A DNA stretch of 64,000 nt. Source: Actinacidiphila guanduensis. Lineage in GTDB: Bacteria > Actinomycetota > Actinomycetes > Streptomycetales > Streptomycetaceae. The position numbers were made by a program, and so were the translations under genes. Positions 1-64,000 of this stretch are shown here, one piece after another. Numbering within the stretch: the stretch's first letter is position 1; the number at the start of each line of letters is the position of its first letter. The stretch spans positions 1 to 64,000 of the forward strand of contig NZ_FNIE01000019.1 of the NCBI RefSeq assembly GCF_900103985.1. Reading direction: 5' to 3'. Under the pieces are notes generated by a model. That model ran no database searches. It was not told the DNA's origin and worked only from the letters and a program-made list of their open reading frames with translations.

Positions 1-797
1 CCGAGAACGGGATGAGCGGCGCCTCGGCGATGCGGGTCTCGGTGACCGCGAACACGGCGAGCAGCGCGACGGCGACGCCGAGGGTGACGAGCGTGCGCGC
101 CGACCCCCACGGGTGCTCGTTCGTGCCGACCACCGCGTAGACCAGGGCGGCGAGCCCGAGCGTGACGGTCACCGCGCCCAGCACGTCGAGCTTCGGCCGT
201 TCGCCCTCCGCGCGCGACTCGGGGAGCGCGACCGCGGCCAGGACGACGACGGCCGCTCCGATGGGAACGTTGACGAACAGCACCCAGCGCCAGTCGAGCA
301 GATCGGTGAGCACGCCTCCGGCGAGGACGCCGACGGCCGCACCACTGGCCGAGGTGGTCGACCAGGCGCCGAGCGCCCGGCGCCGCTCGTGGGGTTCGGT
401 GAAGCGGTTGGTCAGCAGGGACAGCGTGGACGGGGCGAGGACCGCGCCGCCGAGTCCCTGCAGCGCGCGGGCGGTGATGAGCCAGGCCCCGTTCTGCGCC
501 AGGCCGCCGACCAGGCTGAAGAGGGTGAACAGGGTGAGGCCGACAAGGAACACGCGACGCCGCCCCCACAGGTCCGCGGCACGTCCGCCGAGCATCAGGA
601 ACCCGGCGAAGGTCAGGGTGTAGGCGTTGACCACCCACTGCTGGCCGTCGACGGAAAAGTCCGAGGTCGTGCCGCATCCGGGGCAGGGCCACGTTCACGA
701 TGGTCACGTCGAGGATGACCATGAACTGCGCGACGCAGCAGACCAGCACGGTGGTCCACGGCGGACCGGAACGCAGGGTGCGGAGCATGCCGGTCAC
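1..797 (-). pseudogene. DHA2-type MFS multidrug efflux transporter, frameshifted, partial
   Basis: The 3' part of the gene lies beyond the left edge. Translating the minus strand from ATG 788 (or GTG 797) gives a first helix with VCCVAQFMVILDVTIVNVAL, the TM1 signature of DHA2 drug/H+ antiporters, then MRHDLGL. Here the frame breaks: the plus strand has AAAA at 655-658 where three A would keep the frame. Beyond it the next frame continues smoothly (QQWVVNAYTLTFAGFLMLGGRAADLWGRRR, with the loop 2-3 motif, then WRWVLFVNVPIG). A single-base insertion therefore splits an otherwise intact gene; it could be a real pseudogene or a homopolymer sequencing error. The family exports toxic compounds across the membrane by proton antiport. 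The divergent ArsR-type gene at 1060 is the likely regulator. Family assignment is firm; functionality is uncertain. Confidence 0.8.
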
Positions 798-979
798 CGC
801 CCCTTCGGGATGCTGGGGGCGGGGTCCGTGGCGGGGACGGCTGGGGCGGACGAATCCGCGCGTGACGGGCCCGGATGCGACGGGCCCGGGCGTGACGGGA
901 CGGCCGGGAAGAGCCCGCCGGGTCCGGTGCGGGTGGGAGGCACACCGGGGAACAGCATGAGGGAGCGAGGGGACGGCAT
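794..979 (-). CDS. Possible 61-codon upstream ORF coupled to the efflux gene
   Basis: An ATG at 979 is preceded 4 nt away by GGAGG and opens a 61-codon frame rich in Pro, Ser and Gly. Its TGA (796-794) overlaps the GTG (797-795) that could start the efflux gene, a GTGA overlap typical of translational coupling. The ATG also lies 18 nt from the twin operators, mirroring the 17-nt gap to the ArsR start on the other side, which supports 979 as the real start of translation on this transcript. No family is recognised. Alternatively it is the native N-terminus of the transporter, separated from it by a second frameshift. Confidence 0.35.
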   Translation of the reverse strand: MPSPRSLMLFPGVPPTRTGPGGLFPAVPSRPGPSHPGPSRADSSAPAVPATDPAPSIPKGR

Positions 980-996
980 GAGTCCTCCAGGAGGCG

Positions 997-1043
997 ATGT
1001 TCGGGAATCCCGAACATAACAGATGTTCGGGCGTTCCGAACAT
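997..1043. promoter_or_regulatory. Twin palindromic operators between efflux gene and ArsR gene
   Basis: Positions 997-1017 form a perfect palindrome: a 10-base arm ATGTTCGGGA, a central A, and the complementary arm. Positions 1023-1043 repeat it with 8-base arms ATGTTCGG and CCGAACAT around GCGTT. The centres are 26 bp apart, about two and a half helical turns. Lying 17 nt before the regulator start and 18 nt before the opposite-strand ORF, they fit a repressor that controls both directions, as is usual for ArsR-type autoregulation. Confidence 0.8.
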
Positions 1044-1059
1044 CGAGTACCGTGGACCC

Positions 1060-1530
1060 ATGGCCAGCCGCACATCGACCGAACTCGTCTTTCCCGAGCG
1101 CGAGGAGATCCGCCTCCCGGCGGTGCTCGCCGCACTCGGTGACCCGGTGCGGCTCACGATCGTCGCCCACCTCATCGGCCTCGGCCGCAACGGCGAGTCG
1201 GCGTGTGTGAGCTTCGCCCTGTCGATCAGCAAGTCCACCCTCAGCAGGCACTTCAAGGTGCTGCGCGAGGCGGGCGTCATCCGGCAGCGCGACGAGGGCA
1301 ACCGGCGGCTGAACCGGCTGCGCACCGAGGACCTCGAAGCCCGCTTCCCCGGGCTGCTCCGCATGATCGAGGCCCACGCAGAGAAGGAGCTGACCGGATC
1401 GGCGGCGGCGGACCTCGCCGCGCTCGGCTACCGGCCGGACCGGCCGACGGTTTCCCAGTGCGCGTCACAAGCCGCCGAGGAGAGGCGCCCGGCCACCCCG
1501 GATCCCGTCCCCGACGGCACGCCCGCCTGA
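1060..1530 (+). CDS. ArsR-family winged-helix transcriptional regulator
   Basis: A 156-residue protein. Residues 20-85 hold the ArsR winged helix: LAALGDPVRLTIVAHL, then the recognition helix SKSTLSRHFKVLREAGVI (57-74) and the wing with RDEGNRRLNRLR. Cysteines occur only at 49 and 134 and no CxC metal-binding pair is present, so it is not a classic arsenic, cadmium or zinc sensor; such metal-free members usually respond to organic ligands or redox. The start at ATG 1060 is chosen because an in-frame ATG at 997 would make the operators part of the coding sequence. It is divergent from the frameshifted efflux gene and probably represses it and itself through 997-1043. The last 30 residues are a disordered Pro/Ala tail. 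Confidence 0.85.
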   Translation: MASRTSTELVFPEREEIRLPAVLAALGDPVRLTIVAHLIGLGRNGESACVSFALSISKSTLSRHFKVLREAGVIRQRDEGNRRLNRLRTEDLEARFPGLLRMIEAHAEKELTGSAAADLAALGYRPDRPTVSQCASQAAEERRPATPDPVPDGTPA

Positions 1531-1770
1531 CGGACGTCCAGGACCCGGCGCGCCCGCGTCCGCCAGTGCCGCACCCGCCCGGTGTCCGTCCCCGCCCGCC
1601 CGGCGTCCCCCGGCCTCAGGCGCCCAGCGCTCCCGGGCGTCGGCGCCGGTATGCCACCGCAACGGCGCGGTCTTCGAACCATGCCGGGGCGCCGGTCCCG
1701 GCGCCGCCGCCGAGGGGTCGCGTGCCGGGACCGCGGCGATGCCGTACGGGGCCGCGGCCCCGTACCTACG

Positions 1771-2670
1771 TCAGTCCGCGAGGGCGAGGTACGCCTCGTT
1801 GGCAGCGCCGACCTTCCGGCCGTCGAGGTCGGCGGACATCTTCGGCGCGACGAAGTCCGTCGCCCAGGGCGCCGTCTGGAACCGCAGGGGCGGGTCGTCC
1901 TGGGTGAGCAGATCGAGGATCTGGGGCCCGATCTCCTCGACCGGCTGCACCGCCCCGGTGGCGGCGATGATCCGGGACAGCAGCTCCCACGGCTCCGGGT
2001 ACGGATCGCCGTCCACATGCTCGGTGGGCACCAGCCGGTCGAAGCGCCGCGGGGCCATGACGTCGGTGGCCACGGGGCCGGGTTCGACGATGGTCGTCCT
2101 CACCCCGTGGCGGGCGACCGCGGGGGCGAGCGACTCGACGGCGCCCTCCAGCGCGAACTTCGAGGAGGCGTAGGCGTCGTTGAAGGGCGCCCCCACGAGC
2201 CCGTTGGCGCTGGTCGTCACGATCAGGCGGCCGCGGCTGGCCCGCAGGTGCGGGAGCACCGCCTTGATCACGGCCAGGTTGCCGAAGAAGTTGCGCTCGA
2301 AGACGTAGCGGAAGCCGTCCATCGGGATCTGCTCGGCCGTGCCGAGGGCGAAGATACCGCCCGCCTGCGACACCACCGCGTCGATGCGGCCGTACTCCTC
2401 CGCCACCTCGCGGACGAGCGCGCCGACACCCACGTGGTCCGTGATGTCCAGGTGCCGGATGTCGAGAGCGCCCCCCCGGGCGGAGGCGTCCTCCGCCAGC
2501 CGCGCCATGCGCTCGGGATCGCGGCCCGTCGCGACCACCTGGTAGCCGGCTGACGCGGCGTCCAGCGCGATCACCCGGCCCATGCCCGAGGTCGTACCGG
2601 TCACGAGAAGGACCTTCGCACCGTCGCCGCCGTCGTTCCTGTTCTTGCCTTTGCTGCCGTCGCCGTTCAC
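1771..2670 (-). CDS. Short-chain dehydrogenase/reductase (classical SDR)
   Basis: A 299-residue protein with the Rossmann motif TGTTSGMG (24-31), an active-site Ser at 154 and Y167-x3-K171 (YASSK), so the catalytic Ser-Tyr-Lys set is complete. The usual NNAG is replaced by SQAGG (101-105), which is uncommon. The first 17 residues are a hydrophilic Asn/Gly/Lys/Asp stretch before the first beta strand, perhaps an over-extended start, although no better start lies close by. The family uses NAD(P)H to reduce or oxidise carbonyl and alcohol groups in the cytoplasm; the substrate cannot be read from the sequence. It is divergent from the TetR gene at 2766, with the operators 2685-2756 between them, so it is likely the repressor's main target. 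Confidence 0.88.
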   Translation of the reverse strand: MNGDGSKGKNRNDGGDGAKVLLVTGTTSGMGRVIALDAASAGYQVVATGRDPERMARLAEDASARGGALDIRHLDITDHVGVGALVREVAEEYGRIDAVVSQAGGIFALGTAEQIPMDGFRYVFERNFFGNLAVIKAVLPHLRASRGRLIVTTSANGLVGAPFNDAYASSKFALEGAVESLAPAVARHGVRTTIVEPGPVATDVMAPRRFDRLVPTEHVDGDPYPEPWELLSRIIAATGAVQPVEEIGPQILDLLTQDDPPLRFQTAPWATDFVAPKMSADLDGRKVGAANEAYLALAD

Positions 2671-2684
2671 GGTGACACCTCTCT

Positions 2685-2756
2685 CTAACGCACACTCTGT
2701 GCGTTAGAAGCCTAGGTCTTCCGCGTCGGATCCGCAACGCACAGCGTGTGCGTTAG
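2685..2756. promoter_or_regulatory. Two TetR-type operators in the SDR/TetR intergenic region
   Basis: Site 1 (2685-2707) is a perfect inverted repeat with arms CTAACGCACA and TGTGCGTTAG around CTC. Site 2 (2734-2756) has the same right arm, an 8-base match on the left (AACGCACA) and spacer GCG. The half-site TGTGCGTTAG is thus present essentially four times. Site 2 ends 9 nt before the TetR ATG, with no Shine-Dalgarno between, so the tetR transcript may be leaderless and directly blocked by its own product. Site 1 lies 14 nt upstream of the SDR start. Confidence 0.85.
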
Positions 2757-2765
2757 TCTTCCGCC

Positions 2766-3419
2766 ATGACCTCCCCACCCTTCCGGCGTGCCCGCACCGA
2801 GGAGACCAAGCAGCAGCGGACGCGGTCGCTGATCGACGCCGCGCGGGAGATCGCCCTCGCGGAGGGCGTGGCCGCCTTCACACTCACGGCGGTCGCCCAG
2901 CGCGCGGGAGTGCACCACTCCGCGGTGCGCCGCTACTTCGACTCCCCGAAGACGATGCTGCTGCGCCTGGCGGCGGAGGGCTGGCAGGGGTGGGCCGCAG
3001 CGGTCGTCCGGGAACTGGACGGCCGCGACGTCACGACGGCCGAACTGGCCTCCGTGCTGTCGGCGACCCTCGCCGCGGACCCGCTCTTCTGCGACCTGCT
3101 GGCGCACGTCCCGCTCCACCTCGAGCACGACGTTCCGCTGGAGAGCGTGATCGCCTTCAAGAAGACCGGACGCGACGCGGTCGACACCATCGTGGGGGCG
3201 ATCCGCGCGGCCGCGCCGGCTCTCGCCCATGCCGCGACGGACGTCGTCGTCACCGCGAACGCCCTGGCGGCCACGCTGTGGCAGGTGACCCACCCGACGG
3301 ACCTCCTCGCCGAGGCGATCCGGCGCGACGCCTCGCTCTCCGCGGTGAATCCCGGAAGCTTCGAACCGACCCTCCGGCGCCTGCTGGCGGCGGCCTGCGC
3401 CGGCCTGAGCGCGGACTGA
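2766..3419 (+). CDS. TetR/AcrR-family repressor
   Basis: A 217-residue regulator. Residues 20-62 carry the TetR helix-turn-helix: RSLIDAAREIALAEGVAAFT, then VAQRAGVHHSAVRRYFDSP, where RYF replaces the usual LYYHF end of the recognition helix. The C-terminal ligand domain (70-217) is helical and unassigned. It is divergent from the SDR at 1771-2670, and its start lies immediately after the second of two matching operators, so autoregulation plus SDR control is the simplest reading. The inducer is unknown. Confidence 0.88.
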   Translation: MTSPPFRRARTEETKQQRTRSLIDAAREIALAEGVAAFTLTAVAQRAGVHHSAVRRYFDSPKTMLLRLAAEGWQGWAAAVVRELDGRDVTTAELASVLSATLAADPLFCDLLAHVPLHLEHDVPLESVIAFKKTGRDAVDTIVGAIRAAAPALAHAATDVVVTANALAATLWQVTHPTDLLAEAIRRDASLSAVNPGSFEPTLRRLLAAACAGLSAD

Positions 3420-3514
3420 CCCCGCGACCGGACCGACGGCGGCCGTTGGGTCCGCAAGGGCCAGGCACACCCGGACCCCGCGCCGGCCGCCGGGGCGCCG
3501 GAGCCGGGTCGGAC

Positions 3515-3560
3515 CAAGGGGTACGTGGTGCCGCCGCCCAAGGGGTACGTGGTGCCGCCG
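3515..3560. repeat. 24-bp tandem duplication
   Basis: The 22-base unit starting CAAGGGGTACGTGGTGCCGC occurs at 3515-3536 and again at 3539-3560, a 24-bp period. It lies in the non-coding stretch 3420-3770, just upstream of the GntR remnant. No binding protein is recognised. Confidence 0.8.
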
Positions 3561-3625
3561 CTGCTGGCCCGCCACGCGTGGGGCAGGGCGGGGGCCAGCG
3601 GGTGCTGAGCGCGCCACCCGGGAGG

Positions 3626-3775
3626 GTGCGGGGGCGGGGGCTGCGCGACCTGGTCGTCGGGCTGGACGCCGGGGACGCGCAGAAGGCGAGCGCGATCATG
3701 CGGCGGCACGTGAATGAGGTGGCCCGCACATTGGTTCGCGGCTTCGGCGTCAAAGCCCCGGCGAACGGGTCAGTG
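3626..3775 (+). pseudogene. Remnant of a GntR/FadR-type regulator C-terminus (FCD domain)
   Basis: The plus-strand frame reads RDLVVGLDAGDAQKASAIM and then RRHVNEVARTLV. This closely follows the last helices of FCD ligand domains (VAALRAGDAEAARAAMRRHL type). No start codon, DNA-binding domain or upstream FCD helices precede it, and the frame runs on without a stop into the antisense of the next gene. It is best read as the surviving tail of a deleted regulator gene. The rest of 3420-3770 holds only the 24-bp duplication and low-complexity sequence. Confidence 0.5.
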
Positions 3776-4546
3776 CAGACCGGTTCGGCGGGCCTGGCGG
3801 GTTGCCTCCTGGATGCCGCCCGAGAACGGCTCGCCGTGGCCGGGCAGCACCAGGGCGGCGGAGCCGATCCCGTCCAGGCGGTCCAGTGCCGCCAGTGCCG
3901 CGGCGCTCGCGTGGGTGAATCCGCGGCACACCAGGCCGGGTCCGGTCAGACCGGTGAGGCCGTCGTAGGTGACAAGGGCGTCCCCGGTGAACAGCAGGCC
4001 GCGCTCGGCGAAGAAGTACGCGGCGCTGCCGGGGGTGTGCCCGGGCAGGCCGATCGCGAGGGGCTTGCCCGGCACGCCTTCCAGCGGCCCGTCCTCGCGG
4101 AAGCTCTCCGCCCCAGGCGTCGCGGGCGCGGTGAAGGCGCCCTTGCGGGCGAGGTGGAGGGGGACGGCCGCCGCTGCCGGGCGCCGCAGCAGGTAGGGCA
4201 GCATGGAGCGCTCCGGCTTGGCGTGCCGCATGGCACTGCGCGGCCCGTCCCTGAGGATCGCGGCGTCCCCTTCGTGCACCCGGACCGCGGCGCCGGCCTT
4301 CTGCAAGGTCGCGGCCAGACCGGCGTGGTCGGGGTGGGCGTGCGTCAGCAGGACGGCCCGCACGTCCGACAGCGACTTCCCGGCGGCATCCAGCACCTCC
4401 CGCACCTGCCCGAGGTGGCTCGGCAGCCCCGAGTCGACGAGGACCACGCCGTCGGGCTCCTCGACCGCGTAGAAGTTCACGACATGGTCCCCGAGGCGGT
4501 GCACACCGGGGGCGACGAGGGAGGCGGGGCGGGCGGTACGGGACAT
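3770..4546 (-). CDS. Metallo-beta-lactamase-fold hydrolase
   Basis: A 258-residue cytoplasmic protein with the two-metal motif H69-A-H71-P-D73-H74, followed by LPGHTPGS (third His), LLFTGDAL (bridging Asp) and LVLPGHGEP (last His), all in order. The order and spacing are those of glyoxalase II-like and quorum-quenching-lactonase-like hydrolases; true beta-lactamase activity is not implied. ATG 4546 follows an AGAGG ribosome site. It stands alone: the GntR gene upstream is on the same strand but 245 bp away, and downstream there is only the FCD remnant. The substrate is unknown. Confidence 0.88.
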   Translation of the reverse strand: MSRTARPASLVAPGVHRLGDHVVNFYAVEEPDGVVLVDSGLPSHLGQVREVLDAAGKSLSDVRAVLLTHAHPDHAGLAATLQKAGAAVRVHEGDAAILRDGPRSAMRHAKPERSMLPYLLRRPAAAAVPLHLARKGAFTAPATPGAESFREDGPLEGVPGKPLAIGLPGHTPGSAAYFFAERGLLFTGDALVTYDGLTGLTGPGLVCRGFTHASAAALAALDRLDGIGSAALVLPGHGEPFSGGIQEATRQARRTGLH

Positions 4547-4791
4547 GGGGCCTCTTTCAGACGTTCGGGGATTCGGTCGGCTCGGCGCGCGGTGGGGCCG
4601 CGCAGGTCGGTGCCTCCCGCGGCGGAACGATCGCCTTCGCGCGGCGTGGAGGCAGTCCGCCAGCCGAATGGCCCGTCGCGCCCGCCTAGCCCCCTGGGCG
4701 GGCGACCAGGTCGACGCCCCGCCGCTCCACAAGGGCCCACCGTCATCGGCCGTGGCCATGTGGCCCTTGGGTGCGCCGGGCCCCTGGCCGG

Positions 4792-5541
4792 TCAGCCCCG
4801 CTCCTCGGCGGCATCGGCCGCGTGCAGGCTGACGAGTTCGCGGCCGCGTTTCATGTAGGCGCGGATCGCGGTGTCGGCGGCAGCGGCGTCCTCCCGTTCC
4901 AGCGCCTCGACGATCGCGAGGCGCTCGTCCCGCAGCGGGACGGCGATCCGGCTCCACACGTCGGGCGAGCGCTCCGCGCTGCGGCGGGCGGCCGCGATCT
5001 GCACCTCGATCAGGTGGCCGGCGATCGCGATCAGCAGTTGGTTGCCCGAAAGGGCCACCAGTTCGGTGAGGAACGCGTGCAGCGCGGCGGGCAGTTCCTC
5101 GTCGCCCATGTCGGCGGTGAACGCCTCGGCGGCGGCCCGCAGCGCCGACAGCGAGCGCCCCTGACCGTCCTGGAGGTAATTCTCCGCCGCCTTGCGGTAG
5201 ATGGCCTCGGACAGGTCGAACAGGTCGGGCAGCGTGACCCGTTCCAGCTCCACGACCGCGTCGATCGCCGAGGACATCAGCGAGGACGTCTCGGCCGTCA
5301 CGTAGGTGCCGGCGCCGTGCCGCACGGCGACCAGGTTCATCGCGCTGAGCGCCCGGATGGCCTCGCGGACGGTCGGCGCGCTCACCTCGTAGTGCGCCGC
5401 GAGCTCCTTCTCCGAGGGCAGCCGCGTGCCGCGTGCCAGGGCCCCGGAGAGGATCTGGTCGCGAAGGTCCTGGAGCACCTGGTCCGCGGCTCCCGTACGG
5501 ACCCGCTGGTACGCCGTGCCCGAAGTGAACGCCCCCGCCAT
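4792..5541 (-). CDS. GntR-family (FadR subfamily) transcriptional regulator
   Basis: A 249-residue regulator. The N-terminal winged helix spans about 18-82 (LPSEKELAAHYEVSAPTVRE with RHGAGTYV in the wing). The all-helical FCD ligand domain follows, with LHAFLTELVALSGNQLL, the region that in this family contributes a metal/ligand His. ATG 5541 is preceded by GAGAGG; the frame is open further upstream to 5733 but that part lacks conservation. FadR-type members usually sense acidic sugars or carboxylates. It is divergent from the GH29 fucosidase at 5955, with a palindrome at 5887-5900 between them, so it likely governs that gene and perhaps the glycan locus. Just upstream is a direct repeat of GACCAGG around 5577-5599. 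Confidence 0.88.
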   Translation of the reverse strand: MAGAFTSGTAYQRVRTGAADQVLQDLRDQILSGALARGTRLPSEKELAAHYEVSAPTVREAIRALSAMNLVAVRHGAGTYVTAETSSLMSSAIDAVVELERVTLPDLFDLSEAIYRKAAENYLQDGQGRSLSALRAAAEAFTADMGDEELPAALHAFLTELVALSGNQLLIAIAGHLIEVQIAAARRSAERSPDVWSRIAVPLRDERLAIVEALEREDAAAADTAIRAYMKRGRELVSLHAADAAEERG

Positions 5542-5886
5542 GCCGCGCAGCCTCTCGTCGTCCTGCCAGCGAGTGACCAGGTTACCAAGAGACCAGGAGA
5601 GTTTGTGCGGTGCTTCCCCGTCCCGCCGACTGCTGGTGACGCCGGCTGCCGGTGAAACCGACTGCCGGTAAAGCCGCTCGCCGATACCGCTCGCCGGTGC
5701 CGCCCGGAGACGGAGAAGCCGGAACCGGAGCATGGGGTCCAGGCCCGGGAACGCGCCTCCCCAAAGGGCTCAACTCAAAGGACTCAAAGGCCCGGGCGAC
5801 CCTCCATCGCTGCGGCATCGCCCTGCCCACCCCGCAAGGCCGAGGCCCCCGTCTCCCCCAGCTCGGCCGGCCCCGCACGGAAGGAC

Positions 5887-5900
5887 CGATGATATTATCG
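5887..5900. promoter_or_regulatory. AT-rich palindrome in the GntR/GH29 intergenic region
   Basis: Positions 5887-5900 read CGATGATATTATCG, a palindrome with two symmetric mismatches, in an unusually AT-rich patch. TATTAT (5893-5898) could be a -10 box for the fucosidase, whose GTG lies 57 nt downstream. An ATG inside it (5889) is in frame with the fucosidase, but placing the start there would put the operator-like sequence inside the gene. The rest of the 413-bp gap 5542-5954 shows no gene. Confidence 0.5.
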
Positions 5901-5954
5901 CCTATCGATGGCATCACAGACGCCGGCAGGCGCCGACCACGGCAGGAGAGCCCC

Positions 5955-7202
5955 GTGACCAAGGAGTCCGCGCAGTGGTTCCAGGCCGCGCGCTTCGGCC
6001 TGTTCGTGCACTTCGGGCTGTACAGCCTCGCGGGGCGGCACGAGTGGGTGCGCAGCCGGGAGGCCATGTCGCAGGAGGCGTACGACCGTTACCTGGAGCG
6101 CTTCGATCCGGACCTGTTCGACGCGGGGCAGTTGGCGCGGGCCGCGCGCGAGGCCGGGATGCGGTACGCCGTGCTCACCACGAAGCACCATGACGGCTTC
6201 TGCCTGTTCGGCTCCTCGCTGACCGACTACACGTCGGTGCGCGCGGCCGGCCGGGACCTGGTGGCCGAGTTCGCCGAGGCGATGCGGGCGGAGGGGCTGC
6301 GGGTGGGGCTGTACCACTCGCTGCTGGACTGGCACCACCCGGACTTCCCCGTGGACCGCCACCATCCGCTGCGCGGGACGCCGGCGGAGCGGGAGCCCCG
6401 GGACCTGTCGCGCTACCGCACCTATCTGCACGGCCAGGTGGCGGAGTTGCTCACCGGCTACGGCAGGATCGACCTGCTGTTCTTCGACTTCAGCTACCCC
6501 GGGATGGGTCCTGCCGAGTGGGGCGCCGACGAACTGCTCAGGACGGTACGGGAATTGCAGCCGGGCATTCTCGTCAACGACCGGCTCGGCGTGCCCGGCG
6601 ACTATGTGACGCCCGAGCAGTACCAGCCGGACCGGCCGTTGGAGCGCGACGGCGTGCCGGTGATGTGGGAGGCGTGCCACACCCTCAACGGGTCCTGGGG
6701 CTACGACCGGGACAACCGCGACTACAAGGACCCCGCCCTGCTGGTGCGGATGCTGGTGCAGTCGGTCGCCTGCGGCGGCAACATGCTCCTCAACGTCGGC
6801 CCGAACGGCCGGGGCGCACTGGACCCGCAAGCGCGGGACACGCTGCGGCGGATGGGCGAGTGGATGGCGCTGCACGCCCGGTCCGTGCACGGCGCCGGCT
6901 CGAGCACGTACGAGGCACCGCCCAGCTCCTTCTACACGCAGGCCGGCGACCGCCTCTACCTGCATCTGCCGACCTGGCCGCTGACCCACGTCCACCTGCC
7001 GGGGCTCGCCGGGCGGGTGCGCTACGCGCAGTTCCTGCACGACGGGTCCGAGGTGCGCTTCCAGCAACTGGACGGGGCGCAGCACGAGCACGACAACATG
7101 GCTCCCCCCGGCCGCAGCGCGGACACCCTCACGCTGACGGTGCCGGTCGCCCGGCCCGATGTCCTGCTTCCCGTGGTCGAGCTCTTCCTGGACGAAGGCT
7201 GA
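5955..7202 (+). CDS. GH29 alpha-L-fucosidase
   Basis: A 415-residue protein without a signal peptide, so probably cytoplasmic. Hallmarks of the GH29 (beta/alpha)8 barrel are present: RFGLFVHFGLYS (13-24), the TTKHHDGFCLF substrate loop (75-85), a YHSLLDWHHPDF strand, and IDLLFFDFSYPG with D178 as the predicted nucleophile; GGNMLLNVGPNGRG closes the domain. GH29 enzymes release alpha-L-fucose with retention. GTG 5955 follows GGAGAG at good spacing; ATG 5889 is an in-frame alternative. It is divergent from the GntR gene and convergent with the RpiR-hydrolase fusion, at the edge of the transporter/enzyme cluster that starts at 9073. Import of fucosylated oligosaccharides by that transporter, followed by trimming here, is the natural inference. 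Confidence 0.9.
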   Translation: MTKESAQWFQAARFGLFVHFGLYSLAGRHEWVRSREAMSQEAYDRYLERFDPDLFDAGQLARAAREAGMRYAVLTTKHHDGFCLFGSSLTDYTSVRAAGRDLVAEFAEAMRAEGLRVGLYHSLLDWHHPDFPVDRHHPLRGTPAEREPRDLSRYRTYLHGQVAELLTGYGRIDLLFFDFSYPGMGPAEWGADELLRTVRELQPGILVNDRLGVPGDYVTPEQYQPDRPLERDGVPVMWEACHTLNGSWGYDRDNRDYKDPALLVRMLVQSVACGGNMLLNVGPNGRGALDPQARDTLRRMGEWMALHARSVHGAGSSTYEAPPSSFYTQAGDRLYLHLPTWPLTHVHLPGLAGRVRYAQFLHDGSEVRFQQLDGAQHEHDNMAPPGRSADTLTLTVPVARPDVLLPVVELFLDEG

Positions 7203-7210
7203 CCGCCGCG

Positions 7211-7240
7211 CGCCCGGCAGCCGGTGCCGGCCGCCGGGCG
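7211..7240. terminator. Hairpin between convergent GH29 and RpiR-fusion genes
   Basis: CGCCCGGC (7211-7218) pairs with GCCGGGCG (7233-7240), an 8-bp GC stem 8 nt after the fucosidase stop. No U-tract follows, as is common in Streptomyces. It could act in both directions. Confidence 0.5.
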
Positions 7241-7373
7241 TGGGGGCGGGAGGTCTGGAAAACGGGCGCCCACCGATGAGCCGACGCGGCGGCCGGGTCC
7301 AGCTACCGTCCCTTGACGCGTCGTCCACCCGCCCGTTCCGCCCGGGCACTCCTCCTCGCGCGCCGGCGGCCTT

Positions 7374-8963
7374 TCACGTGCGGCGTGCCGGAACGTGCCG
7401 GGCGAGCCAGACGAGCACCTCGTCCACCTGGCGCGGGTCGAACTCGTGGGCCACGCCGTCGAGTACGACATGGCGCAGGTGGTCGGTGGCGGTCGCGTAC
7501 GCCGGGCTGATCGCCGCGGCGAAGTCGGCGATGTGCTCCGGTGTGGTGAGCGGGTCGCGCTCGCCGGCGATGAGGAGCAGCGGGCGGGGGGCGAGAAGTT
7601 CGGCGAGCTGCGGGCCGGGGCCGCTCTCGCGGACCCGCGGGGCGGCGCCGAGGTCGGCGAACTGCGGCAGCTGCGTGACGTCGCAGACCGGCATGATCGC
7701 GGCCCCGCAGGAGATGCGCCGGTCGCCGGCGAGCTTGAGGAGTGCCTGCAGGCCGCCCCACGACTGCCCGACGACCGCGATCCGGTCGGCGCCCGAGACG
7801 ATGCCGAGCCCGAGCGCGCCGTCGACCAGCGCGGTGGCCTCCTCGCGCGCCTGGGCCAGCAGGTCGGGGCCCTTGCCGGCCAGGCTGTCCTGGTGGAGGG
7901 CGACGGCGTCCTCCCAGGCCCGCTTGCGGTCCCCGTGTCCGGGCGCGTCGGGCACCAGCACGTCGTACCCCGCGTTCAGCAGCGCCGCCACCACGTTCGG
8001 ACTGACCCGGTTGGAGGCGGTGCCGGGCGGGACGGCCTGTTCCTTGTTCGCGGTGAAGCCGTTGTAGAAGATCACCAGGCACTCGCGCCGGGCCTCGTGC
8101 GGCGCGTCGATCCGCATGCACGGGATCGGGTCCTCGCCCCCGCCCCGCGGCAGGAAGACGGTGCGCACGTGGGGCCACTGCCGCCACGGCGAGACCGGGC
8201 CCGGAGGCCCGGCCAGGTGGGACGCGAGCCGTACGGCCTCGACCAGCGCCTCGGCGAAGAGCTGGCCGACGAGTTCGGGTGAGGTGTGCTCGGGCAGCGG
8301 GGCCGACAGGTCGGCCCGTTTCAGCAGCGACCTGGACGGCTGGGCCGCGGCGTACGCGACGCGGGCGCCGGCCGCCGTGGCCGCCTCGATGCCGGGCCCC
8401 TGCCCGAAGTCGGCCGAGCCGTAGGCGAGAAGCAGCACCAGGGCGTCCGGGGGGAGGCCGCGGGCCCGCGCGGGCCAGTGGGCCGGGACCGCCGACACGG
8501 CGGCGGGCACCGAGAGTTCGGCGAGGCCCGCCGCCAGTACGCCCGCCGCGCCCGCGAGTTCGGCTGCGGGCCAGATCTCCACCCGCGTGGCCACGCGCGC
8601 GGCATGGGCGACGGCGGGCAGGGAGGCGTCGGTGCGCAGGCGGTCGGCGAGGGCGCCGAGCGGGTCGGCGGGCGCCTCCCGTGCGCCGTGGCTCTCGGCG
8701 GCGAAGTCGTTGGCGACCCCGAGCCGCAGCGCGGCGTAGCCGGGGAAGCCGACGCTGCGGCAGAAGCGGGAGACGGTGGGCTGCGCCACCTCGCACACCT
8801 CGGCGAACTCCCCGATGGACAGGGCGATCGCCCGCGCCGGGTCGGCCAGGACGCGCTCGGCCACCCGGCGCTCGGCCGGGGACAGGTCCGGCAGGGCGGC
8901 GCGGATGCGGTCGAGGGCAGCTGTGCGGGTGCCGGGGGAAGGCGGCTGTTCCAACAAGGCCAT
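7374..8963 (-). CDS. RpiR/MurR-type regulator fused to an alpha/beta hydrolase
   Basis: A 529-residue fusion. Residues 15-90 match the RpiR HTH (LSPAERRVAERVLADP, then IGEFAEVCEVAQPTVSRFCR and VGFPGYAALR). Residues 110-255 sit where RpiR proteins carry the SIS sugar-phosphate domain, but the usual SIS signatures are weak. Residues 280-529 are an alpha/beta hydrolase: oxyanion region FYNGFTANK, nucleophile elbow G399-Q-S401-W-G403, D470 (AGERD) and H506 (GVAHEF), a complete triad. The canonical family ends after SIS, so fusion to an intact hydrolase is unusual. It may couple sensing of an ester or acylated sugar to hydrolysis. ATG 8963 lies 7 nt after a TATACT -10 box, so the mRNA is probably leaderless. 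It is divergent from the ABC operon at 9073. Confidence 0.85.
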   Translation of the reverse strand: MALLEQPPSPGTRTAALDRIRAALPDLSPAERRVAERVLADPARAIALSIGEFAEVCEVAQPTVSRFCRSVGFPGYAALRLGVANDFAAESHGAREAPADPLGALADRLRTDASLPAVAHAARVATRVEIWPAAELAGAAGVLAAGLAELSVPAAVSAVPAHWPARARGLPPDALVLLLAYGSADFGQGPGIEAATAAGARVAYAAAQPSRSLLKRADLSAPLPEHTSPELVGQLFAEALVEAVRLASHLAGPPGPVSPWRQWPHVRTVFLPRGGGEDPIPCMRIDAPHEARRECLVIFYNGFTANKEQAVPPGTASNRVSPNVVAALLNAGYDVLVPDAPGHGDRKRAWEDAVALHQDSLAGKGPDLLAQAREEATALVDGALGLGIVSGADRIAVVGQSWGGLQALLKLAGDRRISCGAAIMPVCDVTQLPQFADLGAAPRVRESGPGPQLAELLAPRPLLLIAGERDPLTTPEHIADFAAAISPAYATATDHLRHVVLDGVAHEFDPRQVDEVLVWLARHVPARRT

Positions 8964-8969
8964 GCGACA

Positions 8970-9029
8970 AGTATATTGCATAGCTGTTTCGCCGCAAGTA
9001 ACATCCCGACCACCAACGGCGCATGTTAC
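8970..9029. promoter_or_regulatory. Overlapping divergent promoters with an inverted repeat
   Basis: Minus strand: -35 TTGCGG (8997-8992), 16-bp spacer, -10 TATACT (8975-8970), which fires at the RpiR-fusion ATG. Plus strand: -35 TTGCAT (8976-8981), 17-bp spacer, -10 TAACAT (8999-9004) towards the permease gene. The two overlap, so binding at one site would affect both. GTAACAT (8998-9004) and ATGTTAC (9023-9029) form an inverted repeat with an 18-bp spacer that covers the plus-strand -10, a candidate operator for the RpiR-type protein. Confidence 0.6.
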
Positions 9030-9072
9030 ATACCGCACCGAGCCTGGAGTACCGCACAGCCACGGAGATCCC

Positions 9073-10092
9073 ATGCCAGCCCCCAGCGTTGCCGCCTCCG
9101 CCCGCAAGGGCCGCAGGCCCCAGGGCCCGCCCCTCGACGATCCGCCGGCCCCCCGGCGCGACAGCACGGTCCGCACCCGCCGCCAGGCACGGCGCCGGGC
9201 CGACGCCGTCCTGCTGCTGATGGGCGCCCCCGCACTGCTGCTCCTGCTGCTCTTCAACTACCTGCCGATGGCGGGCCTGGTGGCCGCCTTCGAGGACTAC
9301 CGGCCGCGCGAGGGCTTCCTGCACAGCTCCTGGGTCGGCCTGGAGAACTTCCGCTACCTGTTCACCGGCAGCGACACCTGGCACATCACGTACAACACCG
9401 TGCTGATGAACGCCCTGATCATCGCCGCCACCCTGGTCTGCTCGCTGGCTCTCGCGCTGCTGCTCAACGAGGTGCGCGACCGCTCGCCGCGCGCGGCGAA
9501 GGTCTACCAGTCGGCGATGTTCCTGCCGTTCGTCTTCTCCTGGGTCGTGGTCAGCTACTTCGTGCTGGCCTTCCTCGACGCCGACCACGGGCTCGCCAAC
9601 CAGGTGCTCAAAGCGTTCGGGGCCCACCCGGTGGACTGGTACTCCGATCCGGGGCCGTGGCGGATCGTGCTGGTGGTCGTGGCGGTCTGGAAGGGCGTCG
9701 GCTTCTGGGTGGTGGCCTACCTCGCCGCGATCCTCGCCATCGACCCGGCGTACTACGAGGCGGCCGCGATCGACGGGGCCTCACGATGGCAGCAGAGCCG
9801 GCGGATCACCCTGCCGCTGCTCACCCCGATGATCAGCATCAACCTGCTGCTGGACGTCAGCCACATCTTCCACGCCGACTTCGGGCTGTTCTTCCAGGTG
9901 CCGCGCAACAGCACCCCGCTCTACCCGACCACCGACGTCATCGACACCTATGTGTACCGCTCGCTCACCTCGCTCGGCGACGTGGGCATGTCCGCCGCGG
10001 CCGGCCTCTACCAGGCGTTCGTCGGCTTCGTGCTCGTGGTGGGCGCCAACTGGCTGGTGCGCCGCCGCGATCCCGACAAGGCCCTGTTCTGA
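9073..10092 (+). CDS. ABC sugar transporter permease, LplB type
   Basis: A 339-residue inner-membrane protein with about six helices, the first at 44-70 (VLLLMGAPALLLLLLFNYLP). The EAA loop that docks the ATPase is EAAAIDGASRWQQSRRITLP (229-248). NYLPMAGLVAAFEDY and YNTVLMNALIIA are typical of the LplB/polysaccharide subfamily rather than the malF type. ATG 9073 follows GGAG. It is the first gene of a same-strand cluster running to 20648: this permease, a second permease, a binding protein and four enzymes. No ATPase gene occurs, which in streptomycetes usually means use of a shared MsiK-type ATPase encoded elsewhere. Expected role: import of oligosaccharides. Confidence 0.92.
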   Translation: MPAPSVAASARKGRRPQGPPLDDPPAPRRDSTVRTRRQARRRADAVLLLMGAPALLLLLLFNYLPMAGLVAAFEDYRPREGFLHSSWVGLENFRYLFTGSDTWHITYNTVLMNALIIAATLVCSLALALLLNEVRDRSPRAAKVYQSAMFLPFVFSWVVVSYFVLAFLDADHGLANQVLKAFGAHPVDWYSDPGPWRIVLVVVAVWKGVGFWVVAYLAAILAIDPAYYEAAAIDGASRWQQSRRITLPLLTPMISINLLLDVSHIFHADFGLFFQVPRNSTPLYPTTDVIDTYVYRSLTSLGDVGMSAAAGLYQAFVGFVLVVGANWLVRRRDPDKALF

Positions 10093-10112
10093 GCGGGGAT
10101 CTGGAGACTGCT

Positions 10113-11063
10113 GTGACCGCTGCATCCCTCACCGACGAATCCCCGCGCCGCCGCAGGGCTGCGCGCCGCGGGACCCCGTACCGCGGCCCCGTCCGCAAGA
10201 ACCGGTTCACGGCCGGGCGGATCGCCATCCACGGCCTGCTCGCGCTGTGCTCGATCGCCTTCCTCGCCCCGCTGCTGATGGTGCTGTCGGCGTCCTTCTC
10301 CTCCGAGAGCGCCATCAACGACAAGGGGTACTCCCTGCTGCCCCGGCACTTCACCACCTTCGCCTACCGGTACGTGGCCGGCGACCCGAGCCAGATCCTG
10401 CAGGCGTACGGCGTCTCGATCCTGGTGACCGTCACCGGCACGCTGGTGTCGCTGCTGGTGATGTCGATGCTGGCCTACACCCTGGCCCGCCGCGACTACA
10501 CGCTGCGCCGCCCGCTGACGCTGTACCTGATCTTCGCGATGCTCTTCAACGGCGGACTGGTCCCGACGTACATCCTGATCACGCAGTACCTGCACCTGCA
10601 GAACACGCTCTTCGTGCTGATCCTGCCCTACCTCGCCTCGCCGTGGTTCGTGATCCTGCTGCGCACGTACTTCGCGTCGCTGCCCGCCGAGATCATGGAC
10701 GCGGCCCGGATCGACGGCGCCGGCGAACTGCGCACGTTCTTCCAGGTGGTGCTGCCGCTGTCCACGCCCGCGCTGGCCACCGTGGGCCTGTTCACCGGGC
10801 TCGTGTACTGGAACGACTGGTGGCTCGGGCTGCTCTACATCGACAACGAGCACCTGGCCCCGGTGCAGCTGTTCCTGTACCGGATCCTGTCGAACATCGA
10901 CTACGCCGCGAGCACTCCGCAGGCCGGGCACCTGGTCACCGCACCGGTGCAGACGGTGCGGATGGCGGTCGCGGTGCTCGCCATCGGGCCGATCGTCATC
11001 GCCTTCGGCTTCATCCAGCGCTACCTGGTCCGCGGCATCGCCATCGGCGGCCTCAAGGGCTGA
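10113..11063 (+). CDS. ABC sugar transporter permease, LplC/YtcP type
   Basis: A 316-residue partner permease. The first helix is at 37-61 (IHGLLALCSIAFLAPLLMVL), and the EAA loop EIMDAARIDGAGELRTFFQV (193-212) is followed by VLPLSTPALATVGLFTGLVYWNDWW. MLFNGGLVPTYILI is characteristic of the LplC/YtcP branch. The start is GTG 10113, 20 nt after the first permease stop and preceded by CTGGAG. With the LplB-type protein it forms the heterodimeric channel fed by the lipoprotein at 11111. Confidence 0.92.
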   Translation: MTAASLTDESPRRRRAARRGTPYRGPVRKNRFTAGRIAIHGLLALCSIAFLAPLLMVLSASFSSESAINDKGYSLLPRHFTTFAYRYVAGDPSQILQAYGVSILVTVTGTLVSLLVMSMLAYTLARRDYTLRRPLTLYLIFAMLFNGGLVPTYILITQYLHLQNTLFVLILPYLASPWFVILLRTYFASLPAEIMDAARIDGAGELRTFFQVVLPLSTPALATVGLFTGLVYWNDWWLGLLYIDNEHLAPVQLFLYRILSNIDYAASTPQAGHLVTAPVQTVRMAVAVLAIGPIVIAFGFIQRYLVRGIAIGGLKG

Positions 11064-11110
11064 CGGCGCCCGCCCCGCCTTCCCACCCGCACACCGGAGG
11101 TTCCTCCACC

Positions 11111-12604
11111 ATGTCCCTCACCCCTTCCCCGCTCACCCGCAGATCCGTGCTCGCCGCCGGGGCGGCCGGGGCGGCGAGCACCGCACTCGCCGCCTGCTCG
11201 GGCTCCTCGGCCAAGGGCCCGGGCGGCACCGTCGACCTCACCTACCAGTACATGTCCTTCGCCGCCCAGCCCGACCAGGCGCTCGTGCAAAAAGCCGTCA
11301 ACGCCCGCCTCAAGGCCCTCGGCGCCACCTTCACCGTCACCCTGCAGCCGGTGCTGGACTACACCGAGAAGATGACGCTGAACATGTCCGCCGGCAACGT
11401 CGCGGACCTGGTCTTCACCGCGAGCTGGACCAACGACTTCTTCAAGAACGCCGGCAGCGGCAACTTCCTCGCCCTGGACGACCTGCTGCCCAAGCACGCC
11501 CCCAGGCTCTACGCCAGCATGCCCAAGGCCATCTGGCAGGGCGCCCGGGTCGGCGGCCGGATCTACGGCGCCATCAACCAGCAGCGGTTCCCCAAGCTGT
11601 GGGGCACCTCGGTACGGCGCGACCTCGCGGAGAAGTACGACCTCGACGTGGCCTCGCTGACGGGATACGAGCAACTGGAGCCGTTCTTCGCCAAGGTGAA
11701 GGCCGGCGAGAGCGACGTCATCTGCTGGGCCACCGACAACGCCACCACCGGCACGGCCTTCTACCCCGAGATCCACGGCTGGGACCCGATCGCCACCCAG
11801 TACGGCCTGGCGGTCAAGTACGACGACACCAGCCGCAAGGTCTTCAACGTCTACGCCACCGACGAGTACCGGGCCGCAGCGGAACTCCTGTACTCCTGGC
11901 GGCAGAAGGGCTACACCACCAAGGACCCGCTGAGCGCCTCCGACCGGGCGGCCAAGCAGCACGCCGGCTCGATCGCGGCCCTGAGCACCCAGGCCCCGCC
12001 CACCAACCCCCAGTTGGAGACCTACCCCACCATCGGCAAGAGCTTCGTGGCCACCCCGCTGCTCAACACCGACGGCGTCTCCTCCACCCTGACCGCGGTC
12101 AATCGCGACACCGCGCACCCGCAGGAGTGCGTCGAGTTCCTCGAACTGGTCAACACCGACAAGGCCCTGTACAACCTGCTGTGCTTCGGCATCGAGGGCA
12201 AGCACTACGTGCTCAAGGACGGCGTGGCCACCTTCCCGGCCGGCACCGACGCCAAGAGCGACCGCTACAACCCCGATCTGGACTGGATGTACGGCGACCA
12301 GTTCAACGCCTACTACCGGACCGCGGACGACGCGAAGGCCAAGCGCTGGGAGGTCGAGGCGGCCCTGAACAAGTCCGCGGCGACCTCGGTCGCACTCGGC
12401 TTCTCCCTGGACACCTCCAAGCTGCGCACCCAGGTCGCCACCGTCACCGCCGCCCTCACGCAGTACCAGCAGCAGGTCGCGATCGGCCTGGTCAAGCCCT
12501 CGGAGGGCATCCCGAAGCTGCTCAAGCAACTGGACCGGGCGGGCATCGGGACGCTGCTGTCCGCGGCGCAGGACCAGATGGACGCCTGGGCGAAGGGGGC
12601 GTGA
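11111..12604 (+). CDS. Extracellular solute-binding lipoprotein of the ABC transporter
   Basis: A 497-residue binding protein. The leader has twin arginines (R10-R11, SVLAAGAAGAAS) and a lipobox LAAC with C29, so it is probably Tat-exported and lipid-anchored. The mature part is LplA-like: VDLTYQYMSF, DLVFTASWTNDFFKN, GAINQQRFPKLWGTSVRRDL and FGIEGKHYVLKDG. The family captures oligosaccharides outside the membrane and delivers them to LplB/LplC-type permeases. ATG 11111 follows GGAGG. It lies 47 nt downstream of the second permease and 1 nt before the next gene, which argues for one transcript. Confidence 0.92.
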   Translation: MSLTPSPLTRRSVLAAGAAGAASTALAACSGSSAKGPGGTVDLTYQYMSFAAQPDQALVQKAVNARLKALGATFTVTLQPVLDYTEKMTLNMSAGNVADLVFTASWTNDFFKNAGSGNFLALDDLLPKHAPRLYASMPKAIWQGARVGGRIYGAINQQRFPKLWGTSVRRDLAEKYDLDVASLTGYEQLEPFFAKVKAGESDVICWATDNATTGTAFYPEIHGWDPIATQYGLAVKYDDTSRKVFNVYATDEYRAAAELLYSWRQKGYTTKDPLSASDRAAKQHAGSIAALSTQAPPTNPQLETYPTIGKSFVATPLLNTDGVSSTLTAVNRDTAHPQECVEFLELVNTDKALYNLLCFGIEGKHYVLKDGVATFPAGTDAKSDRYNPDLDWMYGDQFNAYYRTADDAKAKRWEVEAALNKSAATSVALGFSLDTSKLRTQVATVTAALTQYQQQVAIGLVKPSEGIPKLLKQLDRAGIGTLLSAAQDQMDAWAKGA

Positions 12605-12605
12605 G

Positions 12606-14453
12606 GTGGTGCCCGGCAGCTCCGTCCCACCCGAACCGGGCGACGCGGCCGGCCGGCCCGTGCTGCGGGCGGGCACGGCATACGCCCGGCCAGCGCGCTG
12701 GGCCGTGCTCCAGCGCCGCCTGTTCGGCGAACTCGACCAGGCCTGGCGCGAGTTCTCCGCCCGCTACTGCGACCCGGCGGGCGACGGCCGGCTGGTCTTC
12801 CACGACCGGCTCGGGGTGCCGCCCGACGACCGCGACGGGGTCGACGACTTCTACGAGCCCTTCTTCAACTGGCCGCTGCTGTACGTCCTCGGCGGCGCCG
12901 ACGACCTGCTGGCCGCCGCCCGGCGGCACTGGCTCGGGGTGACCGCGCAGCTCACCGAGGCGGGCATGGTCGCCGGCGGCCACGACCGCGGCTACGACTG
13001 GTTCCACCAGGGCGAGGGCCTGCTGCTGCTCTACCACCTGTGCCTGGCCGCTCCGGAGGACGAGCGGATCAGGGCACAGGCGATCCGCTCGGCCGAGCTG
13101 TACCTCGGCGGCCGGCCCGGGAACTACGACCCCGGCGCCAACGTCGTCACCGCGCCGCACAACGGCGCCGACGGCCCCCGCCCGGGGCTGACGGGCGGCG
13201 CCCCGGTCTTCCCGTGGAGCCCGGTCTTCGCCTGGTACGGCCTGCCGCTCGACTGGATCGAGGGCATCGACTCCTACGACGCGCTGGTGGCGGACCCCGT
13301 ACTCGCCCGCAGGATGGGCGAGGAGATGCGCGACCGGATGGGCCGCGGTGACACCGCGGTCAACCTGGCCGCCACCAGCCTGATGGCGAACGCGTTCCTG
13401 CTCACCGGCCGGGAGGAGTTCCGGGTCTGGGTGCTGCGCTATGCGGGCGGCTGGCTGGAGCGGGCCCGCGCCAACGGCGGGGTGCTGCCCGACAACGCCG
13501 GTCTCGACGGGCGCACCGGCGCGTACCTGGACGGCCGCTGGTACGGCGGGCACTACGGATGGGCGTGGCCGCACGGGCTGCACAGCGTCGGTGCCGCCGC
13601 CGTGATCGCCGCCTGCAACGCGGTGCTGGTCGGCGGCGGCAAGGAGTACCTCGAACTGGGCCGCAGCCCGCTCGACGCGGTCCTGGCCGGGCTGCGCACC
13701 GGCCCCGACGGAGTGCCCACCGTGCCCTACAAGCACAACGACAGCGGCTGGCACGGGCACCGGCCGCTTCAGGCGGCACTGCCGGCCGCGCTGTGGCACG
13801 TCAGCCAGGACCCGGCCGACGCGGAGCGGCTGGAGCGCGCGACCGGCCCGGACCGCAACCACGTCGCCGCCGTGCGCACCAAGGAGGAGGCCGGCCACGA
13901 AGTGCCGTGGCTGTCCTTCCTCGCCGGGACCAACCCCGACTACCCGGAACGGGCGCTGCAGGTCACCCTCGACCTGGTGCGCGAGCGCCGCCGCGCCATC
14001 GCCGCCGACCCGACGGACCCGGCGACCGGGCCCTCGACCGCGGACATCCACCACTGGCAGGACCGCAACCCCGTCCTCACCGAAGTGCTGGGCCAGTTGA
14101 CCTGCGGGGCACCGCAGCCGCTCTACAACGGCGGGCTGTGGCACGCCCGGCTGCGGTACCACGACGCCGAGCGCGGCCGTCCCGGGCTGCCGCCGGACGT
14201 TGCCGCGCTGGTCACCGCGATCGCCCCGGACCGTACCGCGGTGACCCTGGTCAACCTGGACCCGGCCGCGGCACGCCGGGTGCTGGTGCGGGCGGGCTCC
14301 TTCGGCCAGCACACCTTCGGCACGGTACGGCAGGACGGCCGTCCCGGACTCCTCGTGCACGGGCCCGAGTTCGAGGTCGTGCTCGGCGGGGGCTGCTCGA
14401 CCGAGGTCGTCACGACCGTCGAACTGCACGACCGCCGGCCCGCACACCACTGA
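12606..14453 (+). CDS. Unrecognised protein of the glycan locus, probable helical-toroid enzyme
   Basis: A 615-residue protein with no signal peptide. The start is GTG 12606, one base after the binding-protein stop (GTG 12609 also fits). I do not recognise a family. Residues 50-420 read as successive helix pairs with conserved-looking aromatic and acidic clusters (DFYEPFFNWPLLYVLGG, GGHDRGYDWFHQGEGLLLLY, GHYGWAWPHGLHSVGAAAV, YKHNDSGWHGHRPLQ), a pattern seen in (alpha/alpha)6-toroid glycosidases and lyases. The last 90 residues look like a beta domain (VTLVNLDPAAARRVLVRAGS, FGQHTFGTVRQDGR). Tight coupling to the transporter suggests it processes imported oligosaccharides. This is inference; no catalytic residue can be named with confidence. 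Confidence 0.75.
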   Translation: MVPGSSVPPEPGDAAGRPVLRAGTAYARPARWAVLQRRLFGELDQAWREFSARYCDPAGDGRLVFHDRLGVPPDDRDGVDDFYEPFFNWPLLYVLGGADDLLAAARRHWLGVTAQLTEAGMVAGGHDRGYDWFHQGEGLLLLYHLCLAAPEDERIRAQAIRSAELYLGGRPGNYDPGANVVTAPHNGADGPRPGLTGGAPVFPWSPVFAWYGLPLDWIEGIDSYDALVADPVLARRMGEEMRDRMGRGDTAVNLAATSLMANAFLLTGREEFRVWVLRYAGGWLERARANGGVLPDNAGLDGRTGAYLDGRWYGGHYGWAWPHGLHSVGAAAVIAACNAVLVGGGKEYLELGRSPLDAVLAGLRTGPDGVPTVPYKHNDSGWHGHRPLQAALPAALWHVSQDPADAERLERATGPDRNHVAAVRTKEEAGHEVPWLSFLAGTNPDYPERALQVTLDLVRERRRAIAADPTDPATGPSTADIHHWQDRNPVLTEVLGQLTCGAPQPLYNGGLWHARLRYHDAERGRPGLPPDVAALVTAIAPDRTAVTLVNLDPAAARRVLVRAGSFGQHTFGTVRQDGRPGLLVHGPEFEVVLGGGCSTEVVTTVELHDRRPAHH

Positions 14454-14498
14454 TCGGCGCCAGCCCCGCGCAACCATCCAACCCCCCGAGGGAGAGCC

Positions 14499-17339
14499 GT
14501 GTTCACCGGATCGACCAAGCTCCGCCCACCACACCACGGAAGAAGTCCCCGCTCCCTGCTGGTGTCCGCCACCGCGGCCGTCGCCTGCGCGGCCGCGGCC
14601 CTGCTCACCGCGGGCGGCCCGGCCGCGGTGCCGGCCGCGGCGGCCACCGCGCACGTCTACTACGTCTCGACCACCGGCAGCGACACCAACAGCGGCACCG
14701 CGACGACGAGCCCGCTGCGCACCGTCCAGAAGTGCGCGGACCTCGCACAGGCCGGCGACACCTGCTCGATCATGGGCGGCACCTACCACGAGACCGTCAC
14801 CCCCGCGCACTCCGGGGCAGCCGGCGCGCCGATCAGTTTCACCCCCTACGGCGGGCAGCACGTCGTCATCGACGGCGCCGACCAGGTGGCCGGATGGAGC
14901 CAGGTCTCCGCCGCGGACCTCGCCGGCCTCACCGCCGCCGACCCGCGCCTGTCCGGTTCGCCGTTCGCCGGCGCGGTCGGCAGCGGCGCCATGTACGAGG
15001 CGTCCGTGGCGGTGAACCCCGCGCTCGCCGGCAACCAGCTCTTCTACGACGGGACGTCGGCCAACCAGGCGCAGTGGCCCGATCCGGGCGTGGACCCGCT
15101 CACCCCGACGATCGAGTACGCGGGCGCCGGAACCACCGCGACCTCCATCGCCGACCCGGCGCTGACCCAGGCGGCCGGCTACTGGACCGGGGCGAAGGCG
15201 TACACCTCGCACTGGTACGACGTGCAGACCACCGCCGTGACCTCCTCCGCGCCCGGCTCCGTCACCCTCGCGGCGAGCCCCAACCTGGGCCTGGAATCCG
15301 GCAACCAGGTCCGCTACTTCCTCTTCGGCACCCTGGAGACCTTCTCCCACGCCGGGCAGTGGTACTACGACAAGACCGCGCAGAAGCTCTACCTCTGGTC
15401 TCCGGACGGCAGCTCGCCGGCCGCGCACACGGTGGAGGTCAAGCAGCGCACGTACGCCTTCGACCTCGGCGCGGTCAGCCACATCGCGATCAACGCGCTG
15501 ACCCTCCAAGGCGCCACGGTCACCACCGGCGACAGCAGCACGGACGTGGTGCTCACCCACCTCGACGCCGAGTACCCCTCGGTCTTCGACACCGCCGCCA
15601 CGTACACCCAGGGCGGCAAGGACACCGGCATCATCCTGCGCGGCACCGGCAACGCGCTGCGGGACAGCACCATCGCGCACAGCTCGGGCAACGGCGTGGC
15701 CCTGCTCGGCAGCGGCAACCTCGTCTCGGGCTCGGTGATCCACGACGTGGACACCATGGGCACCTACACCGCAGGCGTCAACGTCGAAGGGGACGGCCAG
15801 ACCGTCACCCGCAACACCATCTACCGCACGGGCCGTTCGGGCATCCTCGTCGACTGGCACGAGCTGACCCCCGACACCACCGCCTCCGACGAGCGGTTCT
15901 CCTACAACGACATCTCCGGATACGCCCGGCTGAGCGTCGACACCGGCGCGATCTACGCGGGCGTGAACCTGACCCTGCCGGGCAGCTCCATCGACCACAA
16001 CTGGGTGCACGACGCGACCCCGCTGCCCCTGGTGAAGACGTACGCGCTTGCCGGGATCTACCTGGACGGCTCCACCGGCGGCGGCGAGGTCTACGACAAC
16101 GTCGGCTGGAACCAGAGCTTCGGCAACGTCTTCATGAACACCCACGGCCTGGGGACCAAGGTCTACGACAACGACGGCGGCGTGCAGTTGTACTCCGGCG
16201 CCTACGACGCCGGCACCGAGATCGAGAACAACATCGGCGCCGATCTCGCGGACGTCGACTCCGGCGGCGTGCTGATCGGCCACAACCTGCCCTCCGCCGC
16301 CGACCCGCGCTACGCGGACCCGGCCCCCGGCGGCACCGACTACCGCCTGCAGGCCGGCTCCCCTGCCCGCAACGCCGGCGCGATGGTGCCCGGTGTCACC
16401 ATCAACTACACCGACCCCCAACCCTCCATCGGCGCCTACCAGTACGGGGCGCCCTACTGGACCGCGGGCGCGTCCGGGACGGTCCCGGCCGGCCTGCTCT
16501 ACGCCACCGCGGGCACCGGCAGCTACACCGTGCCCGTCGGCGGGTCCGAGGCGGTGCCGCTGAACGCCACCATGAGCGACGGGACCACCGTCGACGTGGC
16601 GGCGAGCAACGCCGTGTACGACGTCGCCGACCCCGCCACCGCGTCCGTCGACGCCGACGGCACCGTGCACGGGCTCGCCGCCGGCACCACCGTCGTCACC
16701 GTGCAGGCCGTCTACCAGGGACAGGTGGCGAACGGCAGGTACACCGTGACGGTGCCCCCCGCCGGCACCTCGCTCCCCGCCGGGTACAGCCTCACCAACC
16801 TCGGCACCGACCTCTACGGCGGCGCGGCGGGCGGTTACGCCACGCAGGACGCTTCGGGGCACGGCACCATCGCCACCACCGGCTACAACATCTGGAGCAC
16901 CACCGACAGCGGCAGCTTCCTGCACACGCAGGTGTCCGGCGCGGGCGACGTGACGGCGACCGTCACCATCACCGCGCAGTCCGCGCCGCCCTGCGGTGTC
17001 GGGCTGATGATCCGCGACGGAAGTGCCGCGAACGCCAAGGAGGTCAGCTTCCGCTCGCAGGACGGCGGGTTGCGGCTGGTCTACCGCAACGAGTCCACGC
17101 TGCCGAACACCGGCTACCTGACCACGGCGAAACCCGTGATCTCGCTGCCGGTGCAGCTGAAGCTCGTCAAGTCCGGCTCGACCTTCACCGCCTCCTACAA
17201 CACCGGCGGCGGCTGGACCGCGATGGGCACCACGACCGCGTCCATGGGCACCGACCTCCAGGTCGGCCTGGGCATCTACTCCGGCGCGTACGCCGGGACC
17301 TCGGCGTCCTTCGGCGACCTCGCCGTCTCCGCGGCCTGA
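14499..17339 (+). CDS. Secreted right-handed beta-helix protein with Ig-like and ConA-like C-terminus
   Basis: A 946-residue protein. Residues 1-50 are a signal peptide (ATAAVACAAAALLTAG, cleavage near AAA-TAHVYY). Residues 52-650 form a parallel beta-helix that begins YYVSTTGSDTNSGTATTSPL and MGGTYHETVTPA, with repeated N-G-V/S-G-I rungs (GIILRGTGNALRDSTIAHSS), the fold of pectate lyases and GH141-type enzymes. Residues 670-750 resemble a BIG2-type Ig-like domain (VSVD-DGTVHGLAAGTTVVTV), and 760-946 a DUF1349-like lectin domain (ATVTITAQSAPPCGVGLMIR). GTG 14499 follows GGGAGAG. It probably acts outside the cell on the polysaccharide whose products the transporter imports. Substrate and catalytic residues are not identified. 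Confidence 0.82.
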   Translation: MFTGSTKLRPPHHGRSPRSLLVSATAAVACAAAALLTAGGPAAVPAAAATAHVYYVSTTGSDTNSGTATTSPLRTVQKCADLAQAGDTCSIMGGTYHETVTPAHSGAAGAPISFTPYGGQHVVIDGADQVAGWSQVSAADLAGLTAADPRLSGSPFAGAVGSGAMYEASVAVNPALAGNQLFYDGTSANQAQWPDPGVDPLTPTIEYAGAGTTATSIADPALTQAAGYWTGAKAYTSHWYDVQTTAVTSSAPGSVTLAASPNLGLESGNQVRYFLFGTLETFSHAGQWYYDKTAQKLYLWSPDGSSPAAHTVEVKQRTYAFDLGAVSHIAINALTLQGATVTTGDSSTDVVLTHLDAEYPSVFDTAATYTQGGKDTGIILRGTGNALRDSTIAHSSGNGVALLGSGNLVSGSVIHDVDTMGTYTAGVNVEGDGQTVTRNTIYRTGRSGILVDWHELTPDTTASDERFSYNDISGYARLSVDTGAIYAGVNLTLPGSSIDHNWVHDATPLPLVKTYALAGIYLDGSTGGGEVYDNVGWNQSFGNVFMNTHGLGTKVYDNDGGVQLYSGAYDAGTEIENNIGADLADVDSGGVLIGHNLPSAADPRYADPAPGGTDYRLQAGSPARNAGAMVPGVTINYTDPQPSIGAYQYGAPYWTAGASGTVPAGLLYATAGTGSYTVPVGGSEAVPLNATMSDGTTVDVAASNAVYDVADPATASVDADGTVHGLAAGTTVVTVQAVYQGQVANGRYTVTVPPAGTSLPAGYSLTNLGTDLYGGAAGGYATQDASGHGTIATTGYNIWSTTDSGSFLHTQVSGAGDVTATVTITAQSAPPCGVGLMIRDGSAANAKEVSFRSQDGGLRLVYRNESTLPNTGYLTTAKPVISLPVQLKLVKSGSTFTASYNTGGGWTAMGTTTASMGTDLQVGLGIYSGAYAGTSASFGDLAVSAA

Positions 17340-17351
17340 GCACCCCCTTCC

Positions 17352-17385
17352 GTGTGCCGGGTGCGCCCCCGCGCGGCCGGCACAC
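17352..17385 (+). terminator. Intercistronic hairpin after the beta-helix gene
   Basis: GTGTGCCGG (17352-17360) pairs perfectly with CCGGCACAC (17377-17385) around a 16-nt GC-rich loop, 12 nt after the beta-helix stop and 50 nt before the next start. There is no U-tract; it may be a partial terminator or an mRNA-stabilising element. Confidence 0.55.
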
Positions 17386-17435
17386 GGCAGCACCGCCCTC
17401 CCTTTCGCGCACGTTCCGGAGAGGACCCCGCCGCC

Positions 17436-19562
17436 ATGACGCGCCCGCCCGCACCCGACCACGACGCGTCGCCCTTCACCGGCTGGACCCGCGGCCACTG
17501 GACGGCGGCCGCGGACCGGCTCCTTTCCGGGGTGCGCCCCTACACCTCCGAGGGGAACGCCCTGATCGACCTGCCGGGCAGCCACCCCAGCGGGTCCGGC
17601 CGCTGGTGCGACGGACTCGAAGGCTTCGCCCGGACCTTCCTGCTCGCGGCGTTCCGGCTGGGCGGCGAGCAACCGGTCCCGCACGGCCCCCTGGCACATC
17701 TGGCCGACTTCTACGCGCGCGGCCTGGCGCACGGCACCGACCCCCGCGCGGCGGACCGCTGGCCCACCCTGCGGGAGAAGGGCCAGGCGAAGGTCGAGTG
17801 CGCGTCGATCGCGCTCGCCCTGCACCTGACCCGCGGCTGGATCTGGGACCGGCTGCCCGACGACGTGCGCGCCAGAACCGTGGAGTGGATGTCCGCGATG
17901 GTCGGCGCGGACACCCCCGCCAACAACTGGGTCTGGTTCCGCTGCGTCACCGAGGCGTTCCTGCGCTCGGTCGGCGGACCCTGGAGCCGGGCCGACATCG
18001 AGGACGGCATCGCGCGTTCGGAGTCCTGGTACGTCGGCGACGGCTGGTACTCCGACGGCGACTTCGGCCACGGGCTGCGGAACTTCGACCACTACAACGG
18101 CTGGGCGATGCTGTTCTACCCGCTGTGGTACTGCCTGATCTCGGGTGCGGACGCCGAGCCCGGATTGCGCGAGCGCCACGCCGGCCGGCTCGGCCGCTAT
18201 CTCGCCGATGCCCAGTACCTGGTGGGCGGCGACGGCGCCCCGCTCTTCCACGGGCGCTCCCTCACCTACCGCTTCGCGGCCCTCGCCCCCTTCTGGACCG
18301 GCGCCGTCTTCGACGCCACCCCCCTCGCCCCGGGGCTGACCCGGCGGATCGGCAGCGGCATGCTGCGGCACTTCCTGGACTCCGGCGCACTCGACGGGCA
18401 CGGCCTGCTGCCGCTGGGCTGGCACGGCTCCTTCCCCGAGATCCGCCAGCCGTACTCGGGGGCGGGCTCGCCGTACTGGGCGAGCAAGGGTTTCGCGGGG
18501 CTGCTGCTCCCCGCCGGCCACCCGGTGTGGACCGCCGTCGAGCAGCCGCTGCCGATCGAACGCGCCGACGTGCAGGCCACGTTGACGGCGCCCGGCTGGC
18601 TGGTGTCGGGCACCCGCGGCGACGGGGTGGTGCGGGTCGTCAACCACGGCGGCGACCACGCGGCGCCCGGCCAGACCGAGTACGACGAACCCTGCTACGA
18701 CCGGTACGCCTACTCGACCGCGTGCGGCCCGGACCTGGGCGAGCCGGACCCAGCCGCGCCGCTGGACTCGCATGTGGCGCTGGTCGCCCCCGACGGCCGC
18801 GCCTCGATCCGCCGCCCGTACCAGCGCCTCTTCCTGCGCGGCCGGGTGGGCGTCTCCCGCCACCGGGCCCACTGGCCCGAGGAGCCGGCCCGGTACGGCG
18901 GCACGCCGCGTACCCGGCTCGGGCCCGTGCTGACCACCGCGTCGGTGCTGCGCGGGGCGGTGGAGGTGCGCATCGTGCGGGTCGACGCGCCGGAGGCCCG
19001 TACCGAGGAGCCCTACCCGGTGGACGATCCGCAGGCGCGGCCCCCTGCCCATCCCGGGCCGTGGCGGCTGCGCATCGGCGGAGCCGCACTCGCCGCCGGG
19101 TGGCCGGACGCCCTCGTCACCGAGACCACCGCCGATCTGGCCCGCGTCACCGCGCCGGACCGCGGCCTGGCCGGCTCCGTGCGGCTGCTGACCGGCGCCG
19201 GAACGTACGGCACGACCCGGCGCCGCGGGGCCAACGCCTTCGGCACGTGGTCGGCCTGCCCCTGGGTGGAGACGACCGCCGAGGTCGCGAGCGGCGACAT
19301 CCACGCGGCCGCCGTCGTTCTCGGCCGGCCGGATGAACCGGTGGCGCAGGTGCGGATCGCGGTGCGCCGCGGCGGCTCCGGCGAGCCCGACAGCCACGGC
19401 GGCCGCGGGGACCACAAAGGCTCCAGCGGCGCTGACTGCCCCGACGACCCGGGCGGCTCCGGCGATGTCGTCACGGTGATCTGGCCGGACGGCGAGTGCG
19501 ACCTGGTGCCCCTGGACCCCGTCCCGGACGCCCGCACCACCCCGCCGGGCCTGCGCGCGTAG
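17436..19562 (+). CDS. DUF2264-type protein (GH154-like glycan enzyme)
   Basis: A 708-residue protein without a signal peptide. The N-terminal two thirds match the DUF2264 pattern: SGRWCDGLEGFARTFLLAAF, REKGQAKVECASIALALHL, NNWVWFRCVTEAFLRSVGG, GWYSDGDFGHGLRNFDHYNG and SPYWASKGFAGLLLPAGHP. This is an (alpha/alpha)6-toroid family that CAZy groups as GH154 (uronic-acid glycosidases, from memory). The C-terminal part is a beta domain ending in WPDGECDLVPL; a Gly/Asp/Ser-rich insert near residues 650-685 is probably disordered. ATG 17436 follows GGAGAGG. Its place between the beta-helix protein and an esterase supports a role in trimming acidic oligosaccharides. Confidence 0.82.
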   Translation: MTRPPAPDHDASPFTGWTRGHWTAAADRLLSGVRPYTSEGNALIDLPGSHPSGSGRWCDGLEGFARTFLLAAFRLGGEQPVPHGPLAHLADFYARGLAHGTDPRAADRWPTLREKGQAKVECASIALALHLTRGWIWDRLPDDVRARTVEWMSAMVGADTPANNWVWFRCVTEAFLRSVGGPWSRADIEDGIARSESWYVGDGWYSDGDFGHGLRNFDHYNGWAMLFYPLWYCLISGADAEPGLRERHAGRLGRYLADAQYLVGGDGAPLFHGRSLTYRFAALAPFWTGAVFDATPLAPGLTRRIGSGMLRHFLDSGALDGHGLLPLGWHGSFPEIRQPYSGAGSPYWASKGFAGLLLPAGHPVWTAVEQPLPIERADVQATLTAPGWLVSGTRGDGVVRVVNHGGDHAAPGQTEYDEPCYDRYAYSTACGPDLGEPDPAAPLDSHVALVAPDGRASIRRPYQRLFLRGRVGVSRHRAHWPEEPARYGGTPRTRLGPVLTTASVLRGAVEVRIVRVDAPEARTEEPYPVDDPQARPPAHPGPWRLRIGGAALAAGWPDALVTETTADLARVTAPDRGLAGSVRLLTGAGTYGTTRRRGANAFGTWSACPWVETTAEVASGDIHAAAVVLGRPDEPVAQVRIAVRRGGSGEPDSHGGRGDHKGSSGADCPDDPGGSGDVVTVIWPDGECDLVPLDPVPDARTTPPGLRA

Positions 19563-19634
19563 CTCCAACCGCCCCTTCCGAACCACCGGAACCGACAGCG
19601 GCCCCAAGCCCCCTCCTGATGGGAACCCACCACC

Positions 19635-20648
19635 GTGGCACAGTTCGACCTGCCTCTGACCGAGCTCCAGGACTACCGCTCGAAGCTGGAACAGCCCCCG
19701 GACTTCGAGGAGTTCTGGACCAGGACGCTCGCCGGGGCCGACTCCTTCCCGCTCGCCCCGCAGTTCTCCCCCTACGACGCGGCGCTGCCCAACGTCGCCG
19801 CGTACGACGTGCGCTTCTCGGGCTTCGGCGGCGACGCCGTGCACGCCTGGCTGCTCGTTCCCCGTGCGGCCGCCGGCCCGGTGCCGTGCGTGGTGCAGTA
19901 CCTCGGGTACGGCAGCGGCCGCGGCTACCCGCACGACCACACCCTGTGGGCGGCCGCGGGCTGGGCGGTGCTGGTCATGGACACCCGGGGGGTCAGCGGC
20001 GTGAACGGCTCCCCCGGCTCGACGGCCGACCCGCACGGCACGTCGGGACCGCAGGTCCCGGGGTTCGTGACCCGCGGCATCCACGACCCCGAACAGTATT
20101 ACTACCGGCGGGTCTTCACCGACGCCGTACGGGCCGTGCGGGCGGCCGCCGCGGCGCCGGGGGTCGACCCGGACCGCATCGTGGTGGCCGGCGGCAGCCA
20201 GGGCGGTGCCATCGCCCAGGCCGCCGCGGCGCTCCACACCGTGGTCACGCCCCCACCGGGCGCCCCGGTGCCGCTCGCGGCTCTGATCGACGTGCCGTTC
20301 CTCACCCACGTCAGGCGCGCGGTCGAGATCACCGACGCGGAGCCCTACCAGGAGCTGGTGCGCTACCTGTCCACCCGGCGCCACGACGCGGAGCGCGTGT
20401 TCCGGACGCTGGGCTACTTCGACGGCCTCCAGATGGCCCCGTTCGGCCAGGTGCCCGCGCTGTACTCGGTGGCGCTGCGGGACCCGGTGTGCCCGCCGTC
20501 GACGGTCTTCGCGGCCTACCACGCCTGGCCGGGGCCGAAGAGGATCACGGTGTGGCCCTTCAACCAGCACGAGGGCGGCGGCTCCGAGCAGCGGGGCGAG
20601 CAACTGCGGTGGCTGCGCGACCTGCTGCACGACGTAAGCAGGTCCTGA
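19635..20648 (+). CDS. CE7-type acetyl esterase (acetyl xylan esterase/cephalosporin C deacetylase family)
   Basis: A 337-residue cytoplasmic alpha/beta hydrolase. CE7 marks are the N-terminal PPDFEEFWTRTLA, DTRGVSG at 116-122 (RGQ motif, here RGV), the nucleophile elbow GGSQGG (S188), D283 and H312 (QHEGGG), giving a complete triad. The family removes acetyl groups from short xylo- and other oligosaccharides after import. The start is GTG 19635 with only a weak ribosome site, 72 nt after the DUF2264 gene. It is the last gene of the cluster that begins at 9073. The enzyme implies that the imported glycan is O-acetylated. Confidence 0.88.
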   Translation: MAQFDLPLTELQDYRSKLEQPPDFEEFWTRTLAGADSFPLAPQFSPYDAALPNVAAYDVRFSGFGGDAVHAWLLVPRAAAGPVPCVVQYLGYGSGRGYPHDHTLWAAAGWAVLVMDTRGVSGVNGSPGSTADPHGTSGPQVPGFVTRGIHDPEQYYYRRVFTDAVRAVRAAAAAPGVDPDRIVVAGGSQGGAIAQAAAALHTVVTPPPGAPVPLAALIDVPFLTHVRRAVEITDAEPYQELVRYLSTRRHDAERVFRTLGYFDGLQMAPFGQVPALYSVALRDPVCPPSTVFAAYHAWPGPKRITVWPFNQHEGGGSEQRGEQLRWLRDLLHDVSRS

Positions 20649-20690
20649 GGGCGCCCGCGGGCTCCTCCCGGCGCCCCGGACGCCTCCTCG

Positions 20691-21377
20691 TCAACGCGGC
20701 TTCTCCAGCGCGTTGTTGCCGGCCCGACGGTGCCACCAGCGCCGGGAGGCCAGCGCGGCGAGGGCGGCGCCCACGGCGTTCAGCAGCACATCGTCCACCG
20801 AGGAGACGCGGCCCAGCCGCAGGACGTACTGGGCGATCTCGATCAGGGCCGAGAAGGCCGCCGCGAGGGCCAGGACCCGGCGTACGGAGGCCAGTGCCGC
20901 GAACCGCAGCGGCGCGAAGAATCCGAACGCGGCGAACACCAGGAGGTTGCCACCGACTTGGACGGTCGCCGTCGCGGGCCCGCTCGCGAGGACGGCGAAC
21001 AGGTCGTGCAGCGGCACGAGGTTGACCCGCTGGGGCGCGCTGTCGGGCAGCATGGTCATCCACAGCCATGGCAACGTGCCGTAGACGATGGCGACTTCGG
21101 CGAGCGAGTCCCGCCATGCCGAGCGGGTGCCGAGTCGGCGGTGGGCCAGGACCCACACGGCCAGCGCGGCGAGCGGGAGGGCGGCCGCGGTGAGGAGGAC
21201 GACGCCGTCCACGGTGCCGAACAGCACGTGCGCCCCTGCCCGGTGCCGGGGACCCCTCGCCGTGAGCGGCCGCTGTGCGGCGTAGGCGACGGCTGCCACG
21301 GCGAGGAGCGCCATGGCACCGAGCGCGATCATGAGCGTACGGCGGGCGGGTGGCAGCAGCGGGATGTCGTGGTCCAC
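20691..21377 (-). CDS. VanZ-like membrane protein
   Basis: A 228-residue protein with an N-terminal pair of helices and a C-terminal VanZ-like core (NLVPLHDLF, QVGGNLLVFAAFGFFAPLRF, SALIEIAQYVLRLGRVSSVDDVLLNAVGAALA); the SVDD-x3-N pattern is the family hallmark. VanZ relatives are small integral membrane proteins linked to teicoplanin and lipoglycopeptide tolerance in enterococci; in actinomycetes their role is mostly unknown. GTG start at 21377. It is on the same strand as the LysR gene, with 24 nt between them. Confidence 0.85.
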   Translation of the reverse strand: MDHDIPLLPPARRTLMIALGAMALLAVAAVAYAAQRPLTARGPRHRAGAHVLFGTVDGVVLLTAAALPLAALAVWVLAHRRLGTRSAWRDSLAEVAIVYGTLPWLWMTMLPDSAPQRVNLVPLHDLFAVLASGPATATVQVGGNLLVFAAFGFFAPLRFAALASVRRVLALAAAFSALIEIAQYVLRLGRVSSVDDVLLNAVGAALAALASRRWWHRRAGNNALEKPR

Positions 21378-21401
21378 GGCACCACTGAACCGTGACGGGC
21401 G

Positions 21402-22328
21402 TCAAGCGGGCGTAATGGCCGTCCGGAGACCCGGGGTGCTCGCCGGTCTGCGGGCGCGCAGCAGGCTCGTGAGGAGGGTGAGCGCGGGCCAGTCCAGTCG
21501 GCCGCGGCGAGCGGCGGCGAACGCCCGCAGCTCGATGGCGGGTTGGGCGAGGGGGACGATCCGCACCGCGGGGAGGTGGGCCGTTGCCTCGGGGAGCAGG
21601 CTCACGCCGAGGCCCGCGGCGATCATGCCCTGCACGAGGTCGAGGCTGTCGGCCTGGTGGGTGAAGCGCGGGGTGAAGCCGGCCATCGAGGCGAGGGTGC
21701 GGATCACCGTCTCGTCCGCGGTGTTGCGGGAGTTGACGATCCAGTCGTGCTCGGCGTAGTGCGCGAAGACCTCGGTCGCCGGTCCCGTGCGGGTGCCGGG
21801 TCCGGCGGGAACGCCCAGGCTCCAGCGGGCGGTCCACAGCGCGGTGGTGTGCACGGCGGGGTCCTCGGTGGCGGGCGCGAGGTTGTAGTCGTAGGTCAGC
21901 GCGAGGTCGGCGGCGTCCTCGGCCAGCAGCCGCAGTGCCTCTGCGGGTTCGTGCTCGCGGATCAGCACGCGCACCCGCGGGTGGCTCGCGGCCAACTCGG
22001 AGACGACGGGCAGCAGATGGGTGCGGATGGCGGTGGCGAAGCCGGCGACGCGGACGGTGCCGCTCGGCTCGGCCTCCGGGGCGAGGTCGTGCCGCGCGGC
22101 CTCGACGGAGGCGAGGATGCGGACGCCGTGCTCGGCCAGCCGGCGCCCGGCCGGGGTGAGCCGGACCCGCCGCCCGTGCGGCTCGGTCAGCGGCACGCCC
22201 ATCTCGCCGGACAGGGCGGCGATCTGCTGCGAGACGGTGGAGGTGGTCGTGCCGAGCGTGTCGGCCACCGCCCGCATGGATCCCAGGCGGGACAGCTCCA
22301 CCAGCATCCGCAGTCGGCGCGTCTCCAT
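21402..22328 (-). CDS. LysR-family transcriptional regulator
   Basis: A 308-residue regulator with an N-terminal winged HTH (METRRLRMLVELSRLGSMRAV, TTTSTVSQQIAALSGEMGVPL) and a periplasmic-binding-like effector domain from about residue 90 (GTVRVAGFATAIRTHLLPVV, VQGMIAAGLGVSLLP). ATG 22328 has GGAG close upstream. It is divergent from the EamA exporter at 22413; a palindrome CAGGATTCCTG (22341-22351) between them is a likely LysR site. The usual logic is activation of the exporter by a small-molecule co-inducer. Confidence 0.9.
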   Translation of the reverse strand: METRRLRMLVELSRLGSMRAVADTLGTTTSTVSQQIAALSGEMGVPLTEPHGRRVRLTPAGRRLAEHGVRILASVEAARHDLAPEAEPSGTVRVAGFATAIRTHLLPVVSELAASHPRVRVLIREHEPAEALRLLAEDAADLALTYDYNLAPATEDPAVHTTALWTARWSLGVPAGPGTRTGPATEVFAHYAEHDWIVNSRNTADETVIRTLASMAGFTPRFTHQADSLDLVQGMIAAGLGVSLLPEATAHLPAVRIVPLAQPAIELRAFAAARRGRLDWPALTLLTSLLRARRPASTPGLRTAITPA

Positions 22329-22340
22329 CACTCCATTGTC

Positions 22341-22351
22341 CAGGATTCCTG
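22341..22351. promoter_or_regulatory. Putative LysR operator
   Basis: CAGGATTCCTG is a perfect 5-bp inverted repeat around T, lying 13 nt before the LysR start in the 84-bp gap shared with the EamA exporter. Confidence 0.5.
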
Positions 22352-22412
22352 AACGGAATGTTCGCACTCCCCACGTGGACGCGAACGGTTCGCCGGCCTT
22401 CTACTGGGGTCC

Positions 22413-23375
22413 GTGAAGCCTGACACCCCGACCCACCCGTCCTCCGCCCTCCCGCGTGTGCCCCGCCTGCCCGGGAACGCGGCCGGCGCGCTGATGGCGC
22501 TCGGCTCGATGTCCACCGTCCAGCTCGGCCTGGCGCTGTCGGTGCCGCTGGTGGACCGGCTCGGCCCGCTGGGGACGACGGCGCTGCGGGTCGCGTGGGC
22601 GGGGGTGTTCCTGCTGGTCCTGGTGCGGCCGCGGCTGCGGGACTTCGCCGGCCGCGATGTCGCCGCGTGCGCGGTGCTGGGCGCGGTGAGCGCGGGCATG
22701 ATGCTGTTCTTCATGCTGGCGGTGGTGCGGCTGCCGCTGGGCACCGCGAGCGCGCTGGAGTTCCTGGGCCCGCTCGGGGTGTCGCTCGCCGGGCCGGGGC
22801 GCGGCGGCAGGTACTGGACGGCTCTCGCGGCGGGCGGTGTGCTGACCCTGACCCGGCCGTGGCACGGCGGCATCGACGCGAGCGGGGTCGGCTTCGCGCT
22901 GGCCGCCGCCGCGTGCTGGGCTGCGTACATCCTGCTGACGCAGCACGTGGGCGACACGGTCACCGGGTTGAAGGGCCTCGCGCTGTCGATGCCGGTCGCG
23001 GGGGTGGTCACGCTGGTCGTCGCGACTCCGCACGACCTGGGGCGTGTCACCTGGCCGCTGCTGGCGGCGATGCTGGGGCTGGCGGTGCTGAGCGGGGTGC
23101 TGCCGTTCGTGCTGGAGTTCCTGGCGCTGCGCCGGCTGGCGGCGTCCGCGTTCGGGACCCTGATGAGCCTGGAGCCGGCGATCGCGCTGCTGGCGGGGCT
23201 GGTGGTGCTCGGCCAGCGGCCGGGCCTGACGGCGGCGGCCGGGGTCCTGCTGGTGGTGGCCGCGGGGATCGGGGCCACGCGCGGCGGCGACCGCGGGAGC
23301 GAGGACGGCGGGGACACGGTGTCGGCGGCGTCCGAGCTCGACGAGGCTCGGCCCTCGGCCCACCCGGTCCCGTAG
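22413..23375 (+). CDS. EamA/RhtA-type DMT exporter
   Basis: A 320-residue integral membrane protein with about ten helices in two EamA halves (GNAAGALMALGSMSTVQLGL, LRVAWAGVFLLVLVRPRL; second half GVGFALAAAACWAAYILLTQ and SLEPAIALLAGLVVLGQRP). The SLEPA-x-A-x-L-x-G motif is typical of RhtA-like threonine/homoserine or metabolite exporters. GTG start at 22413. It is divergent from, and presumably controlled by, the LysR gene. Confidence 0.9.
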   Translation: MKPDTPTHPSSALPRVPRLPGNAAGALMALGSMSTVQLGLALSVPLVDRLGPLGTTALRVAWAGVFLLVLVRPRLRDFAGRDVAACAVLGAVSAGMMLFFMLAVVRLPLGTASALEFLGPLGVSLAGPGRGGRYWTALAAGGVLTLTRPWHGGIDASGVGFALAAAACWAAYILLTQHVGDTVTGLKGLALSMPVAGVVTLVVATPHDLGRVTWPLLAAMLGLAVLSGVLPFVLEFLALRRLAASAFGTLMSLEPAIALLAGLVVLGQRPGLTAAAGVLLVVAAGIGATRGGDRGSEDGGDTVSAASELDEARPSAHPVP

Positions 23376-23506
23376 CGGCCCGACTCGCCGTGCGGCGCCC
23401 GCGGGTGCGGTTCGGTCCGCGCGGTGGGGTCAGCCCTCTTGATCCGCGGTCCACGTACCGACCGCCGACCGGGACGCACGGGCAGCTCGGGGCCGGCCGC
23501 CGGCGC

Positions 23507-24052
23507 TCATCCGGTCAGCGCCGGTTCCAGCAGGTCGAGCGCGCACTCGATGGTCTCCGCGATGCGGTCCTCGGGCAGGCGCCCGCCGGCGACGAGCGCT
23601 CCCATGCCCTCGATCGTGCTGGCGAGGACCAGCCGGAGCGGGGTGACCTCTCCGTCGTCGCCCACGAACTCCCCTGTCAGCGCGAAGAGTTCGCGGGCCG
23701 CGTCGGGGGTGCGCTGCTTGGTGCGGAACATCAGGTCGAGGAGCGGGCCGTTGCCGGCGGCGAAGCGGACCCAGGCTTCCATGGCGGCCCGCAACTGGGC
23801 CCGGCTGCGCGGCGGGTGACCGTCGACGGCTTTGCGCAGCGCCGCGGTCAGCAAGGTGAAGCCCCGCGTGGCCAGGGCGTCGAGGAGGGCCTGGCGGTCG
23901 GCGAAGTGGCGCTGCGGGGCGCCGTGGCTGACCCCTGCCCGGCGGGCGAGCTCGCGCAGGGTGATCGCCTCGACACCGTCGTCGGCGAGGATGCGCTGCG
24001 CCTCGTCGAGGAGGGCGGTGCGCAGCGCGCCATGGTGATAGGGCCGTTCCAC
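23507..24052 (-). CDS. TetR-family repressor
   Basis: A 181-residue regulator. The HTH is ITLRELARRAGVSHGAPQRHFADRQALLDAL (about 30-60), where RHF ends the recognition helix. The C-terminal domain is helical and ligand-unknown. The start is GTG 24052; an ATG at 24060 is out of frame. It is divergent from the SDR at 24115 and shares the repeat region 24070-24106 with it. Confidence 0.87.
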   Translation of the reverse strand: MERPYHHGALRTALLDEAQRILADDGVEAITLRELARRAGVSHGAPQRHFADRQALLDALATRGFTLLTAALRKAVDGHPPRSRAQLRAAMEAWVRFAAGNGPLLDLMFRTKQRTPDAARELFALTGEFVGDDGEVTPLRLVLASTIEGMGALVAGGRLPEDRIAETIECALDLLEPALTG

Positions 24053-24069
24053 GGCGCCATCCTATCCAG

Positions 24070-24106
24070 ATGTAGACGTTGCCTACAATGTATCCAGCGT
24101 CTACAT
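24070..24106. promoter_or_regulatory. TetR operator region with nested inverted repeats
   Basis: Perfect 9-base arms ATGTAGACG (24070-24078) and CGTCTACAT (24098-24106) flank the gap. Inside, TGTAGAC (24071-24077) and GCCTACA (24081-24087) form a tighter near-palindrome around GTT. Three half-sites of the TGTAGRC type in 37 bp, 8 nt before the SDR start, fit binding of two repressor dimers. Confidence 0.75.
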
Positions 24107-24114
24107 TGGAGGGC

Positions 24115-24993
24115 ATGAGCCACTTCACCACGAAGGACATCCCCGACCTCTCCGGCCGTACCGCGATCGTGACGGGCGGGAGCAGCGGCATCGGCAAGGC
24201 GACCGCCGCCGCGCTGGCCCGGGCCGGCGCCCACGTCGTCATCGCCGCACGCGACACCGAGAAGGCCGCCCGGGCCGTAGGGGAGATGCCGGGCAGCGCC
24301 GAGGCCCGCGCGCTCGACCTCGCCGATCTGGGGAGCGTGCGGCGCTTCGCCGAGGCGTGGGAGGGGCCGATCGACCTGCTGATCAACAACGCCGGGGTCG
24401 CCGCCGACACGCTGCGGCACACCGCGGACGGCTTCGAGACGCAGTTCGGCACCAACCACCTCGGCCACTTCGCGCTCACCGGCCTGCTGCTCCCCCACGT
24501 CACCGGTCGCGTCGTCACCGTCGCCTCGCAGGCCGAGCGGATGGCCCGCGCCGACTTCCTCGACGACCCCAACTTCGCCTCGCGGCCGTACAACGGCTCG
24601 GTCGCCTACAACAACTCCAAGCTCGCCAATCTGCTCTTCGTCGCCGAACTCGCCCGCCGCCTGGAGGAGTCCGGCTCCCCCGTACGCGCGATGGCCGCGC
24701 ACCCGGGCCTGGTCGCGACCGCGATCTACGACCGTCCCGGCCCGCGCCGCTTCAGCATCTGGTCCGCCCTGGTCCCCCTGCTCGCCCAACAGCCCGACGA
24801 GGGCGCCCTGCCCACGCTGTACGCAGCGGTCGCCGACCTGCCGACCAACACCTTCACCGGCCCCCGCCACCTGATGCACATGCGCGGCGGCGCCACGGTC
24901 ATCAAGCGCTCCCCCACAGCCGCCGACCCCGAGCTGGCCCGCCGCCTGTGGGACCTCTCCACCCACCTCACCCAGCCGGCCCTCACCCTCTGA
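24115..24993 (+). CDS. Short-chain dehydrogenase/reductase, retinol-dehydrogenase-like
   Basis: A 292-residue SDR with TGGSSGIG (20-27), NNAG (91-94), Ser138 and Y165-x3-K169 (YNNSK). The TNHLGHFALTGLLLP and AHPGLVAT segments are typical of the retinol-dehydrogenase/WWOX-like branch (oxidoreductases of variable substrate). ATG 24115 is preceded by GGAGG. It is the likely target of the divergent TetR; the ligand or substrate is not predictable. Confidence 0.9.
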   Translation: MSHFTTKDIPDLSGRTAIVTGGSSGIGKATAAALARAGAHVVIAARDTEKAARAVGEMPGSAEARALDLADLGSVRRFAEAWEGPIDLLINNAGVAADTLRHTADGFETQFGTNHLGHFALTGLLLPHVTGRVVTVASQAERMARADFLDDPNFASRPYNGSVAYNNSKLANLLFVAELARRLEESGSPVRAMAAHPGLVATAIYDRPGPRRFSIWSALVPLLAQQPDEGALPTLYAAVADLPTNTFTGPRHLMHMRGGATVIKRSPTAADPELARRLWDLSTHLTQPALTL

Positions 24994-25005
24994 CCGCCCG
25001 CCCCG

Positions 25006-25046
25006 CCCGGCCCCCTCGCCGCCCGCCGACGAGCCCTCGGGCCGGG
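25006..25046. terminator. Hairpin between convergent SDR and DUF genes
   Basis: CCCGGCCC (25006-25013) and GGGCCGGG (25039-25046) form an 8-bp stem in the 74-bp gap between two convergent stops. The loop is long (25 nt), so terminator strength is uncertain. Confidence 0.4.
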
Positions 25047-25067
25047 TCACCTCCCCGCACCCGCGGG

Positions 25068-25631
25068 TTACTTGAGCAGCCGGAAGCCCGAACGGCCGGC
25101 CCAGGCCCGCAGGAACCCCGGCGCCCCCAGCGCCATGGGGTACTCCCCCTCGGTGATGCCGAGCACGCCCGGTAGTCCGGTGACCAGAGGCGCCTGGCCG
25201 TTGAGCAGTTCGGCCTTGACCACGCCCCCGATCGTGTCGGCGACGGCCGCGGTCAGCAGCGCCGTCGCCGTGTGGTCGATCCTGTCGTTGCAGCCGGCGC
25301 TGACGTTCACCGCCTGCACCGGCCGGAAGCCGAGCACCGCCGCGACCTCGGGTTCGTCCTCGTGCTCGGCCTCGAAGAGGCTCTGGTCCCCCGCGCCCGG
25401 ACCCATCAGGTACACCAGGAACGGGCGGTGCCCGTCTGTCCCGTCCGCCCCTTGTGCATGCGGTCCGCCTGGCGTACCGCCCAGCCGCTCCACAGGCACG
25501 CTGATGTCGAAGAACCCCGGGCGCGGGGACTCGCAGCGGGACGAGAGCCCGCGCACCAGGGCGTCGAACCCGCCCAGCGCGGCCGGGGACAGCGGCTGGG
25601 CGAGTTCGATCACCAGCGTCGGACCAGGCAT
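25068..25631 (-). CDS. Small uncharacterised actinobacterial protein (DUF6368-like)
   Basis: A 187-residue cytoplasmic protein starting MPGPTLVIELAQPLSPAALG and containing AAVLGFRPVQAVNVSAGCND and a DHTATALLTAAVADTIGGVV helix, then GTPYPM-like GEYPMALGAPGFLRAW. It resembles the actinobacterial DUF6368 family as I remember it; no function is known. ATG 25631 is preferred to an in-frame TTG at 25652. It is on the same strand as, and downstream of, the large secreted fusion (98-bp gap). Confidence 0.7.
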   Translation of the reverse strand: MPGPTLVIELAQPLSPAALGGFDALVRGLSSRCESPRPGFFDISVPVERLGGTPGGPHAQGADGTDGHRPFLVYLMGPGAGDQSLFEAEHEDEPEVAAVLGFRPVQAVNVSAGCNDRIDHTATALLTAAVADTIGGVVKAELLNGQAPLVTGLPGVLGITEGEYPMALGAPGFLRAWAGRSGFRLLK

Positions 25632-25728
25632 GCCCGCGAGCCTAACTCCCAAGCCGACTCTCCCGCGGCCCGGTTGACGCCCGCGGGCCCGGCACGAGCC
25701 GCAGCGACGGCCGCCGTTCCCACCTCCT

Positions 25729-28700
25729 TCACCGCAGGAGGCTCAAGTCCACGGCGTTTGCCAGGGCTTGCATGCCGGATTCGTTCGGGTGGAGGTGGTC
25801 GCCCGAGTCGAAGGCCGGGTTGAGGGTGGTGGGGTCCGTGGGGGACGCGGCCGCCGCGGCGAAGTCGACCACTCCGTCGAAGGCGCCGCTGGTGCGGATC
25901 CAGGTGTTGACCGACTCGCGCATCGCCTCGGCCGCTTCGGAGTAGTAGACGTTGCCCTTGTCGGGGAGGAGGGTGGCGCCGATGACGCGGACGCCCGCCG
26001 CGTGGGCCTGGGCGATCAGGGTGCGGTAGCCGTCGGTCAGGTCCTGGACGGTGAGCGGGGCGCCGCCGGGGCCCGCGTTGTTGCCGATGTCGTTGATGCC
26101 CTCCAGCAGGATGACGTCCTTCACGCCCGGCTGGGCGAGGGCGTCGTGCGCGAAACGCTTGGTCGCGCTCACCCCCTGCCAGATGTTCGGCACGTCGGTG
26201 AGCACCCGGTTGCCGCCGATGCCCGCGTCCACCACGGCCTTCGGATTGCCGGCGGCGGCGAGCCGGCGGGCCAGGTCGTCGGGCCAGCGGTGGTACGCCC
26301 CGGTGGGGGTGTTGTAGCCGTCGGTGATGGAGTCGCCGAAGGCCACAACGGTGCCGCGCGCGGTGGAGGGCACGACGTCCAGCCCCGACAGGTAGTACCA
26401 GGAGGTGGTCGAGGCAACGTAGTTGCCGTCACCGGTGTCGGCGGTGTGGTCGCCGGGCGCCGACAGGTACGTGGTGTCGAAGGCGTCGGAGTGCCAGGTC
26501 GCCGAGCTGGTGGCCTGCGGCAGGTAGAGGCTCACCAGCAGGTTCTGCTCGGCGGCGACCGTCAGCGGGATCGGGTCGCTGACCAGCTCGCCACCGGCCG
26601 GGATCGTCACCGCCGCCTTGTGGCCGAAGGTGACCTGGTGCTCTGTGCCGGGCCGTGCGGTCGCCTGGGTGGCCTGGAGGGCGATGCGGACCTCGCCGAC
26701 GGCGAGCGGCGTGGTGGAGCGCAGGTTGGACAGGTGGATGCGCAGCGAGCTGCCGCCGACGCTCGGGTGGACGACCATCCGCAGCGTACGGTCGTCGAAG
26801 TTCGGCCCGCCGATCGTCATGCTCGGCGACCACGCCGAGACGCGCGAGGCCGCGCCCGCCACCGTCCGGGCGCCGGCCGCTCCCCGCGAACTGCCCGCCT
26901 GCTCGTACCCGACCGCCTGTCGCGAAGCGTTCACCTGCCCGGGACCGGCCGCCTGTCGGAACGCCCCCGGCTCCTCGTACCCGGCCATCCGCTCGGAACC
27001 GCTCGTCTGCACGGACCCGCCCGGCTCTTCGTACCCTGCCACCTGACTCGAACCCGAGCCCGCCACCGTGAAGCCGTCCACCAGCAGGTACGTGCCGCCG
27101 CGCTTGGTGACCGTCAGCGTGTGGGGGCCGGGCGGCAGGCCGGTGACGGAGTAGAGCGTCTGGCGCGTGTGCCGCTCGGGCGTGGCCGCGTCCACCGTCC
27201 CCTTGTCCGTGCCGTCGACAGTGACGTCGACCGGGCCCTCGTCCCCGTTGGTCTCGGTGACGAAGGACGCGCCCGTGCCGGTGAAGGAGAACGTCGCCGA
27301 GGCGCCGTCGGACTGCGTGTAGTGCACGCCGTCGTCGAGGTCGCCGAGGCCGCGCGAGCCACTGAAGGACCAGGAGCCGCGGTAGGCGACCCGCAGGTCG
27401 TCGTCATCGGCGACCGCGCCGGGTGCCCGGTCCGGGCCTGCCGCCGCGATGACCGCCTGCGCGGCCGGCGGCCAGTTCCCGTCCGTGACGACGGTCGCCT
27501 GCTCGACGTCCACGTCGGTGCCGTTGTTGCTGTACGCGGCGGTGTCGCTGAAGTTGTCGTGGATGCGGTCGTCGTGGATGGTGGGCGTCCACAGGCTGAG
27601 CCACTGCGAACCCCCGCCGAAGCGGATGACGTTGTCGTGGGTGTCCCACTGCGAGCTGCCCTCGTCGTGGTAGATCATGTTGCACCCGTCGATGCACTCG
27701 GAGAGCACGTTGCCGGCGAACTCCGAGGGCGCGGACTGCCCGCCGAGGGTGTAGACGGGCCCGCCGTCGAAGAGCGCGCCCATGACGCTGTGCACGTGGT
27801 TGCCGATGATCCTGTTGCCGCCGCCGTACGTGGTGCCGTGCCGGCACGGGTCGGGCAGTCCTTGCTTGGCCTGCAGCGTGCAACTCGACGCCCAACCCCA
27901 GCCCCAGCCGAGGGAGATACCGGAGTACGGGGTGTAGCCGACGTCGTTGTGGGACAGCAGCGTGCCGCGCGCGTGGCCCACCCAGATGCCGACGGCGTCG
28001 GAGTACTCCTGGCCGGGGAACTGCACGACGCTGTCGGAGACGGTGTCGCCGCTGGTCATCAGCGCGGGGTCGGTCTGGTAGTAGTCGTCCACCTCGCCGA
28101 TGGCGACGCCGACGCCGGAGGTGTCGGTCACGGTGGAGGCGTCGACCGCCGAGTCCTGCGTCTGGTCGGCGAGTGCGATACCGCTGGTGCCGGTGTCGCG
28201 GACGGTGTCCTGGGAGAAGTCGACCCGCAGGCCCCGGTGCACCTGGACGGCGGCCGGGATCTTGACGGGGGTGCGGGTGGTCGGGTCCCACAGCACGCCG
28301 GCCTGGTTGTCGACGTAGCCGGCGGCCGTCGGCGTGTTCCAGGCGGTGTAGGCGAAGGTCAGGCCCTGGACGGAGATGTCGTGCACGGGCGCGATGGCGT
28401 CGGGGATCACCGTGAAGCCGTCCACGAGCAGGAACGAGCCGCCGGTCTTGACCAGTTTGAGGGTGTGCGGGCCCTTGGCCAGGCCGGTGACGGAGGCCAG
28501 CACCTGCTGGGCGAGCCGTTCGGGGCCGCTGCCGGAGACGGTCGCGCGCTTGGTGCCGTCGATGTAGACGTCGGCGGTGCCCTCGTCGCTGTTGGTCTCC
28601 GACAGGACCTGGATACCGGTGCCGTCGAAGGCGTAGCTCACCGAGTCGCCGTCGGTGGAGGTGTAGTGGACGTCGTCGCCGAGGTCGCCGAGGTGCCGCC

Positions 28701-29697
28701 CGCCGGAGGTGCTCCAACTGCCGCTGTACGTCGCCCGCCAGTCGGAGTCGTTCAGCGGCGCGAGGTGGCCGGGGGTGCCGGAGGCGTCGAACAGCTCGGT
28801 GGTGAGCGGGAGTTCGACGTCGGCGGTGGCCAGGTCCTCACCGGGGCGCGGCACGTAGTAGAGGTGGCCGGCGTCCTGGTCGAGGTAGAACTGGCCGGGA
28901 GTGCCGAGCAGTTGGTAGGCGTTCTCCAGCCAGCTGATGCCGTCCAGGGTGGGCAGGCCGGCGCCGTTCAAGGGGAAGCCGGGGTTCGGCACCGAGGTGT
29001 GGTTGTTGGTCCAGCAGCCCGGGTCCACGGTGAGGTCCGAACCGCCGGACGCGGAGCGGGAGATGCCGGCCAGCGGGCAGCGCATCTGCTTCCAGCCGTT
29101 GTCCTGCACGACCTCGACGCGGGCCGGGTCGGTCCAACTCGCGTACGACGGGTCGCCGGTGGTGAAACCGGTCGACGTGACGGAGAAGCCGCCGGGGTTG
29201 CGCGGGCCGCGATCGCGCTCGGCGCGGACCCCGTTGACGAACAGGACGCGTCCGGTGGTGCCGGGGGGCACGTCCGCGCGGTAGATGTGCTTGGCGGCGT
29301 CCACCTCGGTGAAGCCGGTGACGCGGGTGGCGCCGCTCAGGACGGGCTGCTGGCCCGGCGCTGCGCGGTAGACCACCGGGTGGCCCGGCCGCCCGGAGTC
29401 CTGCGGGCCGAGTTTCAGCGGCGCCGTCAACCGGTAGGTGCCGCCCGCGAGTTCGACGACGACGTCGCCTGCGGCGTGCGGGACCAGGGCGCGGGCCCGG
29501 TCGCGGGCGGCCGTCAGCGAGCAGGGGTCCTGCGGGCCGCACCGATCGCCGTGCCCGGCGGGGGCGACGTGCAGGACGTCGGCGGTGGCGGCGCTCGCCG
29601 CGCTCGCGGTCGGGGACCCGGCGAGGCCGAGGACCGCGAGGGCTGCCGTGACAGCGACGGCGGCGGCACTGCGGCAGGCGGCAAGGGCGCTGCGCAT
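25729..29697 (-). CDS. Secreted fusion: GH141-like beta-helix with two inserted jelly-roll domains, plus SGNH esterase
   Basis: A 1322-residue secreted protein. Signal peptide 1-34. Residues 40-310 and 433-760 form a right-handed beta-helix of the GH141 type (VVELAGGTYRLTAPLKLG, WLENAYQLLGTPGQFYLDQD, HLYYVPRPGEDLATADVEL). Two copies of a roughly 115-residue jelly-roll-like module (317-432 and 765-880; YSGSWSTSGGRHLGDL versus YRGSWSFSGSRGLGDL, both ending LLVDGFTV) interrupt and follow it. Residues 881-950 are a linker with three AGYEEPG-like repeats. Residues 950-1110 match the beta domain that precedes many streptomycete SGNH hydrolases, and 1115-1322 the esterase: GDSITDG (S1123), GGNR, GIND, and D1300-x2-H1303. 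GH141 includes fucosidases of rhamnogalacturonan II and xylanases; SGNH domains often deacetylate glycans. ATG 29697 follows GGAG. It stands alone. Confidence 0.85.
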   Translation of the reverse strand: MRSALAACRSAAAVAVTAALAVLGLAGSPTASAASAATADVLHVAPAGHGDRCGPQDPCSLTAARDRARALVPHAAGDVVVELAGGTYRLTAPLKLGPQDSGRPGHPVVYRAAPGQQPVLSGATRVTGFTEVDAAKHIYRADVPPGTTGRVLFVNGVRAERDRGPRNPGGFSVTSTGFTTGDPSYASWTDPARVEVVQDNGWKQMRCPLAGISRSASGGSDLTVDPGCWTNNHTSVPNPGFPLNGAGLPTLDGISWLENAYQLLGTPGQFYLDQDAGHLYYVPRPGEDLATADVELPLTTELFDASGTPGHLAPLNDSDWRATYSGSWSTSGGRHLGDLGDDVHYTSTDGDSVSYAFDGTGIQVLSETNSDEGTADVYIDGTKRATVSGSGPERLAQQVLASVTGLAKGPHTLKLVKTGGSFLLVDGFTVIPDAIAPVHDISVQGLTFAYTAWNTPTAAGYVDNQAGVLWDPTTRTPVKIPAAVQVHRGLRVDFSQDTVRDTGTSGIALADQTQDSAVDASTVTDTSGVGVAIGEVDDYYQTDPALMTSGDTVSDSVVQFPGQEYSDAVGIWVGHARGTLLSHNDVGYTPYSGISLGWGWGWASSCTLQAKQGLPDPCRHGTTYGGGNRIIGNHVHSVMGALFDGGPVYTLGGQSAPSEFAGNVLSECIDGCNMIYHDEGSSQWDTHDNVIRFGGGSQWLSLWTPTIHDDRIHDNFSDTAAYSNNGTDVDVEQATVVTDGNWPPAAQAVIAAAGPDRAPGAVADDDDLRVAYRGSWSFSGSRGLGDLDDGVHYTQSDGASATFSFTGTGASFVTETNGDEGPVDVTVDGTDKGTVDAATPERHTRQTLYSVTGLPPGPHTLTVTKRGGTYLLVDGFTVAGSGSSQVAGYEEPGGSVQTSGSERMAGYEEPGAFRQAAGPGQVNASRQAVGYEQAGSSRGAAGARTVAGAASRVSAWSPSMTIGGPNFDDRTLRMVVHPSVGGSSLRIHLSNLRSTTPLAVGEVRIALQATQATARPGTEHQVTFGHKAAVTIPAGGELVSDPIPLTVAAEQNLLVSLYLPQATSSATWHSDAFDTTYLSAPGDHTADTGDGNYVASTTSWYYLSGLDVVPSTARGTVVAFGDSITDGYNTPTGAYHRWPDDLARRLAAAGNPKAVVDAGIGGNRVLTDVPNIWQGVSATKRFAHDALAQPGVKDVILLEGINDIGNNAGPGGAPLTVQDLTDGYRTLIAQAHAAGVRVIGATLLPDKGNVYYSEAAEAMRESVNTWIRTSGAFDGVVDFAAAAASPTDPTTLNPAFDSGDHLHPNESGMQALANAVDLSLLR

Positions 29698-30107
29698 CGT
29701 GTGAACTCCATCGACGGTGGCGGAGGGTGCAGACGTCCCATGAATGTAGGGGAGTTGACCTTCGCTGCCTAGAGATGAGCACGATGTTTCACCGGGAGAT
29801 CGGACCTCTACGGCGAGGTTGCCGCCGGAGTTGCCGCCGGACCGGGCCAGGGGCCGCGGCCGCGCGGATGTCGGCGGCGCGCGGCCGCCGCTCGCGGCGG
29901 GTACGGCGGGTACGGCGGGTACGGTTTACGGGCGCCGGTCACCGGCAGGCCGCGCCTCGCCGGACCTGTCGGCTGCCGGCGGGACCGCCCAGTCCAAAGG
30001 GGCCGGAAACCCCTGTCGAATCACGTCAGTTCGGCGTCAACGGCGTGTCAGCGGGGCGTGGCACAGTATTTCTCGTGAGCGGGACGGGAAACCGGACCGG
30101 AACACAG
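29698..30107. other. Intergenic region upstream of the tRNA-like array
   Basis: No gene is visible. It holds the leader of the minus-strand fusion gene (with TACATT near 29741 as a possible -10 on the minus strand), a 9-bp tandem repeat GCGGGTACG x3 near 29897-29923, and the presumed promoter region of the tRNA-like array, with CACAGTATTT (30063-30070) as the only AT-rich patch close to it. Confidence 0.5.
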
Positions 30108-30194
30108 GGAGAGGTGCCCGGAGCGGCTTATCGGGGACCACCACACGGCGGTCGGGCCTCACAGCCCGCGCAGGTTCGAATCCTGCCCTCTCCG
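30108..30194 (+). tRNA. tRNA-Ser-like gene, copy 1, non-canonical anticodon loop
   Basis: An 87-nt class II tRNA shape. Acceptor GGAGAGG/CCTCTCC is 7 bp, with discriminator G; D-stem CCCG/CGGG with the invariant GG in its loop; variable arm GGGC-CTCACA-GCCC; T-arm GCAGG-TTCGAAT-CCTGC is perfect. Long variable arm plus G73 fit serine identity. The anticodon arm is abnormal: stem ACCAC/GCGGT has an A-C mismatch and encloses only six bases, CACACG, instead of seven, and lacks the universal U33. It therefore should not decode normally. SerRS does not read the anticodon in known bacterial systems, so charging remains possible. CCA is not encoded directly after the discriminator. Confidence 0.7.
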
Positions 30195-30213
30195 CGCACC
30201 ACAACAAAACCCA

Positions 30214-30300
30214 GGAGAGGTGCCCGGAGCGGCTTATCGGGGACCACCACACGGCGGTCGGGCCTCACAGCCCGCGCAGGTTCGAATCCTGCCCTCTCCG
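30214..30300 (+). tRNA. tRNA-Ser-like gene, copy 2
   Basis: Identical to copy 1 over all 87 nt, including the six-base loop CACACG, and separated from it by a 19-nt spacer. The period of the array is 106 bp. Perfect identity of both arms and loop argues for recent duplication or active homogenisation, not random decay. Confidence 0.7.
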
Positions 30301-30319
30301 CGCACCACAACAAAACCCA

Positions 30320-30406
30320 GGAGAGGTGCCCGGAGCGGCTCATCGGGGACCACCACACGGCGGTCGGGCCTCACAGCCCGCGCAGGTTCGAATCCTGCCC
30401 TCTCCG
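30320..30406 (+). tRNA. tRNA-Ser-like gene, copy 3
   Basis: Identical to copies 1 and 2 except for T to C at 30341 in the D-loop. The preceding 19-nt spacer repeats that between copies 1 and 2 (CGCACCACAACAAAACCCA); the array ends here and is followed by the hairpin at 30428-30440. The non-canonical anticodon loop is retained in all three. Confidence 0.7.
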
Positions 30407-30427
30407 CAATGTCACGCTGTACGGCGG

Positions 30428-30440
30428 CGGCTTCGAGCCG
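30428..30440 (+). terminator. Terminator after the tRNA-like array
   Basis: CGGCTTCGAGCCG folds as a 5-bp stem with a TCG loop and is followed by TTTCC, 22 nt after copy 3. It also lies just past the stop of the convergent TetR gene. Confidence 0.55.
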
Positions 30441-30455
30441 TTTCCTGGCCGGCGG

Positions 30456-31034
30456 TCAGCCCAGCGTCCCGGCTGCCGTACGCAGTTCCTCCAGCGCGGC
30501 CAGCGCGTGGGGGGCGAGCCCCGTCGCGTCGTCGCGCTCGCCCTCGGACCACCGCGCGTAGCCCCGTTTGAAGGCGAGCACCCCCAGTTCCGCCGCGAGG
30601 TGAGCGGTCGGGTCGGGGACGCCCCGGGCGCTGAGCGCGTCCCTCATGGCGTCCGCGAGGCCGATGTTCTTCAGCGCGTCCCGCTCCTGCAACTCGGCAC
30701 TGGCCGCGATGGCCGCCTTCAGGCGCGGGCCGAGGTCCCGGTTGACCGGCCCCATCGCGGCCGAGGCGCGCTCCAGCCCGGCGGCGACCGCCTCCAGCGG
30801 GCTCGCCCCCTGCGGCGCCTGCGCGATGCCCTCGGCGAGCAGCCGGCTCAGCGTCGCCTGCCCGGCCACCAGGACCTCGCGCTTGTCGGAGAAGTACCGG
30901 AAGAACGTGCTCCTGGTGACGCCGGCGCGCGCGGCGATCTCCGCCACGGTCGTGGCGTCGTACCCCTGCTCGGTGAAGAGGTCCACGGCCGCGACGACCA
31001 GTCGCTCCTGCGCCCCCGGTTGCCATCGGGCCAT
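30456..31034 (-). CDS. TetR-family repressor
   Basis: A 192-residue regulator with HTH AAVDLFTEQGYDATTVAEIA, then ARAGVTRSTFFRYFSDKREV (about 30-55) and a C-terminal domain of the MftR-like type (LGPRLKAAIAASAELQERDA). ATG 31034 follows GGTAGGGTG. It is divergent from the epimerase-like gene at 31145, with two matching 24-bp operators between them, and convergent with the tRNA-like array. Confidence 0.88.
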   Translation of the reverse strand: MARWQPGAQERLVVAAVDLFTEQGYDATTVAEIAARAGVTRSTFFRYFSDKREVLVAGQATLSRLLAEGIAQAPQGASPLEAVAAGLERASAAMGPVNRDLGPRLKAAIAASAELQERDALKNIGLADAMRDALSARGVPDPTAHLAAELGVLAFKRGYARWSEGERDDATGLAPHALAALEELRTAAGTLG

Positions 31035-31053
31035 GGGAAACACCCTACCAGCA

Positions 31054-31110
31054 GTGATGCGACAGGTGTCCCGTCGCTCTGTTACGGTGATGGGACAGGA
31101 GTCCCGTCAC
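31054..31110. promoter_or_regulatory. Two 24-bp TetR operators
   Basis: 31087-31110 has arms GTGATGGGAC and GTCCCGTCAC around AGGA (one mismatched pair). 31054-31077 is the related GTGATGCGACAGGTGTCCCG followed by TCGC. Starts are 33 bp apart, so the sites lie on nearly the same helix face. They cover the gap between the TetR start (31034) and the epimerase start (31145). Confidence 0.78.
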
Positions 31111-31144
31111 TCATCGGGTTCCTCACCCACTTCGGGAGAGACTC

Positions 31145-32026
31145 ATGCATGTCTTCGTCACCGGCGGTACCGGCACCATCGGCTCGGCGGTCGTCGGCGA
31201 ACTGCTCGCACACGGCCACACCGTCCTCGCGCTGGCCCGCTCGGACGCCTCCGCGCAAGCCCTGAAGGACGCCGGCGCCGAGCCGCTGCGCGGCGAAATC
31301 GCGGACCTCGACGTCCTGCGTGCCGGCGCCGAGCAGGCCGACGGTGTGATCAGCCTCGCCTTCAGCCGCAACTTCGGCGACCCGGACAGCCTCGCTCAGG
31401 CCATCGCGCAGGAGAGCGCCGCCATGGAGACGCTGGGCAGCGTGCTCATCGGCACCGATCGCCCGATCGTCACCGTCTCGGGTACGCCCTGGGTGCCCGG
31501 CCGCGCGGCGACCGAGAACGACCCACTGCCGACCGAAGGGCCCGTGGCCGGCCGTGCCCGCTCGGTCACCGCGCTGCTGGCCCTTGCCTCGCGCGGGGTG
31601 CGCGCCACCGCGGTCCGGATGCCGCGTACGGTCCACAACAAGGGCACGGGCGGGTTCGCGGGCCTGCTGACCGAGCAGGCCCGCCGTACGGGGATCGTCG
31701 GCTACCCGGGTGACGGCACCCAGCGCTGGCCCGCCGTCCACGCCCTGGACGCGGCCGTCCTCTTCCGGCTCGCCCTGGAGTCGGCACCGGGCGGTACGGC
31801 CTGGCACGCGGTGGCCGACGAGGGCGACGCCGTACGGGACATCGCGGCTGTCCTCGGGCGGCGGCTGGGCCTGCCGGTCGAGTCGGTACCGCAGGAGAGC
31901 TTCGGTCCGTTCGGCCCGATCTTCGCGATGGACCAGCCGGCGTCCAGCACGCACACCCGCGAGGCGCTCGGGTGGGAGCCGGTGCATCCGAGCCTGCTGG
32001 AGGATCTGGAGAACGTGCAGCCGTAG
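31145..32026 (+). CDS. NAD(P)-dependent epimerase/dehydratase-like atypical SDR
   Basis: A 293-residue protein with the extended-SDR nucleotide motif TGGTGTIG (6-13) and an HVFVTGG first strand. The middle lacks a clear YxxxK; the segment GIVGYPGDGTQRWPAVHALDAAVLFRLAL is typical of atypical SDRs that bind NAD(P) and reduce or sense metabolites. The substrate is unknown. It is the likely target of the divergent TetR at 30456. Confidence 0.87.
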   Translation: MHVFVTGGTGTIGSAVVGELLAHGHTVLALARSDASAQALKDAGAEPLRGEIADLDVLRAGAEQADGVISLAFSRNFGDPDSLAQAIAQESAAMETLGSVLIGTDRPIVTVSGTPWVPGRAATENDPLPTEGPVAGRARSVTALLALASRGVRATAVRMPRTVHNKGTGGFAGLLTEQARRTGIVGYPGDGTQRWPAVHALDAAVLFRLALESAPGGTAWHAVADEGDAVRDIAAVLGRRLGLPVESVPQESFGPFGPIFAMDQPASSTHTREALGWEPVHPSLLEDLENVQP

Positions 32027-32089
32027 ATGGTGCGGGGGCGGCCACTCGCCGTTGGGGTTGCGCGCCGTTGCCGGGTGCCGCGCCGTCGT

Positions 32090-32342
32090 GGCTGGGCGCG
32101 CGGTTCCTCCCCCAGAGCTTCGCCTGGGGGTACCAGCGCCCCTTGCGGGTCCCGTCTGCCCCCACCTCGCCGTCCCCGGCCGCGCGCCGATCGGGGGCTG
32201 GGCGCGCCGTTCCCCGCGCCCCTTACGGGTTCCCGTCTGCCCCCACCTCGCCGTCCCCGGCAACAGGTCGATCGGCGGCTGGGCGCGCCGTTCCCCGCGC
32301 CCCTGAGCCGCAACCCGTCTGCCCCCACCCCGCCAGTCCTGG
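32090..32342. repeat. Three-unit streptomycete intergenic repeat
   Basis: Units begin GGCTGGGCGCGC at 32090, 32196 and 32277, continue with GTTCC-CCGCGCCCC, and include TCTGCCCCCACC(T/C)CGCC. Unit 1 carries an insert with a CCCCCAG/CTGGGGG hairpin around AGCTTCGC. Such GC-rich elements are scattered between genes in many streptomycetes; I see no mobility gene. The rest of 32027-32399 holds no gene. Confidence 0.75.
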
Positions 32343-32399
32343 CCGCGGGCCGCTCGGGGCCCCGCGGGAGTTCAAGGGCCCGCAGCAAAGGGTCGGCCC

Positions 32400-33308
32400 T
32401 CAGGGGCGGGTGGACAGGTGGGTGCGCAGGAAGGCCAGCTCGGCCTTCGCCGCGGGCTCGTGGGACTCCAGGAAGGGGGCGTAGTGGCCGCCGGGGAGGT
32501 GGACGATCTCGGCGTTCCGGGCCTGCCGGGCGGCTCGGACAGCGGGGTCCGGGAGCGCGCTCTGGTCCTGGTCGCAGACGACCACCAGCAGCGGGCACCG
32601 GATGTGGGGGGCCTGGCGGCCGGGGCGGTAGCCGCCGAGCTGCAGGACGATGCGGGCGGCGACCGTCTGCTCCCAGCCGGTGTGGCGCCCCTCGGGGTCC
32701 AGCGCCCGGGTGCCATCCATGGCGTCGGGCGTGGTGAGGGACGCGACCGTGCCGCGCGGGCCGGCGGTCGGGACCAGCAGCGGCGGGCGCCCGACGAGGG
32801 CCCCGAGCGCGTCCGCGATCCCCCGGCCGAACAGGCGCAGCGCCGCCGTCGGCGTCATGCAGCGCAGCGCGTGGGGGGCGATCGCGCGGCCGTCGACCAG
32901 CGGGGTCTGCGCGATGACGCAGGCCACACGCGGGTCCTCGGCCGCGACGCGGAAGACGTGGCCGCCCGCGAGCGAGAAGCCCCACAGGGCGATCCGGTCC
33001 GGGTCGACGCCGGGCAGGCCGGCCGCGCACGCGAGCGCGGCGTGCCAGTCGGCGACCTGCTCGTCCACGCGGACGACCTGGCGCGGTGTGCCGCCGCTCT
33101 CCCCGAACCCGCGGTGGTCGAAGGCCAGGACCGCGTAGCCGGCCTCCTGGAACAGCGGGGCGAACCGGTCCGAGGCCGGCTCCTTGGTCACCGAGGTGCC
33201 GCCGGCCATGATCACGCAGCCGCCGTTGGTGCCCGGGTAGTGCCAGGCGGCGCACGAGGTGCCGCCACTGGCGAAACGTACCTTCTCGCGCTGCTGGAAC
33301 GTGGTCAT
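32400..33308 (-). CDS. Alpha/beta hydrolase (dienelactone-hydrolase/S9-like)
   Basis: A 302-residue hydrolase: oxyanion region VIMAGGTSVTKE, then AFDHRGFGESGG, nucleophile elbow G110-F-S112-L-A-G, LVVVCDQDQSA (acid) and LPGGHYAPF (His). The DHRGFG and CQTP-like AQTPLVDGR segments resemble streptomycete hydrolases related to acetyl-ester-cleaving proteins. ATG 33308 follows GGAGG. Cytoplasmic; substrate unknown. It is transcribed away from the Lrp gene at 33814. Confidence 0.87.
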   Translation of the reverse strand: MTTFQQREKVRFASGGTSCAAWHYPGTNGGCVIMAGGTSVTKEPASDRFAPLFQEAGYAVLAFDHRGFGESGGTPRQVVRVDEQVADWHAALACAAGLPGVDPDRIALWGFSLAGGHVFRVAAEDPRVACVIAQTPLVDGRAIAPHALRCMTPTAALRLFGRGIADALGALVGRPPLLVPTAGPRGTVASLTTPDAMDGTRALDPEGRHTGWEQTVAARIVLQLGGYRPGRQAPHIRCPLLVVVCDQDQSALPDPAVRAARQARNAEIVHLPGGHYAPFLESHEPAAKAELAFLRTHLSTRP

Positions 33309-33813
33309 ACGAGCCTCCGTGATGTCGATCCGCCAATTCGCGCCGGCGTGGCGGGGTACGCCGGGGTGGGGCCGTTCGGCACCTCGGGCGAAGTACCGTG
33401 GTGCGCGGGACCGCCGGATGCCGGGCGTCGTACGGGGCCGGCCGCCCCCGCGCGGCGGGCGTACGCCCGAGCACGGCCGCACCGCAAGCGCAGCAGGAAA
33501 CCGCCGGCGATCCCGCCGCCAGTACAGGTATCGGCAACCGCCCCCGTGGGACGAGCAGGCACCGGAACGCGGCCGTACGGCACCTGCGGCAAGGGACCGC
33601 GCTGCACGACGGTCCCGCCGCTCCCCGTACGGGGGCCGCTCGGCCCCGCGTGCGGCAACCAGTTGGGCCGCACCGCCTCCGCGCGCATCGCCTGCTCCTT
33701 TCGTGGGTCCGGGGCCGCCGACGCGTATCCGGACGGCGGCCATGGCTCCATCGTTGGGCGTGCTCCCCCGCCGCGGCCTCCGCGCGGCCCCGCAATGGGC
33801 GAAACTGGATGTC
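33309..33813. other. 505-bp intergenic region
   Basis: No convincing gene. The sequence is GC-rich with degenerate repeats of the type CCGT(T/A)CGGCACCT near 33371 and 33571. It separates two divergent genes (hydrolase and Lrp regulator), so it may hold their promoters; no clear -10/-35 is visible. The Lrp start lacks a strong ribosome site. Confidence 0.5.
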
Positions 33814-34824
33814 ATGGCGCACGCATCGGCGGATTCCGTACTGAGCCCCGGCGACCAGCGGCTGGTGGCCGCGCTGCAGTGCGACGGCCGGGTGAGCGCG
33901 GAGCGGGCGGCCCAGGTGCTGGGCGTCTCCCCCGCGACGGTGCGGCGCCGCCTGCACGCGCTCATCGGCGACGGCGTCGTACGCGTCGTGGTGTCACCGG
34001 TCGCGCGGCCGCGGGGCGGGGGCGCGGCGGGCGCCCTGTTCCTGCGCATCCGGGTGCTGCGGGGCAAGCTCGACACGATCGTGGCCGCGCTCGCGGCTCG
34101 CGACGACATCCCGTTCATCGACGTCACCACCTCGGGTGACGAGATCTTCGCGGTCGCCCGCACCGAGCCGGGGTCGCGCGATCCGCTGGTCTTCCGCCAA
34201 CTCCCCTCCACGCAGGCGGTCACGGCCCTGGAGAGCGCGACGATCCTGCACGTCTTCCGGGTCGTCTCCGAGTGGCGGCACCAGGTGCTGAGCCCGGCCG
34301 AGCGCGCCGCCCTCGACCCGGCCGCCGCCCCGCCGCCGGAGGGGGCGGCCTCACCGGGTCCGTACGGGATCGAGGCCGACGCCGTGGAGGAAGCTCTCCT
34401 TGACGCGCTCGCGCCCGACGCCCGCCTGCCCGCGGCGGCCCTGGCCACGCGCACGGGCCTCCCGGAGAGCACGGTGCGCAGGCGGCTGGCCCGGCTCGCC
34501 GCGCAGGGGCGCCTGGTGACGCAGGTGCTGGTCGATCCGCGCGCGCTGGGACTGGCGATCGAGGCCAAGCTGCTGCTGCACGTGGCCCCCGACCACCTCG
34601 CGGCGGCCGGTCGGGCGCTGGCCGACCACCCGGCCGTGCACGGCGCGTTCGCCACGTCGGGGCCGTCGAACCTGCACGCGGCCGCGTACTTCACCGACCT
34701 GGCGGCCCTCTACGGCTTCCTGTCCCGTGACTTGACGGGCCTGGGCATCACCCACGTGGAGACGGCGATCGTGAGCCGGGCCGTCAAACGCACACCGGCC
34801 CTGGCCCACCCGGCGGTCGGATAG
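33814..34824 (+). CDS. Lrp/AsnC-family regulator with two HTH domains
   Basis: A 336-residue protein made of two Lrp-like halves. The first HTH is LSPGDQRLVAALQCDGRVSA plus AQVLGVSPATVRRRLHALI (11-50); the second is EEALLDALAPDARLPAAALA plus TGLPESTVRRRLARLAAQGR (near 190-230). The second is followed by a ligand/oligomerisation (RAM) domain with LLLHVAPDHLAAAGRALADHP. Single Lrp proteins are about 150 residues, so this is a double-length form found in actinobacteria. It probably binds DNA as a dimer with four HTHs. The effector, usually an amino acid or related compound, is unknown. Confidence 0.87.
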   Translation: MAHASADSVLSPGDQRLVAALQCDGRVSAERAAQVLGVSPATVRRRLHALIGDGVVRVVVSPVARPRGGGAAGALFLRIRVLRGKLDTIVAALAARDDIPFIDVTTSGDEIFAVARTEPGSRDPLVFRQLPSTQAVTALESATILHVFRVVSEWRHQVLSPAERAALDPAAAPPPEGAASPGPYGIEADAVEEALLDALAPDARLPAAALATRTGLPESTVRRRLARLAAQGRLVTQVLVDPRALGLAIEAKLLLHVAPDHLAAAGRALADHPAVHGAFATSGPSNLHAAAYFTDLAALYGFLSRDLTGLGITHVETAIVSRAVKRTPALAHPAVG

Positions 34825-34903
34825 CGTGTCCCACCAACTGGCGTACGAGGGAAGCCTTGAGGAACCGGCCCGGCGGCAAGGTCCATGGCAGGCCGAAAAA
34901 GGC

Positions 34904-34936
34904 GACCGCCCGGGGCCGCAACAGCCCCGGGCGGTC
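34904..34936 (-). terminator. Strong rho-independent terminator of the S53 protease gene
   Basis: GACCGCCCGGGGC (34904-34916) and GCCCCGGGCGGTC (34924-34936) form a perfect 13-bp stem with a 7-nt loop. On the minus strand it is followed by GCC and TTTTT, the classic U-tract, 39 bp past the protease stop. Confidence 0.9.
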
Positions 34937-34974
34937 AGGTCACTTCGGACCGGCGTGAGTCAACCGGCCCGCGT

Positions 34975-37900
34975 TCAGGAGTAGTAGCCGAACAGGTCGG
35001 CCACCACGTCCACCGATCCCGCGCTCGCGTGGAAGTCCACCTTGCCGTCGATCACCGGCACGGTCACGAGGTTCGCGATCGTCTGCCCCGCCGACCAGTT
35101 GAGGTTGGACGAGGTCGGCCGGGTCTGCCCGTCGGGCCACACGGTGAGCACGCCGCCTGATGTGCCGTTGACCACGGTCACGTTGAGCACCACGGCCTTC
35201 GCGCCCGCCAGCGCCCCGCCGTCCGCGAGGCTCAGCGACAGCGAACCGGTGGAGCTGAGCTGCCCGGCCTTGGGGGCGCCGGTGCCACTGCGGGTGTCCA
35301 GCAGCCGTACGGGGCCCGCCGGGTGGAAGAGGGCGCCGCCGGAGCCGGCGGTGAAGTAGCCGAAGACGTCGGCGACGAAGTGGGTGGTGCCGGAACTGGC
35401 GTTGTAGAGGTCCACCTTGCCGTCCGCGCCGACCGGCACGATCACCAGGTTCGGCACCGACTTGCCCGCGATCCAGTTGAGGTTGGAGGAGTCGGGCCGG
35501 GTGGTGCCGCTCGGGTAGGCGATGAGGTGGCCGGAGGACTGCTCGGCGGTCGCCGTCACGTTGAGCACCACCGCGCTCGCCCCGGTGGCGGGCACCCCGC
35601 CGGCTCCCGAAACCGTCAGCGCCACCGTGCCGTTGGCCTTGACCGGGGTGGTCGTGGTGACGCCGATCTTCGCGCGCGTGTCGAGCACCCGGGCGGGCCC
35701 CACCGGCTCGTACGTGGCGCCCGAGGCGGCCGCGGAGAAGTAGCCGAAGACGTCCGCGACGAAGTGCACGGTGCCCGAACTGGCGTTGACCAGGTCGATT
35801 TTGCCGTCCGCGCCCACGGGGACGATGACCAGGTTCGGCACGTTGCGCCCGGGTGTCCAGTTGAGGTTGGACGAGGTGGGCCGGGTGCCGCCGTCCGGGT
35901 AGGCGATCAGGTGGCCGCCGGTGGTCTCGGCGGTGGCGGTGATGTTGAGGACGACGGAGGTCACGCCGCTCGCCGGGACGGCGCCGCCCGCGCTGCCCGC
36001 CACCTGGAGGACGACGGTGCCGTTCGCCTTGACCGGGGTGGTCGTGGTGACGCCGATCTTCGCGCGGGTGTCGAGCACCCGGGCCGGGTTGACGGGCGTG
36101 AACGTGCCGCCCGGGGCGGCCGGAACGGCCTTGCACAGCGCGGCGATCGCGGTGCGCGCGTTCTGCGGGGTGCCGAGGCCCGTGGTCAGGTCGTAGCCGG
36201 GGCCGGCGGAGTAGTCGCCGGCGGGCTGCACGTTGCGGCCGGGGATGGCGTTGCTGCCGTCGGTGACGTCATGGAAGGCGCTCGACGGCAGCTGGTAGAG
36301 CGCCGGGTCGGCGAAGCCGATCGGGCCGTTCGCGGCGCAGCCGAGGTCGAGGTCGGCCTGTGCGGCGATGGCGGCCCAGGTCGGGGAGGCGCCGCTGGTG
36401 CCGCCGATGACGTACCAGCCGGCCTCCTGCGGGTCGCCGGACGCCTCGCCCCAGTCGACCAGGTAGCCCTCGAAGGGGTCCGCGAGCGCGGCCACGTCCG
36501 GGACCTGCCGGCAGGTCTGCCCGGCCGGCGCGGAGCAGGCGTCGAAGTAGCCGGGGCCCTGCCGTCCGGCCTGGTAGCCGGTGGCGGAGTCGAGGGCGAA
36601 GAACGAGGAGACGCCGCCGCCGGTGGCGCCCGCGTCAGCGCCGGGGTGGGTGGCGTTGTTCCACACGGTCTGCGTGGCGTTGGAGCCGGTCATGGAGGTG
36701 CCGCCGACGCCGAGCACGTAGGGCTGGCCGGCCGGGTCGTCCGCGGAGACCTGGCCGCCGTTCGGGTCGTCGTTGACGCCGTCGCCGTTCGCGTCGTACC
36801 AGCAGTCGCCCGAGCCGTCGTCGCCGGAGGCGGCCGTCACGGTCTGGCCCTGGGCTGCGGCCTCGGCGAAGATCTGGTTCTCGGTGGTGAGGAAGGCGCT
36901 GCTCTGGTCGGCGGTGCAGGCGCCCCAACTGGTGGAGATCACCTTGACCTTGTTGTCGGCGACCATCCGCTGGTACACGTCCAGCACGTCCTGGTCACTG
37001 GCGTTGACGGCGTCGGGGCCCTGGTAGACGACCAGGGACGCCTGCGGGACCAGGCCGATCAGGTCCTCGATGTCCAGTGCGGACTCCAGGCCCACCGGGG
37101 AGCCGGAGGCGTCGATGGTGTCGGCCGCCGCGGTGGGGCCGCCGTCCACCTTGACGGCGCTGACGGAGACCTTCGTGCCGTAGCACGCCTGGTAGGCGGC
37201 GATGTCCGCGGTGCCGTAGTTCTCCAGCTCGAAGACGCCCACCGACACGCCCGTGCCGACGTCCGGCTGGTCGGCCATGCCGTAGGCCGTGGCCAGCGAG
37301 CGGGCGCTCCAGTAGTCCTGGGTGTCGGTGTAGCCGTTGGCGGCGAGGCCGTTCTTGGCCGCCGTGCACAGGCTCGGCGTGCGGCCGGTGATGCGCGGGG
37401 CCTCGGCGTGCTGCCCCGCGGCGGCTGCGGCCTTGCGGACCTTGCCCGACAGGTGCGGGGTCAGGTGGGCGAGGGTGTCCAGGCCGGTGACGGCGGCCAC
37501 GGCGGGCGCCGCGTCGGCGGGCAGTTCGGGCGCGGCCGTGTTGGCGATGCCGGTCCGGCCGTCCGCGGTACGGAAGCCGGTGAAGCCGGTGTGCAGCGCC
37601 TTGGCGGCGGTGGCGAGGGTGGTGCGGACCGGCAGCGTCATGCCGTCGGCCGACAGTTTGCCGGCGGTCAGGCCCTGTGCCTTCAGGTCGGCGCGCACCC
37701 GCTCCACGGTGGCGGCGCTGGGCCCGAACTCGGCGCCGAACCGGCCGGTTCGGAGGTAGTGGTGGTACAGCGGCGAGCCGGGCGTGGAGACGTCGGTGAT
37801 GAACGTCCGCAGGGCGGCAGGGTCGCGCGGGGCCAGTTCGACGCCGAGGTCGACCGGGGTGTTTCCGGCGGGGGCGGCGGTCCGCACCGCGCCTGCGGGC

Positions 37901-38088
37901 AGGTGGGGAGCGGTGCCCACCCGCTTCGGCGCCACGCTCGCGCCCCCGGACCCGTTGGGCCCGCTGTCCGCGACGGCGGCCGGCGCGCCCGCCGCGACGA
38001 GCGCCAGGGCCGCGGCGGCCACCACGGAGCCGAGCACCCCCCGCCGCCGCGCCGGGCCGCGCTGGGCCCTGCTTGTCCCGATGACCAC
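34975..38088 (-). CDS. Secreted S53 (sedolisin/kumamolisin-type) serine-carboxyl protease with three C-terminal repeats
   Basis: A 1037-residue preproprotease. Signal peptide about 1-41; pro-domain to about 230 (VDLGVELAPRDPAALRTFIT, LYHHYLRTGRFGAEFGPSAA), which is removed on activation in this family. The catalytic domain has E335 and D339 (GLESALDIED), D423 (ASGDDG, oxyanion) and S565 (GGTSGASP), the full Ser-Glu-Asp set of acid-active sedolisins. From residue 661 come three repeats of about 130 residues, each starting PxRxLDTR and ending FVADVFGYF/VVADLFGYY, probably surface- or polymer-binding beta domains; two share near-identical DNA at 35641 and 36031, a 390-bp period. GTG 38088 follows AGGAGGGG. 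Confidence 0.92.
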   Translation of the reverse strand: MVIGTSRAQRGPARRRGVLGSVVAAAALALVAAGAPAAVADSGPNGSGGASVAPKRVGTAPHLPAGAVRTAAPAGNTPVDLGVELAPRDPAALRTFITDVSTPGSPLYHHYLRTGRFGAEFGPSAATVERVRADLKAQGLTAGKLSADGMTLPVRTTLATAAKALHTGFTGFRTADGRTGIANTAAPELPADAAPAVAAVTGLDTLAHLTPHLSGKVRKAAAAAGQHAEAPRITGRTPSLCTAAKNGLAANGYTDTQDYWSARSLATAYGMADQPDVGTGVSVGVFELENYGTADIAAYQACYGTKVSVSAVKVDGGPTAAADTIDASGSPVGLESALDIEDLIGLVPQASLVVYQGPDAVNASDQDVLDVYQRMVADNKVKVISTSWGACTADQSSAFLTTENQIFAEAAAQGQTVTAASGDDGSGDCWYDANGDGVNDDPNGGQVSADDPAGQPYVLGVGGTSMTGSNATQTVWNNATHPGADAGATGGGVSSFFALDSATGYQAGRQGPGYFDACSAPAGQTCRQVPDVAALADPFEGYLVDWGEASGDPQEAGWYVIGGTSGASPTWAAIAAQADLDLGCAANGPIGFADPALYQLPSSAFHDVTDGSNAIPGRNVQPAGDYSAGPGYDLTTGLGTPQNARTAIAALCKAVPAAPGGTFTPVNPARVLDTRAKIGVTTTTPVKANGTVVLQVAGSAGGAVPASGVTSVVLNITATAETTGGHLIAYPDGGTRPTSSNLNWTPGRNVPNLVIVPVGADGKIDLVNASSGTVHFVADVFGYFSAAASGATYEPVGPARVLDTRAKIGVTTTTPVKANGTVALTVSGAGGVPATGASAVVLNVTATAEQSSGHLIAYPSGTTRPDSSNLNWIAGKSVPNLVIVPVGADGKVDLYNASSGTTHFVADVFGYFTAGSGGALFHPAGPVRLLDTRSGTGAPKAGQLSSTGSLSLSLADGGALAGAKAVVLNVTVVNGTSGGVLTVWPDGQTRPTSSNLNWSAGQTIANLVTVPVIDGKVDFHASAGSVDVVADLFGYYS

Positions 38089-38628
38089 TTTTCCCCTCCT
38101 GTGCGCCGCGGCCGGCCACGCAAGCGCTTCGCTTCCCCGCGCAGCCAGGAGTGCCGGACGCCTCAAGACGGCGTCCGGCTCCACGCGATCGGCGATCCCC
38201 CCGCCCGCACCCCGGAACCCCGTCGTCAACGGACCCCGGACTGCGGCGAACCCCCCGGCTGCAGCGGCCTCCCGCCCGCGCGGACCCACCGCCCGCGCAC
38301 CACAAGAGCCGACCCTGCTTTCTACCAGCCCCACCAGGCGAGCGCTCGCTCGCCTGTACGGTATTTACCTGATCTTGGAACTCCGTTCGACGTGCGGCAA
38401 CTCCCCCGCGGCCCGTCCGACCTCGGCAGCCGCCGCCCGCCGCGCTCCCCCTGCCCCGGTGCCGTCGACCTCGCCCTTTGCCCCCGCCCCGAGGACCGCG
38501 TGCAGCGAGCCCGGCCGGTTCGGCCCACTGCTCGCACGGCGGTGGAGCACCTAGCCGGTCTGCGCGATGTCGTCACGACAAGCCCCGTCGTCTCCGGGTG
38601 CTCCAACAGCGACTTGAGGCGAAGGGCC
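38089..38628. other. 540-bp intergenic region with palindrome
   Basis: No gene is supported. A palindrome with 8-base arms AGGCGAGC and GCTCGCCT (38336-38355) lies in an unusually AT-containing patch (GTATTTACCTGATCTTGG, 38360-38377), the best candidate for the protease promoter/operator, about 250 bp from its start. Confidence 0.45.
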
Positions 38629-39042
38629 CTACTCGTCGAGGAGGAGGCGTTCCAGGGCGGCTCGGGCGCGGGTGTCGGATGCGGCGCGGGTGGTGAGGGA
38701 GGTGGCCAGTTCGCGGAGCCATTCGTCGAGGGGGACGGGGCGGCGGGAGAGGACGACGCCGCGGACTTCGCGGCACAGGAGCGCCTCGGGGCGGCCTGCG
38801 GCCAGGTCCAGGACGAGGCGCTGCTCGCCGAGGGCCACCTCGACGTGAGTGACGCGGCCCTCGCGGCCGGCGAGCCGGTCGGCCATGGCGCGTTTGCGAG
38901 TGATCGTGACGGAGCCCGGCGGGAGCGCGTCGGCCAGGGTCGTGGTGAGCACCTGGGCGTAGGTGTCGAGGTCGGCGGCGTCCCGGCGCAGCGCGGCCGT
39001 CAGCAGGTCGAGGGAGTCGGCGGGATCGTGGGGCGAGGTCAT
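38629..39042 (-). CDS. Small uncharacterised protein of the YbjQ cluster
   Basis: A 137-residue hydrophilic protein, mostly helical at both ends, with a central beta-like part (GRVTHVEVALGEQRLVLDLA and LLCREVRGVVLSRRPVPLDEWL). No family is recognised. Its ATG (39042) lies 7 bp after the stop of the YbjQ-type gene at 39050, so it is surely co-transcribed with the two duplicated YbjQ-type genes and is the last gene of that operon. Confidence 0.78.
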   Translation of the reverse strand: MTSPHDPADSLDLLTAALRRDAADLDTYAQVLTTTLADALPPGSVTITRKRAMADRLAGREGRVTHVEVALGEQRLVLDLAAGRPEALLCREVRGVVLSRRPVPLDEWLRELATSLTTRAASDTRARAALERLLLDE

Positions 39043-39049
39043 CGCGGGG

Positions 39050-39904
39050 TCAGCCGTCCAGGCCCAGGACCAGCGCGGGGCGCTCGATGACGTGGTCCTC
39101 ACGCAGCGGCCGCACCGCGGTGCCGATCGCGAAGAACTCGGTGGTGTGGCCACCCCAGCGGTGGTTGTGCGCGTTGAGCTGCACGCCCACCACGCCCTCG
39201 GCGTGCAGTTCCTCCGCCTCACGCTGCATGCGCTCCATCGCCAACTCCCGCGCGTCGTACAGCGCCTGCGTGAACTGCTCGATCTCCACGTTCTGGCCGA
39301 CGCCCGCCAGCACCTGTCCCATCCGCCGGTGGGCGATGTGGTAGACGCAGGTGCCCATCACCATGCCGAGCGGGGCGTAGCCGGCGCGGATCAGCGTCCA
39401 GAAGTCCTGGCCGTTGAGGTCGGAGGTGAAGGGCTGGCCCTTGAGGTTGCGCCAGCTGCCGCCGCCCGGCGCCGGCTGATCGGCCTTGACGGCGGTGCCG
39501 ATCGCGATGAACTCCGCGATGTCGTTGCCGAATTCGCGGGCCTCCACGCTGAGGCGCACCCCCACGATGCCGTCCGCGCCCAGCTGCGCGGCCTCGGCCT
39601 CCATCCGGGTCATCGCCAACTCCCGGGCGTGGTACATCGCCTGGCTGAGCGTGGTCAGTTCCTGGTTCTTGCCCCAGCGGCCCAGCTGGATGCCGACGTG
39701 GTAGATCGAGCTGCCGAGCACGAGGCCGATGGGCCGGAAGCCCGCCTCGCGCACCAGCAGGAACTCGTTGACCGACAGGTCGCTGGTGAAGATCGAACCC
39801 GGCCTGCCGGGCCGCAGTTCGGCCAGCCGCCGCATCGCGTCGGCCGGTACGCCCTGGGCCGCCGCGTCGCCGGCGGCGCCGTCCGAGGAGTCGAAGACGG
39901 TCAT
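39050..39904 (-). CDS. Tandem YbjQ/UPF0145-type protein
   Basis: A 284-residue protein with two copies of a YbjQ-like heavy-metal-binding-fold domain (about 35-150 and 160-275). Parallel segments are GLVLGSSIYHVGIQLGRWGK versus GMVMGTCVYHIAHRRMG, ALYDARELAMERMQREAEEL versus AMYHARELAMTRMEAEAAQL, and GADGIVGVRLSVE versus EGVVGVQLNAHN, each ending EF-x-AIGTAV. YbjQ forms pentamers and its function is not established; single-domain members are about 105 residues. ATG 39904 with GAGGGGAA is preferred to an upstream TTG. It is 14 nt downstream of a second two-domain paralogue. Confidence 0.85.
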   Translation of the reverse strand: MTVFDSSDGAAGDAAAQGVPADAMRRLAELRPGRPGSIFTSDLSVNEFLLVREAGFRPIGLVLGSSIYHVGIQLGRWGKNQELTTLSQAMYHARELAMTRMEAEAAQLGADGIVGVRLSVEAREFGNDIAEFIAIGTAVKADQPAPGGGSWRNLKGQPFTSDLNGQDFWTLIRAGYAPLGMVMGTCVYHIAHRRMGQVLAGVGQNVEIEQFTQALYDARELAMERMQREAEELHAEGVVGVQLNAHNHRWGGHTTEFFAIGTAVRPLREDHVIERPALVLGLDG

Positions 39905-39917
39905 GAACGGGTTCCCC

Positions 39918-40856
39918 TCATCCAATGTCGGTGCCGGTACGGCGGGTTGACTGCGGGCGTCGCCGGGTGCCGAGCGGCATCACGGTGAGGGTGCGCGGCA
40001 CCTGCGCGCGCACCTCGAAGCGGGCGACGGTGGTGCCCACCAGCGTCGCCTCGGCCACGTGGTCCTCCTGGTCGCTGTTGCGGAAGCAGGGCTCACCCCA
40101 CACCCGCAGGTCCCCCGCCGCCAGGATCACCCCGTCGCCGCCGTGCCGCCCGCTCTGGGCCCTCAGCTGCGCCCTGGCGTCGGCCCGTACGTCGTGGACG
40201 AGTTCGCTGTAGCCGGCGACCTCGGTGTTGGCCCACGAGGCGCGCTGCGAGCGGGTCCGGTAGTCGTCGTGCCGCACACCGATCGACATCCCGTACAGCA
40301 GCTCGACGGGCACCCATCCGGCGGTGACGAGCTTGGCGAAGCCGCGCCCGTCGAGGTGGCAGGTGAACGGCCGCGGCGCCCGTACCGGTCCGGCGGCGCG
40401 CACGGCGGTGCCGATCACCTGGAACTCCAGGCAGTTGGCCTGCGCGACGAAGGGCGCGACCGTCAACTGCGCGGCCACGACGCCGTCGCCGCCAAGTGCC
40501 GCGCATTCGGCGGTCATCCGGTCCAGGGCGGCGCGCCGGGCGTTGTCCAGCACCGTGACGAGTCCGGCCGAGGGGGCGCCCCGCCCGGAGAGGGCGACGC
40601 CCGCGGCTCTGGCGTAGCCGAACGCGCGCATCACGAACTGGCAGTCGTAGTAGCCCCAGTACCGGCCGCTGCGCCCGACGTGGTAGACGGCCGAGCCCAT
40701 CACCTGGCCCACCGGCTCGAACCCCACGGCCCGCAGCGCCGCGAACTCCCCGGTGGACAGCGCGGAGGACCATGTGCCGCTGCGGCGCGCCTCCGCGGTC
40801 CGCGCGGCCGCCTCCGGCGGCAGCCCCGCCCCCGTCCATTCCCCGCTCACGGCCAC
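39918..40856 (-). CDS. Second tandem YbjQ/UPF0145-type protein, divergent paralogue
   Basis: A 312-residue two-domain YbjQ-like protein. GQVMGSAVYHVGRSGRYWGY, DNARRAALDRMTAECAALGG and DGVVAAQLTVA...EFQVIGTAV mark domain 1; PVELLYGMSIGVRHDDYRTR and GGDGVILAAGDLRVW mark domain 2, which is more divergent. The C-terminus adds a basic tail (GTRRRPQSTRRTG). The start is GTG 40856, with GTG 40850 better spaced from GGGGGAG. It is the first gene of the cluster 40856-38629; the repeated doubling suggests a hetero-oligomer. No function is known. Confidence 0.83.
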   Translation of the reverse strand: MAVSGEWTGAGLPPEAAARTAEARRSGTWSSALSTGEFAALRAVGFEPVGQVMGSAVYHVGRSGRYWGYYDCQFVMRAFGYARAAGVALSGRGAPSAGLVTVLDNARRAALDRMTAECAALGGDGVVAAQLTVAPFVAQANCLEFQVIGTAVRAAGPVRAPRPFTCHLDGRGFAKLVTAGWVPVELLYGMSIGVRHDDYRTRSQRASWANTEVAGYSELVHDVRADARAQLRAQSGRHGGDGVILAAGDLRVWGEPCFRNSDQEDHVAEATLVGTTVARFEVRAQVPRTLTVMPLGTRRRPQSTRRTGTDIG

Positions 40857-41139
40857 GACTCCCCCGTCCCCGCCAGGTCCTACAGCGGCCGGAGTCTACG
40901 CCCGCGGGGCGGCCGCCCGCAGGTGGGGGCGGTACGAGGGCGGCGGTAGCGCGCCCGCCCGGACCACCGGGCCGGGCGAGCAGGCTGCTGGGGCGCGGTG
41001 AGGGTGGTGCGACGTGCCAACGGGAGGCGAATGTACGTGAAGAAGCCGTGACCCGGACATAATGAGCCCGTTCTGTGCCAACCGGTCACGGCAGTGCTCG
41101 GGCGCTCACGGGCGGCCGGGCATCGGAAGGAGTCCCCTC

Positions 41140-41445
41140 ATGGCAGACGTCAAGGTCGGGCTGTACGTATACGTCGAGGCCAAGCCCGGCAAGGAGGACG
41201 AGGTGGCCGACTTCCTTCGCTCGGGCCTCGACCTCGTGCAGGAGGAGCCCGACACCGTCGCCTGGTTCGCCGTGCGCCTGAGCGCGACCGGCTTCGCGAT
41301 CTTCGACGTCTTCCCCACCGATTCCGCACGTCAGACCCACCTGAGCGGCCAACTGGGCAAGGCCCTGATGGACCGAGCCGGCGATCTGTTCTCCCAGCCG
41401 CCTTCCATCGAGCGACTCGACGTTCTCGCCCACAAGCTCCCCTGA
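41140..41445 (+). CDS. Antibiotic-biosynthesis-monooxygenase (ABM) domain protein
   Basis: A 101-residue ferredoxin-like-fold protein (VGLYVYVEAKPGKEDEVADFL, EEPDTVAWFAVRLSATGFAIFDVF, HLSGQLGKALMDRAGDLF). ABM proteins are dimeric cofactor-free monooxygenases or small stress enzymes acting on quinone-like or reactive compounds. AAGGAG precedes ATG 41140. CATAAT (41059-41064) is a possible -10. It stands alone between opposing genes; there is no biosynthetic cluster around it, so a housekeeping or stress role is more likely than antibiotic synthesis. Confidence 0.87.
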   Translation: MADVKVGLYVYVEAKPGKEDEVADFLRSGLDLVQEEPDTVAWFAVRLSATGFAIFDVFPTDSARQTHLSGQLGKALMDRAGDLFSQPPSIERLDVLAHKLP

Positions 41446-41526
41446 AGGCCGGATGCGGCCGGTCGGCCCGGCGCGGCAGCCTCCGCCCCCGACGCTCGCA
41501 CCCTCCGACCGCTCGCGGCACCGCTG

Positions 41527-42249
41527 TCACAGCGCCGTGCCGGTCTCCTCCGCGAGCGCGCGCAGCAGCCGGTCCTGGAACGCCTCGTCGTGCACGGCGG
41601 CGTGCGGTTCCCGCCGCTCGCGGTGGTACCAGTAGCCGCCGCTCGTCAGGGCCTCGGGATCGTCGCTGACGGCGAGCCATTCCTGCGTACGGTGGCCGAG
41701 TTCGAGGTCGTCGGGCGCGCTCGGCCCGCCCATCTTCGTGGGCACCCAGCCCGGGTCCACCGCGTTGCTCACCACGTCCGGGCGCAGCCGGGCGACCGCG
41801 GCGGCCAGCGCCGTGACGAAGAGCTTGCTGTCGGCGTACGAACCCGGCTTCCTGCCCTGCCAGTCGGTGCGCTCCAGGGCGGGCCGCCCGCTGAAGTGGG
41901 AGCCGCTGCTGAGGTACACCAGGCGGCGCGGGCCGGGCAGCAGGGCCGTGAGCAGGTACGGGGCGACGATGTTGACGGGCATCACGGCCGGGCCGCTCCA
42001 CACACCGGCATTGTGCACGACCGCGTCGAGCGCGGTCCCATCGAGCGCGGCGGCGATCCCCCGTACGGCGTCGCGGTCGGTGAAGTCGCCGACGACGAGG
42101 TCCGCCCCGCGGTCGGTGAGGCCCTTCAGCGCGGCGGCCCGCTGCGGGTTGCGGGCGTGCACGACGACCTCGTGCCCGGCAGACAGCAGGGCGTCCGCGG
42201 TGGCCAGCCCGAGGCCGTCCGCGGAACCGGTGACCAGAACGCGGCTCAT
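41527..42249 (-). CDS. Short-chain dehydrogenase/reductase
   Basis: A 240-residue SDR: VTGSADGLG (6-14), HNAG (NNAG position, DAVVHNAGVWS), SSGSHFSG with the active Ser, and SYADSK with Y-x3-K. DPGWVPTKMGG is typical of this branch. ATG 42249 follows GAGGGGC and overlaps, as ATGA, the stop of a minus-strand frame that ends at 42246. It is convergent with the ABM gene. The substrate is unknown. Confidence 0.88.
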   Translation of the reverse strand: MSRVLVTGSADGLGLATADALLSAGHEVVVHARNPQRAAALKGLTDRGADLVVGDFTDRDAVRGIAAALDGTALDAVVHNAGVWSGPAVMPVNIVAPYLLTALLPGPRRLVYLSSGSHFSGRPALERTDWQGRKPGSYADSKLFVTALAAAVARLRPDVVSNAVDPGWVPTKMGGPSAPDDLELGHRTQEWLAVSDDPEALTSGGYWYHRERREPHAAVHDEAFQDRLLRALAEETGTAL

Positions 42250-42452
42250 CGCGCCCCTCTTTCCTGGGTGTCGGAGGCCGTCCGGTACGGCCCGTGCCTC
42301 CAGCCTCCTCCGTCCCGACCCGCGGCGCCCGCAGGCGCGGCCGCTCCCCCGCAGGGCGGGCCCGGCCCCGCGGTGGGGACGGTGAGGGTCAGTTGCGCAG
42401 CCCGGTCCATGCTGTCGTCTGCGGATGCGTCCTTCCCTTCCGCCGCGCTCGG

Positions 42453-42477
42453 GCCGGCCGGCGCTTTGCCGGCCGGC
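42453..42477 (-). terminator. Hairpin at the end of the large unknown gene
   Basis: GCCGGCCGGC (42453-42462) pairs with GCCGGCCGGC (42468-42477) around GCTTT, a 10-bp GC stem directly after the stop at 42479. It probably terminates that minus-strand transcript. Confidence 0.65.
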
Positions 42478-42478
42478 T

Positions 42479-44032
42479 TTACGGATCGTCCGTCGGCGTC
42501 CTGCGATGTGTCTCGACGGAGATGGGCGGCCTGCCCGCGGCGGGCGCGGGCGCCGCACGCCGGAGCGGCGACGGTGGCGGTGTGGTGCGCAGCCGGCGGA
42601 CCCCGTGGTCGGCCATCAGGCGGCTCAGTTCGCGCATCTGCTCCCTGGTGCACCTGCCGTGCACGTAGAGGACGGCGTGCTCGCGCACGTCCTCGGTCAC
42701 CGCGCCGAGCAGCTTGCGCAGCGCGGGCAGCACCGACTCGTCCAGCGGCCGCCCCGGAGTGCCCACGTCGATCGCCGCTCGGCCGGCGTGCAGCGGCCGC
42801 GCGGCGAAGGAGATCCGCTCGCCGGCCGTGCCGACGCCCAGCCCCGCCCGGGTCGCCGTGACCGACCACCGCTCGGAGAGCCTTGCGACGCCCGGCACAG
42901 GCGGACCGACGCCGCTGCCGGGAATCGGCAGGTGCCAGTGGCCCAGTGTCGGCGGTTTCCCGTGCCTGCCCGGCGCCGTCGGACGGCACACGACCGATCC
43001 GACGAACGGTCGCCATGCCGGCGCCCCATCCGCACCGATCACCACCGCCTGGACGCTGTGCTCGTCCTTGCCACCGGCGGCCGCCCGCACGTCGTCGGTC
43101 AGCAGCGGCGTACCGGTGAACACCTCGATGGGGCACTTGAGGAGGTCCGCGGCCTGCTGGGCCGCCGGCAGCAGGTCGACCCCCCTGCCCGGGGCGAGCA
43201 GCGCGTCCCGGCGTGCCCACTCGGGCAGCGCGCCCAGGACATGGGTGATGTCGTGCGCCGCCACCTCGGACTCATCCGCTGGTGCGCCCACGAGCACGAC
43301 CGGGCGCCTGCCGCTCGCCGGCACGGCGAAGGCCAGGTCGCCGCTTTTCGGGGGTCCTGAACCCTCGGGTCTCAGCAGCACCCCGGCGGGGATGGCGTGC
43401 ATCTCGGCGCCGCCGGGCGTCGTGGTGGGCAGCGCGTCCACGGCCGCCTGCCAGGCGGGGGCAGGAAGCCGGCGCCCCAGCAGGCGCCGCTCGGCTCCTG
43501 GAGCGAAGCTCCACCAGCCCTGGCACCGCCCGCCGCGGACCGGCACCGATCCGCCCTCGGGATCCGGCGGCACGAACAGGGAACCGCCCGGCACGAGGAG
43601 CACGACGCCGTCCGGCGCGTCGACCGGCAGATCCCACGTGTCGGCGACCCAGCGCGCCACGGCCGGCTGCTCCCCGCGTTCCGCGGCGGCGCCGGACATG
43701 GCGAGGCGGATGTTCGTGGCGCCCTGCTCCCGGACCGAGTCGAGGAGTTCGACCAGTGACGGCCAGCCGAATCCGGGATCCGCGCCGACCACGACGGTCA
43801 CGCTGCCGTCGGCCTCGTCGGCGGTGGCGAATCCCAGCTCGGCGAGTGTCACCGGGTCGGCCACCGGCTCGCCGGCGGGCAGCAGCACATGGGTTCCGTT
43901 GATCTCCTCGATCCGCACCGTGCTGCCGCCTGCCGGCCGGCCGGATCCGATCTCTTCGGCGCGCTCCGGCTCCTCGCTGTGCCTCTCGCCCCCGGACGCC
44001 CGGCGCGCCGGGAATGCGAATCGTCGTTTCAT
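42479..44032 (-). CDS. Large uncharacterised protein
   Basis: A 517-residue protein with no signal peptide and no recognised domain. It contains alpha/beta-looking stretches (GSVTVVVGADPGFGWPSLVELLDSV, DAPDGVVLLVPGGSLFVPPDPE, RPVVLVGAPADESEVAAHDI) and a C-terminal part with VGTAGERISFAARPL and REHAVLYVHGRCTREQMRELS. The last 40 residues are Pro/Arg-rich. It resembles fragments of very large streptomycete proteins of unknown role, but that is an impression only. The start ATG 44032 has no strong ribosome site. A different minus-strand frame after its stop (to 42246) continues in plausible protein, so a 3' frameshift cannot be excluded. Confidence 0.65.
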   Translation of the reverse strand: MKRRFAFPARRASGGERHSEEPERAEEIGSGRPAGGSTVRIEEINGTHVLLPAGEPVADPVTLAELGFATADEADGSVTVVVGADPGFGWPSLVELLDSVREQGATNIRLAMSGAAAERGEQPAVARWVADTWDLPVDAPDGVVLLVPGGSLFVPPDPEGGSVPVRGGRCQGWWSFAPGAERRLLGRRLPAPAWQAAVDALPTTTPGGAEMHAIPAGVLLRPEGSGPPKSGDLAFAVPASGRRPVVLVGAPADESEVAAHDITHVLGALPEWARRDALLAPGRGVDLLPAAQQAADLLKCPIEVFTGTPLLTDDVRAAAGGKDEHSVQAVVIGADGAPAWRPFVGSVVCRPTAPGRHGKPPTLGHWHLPIPGSGVGPPVPGVARLSERWSVTATRAGLGVGTAGERISFAARPLHAGRAAIDVGTPGRPLDESVLPALRKLLGAVTEDVREHAVLYVHGRCTREQMRELSRLMADHGVRRLRTTPPPSPLRRAAPAPAAGRPPISVETHRRTPTDDP

Positions 44033-44284
44033 ACCCCGCCACGGTCCCCGGAATTCGGAATACCTCAGTGCAGACCGTCACCGCGGCATGGCGATATCGC
44101 GGCTCCGGTGAAGTACGTCCCACCCATGGTGCGCGCCGATGGCAAGCAGGTGAAACGTCCTTCTTCGGGGACTGATCGTGGCGGTACGGCGCGTACGTCC
44201 TCAGTCCGGCGGCGGCCGGTCCACGGCTCGGCGGCGAACGCGCGAATCCCGGCCGCACGGCTGAGAGAACCGCTCAAAGAGCCG

Positions 44285-44710
44285 TCATATGCCGTCCTTG
44301 AGCGAGCTGGTGCAGTCGTTCATGATCGTGCCGGTTCCCGAATAGCGCGCCACTTCCAGGCCGATGTCGTAAATACCGCCGCTGTAGGTGGCCGTGCTCG
44401 ACCATTCCTGCCCGGTGGCGTAACCCGAGGTGACCTTGTGCCACGGCCAGCTGAGCGGGGTGCCCACCTGGTTGCGGCCGATGACGCGGATCTCGACGGC
44501 GTGCCCGTCGGAGAGCGTGTCCGAGACGCTGAAGACCACGGGCTCGCTGGTGGCGCCGTTGGTCCACTGGACAGTGAGGTCACCCGTGGCGCCCGTCGTG
44601 TCGCACGAAAGGTGGTAGGAGTCGGCCGCACTGGCGGGACTCGCCGTGAAGGCCAGGCCCAGCACCGCGGCGGCCCCCGCACCGGCCACTAGGCGTACGA
44701 ACTTGCGCAT
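44285..44710 (-). CDS. Small secreted protein of unknown function
   Basis: A 141-residue exported protein. Signal peptide MRKFVRLVAGAGAAAVLGLA ... ASPASA-ADSYHL with cleavage near residue 27. The mature part is a single beta-rich domain with two cysteines (SCDTTGATGDLTVQW, C near MNDCTSSL) that could form a disulfide between its ends. No family is recognised. ATG 44710 follows AGGAG. It is likely an extracellular beta-sandwich; no partner is visible. Confidence 0.8.
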   Translation of the reverse strand: MRKFVRLVAGAGAAAVLGLAFTASPASAADSYHLSCDTTGATGDLTVQWTNGATSEPVVFSVSDTLSDGHAVEIRVIGRNQVGTPLSWPWHKVTSGYATGQEWSSTATYSGGIYDIGLEVARYSGTGTIMNDCTSSLKDGI

Positions 44711-45079
44711 GTTCACTCCTGTCTCGGCACGGCCCCGGGAAAAGAAAATCCCTCTCCCACCCGAGGCGAGAAATACGGGAATTCTCCGAGGCGCGCCATT
44801 TGCTGCACCGTCAATGCACCAAGAACCTACGGGGGGAATCCGCGCTTCCTCAGCTGTGAATGAGCCATTCCGGGGTCGATTCCCGGACACGGAAGATCGC
44901 CTCGGGGCCACCGGCCGGCGAGCACCTGCCGGGGCGCCCGCCCGCGCGGCAGGCCCGAGTTCCCCCGCCGCGGCGGCCGGCCGCTCGCCCCATGGGGGAC
45001 CTTGCCGACCGCTTGCCGGGCCGCCGCGGACCGATAGCGGATAGGCTGTCCATCAGGGATGTGCGAGAGGAGAGACCCC
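44711..45079. promoter_or_regulatory. Intergenic region with operator-like sequence upstream of TetR
   Basis: No gene. Positions 45039-45051 read GGATAGGCTGTCC, an imperfect palindrome 28 nt before the TetR start. The same 13-mer (with C for the central G) occurs twice upstream of the efflux gene at 57.8 kb. This is a likely operator of the TetR encoded here. Confidence 0.6.
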
Positions 45080-45652
45080 ATGGCTGCGGACAGGCCGTCC
45101 TTCCCGGCCCGGCGGGCGGCCGCCGAGCGGAACCGCGACACGCTCCTCTCGGTCGCCCGCGAGGCCTTCGCGCGCGGCGAGACGGACCTCTCGATGGCCG
45201 AGGTCGCGCGCCGCGCGGGCGTCGGCATGGCCACGCTCTACCGCAACTTCCCCGGCCGCCGCGAACTCCTCGAAGCCCTCTACGCCGACGAGGTCGAGGC
45301 CCTGTGCGAAGCCGCTGCCGCCGAGCCGGGGCAGCCGCCGGGCGAGGCGCTGATCGCCTGGTTGCGGCGGCAGTTCGCCTTCATCCCGCACAAGCGCCTC
45401 ATCGTCTCCGAGCTGCTGGAGCACACCGGCCCGGAGGGTGTCCCGAGCAAGCGCGGTCGCGCGCTCGACGCCGGGCGGCCGCTGCTGGCCGCCGCGCAGG
45501 AGGCGGGCGAGATCCGCGCGGACATCACGCTGGAGCAGATCTTCGACCTGATCGTCGCGATCGCCAAGGTGCACGGCGGGCCGGACTACCTGGAGCCGAT
45601 GGTCGCGACGATGCTGGACGGGCTGCGGGCACAGGCCGCGAGGGCTCGCTGA
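45080..45652 (+). CDS. TetR-family repressor
   Basis: A 190-residue regulator. The HTH is AEVARRAGVGMATLYRNFPGRRELLEAL (about 37-63) with the YRNF end typical of the family. The C-terminal domain has FIPHKRLIVSELLEH. The start is ATG 45080 with GGAG upstream; an in-frame ATG at 45059 lacks support. The sequence GGATAGGCTGTCC just upstream recurs before the DHA2 efflux gene at 57754, so it may control that distant pump as well as itself. Confidence 0.87.
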   Translation: MAADRPSFPARRAAAERNRDTLLSVAREAFARGETDLSMAEVARRAGVGMATLYRNFPGRRELLEALYADEVEALCEAAAAEPGQPPGEALIAWLRRQFAFIPHKRLIVSELLEHTGPEGVPSKRGRALDAGRPLLAAAQEAGEIRADITLEQIFDLIVAIAKVHGGPDYLEPMVATMLDGLRAQAARAR

Positions 45653-45782
45653 CAGGTCCGCTTGTAGCATCGGTGACGTGGGGCCCTTCGCGGCCGTGCG
45701 CGGCGGCGGGACATCGCGTCCGGCAGGCCGAGGCGGTACGGGCCCGGCACCGGGGCGGGGGCAGGACCGAGGAGAGCACGTC

Positions 45783-46691
45783 ATGGGGTGGTTGCGCAGC
45801 CGCATCGCCGACGAGCTCAAGGCGACCGTGCACGGCGGGGACCTCAAGCTGGAGCGGTACGCCAGGCCCGTGGGCGACCCCGGGCTGCTGGCGATCGCCC
45901 CGGACTCCCCGGCCTGGCGTGTGCACGGCCACCCGACCGGCATGCTCAGTGGCGGGTTCGCCGCGCTGATGCTGCAGTCGCTGCACCCGCTGGCGATGGC
46001 CGGCGTCGACCAGCACTCCGACTTCCGCACCGACCCCACCGGCCGCCTCATGCGTACCGCCCGCTTCGTCACCACCACGACCTTCGGCTCCACGCAGGCG
46101 GCGCAGGAGGTCATCGAGGTCGTACGCCGCATCCACACCCAGGTGCGCGGCACTGCGCCGGACGGCCGGCCCTACCGCGCGGACGATCCCGAACTGCTCA
46201 CCTGGGTGCACACCGCCGAGGTGTTCAGCTTCCTGCGCGGCTACCAGGCGTTCGCCGCCCGCCGGCACCGGCTGACCCCGGCCGAGTGCGACACGTACCT
46301 CGCCCAGGTCGCCCCGGTCGCCGAAGCGCTCGGGGCGCATGATGTCCCGCGCAGCTTGGCGGAGGCCACGCGCTACCTGGCCGGGATGCGGCCCCAACTC
46401 CACGCCACTCCGGCCGCCTTGGACGTCGTCCGCTTCCTGCGCGCCTTCGGCCGCACCGGCCGCGAACGCGTCGTGGTGGGCGTGCTGATGAACGCGGCGG
46501 TGGGCCTCCTGCCGGGCTGGGCCCGTTCCGAACTCGACATCCACCGCCCGGTATTGGTCCGCGCGACCATCGACCGCCCGCTGGCCACGGTGACCGGCCG
46601 CGCCCTGGAGTGGGCCCGTGGCCCCTCCGAGATCCACGCGGCGGCAAGAGCCCGGATGGCCGAGTCCGCGCGGGCGGCGAACTCCCGCTGA
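45783..46691 (+). CDS. DUF2236 / MpaB-type oxygenase-like protein
   Basis: A 302-residue helical protein with the DUF2236 signatures GHPTGMLSGGFAALMLQSLHPL, the FRTDPTGRLMRTARF segment, and ELLTWVHTAEVFSFLRGYQAF, which carry the conserved Arg and His that bind heme in latex-clearing proteins of this superfamily. Members are oxygenases or of unknown role. GAGGAG precedes ATG 45783. It lies 130 bp after the TetR gene on the same strand. Confidence 0.86.
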   Translation: MGWLRSRIADELKATVHGGDLKLERYARPVGDPGLLAIAPDSPAWRVHGHPTGMLSGGFAALMLQSLHPLAMAGVDQHSDFRTDPTGRLMRTARFVTTTTFGSTQAAQEVIEVVRRIHTQVRGTAPDGRPYRADDPELLTWVHTAEVFSFLRGYQAFAARRHRLTPAECDTYLAQVAPVAEALGAHDVPRSLAEATRYLAGMRPQLHATPAALDVVRFLRAFGRTGRERVVVGVLMNAAVGLLPGWARSELDIHRPVLVRATIDRPLATVTGRALEWARGPSEIHAAARARMAESARAANSR

Positions 46692-46728
46692 CCGCGGGCG
46701 AACACCCTGGGGCACGTTTCCCGCGGGG

Positions 46729-48090
46729 TCACCGCGGTGCCGGGCGGGTCAGGGCGAAGACGGTCCCGGCGAGGGCGCAGGCCGCGGCCGACAACAGCAG
46801 GGACCATCCGGTGCCGTGGCCCGCGACCGCTCCCATCAGGGCCACGCCGAGCGTGGCGCCGACCTGGCGGACGGCGTTGAGCAGGCCGCCGGCCGCGCCC
46901 GCGGTGCCCTCCGGCGCGGCGTCCATCACCGCGGCGACGAGCGCCGGCAGGACGCAGGAGATCCCGAAGCCGCTGAGCAGCAGGCCGAGGGCGATCCAGG
47001 GGTAGGCGGCCGCGGCGAGGACGGCGCCGGCCAGCGCCCCGCCGCCCAGGGCCAGCAGGGCCAGACCGGCCAGGACCGGGCGCCGGGGGCCCACGCGGGC
47101 CACGATCCGCCCGGTCAGCGGCGGGTTCGCGGCGAAGGGGACGGTCAGCGGCAGGAACGCCAGCCCGGTCTGCAGGGGGCTCAGGTGCCGTTGCTGCTGC
47201 AGCAGCAGCGGCAGTACGAACAGGGTGCCGGCCAAGGCAAAGTTCGCCGCCGCGGCGGCCACCAGGCCCGCGCGCACCCGGCCGGACCGCCGCAGGCCCC
47301 GGTGGAGGACCGGCGCCCGGCTCCTGCGTTCGAGCGCGGCGAACCCCAGCGCCGCAGCGAGCAGTCCCGCCGCGGACCAGGCGGCGTGCGTCCAGGCACC
47401 CGCGCCGGCGGCGATCAGCGCGTCGGTGAGCAGCGCGAGCGCCGCGGCGGCGGCCAGTTGCGCGGGCCAGTCGATGCGGCGGTCGCCGCGGGCGGAGGCC
47501 AGGGAGCGGGTCCGGGTCAGGGCCAGGACCACCGCCCCGATCGGCACGTTGACCAGGAACACCGCCCGCCAGCCGGCCGCCTCGACCAGCGCGCCGCCGG
47601 CGATCGGGCCGGCCGCGACCGCCGCGCCGCTGACCGCGGCCCACACCGCCACCGCGCGGGCGCGCGCGGCCGGCACCGGGTACAGCAGGGCGATCAGCGC
47701 CATGGACGCGGGCACGCAGGCCGCCGCGGCGGCGCCCGAGACCGCCCGCAGCAGGAGCAGTGCCCCCAGGCCGGGGGCCATGGCGCTGAGCAGGGAGGCG
47801 AGCGCGAAGACCGCGGCGCCGCAGCGGAAGAGCCGCTGGGCGCCGAAGCGGTCGGCGGCCGCTCCCGCCGACAGCAGCAGGGCGGCGAACACCACGGTGT
47901 AGCCGGTGACCGCCCACTGGAGCCCGGCCGTCGAGGTGCCGAGGGAGGAGGCCAGGTCGGGTTCGGCGACCGACAGCACGGTGGTGTCGAGCAGCACCAT
48001 GAAGTAGCCCAGGGAGATGCCGGTCAGGGCGCCGGTCCGCCGCCTGGACGGCGAGACGCCCGCGGACGGGGGCGAGTTCACAACGGTCAT
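46729..48090 (-). CDS. MFS drug efflux transporter (DHA2-like)
   Basis: A 453-residue protein with about 14 helices. TM1 is ISLGYFMVLLDTTVLSVAEP, then LQWAVTGYTVVFAALLLSAG, the loop motif ADRFGAQRLFR, and GWRAVFLVNVPIGAVVLAL. DHA2-type proton antiporters export dyes, antiseptics and antibiotics. The start is ATG 48090; ribosome binding is poor. It is divergent from the LysR gene at 48313, with a four-copy 29-bp repeat between them. Confidence 0.9.
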   Translation of the reverse strand: MTVVNSPPSAGVSPSRRRTGALTGISLGYFMVLLDTTVLSVAEPDLASSLGTSTAGLQWAVTGYTVVFAALLLSAGAAADRFGAQRLFRCGAAVFALASLLSAMAPGLGALLLLRAVSGAAAAACVPASMALIALLYPVPAARARAVAVWAAVSGAAVAAGPIAGGALVEAAGWRAVFLVNVPIGAVVLALTRTRSLASARGDRRIDWPAQLAAAAALALLTDALIAAGAGAWTHAAWSAAGLLAAALGFAALERRSRAPVLHRGLRRSGRVRAGLVAAAAANFALAGTLFVLPLLLQQQRHLSPLQTGLAFLPLTVPFAANPPLTGRIVARVGPRRPVLAGLALLALGGGALAGAVLAAAAYPWIALGLLLSGFGISCVLPALVAAVMDAAPEGTAGAAGGLLNAVRQVGATLGVALMGAVAGHGTGWSLLLSAAACALAGTVFALTRPAPR

Positions 48091-48187
48091 GGCTGAGGGG
48101 GCTCCGAAGTGCCGTGGGATGCGGGGGTACGGGACCCACTGTTCGCCGCCGCGGGTGCCGGGCTCCACCGGCGCCGCCGCACGGACC

Positions 48188-48285
48188 GTTCGGAATCACC
48201 TAAGGCACCATGGCTCGTGCGCGATCCCCGAAGGCACCGTGGGCTGTGCGCAATCCCCCAAGGGACCGGCCCGTTCGGAATCCCC
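48188..48285. repeat. Four-copy 29-bp degenerate tandem repeat, putative regulator-binding array
   Basis: Core elements GTTCGGAATCACC (48188), GTGCGCGATCCCC (48217), GTGCGCAATCCCC (48246) and GTTCGGAATCCCC (48273), with AAGG(C/G)ACC in between, give a period of 29, 29 and 27 bp. The array fills the gap between the efflux gene and LysR start. Close to three helical turns per unit, it fits cooperative binding by a LysR-type regulator. Confidence 0.7.
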
Positions 48286-48312
48286 GGACGCCGCGCCGCG
48301 TTCTGCTCGGGC

Positions 48313-49197
48313 GTGGAGCTACGCCAACTCAGGGTCTTCGAGGCGGTCCTGCGGCACGGGACCGTGACCGACGCCGCCATCGCGCTCGGCCTGGCCCCCT
48401 CGTCGGTCTCGCAGCAGATACGGGTCCTCGAATCCGCCCTCGGCGTGAGCCTGTTCATGCGCGGCGCCAAGGGGATGGCGCCGACCCCCGCGGGACTGCG
48501 GCTGCACGGCTGGGCGCGCTCCCTGCTCGACACCGCCGAGGAGGCCGTCCGCGACGTCCGCGCCGAGCGGCCCCGGCTGCGGCTCGGCGCACTGGAGACC
48601 CTGGCCGGCTCGCACGTTCCGGCCGTCCTCGGCCGGCTCGCCGAGCGGCGGCCCGACGTCGAGGTCGAGGTGCACAGCGACCGCGCCCGCGACGGGCTGT
48701 TCGCCGATGTCGCCGCGGGCCGGCTCGACGCGGCGCTGCTGCTGGATGCGGGCGGGGACGTCGGCGGCCTGGGCTTCCCCGTGCCGCCCGGGCCGCTGGC
48801 CTTCCTCGACCTCGACCCGGTGCCGCTGGATCTGGTCGCCGCTCCGGCGCACGCGCTGGCCGGCCGGGCCGGGCTGTCGCCCGCCGACCTCGACGGCGAG
48901 CGCCTCCTGGTCAACGTGCCGCAGTGCTCGTTCCGGATGGCCGCGGACCGCGTCCTGGGCGCGGGCCCCGAACGGGTCATGGCCGGCGGGGTGTCCGTGA
49001 TGCGCGCGTGGGCCGAGCACGGGCTGGGGATCGCACTGCTGCCGCGGTTCGCGGTCGCCGCCGGCCTGCGCGCGGGCACCCTGACCCGGCTCGACCTCCC
49101 CGTGCCCGATCTCAGCCTGCGCCTCGTCTGGCGCGAGGACCGCGAGACCCTGCCGGGCCTGCGGGACGTCCTCTACGCCGCGGTGGCCCCGGCGTAG
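48313..49197 (+). CDS. LysR-family transcriptional regulator
   Basis: A 294-residue regulator: HTH VELRQLRVFEAVLRHGTVTD and SSVSQQIRVLESALGVSLF (1-45), then a periplasmic-binding-like effector domain (RLRLGALETLAGSHVPAVL, AEHGLGIALLPRFAV). GTG 48313 fits the conserved N-terminus; longer in-frame starts would include the repeat array. It likely governs the divergent efflux gene. Confidence 0.9.
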   Translation: MELRQLRVFEAVLRHGTVTDAAIALGLAPSSVSQQIRVLESALGVSLFMRGAKGMAPTPAGLRLHGWARSLLDTAEEAVRDVRAERPRLRLGALETLAGSHVPAVLGRLAERRPDVEVEVHSDRARDGLFADVAAGRLDAALLLDAGGDVGGLGFPVPPGPLAFLDLDPVPLDLVAAPAHALAGRAGLSPADLDGERLLVNVPQCSFRMAADRVLGAGPERVMAGGVSVMRAWAEHGLGIALLPRFAVAAGLRAGTLTRLDLPVPDLSLRLVWREDRETLPGLRDVLYAAVAPA

Positions 49198-49393
49198 AGG
49201 GCCGCCCGCGCCGGTCCGAGCCGCCCGCACCCACCGCACCGGTCCGAGCGGCCCGCGCCCACCGCGCCGTGAGAGGCACCGCGCCCCCGCCGACCTGGAT
49301 CGCCGCCTCGCCCGCGTGCGTCAGCGCTCCGCTCGTGCCGTGTCGCCGCCGCGGCAACAGGCGTCGACCCGGCGGTCCGTGCAGCCGCGGTTC

Positions 49394-50155
49394 CTACTGC
49401 CGGCCCGGGAGCGTCGCCAGCGCCTGCGACCGCTGGGCGACCAAGTCGTCGTACGTGCCGTCGCGTTCGGCCCACCGGTGCATCAGCACGCCCTTGACGA
49501 GGATCTCGCGCGGAGTGGGGTCGGCGCCAAGCAGATCCATCACCTCGGTGGCGAACTCGCCCAGGTCGAGCGCACGGGGGTTGAGCCGGGCCTGCTCCTC
49601 CGTGGTGGCGACAGCCGGGGGGACGAGTTCGGCCACCTCGACGCCCGTGCCGGCCAGTTGCGCGCGCAGCGCCTCGGTGTAGGCGTGCACGCCGGCCTTC
49701 GAGGCCGCGTACGTCGGCATGAGCGGGAACGGCAGGAACCCGATGCCCGAGGTGACCGTGATGACGGTGCCGTCGCCGCGCCCGACGAGGTGCGGGGTGA
49801 ACGCGTCGATGACGCGGATGGTGCCCAGGAGGTTGGTGTCGATCATCTGCCGCGCGGCCCCGAAGTGGGCGGGGTCGCGCAGGTCCTCGGGGACCGCGAT
49901 GCCGGACATCGTCACGATCGTGTCGAGGTCCGGGTGGCCGCGAAGGATCGTGTCGCGGGCGCGGGCCACGCTGTCCTCCGCGGTCACGTCGATGGGTACG
50001 GTGTCGAACCCGTCGGCCGCGAGTTCGTCGAGCAGGTCGGTCCGCCGGCCGCCGATGACGACGGAGCTGCCGGCCGCGGCGAAGCGGCGGGCGAGTTCGA
50101 GACCGATGCCCGAGGTGGCGCCGGCGATGAAGACGGTACTGCGGGTGATGTCCAC
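49394..50155 (-). CDS. Short-chain dehydrogenase/reductase, DltE-like
   Basis: A 253-residue SDR: AGATSGIG near residue 10-18, IVTMSGIAV (NNAG position altered to MSG), TVTSGIGFLPFPLMPTYAASKAG with Ser and Y-x3-K. It resembles DltE-type oxidoreductases. GTG 50155 follows AGGAGGAT; an in-frame ATG at 50179 is less well placed. It is divergent from the XRE regulator at 50294. Confidence 0.88.
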   Translation of the reverse strand: MDITRSTVFIAGATSGIGLELARRFAAAGSSVVIGGRRTDLLDELAADGFDTVPIDVTAEDSVARARDTILRGHPDLDTIVTMSGIAVPEDLRDPAHFGAARQMIDTNLLGTIRVIDAFTPHLVGRGDGTVITVTSGIGFLPFPLMPTYAASKAGVHAYTEALRAQLAGTGVEVAELVPPAVATTEEQARLNPRALDLGEFATEVMDLLGADPTPREILVKGVLMHRWAERDGTYDDLVAQRSQALATLPGRQ

Positions 50156-50293
50156 GGGATCCTCCTGCTGTGGGGACATGTCGATCGGCGACCCCAGTCT
50201 TGATCCGTTCTCCGCCCGCAGGCAGTGCCCCCGTCTTCCGGGGTCCTGTCAGGGCCCCCCTTCGGCGAGGGGGCCCGAACTACGCTGGCGACC

Positions 50294-51124
50294 ATGAGCG
50301 ACGACGACCGCGCGAACCTGCTCGGCGAGTACCTCCGCGCCCGGCGGGCCCTGGTCACCCCGGAGCAGGCCGGGCTGGCGCCGGGTGCGCGCCGGCGGGT
50401 GCCGGGGCTCCGCCGTGAAGAGGTCGCCATGCTCGCCGGCATCAGCGCCGATTACTACCTGCGGCTGGAGCGCGGCCGTGACAAGAATCCGTCACCGCAG
50501 GTCCTCGCGTCGCTCGCGCGGGTCCTGCGCCTGGACGAGCTCGAAGAGGAATACCTGCTCGGCCTGGCCGCCGCGCGCCCCGAACGCAAGCGGCGCCGGA
50601 AACCCGAGCGCGTCCCCGCACGGCTGCACCAGCTTCTGGCGGGCGTGGGGATTCCCGCCTTCGTGGAAGGGCGCGCGTTCGACGTCCTGGCGTCCAACCC
50701 GCTGGCGGTCGCGCTCTCCCCGCGTCTGCGACCCGGGTACAACCGTCTGCGGTCGCTGCTGCTCGATCCCGAGGAGCAGGAATTCCAGCAGGACTGGACC
50801 CGCTCCGCGGAAGGCTTCATCGCCGCCTTCAGGAAGTCCGTCGGCGACGACACCGGCAATCCGCGGTTCGTGGAGCTGGTGGGCGAGCTCGCCCTGTCCA
50901 GCGAGCGCTTCCGGACCCTGTGGGCGCGCCACGACATCCGCAACCTCGACGGCGGCACCACCACCGTGAACCACCCCGTCGTCGGTGAGCTGCGCCTGCA
51001 CCGCGACAAGCTCCCCGCGGGCGACGGCCTGCTCCTCGTCCTGTACTACGCCGACCAGGGCAGCGAGAGCGACGAGAAACTCCGCCTCCTCGCCGCCATG
51101 GCCCCGCACGAGCCCGTCCCCTGA
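50294..51124 (+). CDS. XRE-family regulator with MmyB-like ligand domain
   Basis: A 276-residue regulator. The N-terminal HTH is RRVPGLRREEVAMLAGISAD with YYLRLERGRDKNPSPQVLAS and ARVLRLDELEEEYLLGL (30-95). The C-terminal MmyB-like domain includes PAFVEGRAFDVLASNPLAVAL and NHPVVGELRLHRDKLPAGDG, the fold that binds fatty acids in MmyB. This is the common actinobacterial pair with an SDR (here divergent, 138 bp away). The region between holds GC-rich repeats CCGTCTTCCGGGG but no clean palindrome. Confidence 0.9.
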   Translation: MSDDDRANLLGEYLRARRALVTPEQAGLAPGARRRVPGLRREEVAMLAGISADYYLRLERGRDKNPSPQVLASLARVLRLDELEEEYLLGLAAARPERKRRRKPERVPARLHQLLAGVGIPAFVEGRAFDVLASNPLAVALSPRLRPGYNRLRSLLLDPEEQEFQQDWTRSAEGFIAAFRKSVGDDTGNPRFVELVGELALSSERFRTLWARHDIRNLDGGTTTVNHPVVGELRLHRDKLPAGDGLLLVLYYADQGSESDEKLRLLAAMAPHEPVP

Positions 51125-51274
51125 CCCCGAAGGCGGCCCGGCCCCGATCGCGCGGTGGAGCCGAGGGGCCTCGACGGCCCGCTGGAGACGGATGTCCGGC
51201 TCGCGGAGCGGGCGCCGCGGGCACGTGCCCGGCCTGGGACGGGCCGCCTTGAAGCGGACAGCCAGCGCGGCGGG

Positions 51275-51898
51275 CTACTGCCTGTCGAGAGCGGCCATGT
51301 CGCCCGTCGTCGGCTCGCCGGTCCGTTCGTACTCCAGCTGGACCGCTCCGTTCGGGAAGGTGCGGGACGTGGTCAGGCGCAGCGCGGAAGGGGCGGCGCC
51401 GGGTTCGAAGACGCGTTTGCCGCTGCCGAGCACCACCGGGTACAGCCAGAGGTTCAACCGATCGACCAGCTGCTCCGCGAGCAGCGAGCGGACCAGGTCG
51501 AGGCTGCCGATCACGTGGACCCGGTCGTGGCGCTTCTTGAGGTCGGCGACGCCTTCGGCGAGGCCGCCGTCCAGGACGTGCGCGCCCTGCCAGTCCAGCG
51601 GTTCCTTCAGGGTGCGGGTGGCGACGTACTTCGGGACGCGGTTGAGGAGGCGCGTGAAGTCCATCTCCGCCGGGGCCGCGGGCCAGTACGCGGCGAAGAT
51701 GTCGTACGTGCGGCGGCCCAGCAGCAGCGCGTCCATGCCCTTGGCCTGCTCGAAGACGGCCGCCCCGGCCTCCGCGTCCATCAGCGGCGCCTGCCAGCCG
51801 CCGTAGGCGAAGCCCCCTTCCGGGTCCTCCTCGGGCCCGCCGGGTGCCTGGGCGACACCGTCGAGGGTCATGAACTCGGTGACGACAAGCTCGCTCAT
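51275..51898 (-). CDS. RibD C-terminal-like / dihydrofolate-reductase-fold protein
   Basis: A 207-residue reductase-like protein: VVTEFMTLDGVAQAPGGPEE, GMDALLLGRRTYDIFAAYWP, HVIGSLDLVRSLLAEQLVDR and LWLYPVVLGSGKRVFE, the usual YyaP/YqjY order. These proteins share the DHFR fold and bind NADPH, but most have unknown substrates. ATG 51898. It is on the same strand as the sortase, 96 bp downstream of its stop; no clear operon partner. Confidence 0.9.
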   Translation of the reverse strand: MSELVVTEFMTLDGVAQAPGGPEEDPEGGFAYGGWQAPLMDAEAGAAVFEQAKGMDALLLGRRTYDIFAAYWPAAPAEMDFTRLLNRVPKYVATRTLKEPLDWQGAHVLDGGLAEGVADLKKRHDRVHVIGSLDLVRSLLAEQLVDRLNLWLYPVVLGSGKRVFEPGAAPSALRLTTSRTFPNGAVQLEYERTGEPTTGDMAALDRQ

Positions 51899-51994
51899 GG
51901 CGTTCTCCTCTCGCTCGAAGGCCCCGTTGCGGGGTCTCCCAGTGGAGACGGCACGGCGGTGCCGGACTCATCGGTCGAGGTGCCGGGCGCCCGG

Positions 51995-52735
51995 CTACGA
52001 GGTGCCCGCGGCCTTCGACCAGGAGGTCAGCACGCCGATCTTGTCGATGCGGTGCTGCGGGTTGTCCCGGCTGTCGCGCCAGAAGTTCCCGGCCGCGTTG
52101 TCCTCGGGGGTCGCGCAGGTGGAGACCGTGATCATCGCCTTGGTGGGCTTCTCGCCGGGGTGGCCGGGCACCGCGGCCCGCTGGTCGGCGAGCGATTGGG
52201 CGGAGCGGAAGTCGGTCTTCCTGGTCGCGGTGATCGTGTACGTATACGTGGTGCCGCCGGTGGTGACCAGGACCTTGTCGCCGTTGCGCAGGTCGGGGAC
52301 GTCGTGGAAGGGTCCGCCCGCGGAGAGGCGGTGGCCGGTGACGAGGTAGTTGCCGACCTCGCCGGGGCCGACACCGCCGTGCGGGCCGTACGGGCTCGCG
52401 GCGATGCTGCGGTCCTGGATGTGGGTGCCGGCCCAGTCGTCGGTGGTGCCCTCGTACGGGATCACGCGCATGCCCTTGATCCCGATCGCGGGGATGGTCA
52501 GCGAGGCGACGGCGGTCCTGCGGTCGACCGGGGGCGGGGTCGGCGAGGGCGTGGCGGGTGAGGGGGCCGCGGCGGGTGCGGCAGGTGCGCCTGGTGCAGC
52601 AGCCGGCGCGTGCGTGGCCGGCGCGGCGGCGGGAGCGGCGTGCGCGGTGCCCGCAGCGGCTGTCGCGGAGCATCCGATCAGCGCTGCGGCACCTATGCCC
52701 ACGAGGGGGATGACGGCGTTCCGGGCCCGGATCAT
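51995..52735 (-). CDS. Class E-type sortase
   Basis: A 246-residue exported transpeptidase. An N-terminal signal/membrane helix (AVIPLVGIGAAALIGC) is followed by an Ala/Pro-rich spacer (about 35-70) and the sortase beta-barrel with H135 (VTGHR), C207 (TVSTCATPED) and R229 (QHRID), the catalytic triad. The core IPAIGIKGMRVIPYEGTTDD and GNYLVTGH fit class E/F actinobacterial sortases, which anchor LPxTG- or LAxTG-tagged proteins. No tagged substrate is seen in this window. ATG 52735. Confidence 0.85.
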   Translation of the reverse strand: MIRARNAVIPLVGIGAAALIGCSATAAAGTAHAAPAAAPATHAPAAAPGAPAAPAAAPSPATPSPTPPPVDRRTAVASLTIPAIGIKGMRVIPYEGTTDDWAGTHIQDRSIAASPYGPHGGVGPGEVGNYLVTGHRLSAGGPFHDVPDLRNGDKVLVTTGGTTYTYTITATRKTDFRSAQSLADQRAAVPGHPGEKPTKAMITVSTCATPEDNAAGNFWRDSRDNPQHRIDKIGVLTSWSKAAGTS

Positions 52736-52946
52736 GGCACCCCCTGGCAGGTCGGAAGGACAGTAACGGAATCCCTCCTGCCATGGTCAGCGATGCCCTC
52801 CGAAAGGACAACATCTGCCCTTAACCGCAGCTCGTGGCGTATGTCTCACCCCGGACCCGACCTCGTCGCTGGCCACAAACGGAATACGTTCACGACGTGA
52901 GTCCCCGTCGCCCCGCCCCGCCGCGTGCGGCCTACCGTGCGGTCCG

Positions 52947-53714
52947 TCAGGCGCCGCCGTTGACGGCGAGGGAGCTGCCGGCGATCCATTGGGCCCGGTC
53001 GGAGAGCAGGAAGGCGATGGCCTCGGCCGGGTCGCGGGGGTCGCCGACGCGGCCCAGCGGGATCGAGGACCACACCTGCTCGGCGGACGCGCCCATCGCC
53101 CCGGCCATCGTCTCCAGCAGCTCGGTGCCGCCAGGGGTGTCCACCATGCCGAGGACGACGGTGTTGACCCGTATCCCGGCCGGGGACAGCTGCGCGGCGA
53201 GGCTGGCGGACCAGCTCTCCAGAGCGGCCTTGGCGGCGCCGTAATGCGCGAGGGGCGCGGGCGGTTTCGCGCTGACGCCGGTGGAGACGTTGACGATCGC
53301 GGCCCGCGGGCTCTCCTTGAGGGAGGGCAGCGCGGCCGCGGTCACGCGTACCGCGGACAGGAAGTTGATGGCCAGGGAGTCCTCCCACTCGGCGTCGGGG
53401 ATCTCGCCGAAGTGCACGCGGGCCGCACCCGCGTTGTTCACCAGGAGGTCCAGACCGCCCAGGGCGTCGACGGCCGCGTCCACCAGGCGGCGGGCGCCCT
53501 CGGCCGTGCGCAGGTCGCCGCTGATGAAGGTCGAGTCCTGCGGGGTGTCCTTGGCGCGGTCGCGTGCCGTGGTGACCACGGTCGCCCCGCCGTCGATCAG
53601 GCGCCGGGCCACGGCGGCGCCGATCCCGCGCGAGCCGCCGGTGACGAGAGCCCGCCGACCGGCGAACTCGCCCGGGATCACGGAGGTGGGGACGAAGACA
53701 TTTGTCGCTGTCAT
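52947..53714 (-). CDS. Short-chain dehydrogenase/reductase
   Basis: A 255-residue SDR: TGGSRGIG (25-32), NNAG, NVSTGVSAKPPAPLAHYGAAKAA with Ser and Y-x3-K, and the C-terminal FLLSDRAQWIAGSSLAVNGG that marks classical tetrameric members. ATG 53714. It is divergent from the TetR gene at 53923; the AT-rich stretch GAATTCGAAACTACCATACT (53768-53787) between them probably holds promoter and operator. Confidence 0.9.
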   Translation of the reverse strand: MTATNVFVPTSVIPGEFAGRRALVTGGSRGIGAAVARRLIDGGATVVTTARDRAKDTPQDSTFISGDLRTAEGARRLVDAAVDALGGLDLLVNNAGAARVHFGEIPDAEWEDSLAINFLSAVRVTAAALPSLKESPRAAIVNVSTGVSAKPPAPLAHYGAAKAALESWSASLAAQLSPAGIRVNTVVLGMVDTPGGTELLETMAGAMGASAEQVWSSIPLGRVGDPRDPAEAIAFLLSDRAQWIAGSSLAVNGGA

Positions 53715-53922
53715 GCCGATAAGCCCTTTGTGCGGAGACAGGGAAGGACAGGCACCGCCATGTCCTTGAATTCGAAACTACCATACTCTGAGTCTGATGA
53801 AATCGCATCGCCGCCGACCGGCCGTAACGGCGGGTAGGCTCGGTGGCCGGGTCGGCGCCGTGCTTCGGGCATTGCGGCAACGGACCGTGGAGCACCACCC
53901 AGTGCGATCGGGAGCGAGGACG

Positions 53923-54570
53923 ATGAGCGCGAGCCCGCAGGAGAAACGGGCCTACCGTTCGGGCCTGCGCGCCCAGCAGGCCGAGGCCACCCGGCGGGCG
54001 GTCCTCGCCGCGGCGGCCGAGCTCTACGCGGCCCGCGGGTACGCCGCCACCTCGATCGACGCCATCGCCGAGGCCGCGGGGGTCAGCCGCTCCACCGTCT
54101 TCACCGCGGCCGGCGGCAAGCCCTACCTGCTCAAGACCGTCTACGACCAGGCCCTGATCGGCGACGACGAGCCGGTCCCCCTCGCCGAGCGCCCCGAGTC
54201 ACGCAGACTGCGCACCCTCACCGACGGCGCCGAGATCGTCGCGGGATACGCCGCCATCCTCGCCCGCATCATGGCGGGGGTGTCCGTGCTGTACGAAGTG
54301 GTCCGCGCTGCAGCCGACACCGACGCGGACGTCGCCGCGCTGTGGGCCGACATCCAGCGCCAACGGCGCGAGGGCGCCCACCGGATCGTCACCCTCCTCA
54401 CCGCGGCGGACGCGCTGACGCCTCGCCTCACCCCGGACCAAGCGGCCGACGTGATCACCGTCTACAACGACCCTGCCCTCCACCACCACCTGGTCGTCTC
54501 CCGCAACTGGTCCCTCGCCGCCTTCACCGCCTGGCTCACCCGCACCCTGCAGCACGAACTCCTCACCTGA
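53923..54570 (+). CDS. TetR-family repressor
   Basis: A 215-residue regulator. HTH: AAAELYAARGYAATSIDAIAE and AGVSRSTVFTAAGGKPYLLK (about 35-70), where TAAGGKPYLLK replaces the usual YYHF-type end, a small variation. ATG 53923 is preceded by GGAGCGAGGACG; the frame opens upstream to 53797 but that part is unlikely to be translated. It likely represses the divergent SDR at 52947. Confidence 0.86.
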   Translation: MSASPQEKRAYRSGLRAQQAEATRRAVLAAAAELYAARGYAATSIDAIAEAAGVSRSTVFTAAGGKPYLLKTVYDQALIGDDEPVPLAERPESRRLRTLTDGAEIVAGYAAILARIMAGVSVLYEVVRAAADTDADVAALWADIQRQRREGAHRIVTLLTAADALTPRLTPDQAADVITVYNDPALHHHLVVSRNWSLAAFTAWLTRTLQHELLT

Positions 54571-54730
54571 GCCCACCGGCCCGGGCCGTGCGTCCGGCCC
54601 GAAGCGGAGCAGAGGTCGGCGAGGCGCCCTCTTCGACCGGGGTGGTAAACCATTGGCTGCTTTGGGACCCCCACCACCCTGCTGGAAGGTGCCGCATTGG
54701 TGGAAAGGAGGCGTGGACGCGTGGGACCCA

Positions 54731-56188
54731 TCAAGCCGAATACCTGAGGGCGTTGGGGGTCTTGGCCAGGGCGTCGGTGCACTCGTAGGGGGCCTGGTCG
54801 AAGACCATGGTGCGGCGCTCGTCGGCGGTGTAGGGGCTCCAGCCCGGGGAGTTGCCGTGGGCGAAGCGGGTGAGGGCGGTGTGCATGCGGTCGGCCAGGT
54901 GCTGGGGGGCGTCGGGGCCGAGGAGTTGGGGGGCCTGGGGTGCGTCGAGGTGGTCGAAGACGAAGGGGAGGTCGGCGCAGTGGGCCGCGCCGAAGTGCGG
55001 TGCGGGCCAGGCGAACTGGTAGGTGTGGGTGGGGATGCCGGCGCGGGCGGCGGTGTCGGCGATGGTGCGGGCGGGACACCTGAAGGTGCGGTCGGTCAGT
55101 GCCTGGGCGAGTGCGTGACCGGGATTGTCGCTGCGGAGCTCGGTCAGGTAGGTGGCCAGGTCGTCGGCGGTGCGGCCGAGGTTGGCCATGCCGTGCAGGC
55201 AGGCGTCGGTGCTGGGGGCGGTGCTGAGGTCGCCGAGGAGGAAGTTCCACTCCTGCGTGGTCGTGCCGATCAACAGGGCGTCCAGCGCGCCGGGTTCGGC
55301 GAGTGCTTCCTCGGGGGCGGTGGTGACGACTTCGCCGTCCAGGGTGGGCTGCCAGCGCAGTGCGTCCCGGCCGGCGCGGCGGGCGCGGTCGTCGGCGCTC
55401 TCGGCGGGCGCTCGTACTTCTCCGGGCAGCCACTCCTGTTCGAGTGCCATGCGGCGCGCGGTCGGTGTGGCGGAGAGGGCCTGCCGGGTGGGCGGTATGC
55501 CGAGCCGGTCGGCGAAGTCGGCGGAGAGTTGCTTCATCCGGTCCAGCGGTGTGAGCAGCGGAGTCCCGGCGCTCATGACGGCGAGGCGGCGGAACAGGCC
55601 GCGGGCGGCGGGAACTCCGGTGAGGGCGAGGGCGGCCGTCGCGCCGGCGGACTGCCCGGCCAGGGTCACGTTCGCGGGGTCCCCGCCGAACGCGGCGATG
55701 TTGTCGCGCACCCAGGTCAGGGCGGCGGTGATGTCGAGCAGCGCGCGGTTGGCGACCCCGTCGTCCAGGATCATGAACCCTTCGGCGGCGACACGGTAGT
55801 TGGGGACGACGAAGACCACGCCGTCACGGGCGAAGGAGGCGCCGTCGTACCAGGGGCTGGCGTTGCTGCCGGTGAAGAAGCCGCCCCCGTAGAGCCACAC
55901 CACGACCGGGAAGGGCCCGTCGCCGCGGGTGGGAGCGTGGACGTTGAGGTTCAGGGCGTCCTCGCCCGCGATGACGGGGTCTGGGAAGAGGTCCTGGCCG
56001 ACGTGGGGGTGGGCGGGGCTCGGCCCGTACCCGGTGGCCTTGAAGCAGGTGGTGAACGGCTCGCGCGGCTGCGGGAGGTCGAAGGCGCGGGTGGGGTAGG
56101 GCGCTCGGGCGTAGGGGATGCCGAGGTAGGCGGTGTCGGCCGCGCGCGTGATTCCTGCGATGGGCCCGCAGGGGGCGTTGACGGACAC
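54731..56188 (-). CDS. Type-B carboxylesterase
   Basis: A 485-residue alpha/beta hydrolase of the carboxylesterase/COesterase family: oxyanion hole GGGFF (101-105), ANRALLDITAALTWVRDNIAAFGGDP, nucleophile elbow GQSAG (S180), and the C-terminal HFGAAHCADLPFVF with the catalytic His. There is no signal peptide. Starts at GTG 56188 after GGAAGGA. It is 90 bp downstream of the efflux gene on the same strand, perhaps co-transcribed: an esterase beside a drug pump can mean detoxification of an ester drug. The 160-bp gap 54571-54730 holds no gene. Confidence 0.9.
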   Translation of the reverse strand: MSVNAPCGPIAGITRAADTAYLGIPYARAPYPTRAFDLPQPREPFTTCFKATGYGPSPAHPHVGQDLFPDPVIAGEDALNLNVHAPTRGDGPFPVVVWLYGGGFFTGSNASPWYDGASFARDGVVFVVPNYRVAAEGFMILDDGVANRALLDITAALTWVRDNIAAFGGDPANVTLAGQSAGATAALALTGVPAARGLFRRLAVMSAGTPLLTPLDRMKQLSADFADRLGIPPTRQALSATPTARRMALEQEWLPGEVRAPAESADDRARRAGRDALRWQPTLDGEVVTTAPEEALAEPGALDALLIGTTTQEWNFLLGDLSTAPSTDACLHGMANLGRTADDLATYLTELRSDNPGHALAQALTDRTFRCPARTIADTAARAGIPTHTYQFAWPAPHFGAAHCADLPFVFDHLDAPQAPQLLGPDAPQHLADRMHTALTRFAHGNSPGWSPYTADERRTMVFDQAPYECTDALAKTPNALRYSA

Positions 56189-56278
56189 GGGGGCTTCCTT
56201 CCGGTGTGCGGGGGCAGTTGAGGTGGCGGCCGTGCTCGGTCGGGGTGAGGACCAGCGCGAATTCCGTGGCAGGTGTGT

Positions 56279-57754
56279 TCAGTCGGCGTCGGCTGCGGGG
56301 TCCTGGGCGGGCTTGAGCCGCATGGCCAGGGCGGCGGTGCCGAGGCTGAGGACGGCGAGCGCCCAGAAGGCGACGCGGTAGCCGTCCACGACGGCCGCGT
56401 TGCCGCCGACGGTGCTGTGGCTGGTGACGGTGGCGGCGACGGTGACCAGGACGGCCAGGCCGAGAGCGGCGCCGAGTTGGCGGCACATGTTGAGCAGCCC
56501 CGAGGCGACGCCCGCGTTGCGGGGGTCGATACCGCTGGTGGAGGCGACGATCGCGGGCATCATCGTCAGGCTGATGCCTGCTCCGACGACCAGGGTGGGC
56601 AGCAGAACGTGGGTGACGTAGACGGAGTGGGTGGGAAGCCCGCCCACCCAGACGAGTCCCGCGGCGGCGACGGTCCCGCCGATCACCACCAGGCGGCGGG
56701 CTCCGACGAGAGGGATCAGCTTCAGGGACAGCAGCACTCCGATGCTGATGACCGCGACCATGGGCAGCAGGGACAGCCCGGTGCGCACGGCGCTCTGACT
56801 CAGGACCTGCTGCAGGTACAGGGAGAGGAAAAACAGCGGCGCGGTGATGACGGCGCCCATGCACAGCGTCAGGACGTTGCCCATTCGCACGTTGGCGACG
56901 GAGAGGATCCCCAGGGGGACCAGCGGGGCGCTGCTGCGGCGTTCGATGCCGACGAAGGCCGCGAGCAGGAGCGCACCGGCCACCAGGGCGGCGATCACGC
57001 GGGCCGCTCCCCACCCGGCGTCCGGTGCGGCCGAGACGCCGTAGACGAGCGCCGCGGCCGACAGCGTCACGGTGATCGCCCCGGGGAGATCGATACGGGA
57101 ACGCCGCTGCCCGGTCGCGGTCGGCGCCAGGAAGGCCAGACTCGCGATCAGCAGGCCGGCGCCGATCGGCACGTTGACCAGCATCACCCACCGCCAGCTC
57201 ACCGACGCCAGCAGACCGCCGATCACGATGCCCGCGGCCCCGGCACTGGAGGCGGCGACGCCCCACCACGTCATGGCCCGGGTGCGCCGGGAGGGCTCGG
57301 TGTGGCTGGCGGTGATCAGGCTGAGGCTCGACGGCGCGAGCGCCGCCGCCCCGGCGCCCTGCACCACTCGGGCCGCGAGCAGCATCCAGCCGTCCTGGGC
57401 CAGCCCGCCGGCCAGCGACGCGAGTGTGAAGACGACCAGCCCGGCCTGGAAGACGCGGCGGCGCCCGAAGAGGTCACTGGTGCGCGCGGCGAAGAGCAGC
57501 AGTCCGCCGAAAGCGACCAGGTAGCCGTTGACCACCCATTGCTGGGCGGATGCCGACAGGCCCAGGCCCGACTTCATGGCCGGCAGTGCCACGTTCACGA
57601 TGGAGGAGTCCAGCACCACCATGAACTGCGCCACGCACGCGACGGCCGCGACGGCGGCCAGCGCGACACCGCGCTTGGCCACCCCGTGCGAGGGGTCGGC
57701 ATCGGGTGCCGCGGATGCGGCGGCGCCTGGGGACAGGCGGGACGGGCTGGGCAT
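56279..57754 (-). CDS. DHA2-type MFS multidrug efflux transporter
   Basis: A 491-residue, 14-helix transporter: AVACVAQFMVVLDSSIVNVA (TM1), AQQWVVNGYLVAFGGLLLFA, ARTSDLFGRRRVFQAGLVVF (loop motif), WRWVMLVNVPIGAGLLIA. Very close in plan to the frameshifted gene at the left edge. ATG 57754 follows GAGGAG. Two copies of GGATAGCCTGTCC (57778-57790 and 57811-57823) lie just upstream, matching the site before the TetR gene at 45080; no regulator gene is adjacent. Upstream of an esterase. Confidence 0.92.
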   Translation of the reverse strand: MPSPSRLSPGAAASAAPDADPSHGVAKRGVALAAVAAVACVAQFMVVLDSSIVNVALPAMKSGLGLSASAQQWVVNGYLVAFGGLLLFAARTSDLFGRRRVFQAGLVVFTLASLAGGLAQDGWMLLAARVVQGAGAAALAPSSLSLITASHTEPSRRTRAMTWWGVAASSAGAAGIVIGGLLASVSWRWVMLVNVPIGAGLLIASLAFLAPTATGQRRSRIDLPGAITVTLSAAALVYGVSAAPDAGWGAARVIAALVAGALLLAAFVGIERRSSAPLVPLGILSVANVRMGNVLTLCMGAVITAPLFFLSLYLQQVLSQSAVRTGLSLLPMVAVISIGVLLSLKLIPLVGARRLVVIGGTVAAAGLVWVGGLPTHSVYVTHVLLPTLVVGAGISLTMMPAIVASTSGIDPRNAGVASGLLNMCRQLGAALGLAVLVTVAATVTSHSTVGGNAAVVDGYRVAFWALAVLSLGTAALAMRLKPAQDPAADAD

Positions 57755-57777
57755 AGCGGTGCTCCTCGACGATTTCC

Positions 57778-57823
57778 GGATAGCCTGTCCGTCAATCGTA
57801 GAGCGATACCGGATAGCCTGTCC
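57778..57823. promoter_or_regulatory. Two operator-like repeats upstream of the efflux gene
   Basis: GGATAGCCTGTCC at 57778-57790 and 57811-57823, 33 bp apart. A 13-base match differing by one central base lies at 45039-45051 before a TetR gene. The arms GGATAG and CTGTCC form an imperfect palindrome, as expected for a repressor dimer. Confidence 0.65.
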
Positions 57824-58343
57824 ACCAACGTGGGATGCAGCCTCGTCGGCGGCTGCGCACCGGGGCAGGCAGGGCTCGCGCGGAGGAGCCCACCGGATGG
57901 GTCCGCGACGGGCAGTCGCCGCGCACTTCACGGCCTTGCCGCTGAGTCCGGACCCTGATCCGCATCGGGACCTGGTACCGGGACCGGCGTCGGCCTCTCG
58001 TCCGGGTGGCGTCCCAGCCGCGACCGTCCGCAGCGAGCGCAGCGCGTCGCACACAGGTTCCCGCAGCGGTCGGTCCTCGGCCGACCGCATCCACCGCTGT
58101 ATCGCGGTCTGCTCATGCAGATCGCGCTGCGGCAATGCGCCACCAATCGCCGCCGCTACCGATCACCACCGGTCACACCCCGAGCGCGCGCTCTCGCTTC
58201 TCAAGATCGCTTCCGGAGAACGCATCGGCCCGGCCCCTCGTGGCGATTCGGCACGGTATGGGACCCTCATTGACAAGGTCCAGACCAATCCGTCACGGTG
58301 GCACGCCCCTTCACGGAGACCCCTTGATCGCCAGGAGGCGTTC
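57824..58343. promoter_or_regulatory. Chitinase upstream region with DasR-type site
   Basis: No firm gene in this 520-bp stretch; a minus-strand frame (about 58135-57980, RDLHEQTAIQRWMRSAEDRP) looks faintly protein-like and may be a remnant. TTGACA (58270-58275) is followed directly by AGGTCCAGACCA (58276-58287), which matches the DasR responsive element core (consensus TGGTCTAGACCA) and the direct repeats known before Streptomyces chitinase genes. CACGGT 18 bp from the -35 box is the likely -10. Confidence 0.65.
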
Positions 58344-59456
58344 ATGCGTGTGCTGCTCGGCAGAGTGAAGTCCTTCGCGGCGGCAGCCGCTATCGCGGCC
58401 GTCGCGGCGGCCCTTCCCACGGCCGCCCCCGCCACCGCCGCGAGTGCCGTGGCCGGCAACGCCCCGCAGGTCTACGGCGCATGGCACTGCGGCGACGATG
58501 CCTGCACGTGGGCAACCGTCCGCGACATGACCGACTTCGACCACGACAACCACTGGCTCATCGACCGCGGTGACGGCCACCCCTCCGTCAACCTCGTGGT
58601 GCTCAGCTTCGTCAACCCGCTCACCCTCCTCAGCGGCACGACGAACAGCGGCAACACCGATGGCGTCCCGGTCGGCATGAACCAGGCAGTGGTGAACTAT
58701 TTCACCAGCCACGGCATCCGCGTGATGCTCTCCATCGGCGGCATCACCTACACCGACGACTGGGACACCGCGCTCGCCCAGAACCCCACACTGCTCGGGC
58801 AGAAGGCCGCCGCGCTCGCCACCCGACTCGGCGTCGGCATCGAAATCGACTACGAGCAGAGCTCCGGTCCGAACACCGCGGGTCTCCAGGCGTTCATCGA
58901 CGCCTACCGGGCCGCGCACCCGTACGACGCCTCGGGTGCTGATCCGACCGCGCGGCTCACCATCGATGTCGCGGCCGGCGACCGCTGGCTCATCGACCTC
59001 GACCAGTACGCGACCGCGCACTGGCTCACCCCCGGTGCCCCGGTGCTGGACTACGCCAACGCCATGGTGCCCAGCAAGCAGCCGTCGGCCGGCGGCGCGG
59101 AGTCGAACTGGCAGGAACACATCTCGGGCAAGGCCAACTACAGTCCGCCGATCCCGCCGCTGGCCCCCGCGAAGTTCACCGGCAGCCTCTACATCGCCGA
59201 GGGCTCCCAGGTGAGGCCGGAATGCACCGACTTCTCCTCCTCGCTGCAGAACGCCACCGGCAGCTGGACGCAGAACGCGGCACCGGCCGGCGCCGGCACC
59301 ACCAACGGCCTGCTGGGGTACATGTTCTGGGCCGCGGAACGCCCCTCGACCCGCGGGGTGACCACCGACCCGCCCAACACCTGCGAAGGCGGCGTCGGCG
59401 CGGGGTCGAGCGCCTACTCCGTCCCCGTCCCGATGCCGCCCCTCCGGCAGAGCTGA
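58344..59456 (+). CDS. Secreted GH18-like chitinase
   Basis: A 370-residue secreted protein. Signal peptide 1-33 (AAAAAIAAVAAALPTAAPAT). The barrel has VMLSIGG (127-133, S-x-G-G motif) and GIEIDYE (165-171), the GH18 motif DGxDxDxE reduced to its last D and the catalytic E171. Long strands such as VYGAWHCGDDACTWATVRDM start the domain. GH18 enzymes cleave chitin with substrate-assisted retention. ATG 58344 follows AGGAGG. The promoter carries a DasR-type element, which supports regulation by N-acetylglucosamine. No chitin-binding domain is visible. Confidence 0.83.
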   Translation: MRVLLGRVKSFAAAAAIAAVAAALPTAAPATAASAVAGNAPQVYGAWHCGDDACTWATVRDMTDFDHDNHWLIDRGDGHPSVNLVVLSFVNPLTLLSGTTNSGNTDGVPVGMNQAVVNYFTSHGIRVMLSIGGITYTDDWDTALAQNPTLLGQKAAALATRLGVGIEIDYEQSSGPNTAGLQAFIDAYRAAHPYDASGADPTARLTIDVAAGDRWLIDLDQYATAHWLTPGAPVLDYANAMVPSKQPSAGGAESNWQEHISGKANYSPPIPPLAPAKFTGSLYIAEGSQVRPECTDFSSSLQNATGSWTQNAAPAGAGTTNGLLGYMFWAAERPSTRGVTTDPPNTCEGGVGAGSSAYSVPVPMPPLRQS

Positions 59457-59729
59457 GCGCCAACTGCCGTGATCGACCGGCTGATCGGCAGTGACCTCGG
59501 CAGCCACATGCCGACCTGCCCGGAACGTCAGCCGCTTCGTCAGGGGCAGGCATCATGCGCGGTGCCCGGCCGCGCGTCCCCAGCAGTACATCCGTCCGCC
59601 GGCCCGGGCCCGGTGCCGGCGGACGCCGAGCGCCGGCTGGGCGACCCTGGCCGTGACCGGCGAGGTCACCGGTGGGCGCTACGTCAACGACGTCGTCGAG
59701 CCGGCCGTCGTGCGCGCCGAGCCCACCGG
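59457..59729. other. Intergenic region with possible gene remnant
   Basis: Between the chitinase and the aldo/keto reductase. The plus frame ending at 59733 (GWATLAVTGEVTGGRYVNDV, then VEPAVVRAEPTG) has protein-like codon use but no start or family. It may be the tail of a lost gene. Confidence 0.35.
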
Positions 59730-60722
59730 CTAACCCCGAGCGACCTCAGCAGTGTGTGCGGGGGTGTACCGCTCGCCCATCACCTGGTCGCTCAGCGGGT
59801 CCAGCGCGGCAAGTGCCTCGGCGTCCAGCGTGAGTTCCAGCGCGGCCGCGTTCTGCTCCAGCCGGGCCGGACTGCGGGTGCCCGGAATGGTCGCCACCGC
59901 CACCCCGAGCCGCTCGGTCTGGGCGTACACCCAGGCCAGCGCCACCTGGGCCGGGGTGGCACCCAGCCGGTCGGCCACCTCGCGCACGGTCTGCGCGATC
60001 TTCTCGTTGGCCTCGCCCGCCTCGCCGGCGAAGCGGGGGTTGGTGCGCCGGAAGTCCTTCTCGCCCAGCGCGGAGCGGTCCAGGGTGCCGGTCAGGAACC
60101 CCCGTCCCAGCGGCGAGTACGGCACCAGCCCGACCCCCAGTTCGGCCATCACCGGGGTGACCGCCTCGACGTCGCGGGTCCACAGCGAGTACTCGCTCTG
60201 CACCGCGGTGATCGGGTGCACCGCGTGCGCCCGGCGCAGCAGCTCGCCGTCGACCTCGGACAGGCCCAGATGGCGAACCTTGCCCGCTTGGACCAGTTCG
60301 GCCATCGCCCCGACGGTTTCCTCGATCTCCACGTCCTGGGGCGGGCGGTGGGCGTAGTACAGGTCGATCACCTCGACGCCCAGCCGCAGCAGCGAGGCGT
60401 CGCAGGAGCGCAGCACGTAGTCCCGGGCACCGCGGATGCGGCGTGCCCGGTCGCCGGCGCTGCGGTCGATGCCGAACTTGGTGGCCAGCTGCACCTGGTC
60501 CCGGCGGCCATGGATGGCCCGGCCCACCAGTACCTCGTTGTGGCCGGCGCCATAGGCGTCGGCGGTGTCCAGGAACGTGATGCCCATCTCCAGGGCCCGG
60601 TCGATGGTGGCCATGCCGCCGTCCCAGTCGGCGGCGCCATAGCTCTCGCTCATCCCCATGCACCCCAGGCCCATCGCGCTGACGGTAAGACCGGGCGAGC
60701 CGAGCGTGGTTCGGGTGATCAT
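59730..60722 (-). CDS. Aldo/keto reductase
   Basis: A 330-residue NADPH-dependent reductase with the catalytic tetrad D52, Y57 (FLDTADAYG), K82 (LATKFG) and H125 (LYYAHRPP), plus the cofactor loop GLVPYSPLGRGFLTGTL. The LGLGCMGMSESYG start is typical of the YajO/AKR13-like branch. ATG 60722 follows AGGAGGAG. It reduces aldehydes or ketones; the substrate is unknown. Stands alone. Confidence 0.92.
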   Translation of the reverse strand: MITRTTLGSPGLTVSAMGLGCMGMSESYGAADWDGGMATIDRALEMGITFLDTADAYGAGHNEVLVGRAIHGRRDQVQLATKFGIDRSAGDRARRIRGARDYVLRSCDASLLRLGVEVIDLYYAHRPPQDVEIEETVGAMAELVQAGKVRHLGLSEVDGELLRRAHAVHPITAVQSEYSLWTRDVEAVTPVMAELGVGLVPYSPLGRGFLTGTLDRSALGEKDFRRTNPRFAGEAGEANEKIAQTVREVADRLGATPAQVALAWVYAQTERLGVAVATIPGTRSPARLEQNAAALELTLDAEALAALDPLSDQVMGERYTPAHTAEVARG

Positions 60723-60841
60723 GCGCCGACACTCCTCCTGCCCAGCGGACCGGGCGGTACCTCGAGGGCTGACGAACGCCTTCGACGCTAGGACTTGGAG
60801 CGCGCTCGATGTCAAGCCGGAGGACCGGCCCCGCCGGCGGA

Positions 60842-61048
60842 TCAGGCGCGGCGGAAGCGGGTGCCGGTGAAGCGATCCACAGCCAGCAGGTCGCCACCGG
60901 GTCCCGACCGCTCCAGCTCCGGGCACGTGGGCACCTCGGAGACCGTCCCGTACGCCTCGGCCTGCTCATCAGTCAGGAACTCCACCGGCCCGAGGCGGAC
61001 CGTAGGCCCGCGGCTCACTACGCTGCGTTGCCCAACGGCTGTGCACAC
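60842..61048 (-). pseudogene. Tn3-family transposase N-terminal remnant
   Basis: A 68-residue frame contains VEFLTDEQAEAYGTVSEVPT followed by CPELER, which follows the DUF4158 N-terminus of Tn3-type transposases (FLTDEQ-x2-YG...P-x3-LER). The sequence then diverges and stops (GDLLAVDRFTGTRFRRA). No other transposase part, terminal repeats or resolvase is present, so it is a scrap of an old insertion. The rest of 60723-61205 shows no gene. Confidence 0.6.
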
Positions 61049-61205
61049 AACCGCGCTTACCTCACATTCCCGGCATGTCGCAGCGGCGCGTCCGGGGTTG
61101 GACAGACAGCCGACCCTCGTTCGTCATCTTGCGTGCGCCCAGCCTGCGGAAATGCCTGGGTAGCGTCGGGCGGAGTTCGATCCTCCCTCTCAAGAAGGAC
61201 CTCCC

Positions 61206-63167
61206 ATGTGCAAGCACGGTGACATTCCGTCACAGGAACCGGCCGGCCAGAACAGACGAGGGTTTCTGCGCAACGCGGCGCTGGCCGGCGCGGGTACGGC
61301 GGTCGCGGGAGCGGGCGCGTCCATGCTCGGCGCCACCCCCGCGCAGGCCGCGGACCAGAGCGGGCGCCCTGCGCGACGGCCCGCCGGCACGTGGAACCCG
61401 GACCCGGCCGCCCTTCAGTTCACCCTCGCGGTCATGCCCGACACCCAGTTCCTGTACTGGGGCAGCCAGGACAGCGTCAACCGGGCGCCCCAGGAAGCCT
61501 CGTTCCGCTACATCATCGAGCACAGCTCCGACCCCGACGCCAACATCGTCTTCATGGCCCACCTGGGCGACCTGACCGAGGACGCCGACGCCTCCTCCTT
61601 CCAGGAGGTCGACAAGGCGTTCGCGCTGCTCGACGAGCACGGCGCCGCCTACAGCGTGCTGGCCGGCAACCACGACGTCTCCGGCGACGACAGCCGCGGC
61701 GACACCCCGTACCTGCGGACCATGGGCCCGCAGCGGTTCAAGCGGTCCAAGACATTCGCCGGCGCCGACGCCACCGGCTACAACACCGCCCACATCTTCC
61801 AGGCCGCCGGCCGTTCCTGGCTGCTGCTCGCCCTCGACTGGCGCACCACCGACCAGGGGTACGCCTGGGCCAACGAGGTCATCAAGGCGCACCCGCAGAT
61901 GCCGGTGATCGTCACCTCGCACGACATCGTCGCCTCCCCCTACGATGACAACGTTTTCCCGTACCAGTCCGGCGACCCCGAGAACAACGCCGTGCTGGAG
62001 GCCAACGGGCAGGCGGCCTGGGACAAGCTGATCAAGGACAACGACCAGGTCTTCCTCACCCTCAACGGCCATTACTGGCCGCCCGGGCGCACCACCATGC
62101 AGAACACCGCGGGCAACGACGTGCACCTGCACATCACGAACTACCAGAACCGGTACTTCGGCGGGGGCGGCATGATCCGGCTGTACCACTTCGACCTGGT
62201 CCGCAACACGATCGACGTCGAGACGATCAACCCCTGGATCCTGGAGCAGGAGCCGGAGGCCCGGACCACGCTCGCGGCCGAACTGGCCCACGTCACCGGC
62301 GCGGTGGACAACTTCTCGGTGCCGATCGACTTCATGCAGCGGTTCGCCGGCTTCGCCCCGGTGCCGGTGCGGCCCGCGCGGCCGGCCGCCGAGGAACTGG
62401 TGAAGGGCACGCTGGCGTACTGGCGCTTCGACGGCCAGGGCGCGGCCGGCACCTCGCTGAGCGCGGGCCAGACCGTGCGCGACCTGTCCGGCAAGGGCAA
62501 CGACCTGACGGTGGTGAGCGTGCCGGGCACCGCCGCCGACGCGCTGACCTGGTCCGCCGACCACCACCCCGACCAGCCCGGGCACGCCAGCCTGAAGTTC
62601 GTCGGCGGCCGCAACCCGGTGCACGGCACGTACCTGACCACTGCCGCCAAGGCCCCGCTGAACACCGAGACGTTCCGGTCCGGCTACACCATCGAGACCT
62701 TCGTCTCCATGCCGCTGGACTGGGACGCCGGGAACAACGGCTGGGCGGCCCTGCTCACCCGGCGCGGGTCGGCCGGCGCGGCGGGCAAGCAGGGCAAGAA
62801 CACCGACCCTGACGAGCCGGTGGTGCAGTTCGCCATCTCGAACAACGGCCGCGAGCCGCAGTTCAACCACTACCCGCTCAACGACACCTACCCGACCACC
62901 AACTGGGGCCACGGCCTGGTCGAGCTCAAGTGGTGGCACCTGGCGGTGGTCAACGACGGCCGGCTGACCAAGCTCTACGTGGAGGGCGCCCCGGTGGTGG
63001 ACAACCCCAACCGCGTCTCGGTGGGCCTGACGTCGCTCGGCCTGCCCTGGCTGCTGGGCGGCCACGAGTACGCGGGCGCGATCGACATCGTCTTCCTCGG
63101 CAACATCGGCGACACCCGCATCGTCAACCGCCCGCTGTCGCACAGCGAGTTCCTGACCGCGAAGTAG
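61206..63167 (+). CDS. Tat-exported metallophosphatase with LamG-like C-terminus
   Basis: A 653-residue exported protein. Tat leader with N17-R18-R-G-F-L and AAALAGAGTAVAGAGASMLG; cleavage near AQA-ADQ. The calcineurin-like metallophosphatase domain runs about 65-330: VMPDTQ (first metal ligands), HLGDLTE, GNHD and SHDIV, with GHYWPPG near the end. Residues 400-650 read as a LamG/concanavalin-like domain (YWRFDGQG, YTIETFVSMPLDW, NGWAALLTRRGS, WHLAVVNDGRLTKLYVEGAP). ATG 61206 is preceded by AAGGA. It probably acts on an extracellular phosphate ester or cell-wall polymer. Confidence 0.88.
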   Translation: MCKHGDIPSQEPAGQNRRGFLRNAALAGAGTAVAGAGASMLGATPAQAADQSGRPARRPAGTWNPDPAALQFTLAVMPDTQFLYWGSQDSVNRAPQEASFRYIIEHSSDPDANIVFMAHLGDLTEDADASSFQEVDKAFALLDEHGAAYSVLAGNHDVSGDDSRGDTPYLRTMGPQRFKRSKTFAGADATGYNTAHIFQAAGRSWLLLALDWRTTDQGYAWANEVIKAHPQMPVIVTSHDIVASPYDDNVFPYQSGDPENNAVLEANGQAAWDKLIKDNDQVFLTLNGHYWPPGRTTMQNTAGNDVHLHITNYQNRYFGGGGMIRLYHFDLVRNTIDVETINPWILEQEPEARTTLAAELAHVTGAVDNFSVPIDFMQRFAGFAPVPVRPARPAAEELVKGTLAYWRFDGQGAAGTSLSAGQTVRDLSGKGNDLTVVSVPGTAADALTWSADHHPDQPGHASLKFVGGRNPVHGTYLTTAAKAPLNTETFRSGYTIETFVSMPLDWDAGNNGWAALLTRRGSAGAAGKQGKNTDPDEPVVQFAISNNGREPQFNHYPLNDTYPTTNWGHGLVELKWWHLAVVNDGRLTKLYVEGAPVVDNPNRVSVGLTSLGLPWLLGGHEYAGAIDIVFLGNIGDTRIVNRPLSHSEFLTAK

Positions 63168-63276
63168 CCGGACCGCTCGCAGCAACCAAGCCTCCCCTCC
63201 CCCATGCGACTTGTGCCGCATGCCGTCCCGCCCCCGGTCCGCCGGCCGGGGGCGGACGCGCCGCGCCTGCCATGGG

Positions 63277-63657
63277 TCAGACGGGGGTGTGGCCCCGGAG
63301 GTAGTCGTTCACGGCGGCGGGGAGGCCGGCGTCGAGCGCTTCGGGGATCGGCGACCAGCGGACCTTTCCGGGTGGGAGCGCGGCTCCGTCCGAGGGGGAC
63401 TCGCTCAGCAACTGGCACACCACCGCGGGCGGGTTGTCCGTCTCCCCGGGACCGGACGGGGTCAACGGCTCGGTTCCGTCGGCGAGGAAGCCGGTGAGTT
63501 CCTGGACGACGCGCGCCGCGGTGGCCGCGGCGGGCTCGCTCGGCTCGGGGGTCCCGGACGGCAGCTCCCATCCGTGGCCGCGGTCGACCAGCAGCAGCCG
63601 TCCGTCGTAGAGGACGACCGCCCGCACCACCTGCCGGGCTCGCTCCGATGCGCTCAC
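63277..63657 (-). CDS. Degenerate Nudix-type protein
   Basis: A 126-residue protein with a Nudix-like fold pattern (VVRAVVLYDGRLLLVDRGHGWELPSG). The Nudix box is incomplete: the region PAAATAARVVQELTGF retains one Glu and the R-V-V-Q-E-L-x-G spacing but lacks the second and third acidic residues needed for metal binding in active members. It may be a non-catalytic or altered homologue. GTG start at 63657. Confidence 0.7.
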   Translation of the reverse strand: MSASERARQVVRAVVLYDGRLLLVDRGHGWELPSGTPEPSEPAAATAARVVQELTGFLADGTEPLTPSGPGETDNPPAVVCQLLSESPSDGAALPPGKVRWSPIPEALDAGLPAAVNDYLRGHTPV

Positions 63658-63958
63658 TGGCCGTCCTTCCGCCGACGTGATGGGCCGCTCTCGCGTCTAC
63701 CCGCGAAGAGGCCGCACAGCCCTGCCGAACTCCGGGAGCCCGCAGGCCGGTTCGAGGCCCGGGTTCGAGCCCGCATCCGGGTCCGGGGCGACGGTGGCAG
63801 GGCGGCCGGCGCACCGTGCGGACGGCAGCGGCCGCACCACCGCTTCCCGGAGCCGCCCGTCCCGGAGGCCGTCGAGCACCGGAGACGGACGGAGACCGGA
63901 CCGCTCGCCACTTCACTGACAGGCGGAAAGCGGTCCGGCCCCGCGGGGCCCTTCGGCC
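63658..63958. other. Intergenic region
   Basis: About 300 bp with no supported gene. GGCCCCGCGGGGCC (63937-63950) is a self-complementary hairpin close to the stop of the next minus-strand gene and may terminate it. Confidence 0.5.
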
Positions 63959-64000
63959 TCAGGCGGCGAGCTGCGGGTACAGGGCCTCGACGCCGGCCGA
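63959..64000 (-). CDS. C-terminus of a gene entering from the right edge
   Basis: Only the last 13 residues are in the window (SAGVEALYPQLAA, stop at 63959). Too little is present to assign a function. Followed by the hairpin at 63937-63950. Confidence 0.6.
   Translation of the reverse strand, partial: SAGVEALYPQLAA

Follow-up and report, generated by a model that had tools for sequence, protein, structure and literature searches.

The window, a stretch of 64,000 nucleotides from Actinacidiphila guanduensis, carries on its plus strand three serine-type tRNA-like units of 87 nt arranged in tandem, with a period of 106 and starts at positions 30108, 30214 and 30320. Unit 2 (30214..30300) is identical in sequence to unit 1 (30108..30194), and unit 3 (30320..30406) departs from unit 1 by a single T-to-C change in the D loop. 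Sequence and RNA folding thus confirm this arrangement, which had been given in a preliminary description of the locus. RNA folding yields a 7-bp acceptor stem, a 4-bp D stem, a 5-bp T stem and a variable stem, all intact; G73 is present and CCA is not encoded. At the site of the anticodon arm, however, the RNA forms a hairpin in which GACC and GGUC pair, followed inward by a 1×1 A·C mismatch, a CC/GG stem and a 4-nt loop, ACAC. The A–C mismatch was part of the preliminary description and stands, but the six-base loop CACACG reported there corresponds to the same hairpin with its inner C–G pair left open. When a single window sequence is folded and compared with dinucleotide shuffles, the excess is modest (z of −2.25 and −2.41), and the main structural evidence is the conservation and covariation seen in relatives rather than single-sequence folding. 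A simple consensus scan of the plus strand found no intrinsic terminator 3′ of the array, and therefore the earlier argument that a terminator speaks against decay is unsupported. The array is bordered by a minus-strand gene (25729-29697) for a very large, secreted-looking protein of 1322 aa, the C-terminal part of which resembles, by eye, a GDSL-type esterase.

All three units are labelled “tRNA-Arg (acg)” by ARAGORN, and an Rfam scan of the window at the gathering threshold gives no match. When sub-threshold matches are ranked by E-value, the best is to tRNA-Sec (RF01852) at ∼26 bits against a cut-off of 47, with a few chance matches besides. This score, the 4-bp D stem and the lack of a UCA anticodon rule out a tRNA-Sec identity; the units share a long variable arm with tRNA-Sec, but differ from it in the latter two features and in their 7+5 acceptor/T domain. 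An identity as tRNA-Arg (ACG) was also rejected, as there is no ACG in a normal loop, the body is not class I, and the true tRNA-Arg ACG is a separate class I gene. The genome yields 61 RF00005 matches over the Rfam cut-off, and the three window units, which fall below that gathering score, are not among them. Nor do they have the 7-nt anticodon loop with U33 that characterizes a decoding tRNA, the loop being ACAC. The tRNA loci examined in this genome include normal tRNA-Ser genes for CGA, GCT, GGA and TGA as well as tRNA-Arg ACG, and the reading of serine or CGU codons should therefore not depend on the units. G73, a long variable arm and GG..CC acceptor ends are identity determinants of tRNA-Ser, and all of these are found in the units, as judged from the family alignment, from pair counts and from the four tRNA-Ser of the same genome. 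Like bacterial class II tRNA-Ser, the units also have a GGTTC-RAA T loop, and their GGAG acceptor start is that of three of the four tRNA-Ser. They differ from tRNA-Ser in having no anticodon loop, in their 4-bp D stem and in scoring below the Rfam cut-off.

A fourth copy, 97% identical to the window units, is located on another contig of the same genome (C11), ∼180 nt from the gene for a PF09924 protein, a VlmA-type transferase. PF09924 is described as the family of VlmA (PMC9379638), and this homologue is a candidate for the seryl-tRNA-using enzyme that the preliminary description proposed to seek in the genome. Surrounding the copy (C11, ∼190.7-227.8 kb) are genes for a SARP, a SerRS, an amino-acid permease, and VlmB-, VlmR-, VlmO- and VlmH-like proteins. 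The presence of VlmA together with VlmH, VlmO, VlmB and VlmR identifies an azoxy (valanimycin-type) cluster, in which the VlmH-, VlmO-, VlmB-, VlmR- and SerRS-like genes were found by tblastn with proteins of relatives, and the names VlmB, VlmO and VlmH rest on gene order and on descriptions in the literature rather than on comparison with reference sequences. The SerRS matches that of another such cluster at 69%. The loop of the cluster copy is GCAA, whereas that of the window copies is ACAC, a change that could be early drift. By eye, the cluster (∼190747-227776) has an EF-Tu (tuf-like) gene on one side and the S10 ribosomal operon on the other, which is an unusual place for a biosynthetic cluster.

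Upstream of the window array is a SARP-type box (30025..30050, plus strand) with three GTCA repeats (30025, 30036 and 30047) at an exact 11-bp spacing, and the same arrangement precedes the C11 copy. A sigma-70 consensus scan found no promoter; CAGTAT (30064..30069, plus strand) is a possible −10 element, as suggested by its position and its conservation with the C11 copy. All 38 bases of the probable leader (30070..30107, plus strand) are identical to those before the azoxy-cluster copy. Over the whole duplicated stretch (30015..30200, plus strand), which runs from the promoter through leader and unit into 6 nt of 3′ flanking DNA, 171 of 186 positions match the C11 copy, and the similarity ends six bases past the unit. 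Because of this match, the identical leader and the abrupt end, it is probable that a single module comprising promoter, leader and unit was duplicated. The module also matches twelve Streptomyces plasmid records, and in ten the match covers 66% or more of the query. SARP sites are described as repeated heptamers with a classical spacing of 11 bp, and VlmI sites made up of three repeats have been reported upstream of vlmJ and vlmA-vlmH (PMC10972967). Judged by its sequence, the array of the window is an orphan copy that shares its putative 11-bp SARP-type repeat promoter with the cluster copy.

A DNA search of 100 related genomes produced matches in 11, namely the genome under study (the fourth copy), five others with relatives, among them tandem arrays of five and of two units and, in G044, a partial match that turned out on later analysis to be a full unit, and five with short partial matches only. 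In the five other genomes with relatives, the homologues are accompanied by genes for at least one of VlmA (PF09924), VlmJ (PF00781/PF19279), VlmK (PF03972) and SerRS; vlmA is 15-24 kb away in two of these genomes and on another contig in one. A covariance model, R1, was built from eight sequences and scores family members at 71-108 bits, including 96.2 bits for unit 1 and 95.7 bits for unit 3 of the window. Ordinary tRNA-Ser reach at most 44.2 bits with R1 in a first test, and one Salinispora tRNA-Ser scores 59.4.

The family alignment comprises 115 hits in 100 distinct rows, which include one true tRNA-Ser and two N-masked rows kept for the pairing test. Across these rows there is hardly any variation in the acceptor, D and T stems, and the long variable arm and G73 recur. 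The sequence of the anticodon arm varies but its pairing is kept: 97.1% of cells are paired in this alignment, which is fitted to the structure of the model and hence favors that structure, and 19 of 28 pairs show changes at both positions. None of 500 shuffles gives pairing as high, and shifting the partner columns by one lowers it to 57-62%. Neither the relaxed constraint nor the broken stems of pseudogenes are evident. In the preliminary description, random loop sequences at orthologous loci were taken as a sign of pseudogenes. Loop sequences do vary among relatives, but compensating changes preserve the stems and the tRNA body is near-invariant, and the units therefore do not look like products of decay.

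For the arm itself, 97 of the 100 distinct rows were used (excluding a true tRNA-Ser CGA, L103, and two units interrupted by masked Ns) and 96 were parsed, the remaining one being a Salinispora unit (L076). The loop is 3-5 nt long in 92 of the 96, with 4 nt in 65, 5 in 18 and 3 in 9; there are two loops of 8 nt, one of 6 and one of 7, the last probably a misfold. GCAA occurs 12 times, AGCA 10 times and UUCG 8 times. A GNRA tetraloop was considered as a family hallmark and dropped, since GCAA and GAAA together make up 15 of 96 loops, UUCG another 8, and many loops are neither. ARAGORN labels the relatives Leu, Cys, Val, Glu, Ile, Asn, Ala, Gly, Thr, Arg, SeC, Ser or “???”, with Ser assigned to a single unit each in L053 and L185. 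The feature common to the whole family is a closed hairpin, without any common anticodon. False units of ∼190 nt arise in two public records (L039 2704-2894 and L052 9563-9749), where runs of masked Ns separate tandem units.

A scan of 84,980 species genomes with a VlmA-like protein, which detects close relatives only, recovered 59 vlmA loci in Streptomyces, Kitasatospora, Streptantibioticus, Salinispora, Actinomadura and Nocardia. The RNA is present at 50 of these, and in 46 of the 50 it is divergent to vlmA and 133-545 nt upstream of the vlmA match (the exceptions are L049, L050, L080 and L082). Seven of the nine loci without the RNA are in genomes that have copies elsewhere, from 1 to 15. 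At one of the nine (L057) the contig edge falls inside an apparent unit. No unit was found in the draft genome of S. graminilatus (L062), where part of a SerRS is present. At six of the nine (L048, L051, L061, L066, L077 and L083) a GTCA-repeat promoter remains upstream of vlmA while the tRNA body, by eye, is gone, and RNA copies are found elsewhere in these genomes. In S. griseofuscus, whose chromosome measures 8.72 Mb and has vlmA at 2.36 Mb, all 14 chromosomal copies lie no more than ∼0.75 Mb from an end, and one further copy is on another replicon (C2). These fifteen units are all outside the azoxy cluster, and two near one end appear to be mirrored at the other, probably in terminal repeats.

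The repeat promoter accompanies most of the family. Among the 121 units, 93 are first of an array and have at least 150 nt of N-free upstream DNA, a set that includes some sites represented in two loci of one genome. GTCA repeats at 11-bp spacing precede 76 of these 93 and three repeats in a row precede 42, compared with 3.0% and 1.5%, respectively, of 20,000 random control windows from the same loci, which may contain the promoters themselves. The doublet is absent upstream of the other 17.

To relate the RNA to VlmA, we compared their presence in 297 genomes of one family, assigned as Streptomycetaceae from named members among them. VlmA (E up to 1e-30) is present in 52 and the RNA, counted with strict filters that can lose weak matches, in 36, all of which are within the 52; the RNA was found in none of the 245 VlmA-less genomes. 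Every RNA-bearing genome of this set thus has VlmA, and units sit inside vlmA clusters, which links the RNA genetically to a ribosome-independent aminoacyl-tRNA transferase. The association has a Fisher p of ∼3e-34, computed ignoring relatedness, and the co-occurrence is partly a matter of common ancestry and transfer of whole clusters. Sixteen VlmA-bearing genomes are without the RNA, and therefore VlmA homologues as such do not need it. Beside the vlmA genes of these 16, ARAGORN reported no odd tRNA, only one normal tRNA-Arg CCT and one repeat artefact, and R1 gave no convincing match (best 24.7 bits).

The VlmA tree is a better guide than Fisher's test, which ignores relatedness. In this tree of 89 rows (midpoint-rooted for drawing, with some long branches, and without the VlmA of G041, G044 and G055, which falls outside the stretches analysed), a branch with support 98/92 sets apart 73 rows that include all 71 with the RNA near or elsewhere in the genome. 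Only L057 and L062 are on this side without the RNA, and the other 16 of the 18 RNA-less rows are on the opposite side. SerRS or VlmJ/K genes follow the same division, being found at 38 of 50 loci with the RNA near, at 6 of 7 with the RNA elsewhere and at 1 of 18 without it, the last being L062. Within the stretches examined (at most ∼8 kb on each side for the 16 RNA-less genomes and up to 10 kb for the others), neither SerRS nor VlmJ/K is seen at 12 of 50 RNA-near and 1 of 7 RNA-elsewhere loci. For the alanine-type azodyrecin cluster, a published description notes the lack of a synthetase gene and the use of tRNA from the cellular pool (PMC9379638). This difference, together with the co-occurrence of SerRS and VlmJ/K with the RNA, suggests that the RNA is a marker of serine-type azoxy clusters.

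The observed structure, family, co-occurrence, common promoter and position in clusters lead us to conclude that the units are very probably dedicated, non-decoding seryl-tRNAs of the azoxy (valanimycin-type) pathway, serving VlmA. The preliminary description had proposed non-translational serine donors, for instance to a valanimycin-type transferase, and this idea gains support from the relatives that adjoin vlmA-type genes in azoxy clusters. As the enzymes of such clusters use serine-loaded tRNA, the units probably feed serine to the antibiotic pathway rather than to the ribosome. The SARP regulator of the cluster would switch on the tRNA genes together with vlmA and vlmJ, and the units would be transcribed, processed and given CCA. 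Recognition of tRNA by SerRS does not need the anticodon. Either the housekeeping SerRS or a VlmL-like cluster enzyme might thus charge the units via the acceptor stem, G73 and the long variable arm. The charged RNA would constitute a private serine pool, presumably unable to read codons because a closed hairpin replaces the anticodon loop, from which the VlmA-type transferase would move serine onto an alkylhydroxylamine, toward the azoxy group. The window array would be an orphan, triplicated promoter-tRNA module that serves the C11 cluster in trans and adds gene dose. In valanimycin biosynthesis, VlmA is described as converting isobutylhydroxylamine to an O-seryl ester with Ser-tRNA-Ser (PMC12945691), and a dedicated tRNA is therefore not strictly required in vitro.

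Some features of these loci might instead be expected of a regulatory tRNA mimic, acting as a decoy or leader element that controls vlmJ, SerRS or vlmA without donating serine: several clusters place the units immediately before vlmJ, and most have them in divergent orientation to vlmA. However, promoter-tRNA modules also occur far from any vlmA, in tandem or as dispersed single copies, which makes a role in cis unlikely for them, and near-invariance of the acceptor, G73 and T arm is not required of a decoy. We therefore regard regulation as an improbable explanation. Seryl donation to some other enzyme, for example in cell wall or lipid synthesis, with only an indirect link to VlmA, is very improbable. 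Any aminoacyl-tRNA-dependent transferase could use such an RNA, and copy number is high in some genomes, but the lack of any unit in the 245 VlmA-less family genomes and the location of units inside azoxy clusters argue otherwise.

Two further explanations deserve hardly any credence. That the units decode or mistranslate, placing for example serine at arginine CGU codons, is suggested by the ARAGORN label tRNA-Arg (acg) and by the known occurrence in Streptomyces and Kitasatospora of dual-identity tRNAs that mistranslate (PMC11415595). Against this, the relatives share no anticodon and are labelled for many amino acids, 95 of 96 parsed sequences lack a 7-nt loop, and the genome has a normal tRNA-Arg ACG and four tRNA-Ser. 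Pseudogenes or decaying tRNA copies, such as debris of mobile elements, could account for the variable loop sequence and for dispersed copies at chromosome ends and on plasmids, yet not for a near-invariant body, compensated stems, a repeat promoter that is mostly kept and strict co-occurrence with VlmA. Returning to the dedicated seryl-tRNA, we consider it likely that the family constitutes a natural class of anticodon-less tRNAs, in which the decoding loop has become a hairpin, and which have been recruited to azoxy clusters, valanimycin-type ones among them, as SARP-promoter modules, supply VlmA with a private seryl pool and multiply with flux demand.

Staphylococcal non-proteinogenic tRNA-Gly, which keep an anticodon, are the closest point of comparison for such an RNA. 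Dedicated non-translational tRNAs are already known from staphylococcal cell walls, where tRNA-Gly genes are, like the units, set aside for a ribosome-independent aminoacyl transferase (FemXAB; PMC9976931), and the GNAT/Fem fold group of these transferases is described as including VlmA (PMC9976931, PMC12945691). The staphylococcal tRNA-Gly escape EF-Tu through T-arm changes (PMC9976931), whereas in the window units inspection by eye revealed no obvious loss of EF-Tu elements in T stem and acceptor, and it is the anticodon loop that is missing. The units further differ in that their amino acid is presumably serine and their genes belong to an antibiotic cluster. Streptomyces and Kitasatospora also harbor tRNA-ProX, which are likewise extra, odd tRNAs of the same bacterial group, but these carry the anticodons AGC, AUU and AGU and mistranslate (PMC11415595). 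With the valanimycin pathway (VlmA, VlmL, VlmJ, VlmK, VlmI), RNA-bearing clusters have in common VlmA-, VlmH-, VlmO-, VlmR- and VlmB-like proteins, often SerRS or VlmJ plus VlmK, often a SARP, and SARP-type repeats before most RNA genes.

The azoxy literature speaks of SerRS and Ser-tRNA-Ser, or of the cellular tRNA pool for azodyrecin, and the portions available of five such papers mention no cluster tRNA gene (PMC9379638, PMC12945691, PMC11705231, PMC4052509, PMC6662830). In a search of open-licence literature, with few subscription journals and no preprints, we found no report of a dedicated tRNA in an antibiotic cluster or of one with its anticodon loop replaced. How Ser-tRNA is diverted from translation is raised as an open question in a review (PMC4052509), and a 2023 review describes the identity elements for such antibiotic enzymes as still unknown (PMC9976931). 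If the proposed role is correct, a cluster-encoded anticodon-less tRNA would be a concrete answer to the question of Ser-tRNA diversion, would explain why tRNA finders mislabel or miss these genes, would offer a sequence marker for probably serine-type azoxy clusters, and might perhaps provide a ready-made scaffold that is chargeable yet non-decoding.

Individual clusters show variations in gene content and order. One genome (G219), presumably that of Kitasatospora setae KM-6054, has two azoxy clusters. The first contains VlmA-, VlmH-, VlmO-, VlmR- and VlmB-like genes, SerRS, a SARP, VlmK and VlmJ; two tandem units immediately precede vlmJ in the same orientation, giving the order tRNA-tRNA-vlmJ-vlmK. 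The second has five tandem units. K. setae has been listed beside S. viridifaciens for VlmO (PMC11705231). A YcaO-domain protein (PF02624) is encoded near vlmA in the A. guanduensis cluster (L021 12909-15455). In another cluster (L023 13449-14759), the SerRS matches the tRNA-binding N-terminal domain of SerRS weakly, at 31 bits (versus 84 for the L025 SerRS), and this enzyme is possibly adapted to the odd tRNA.
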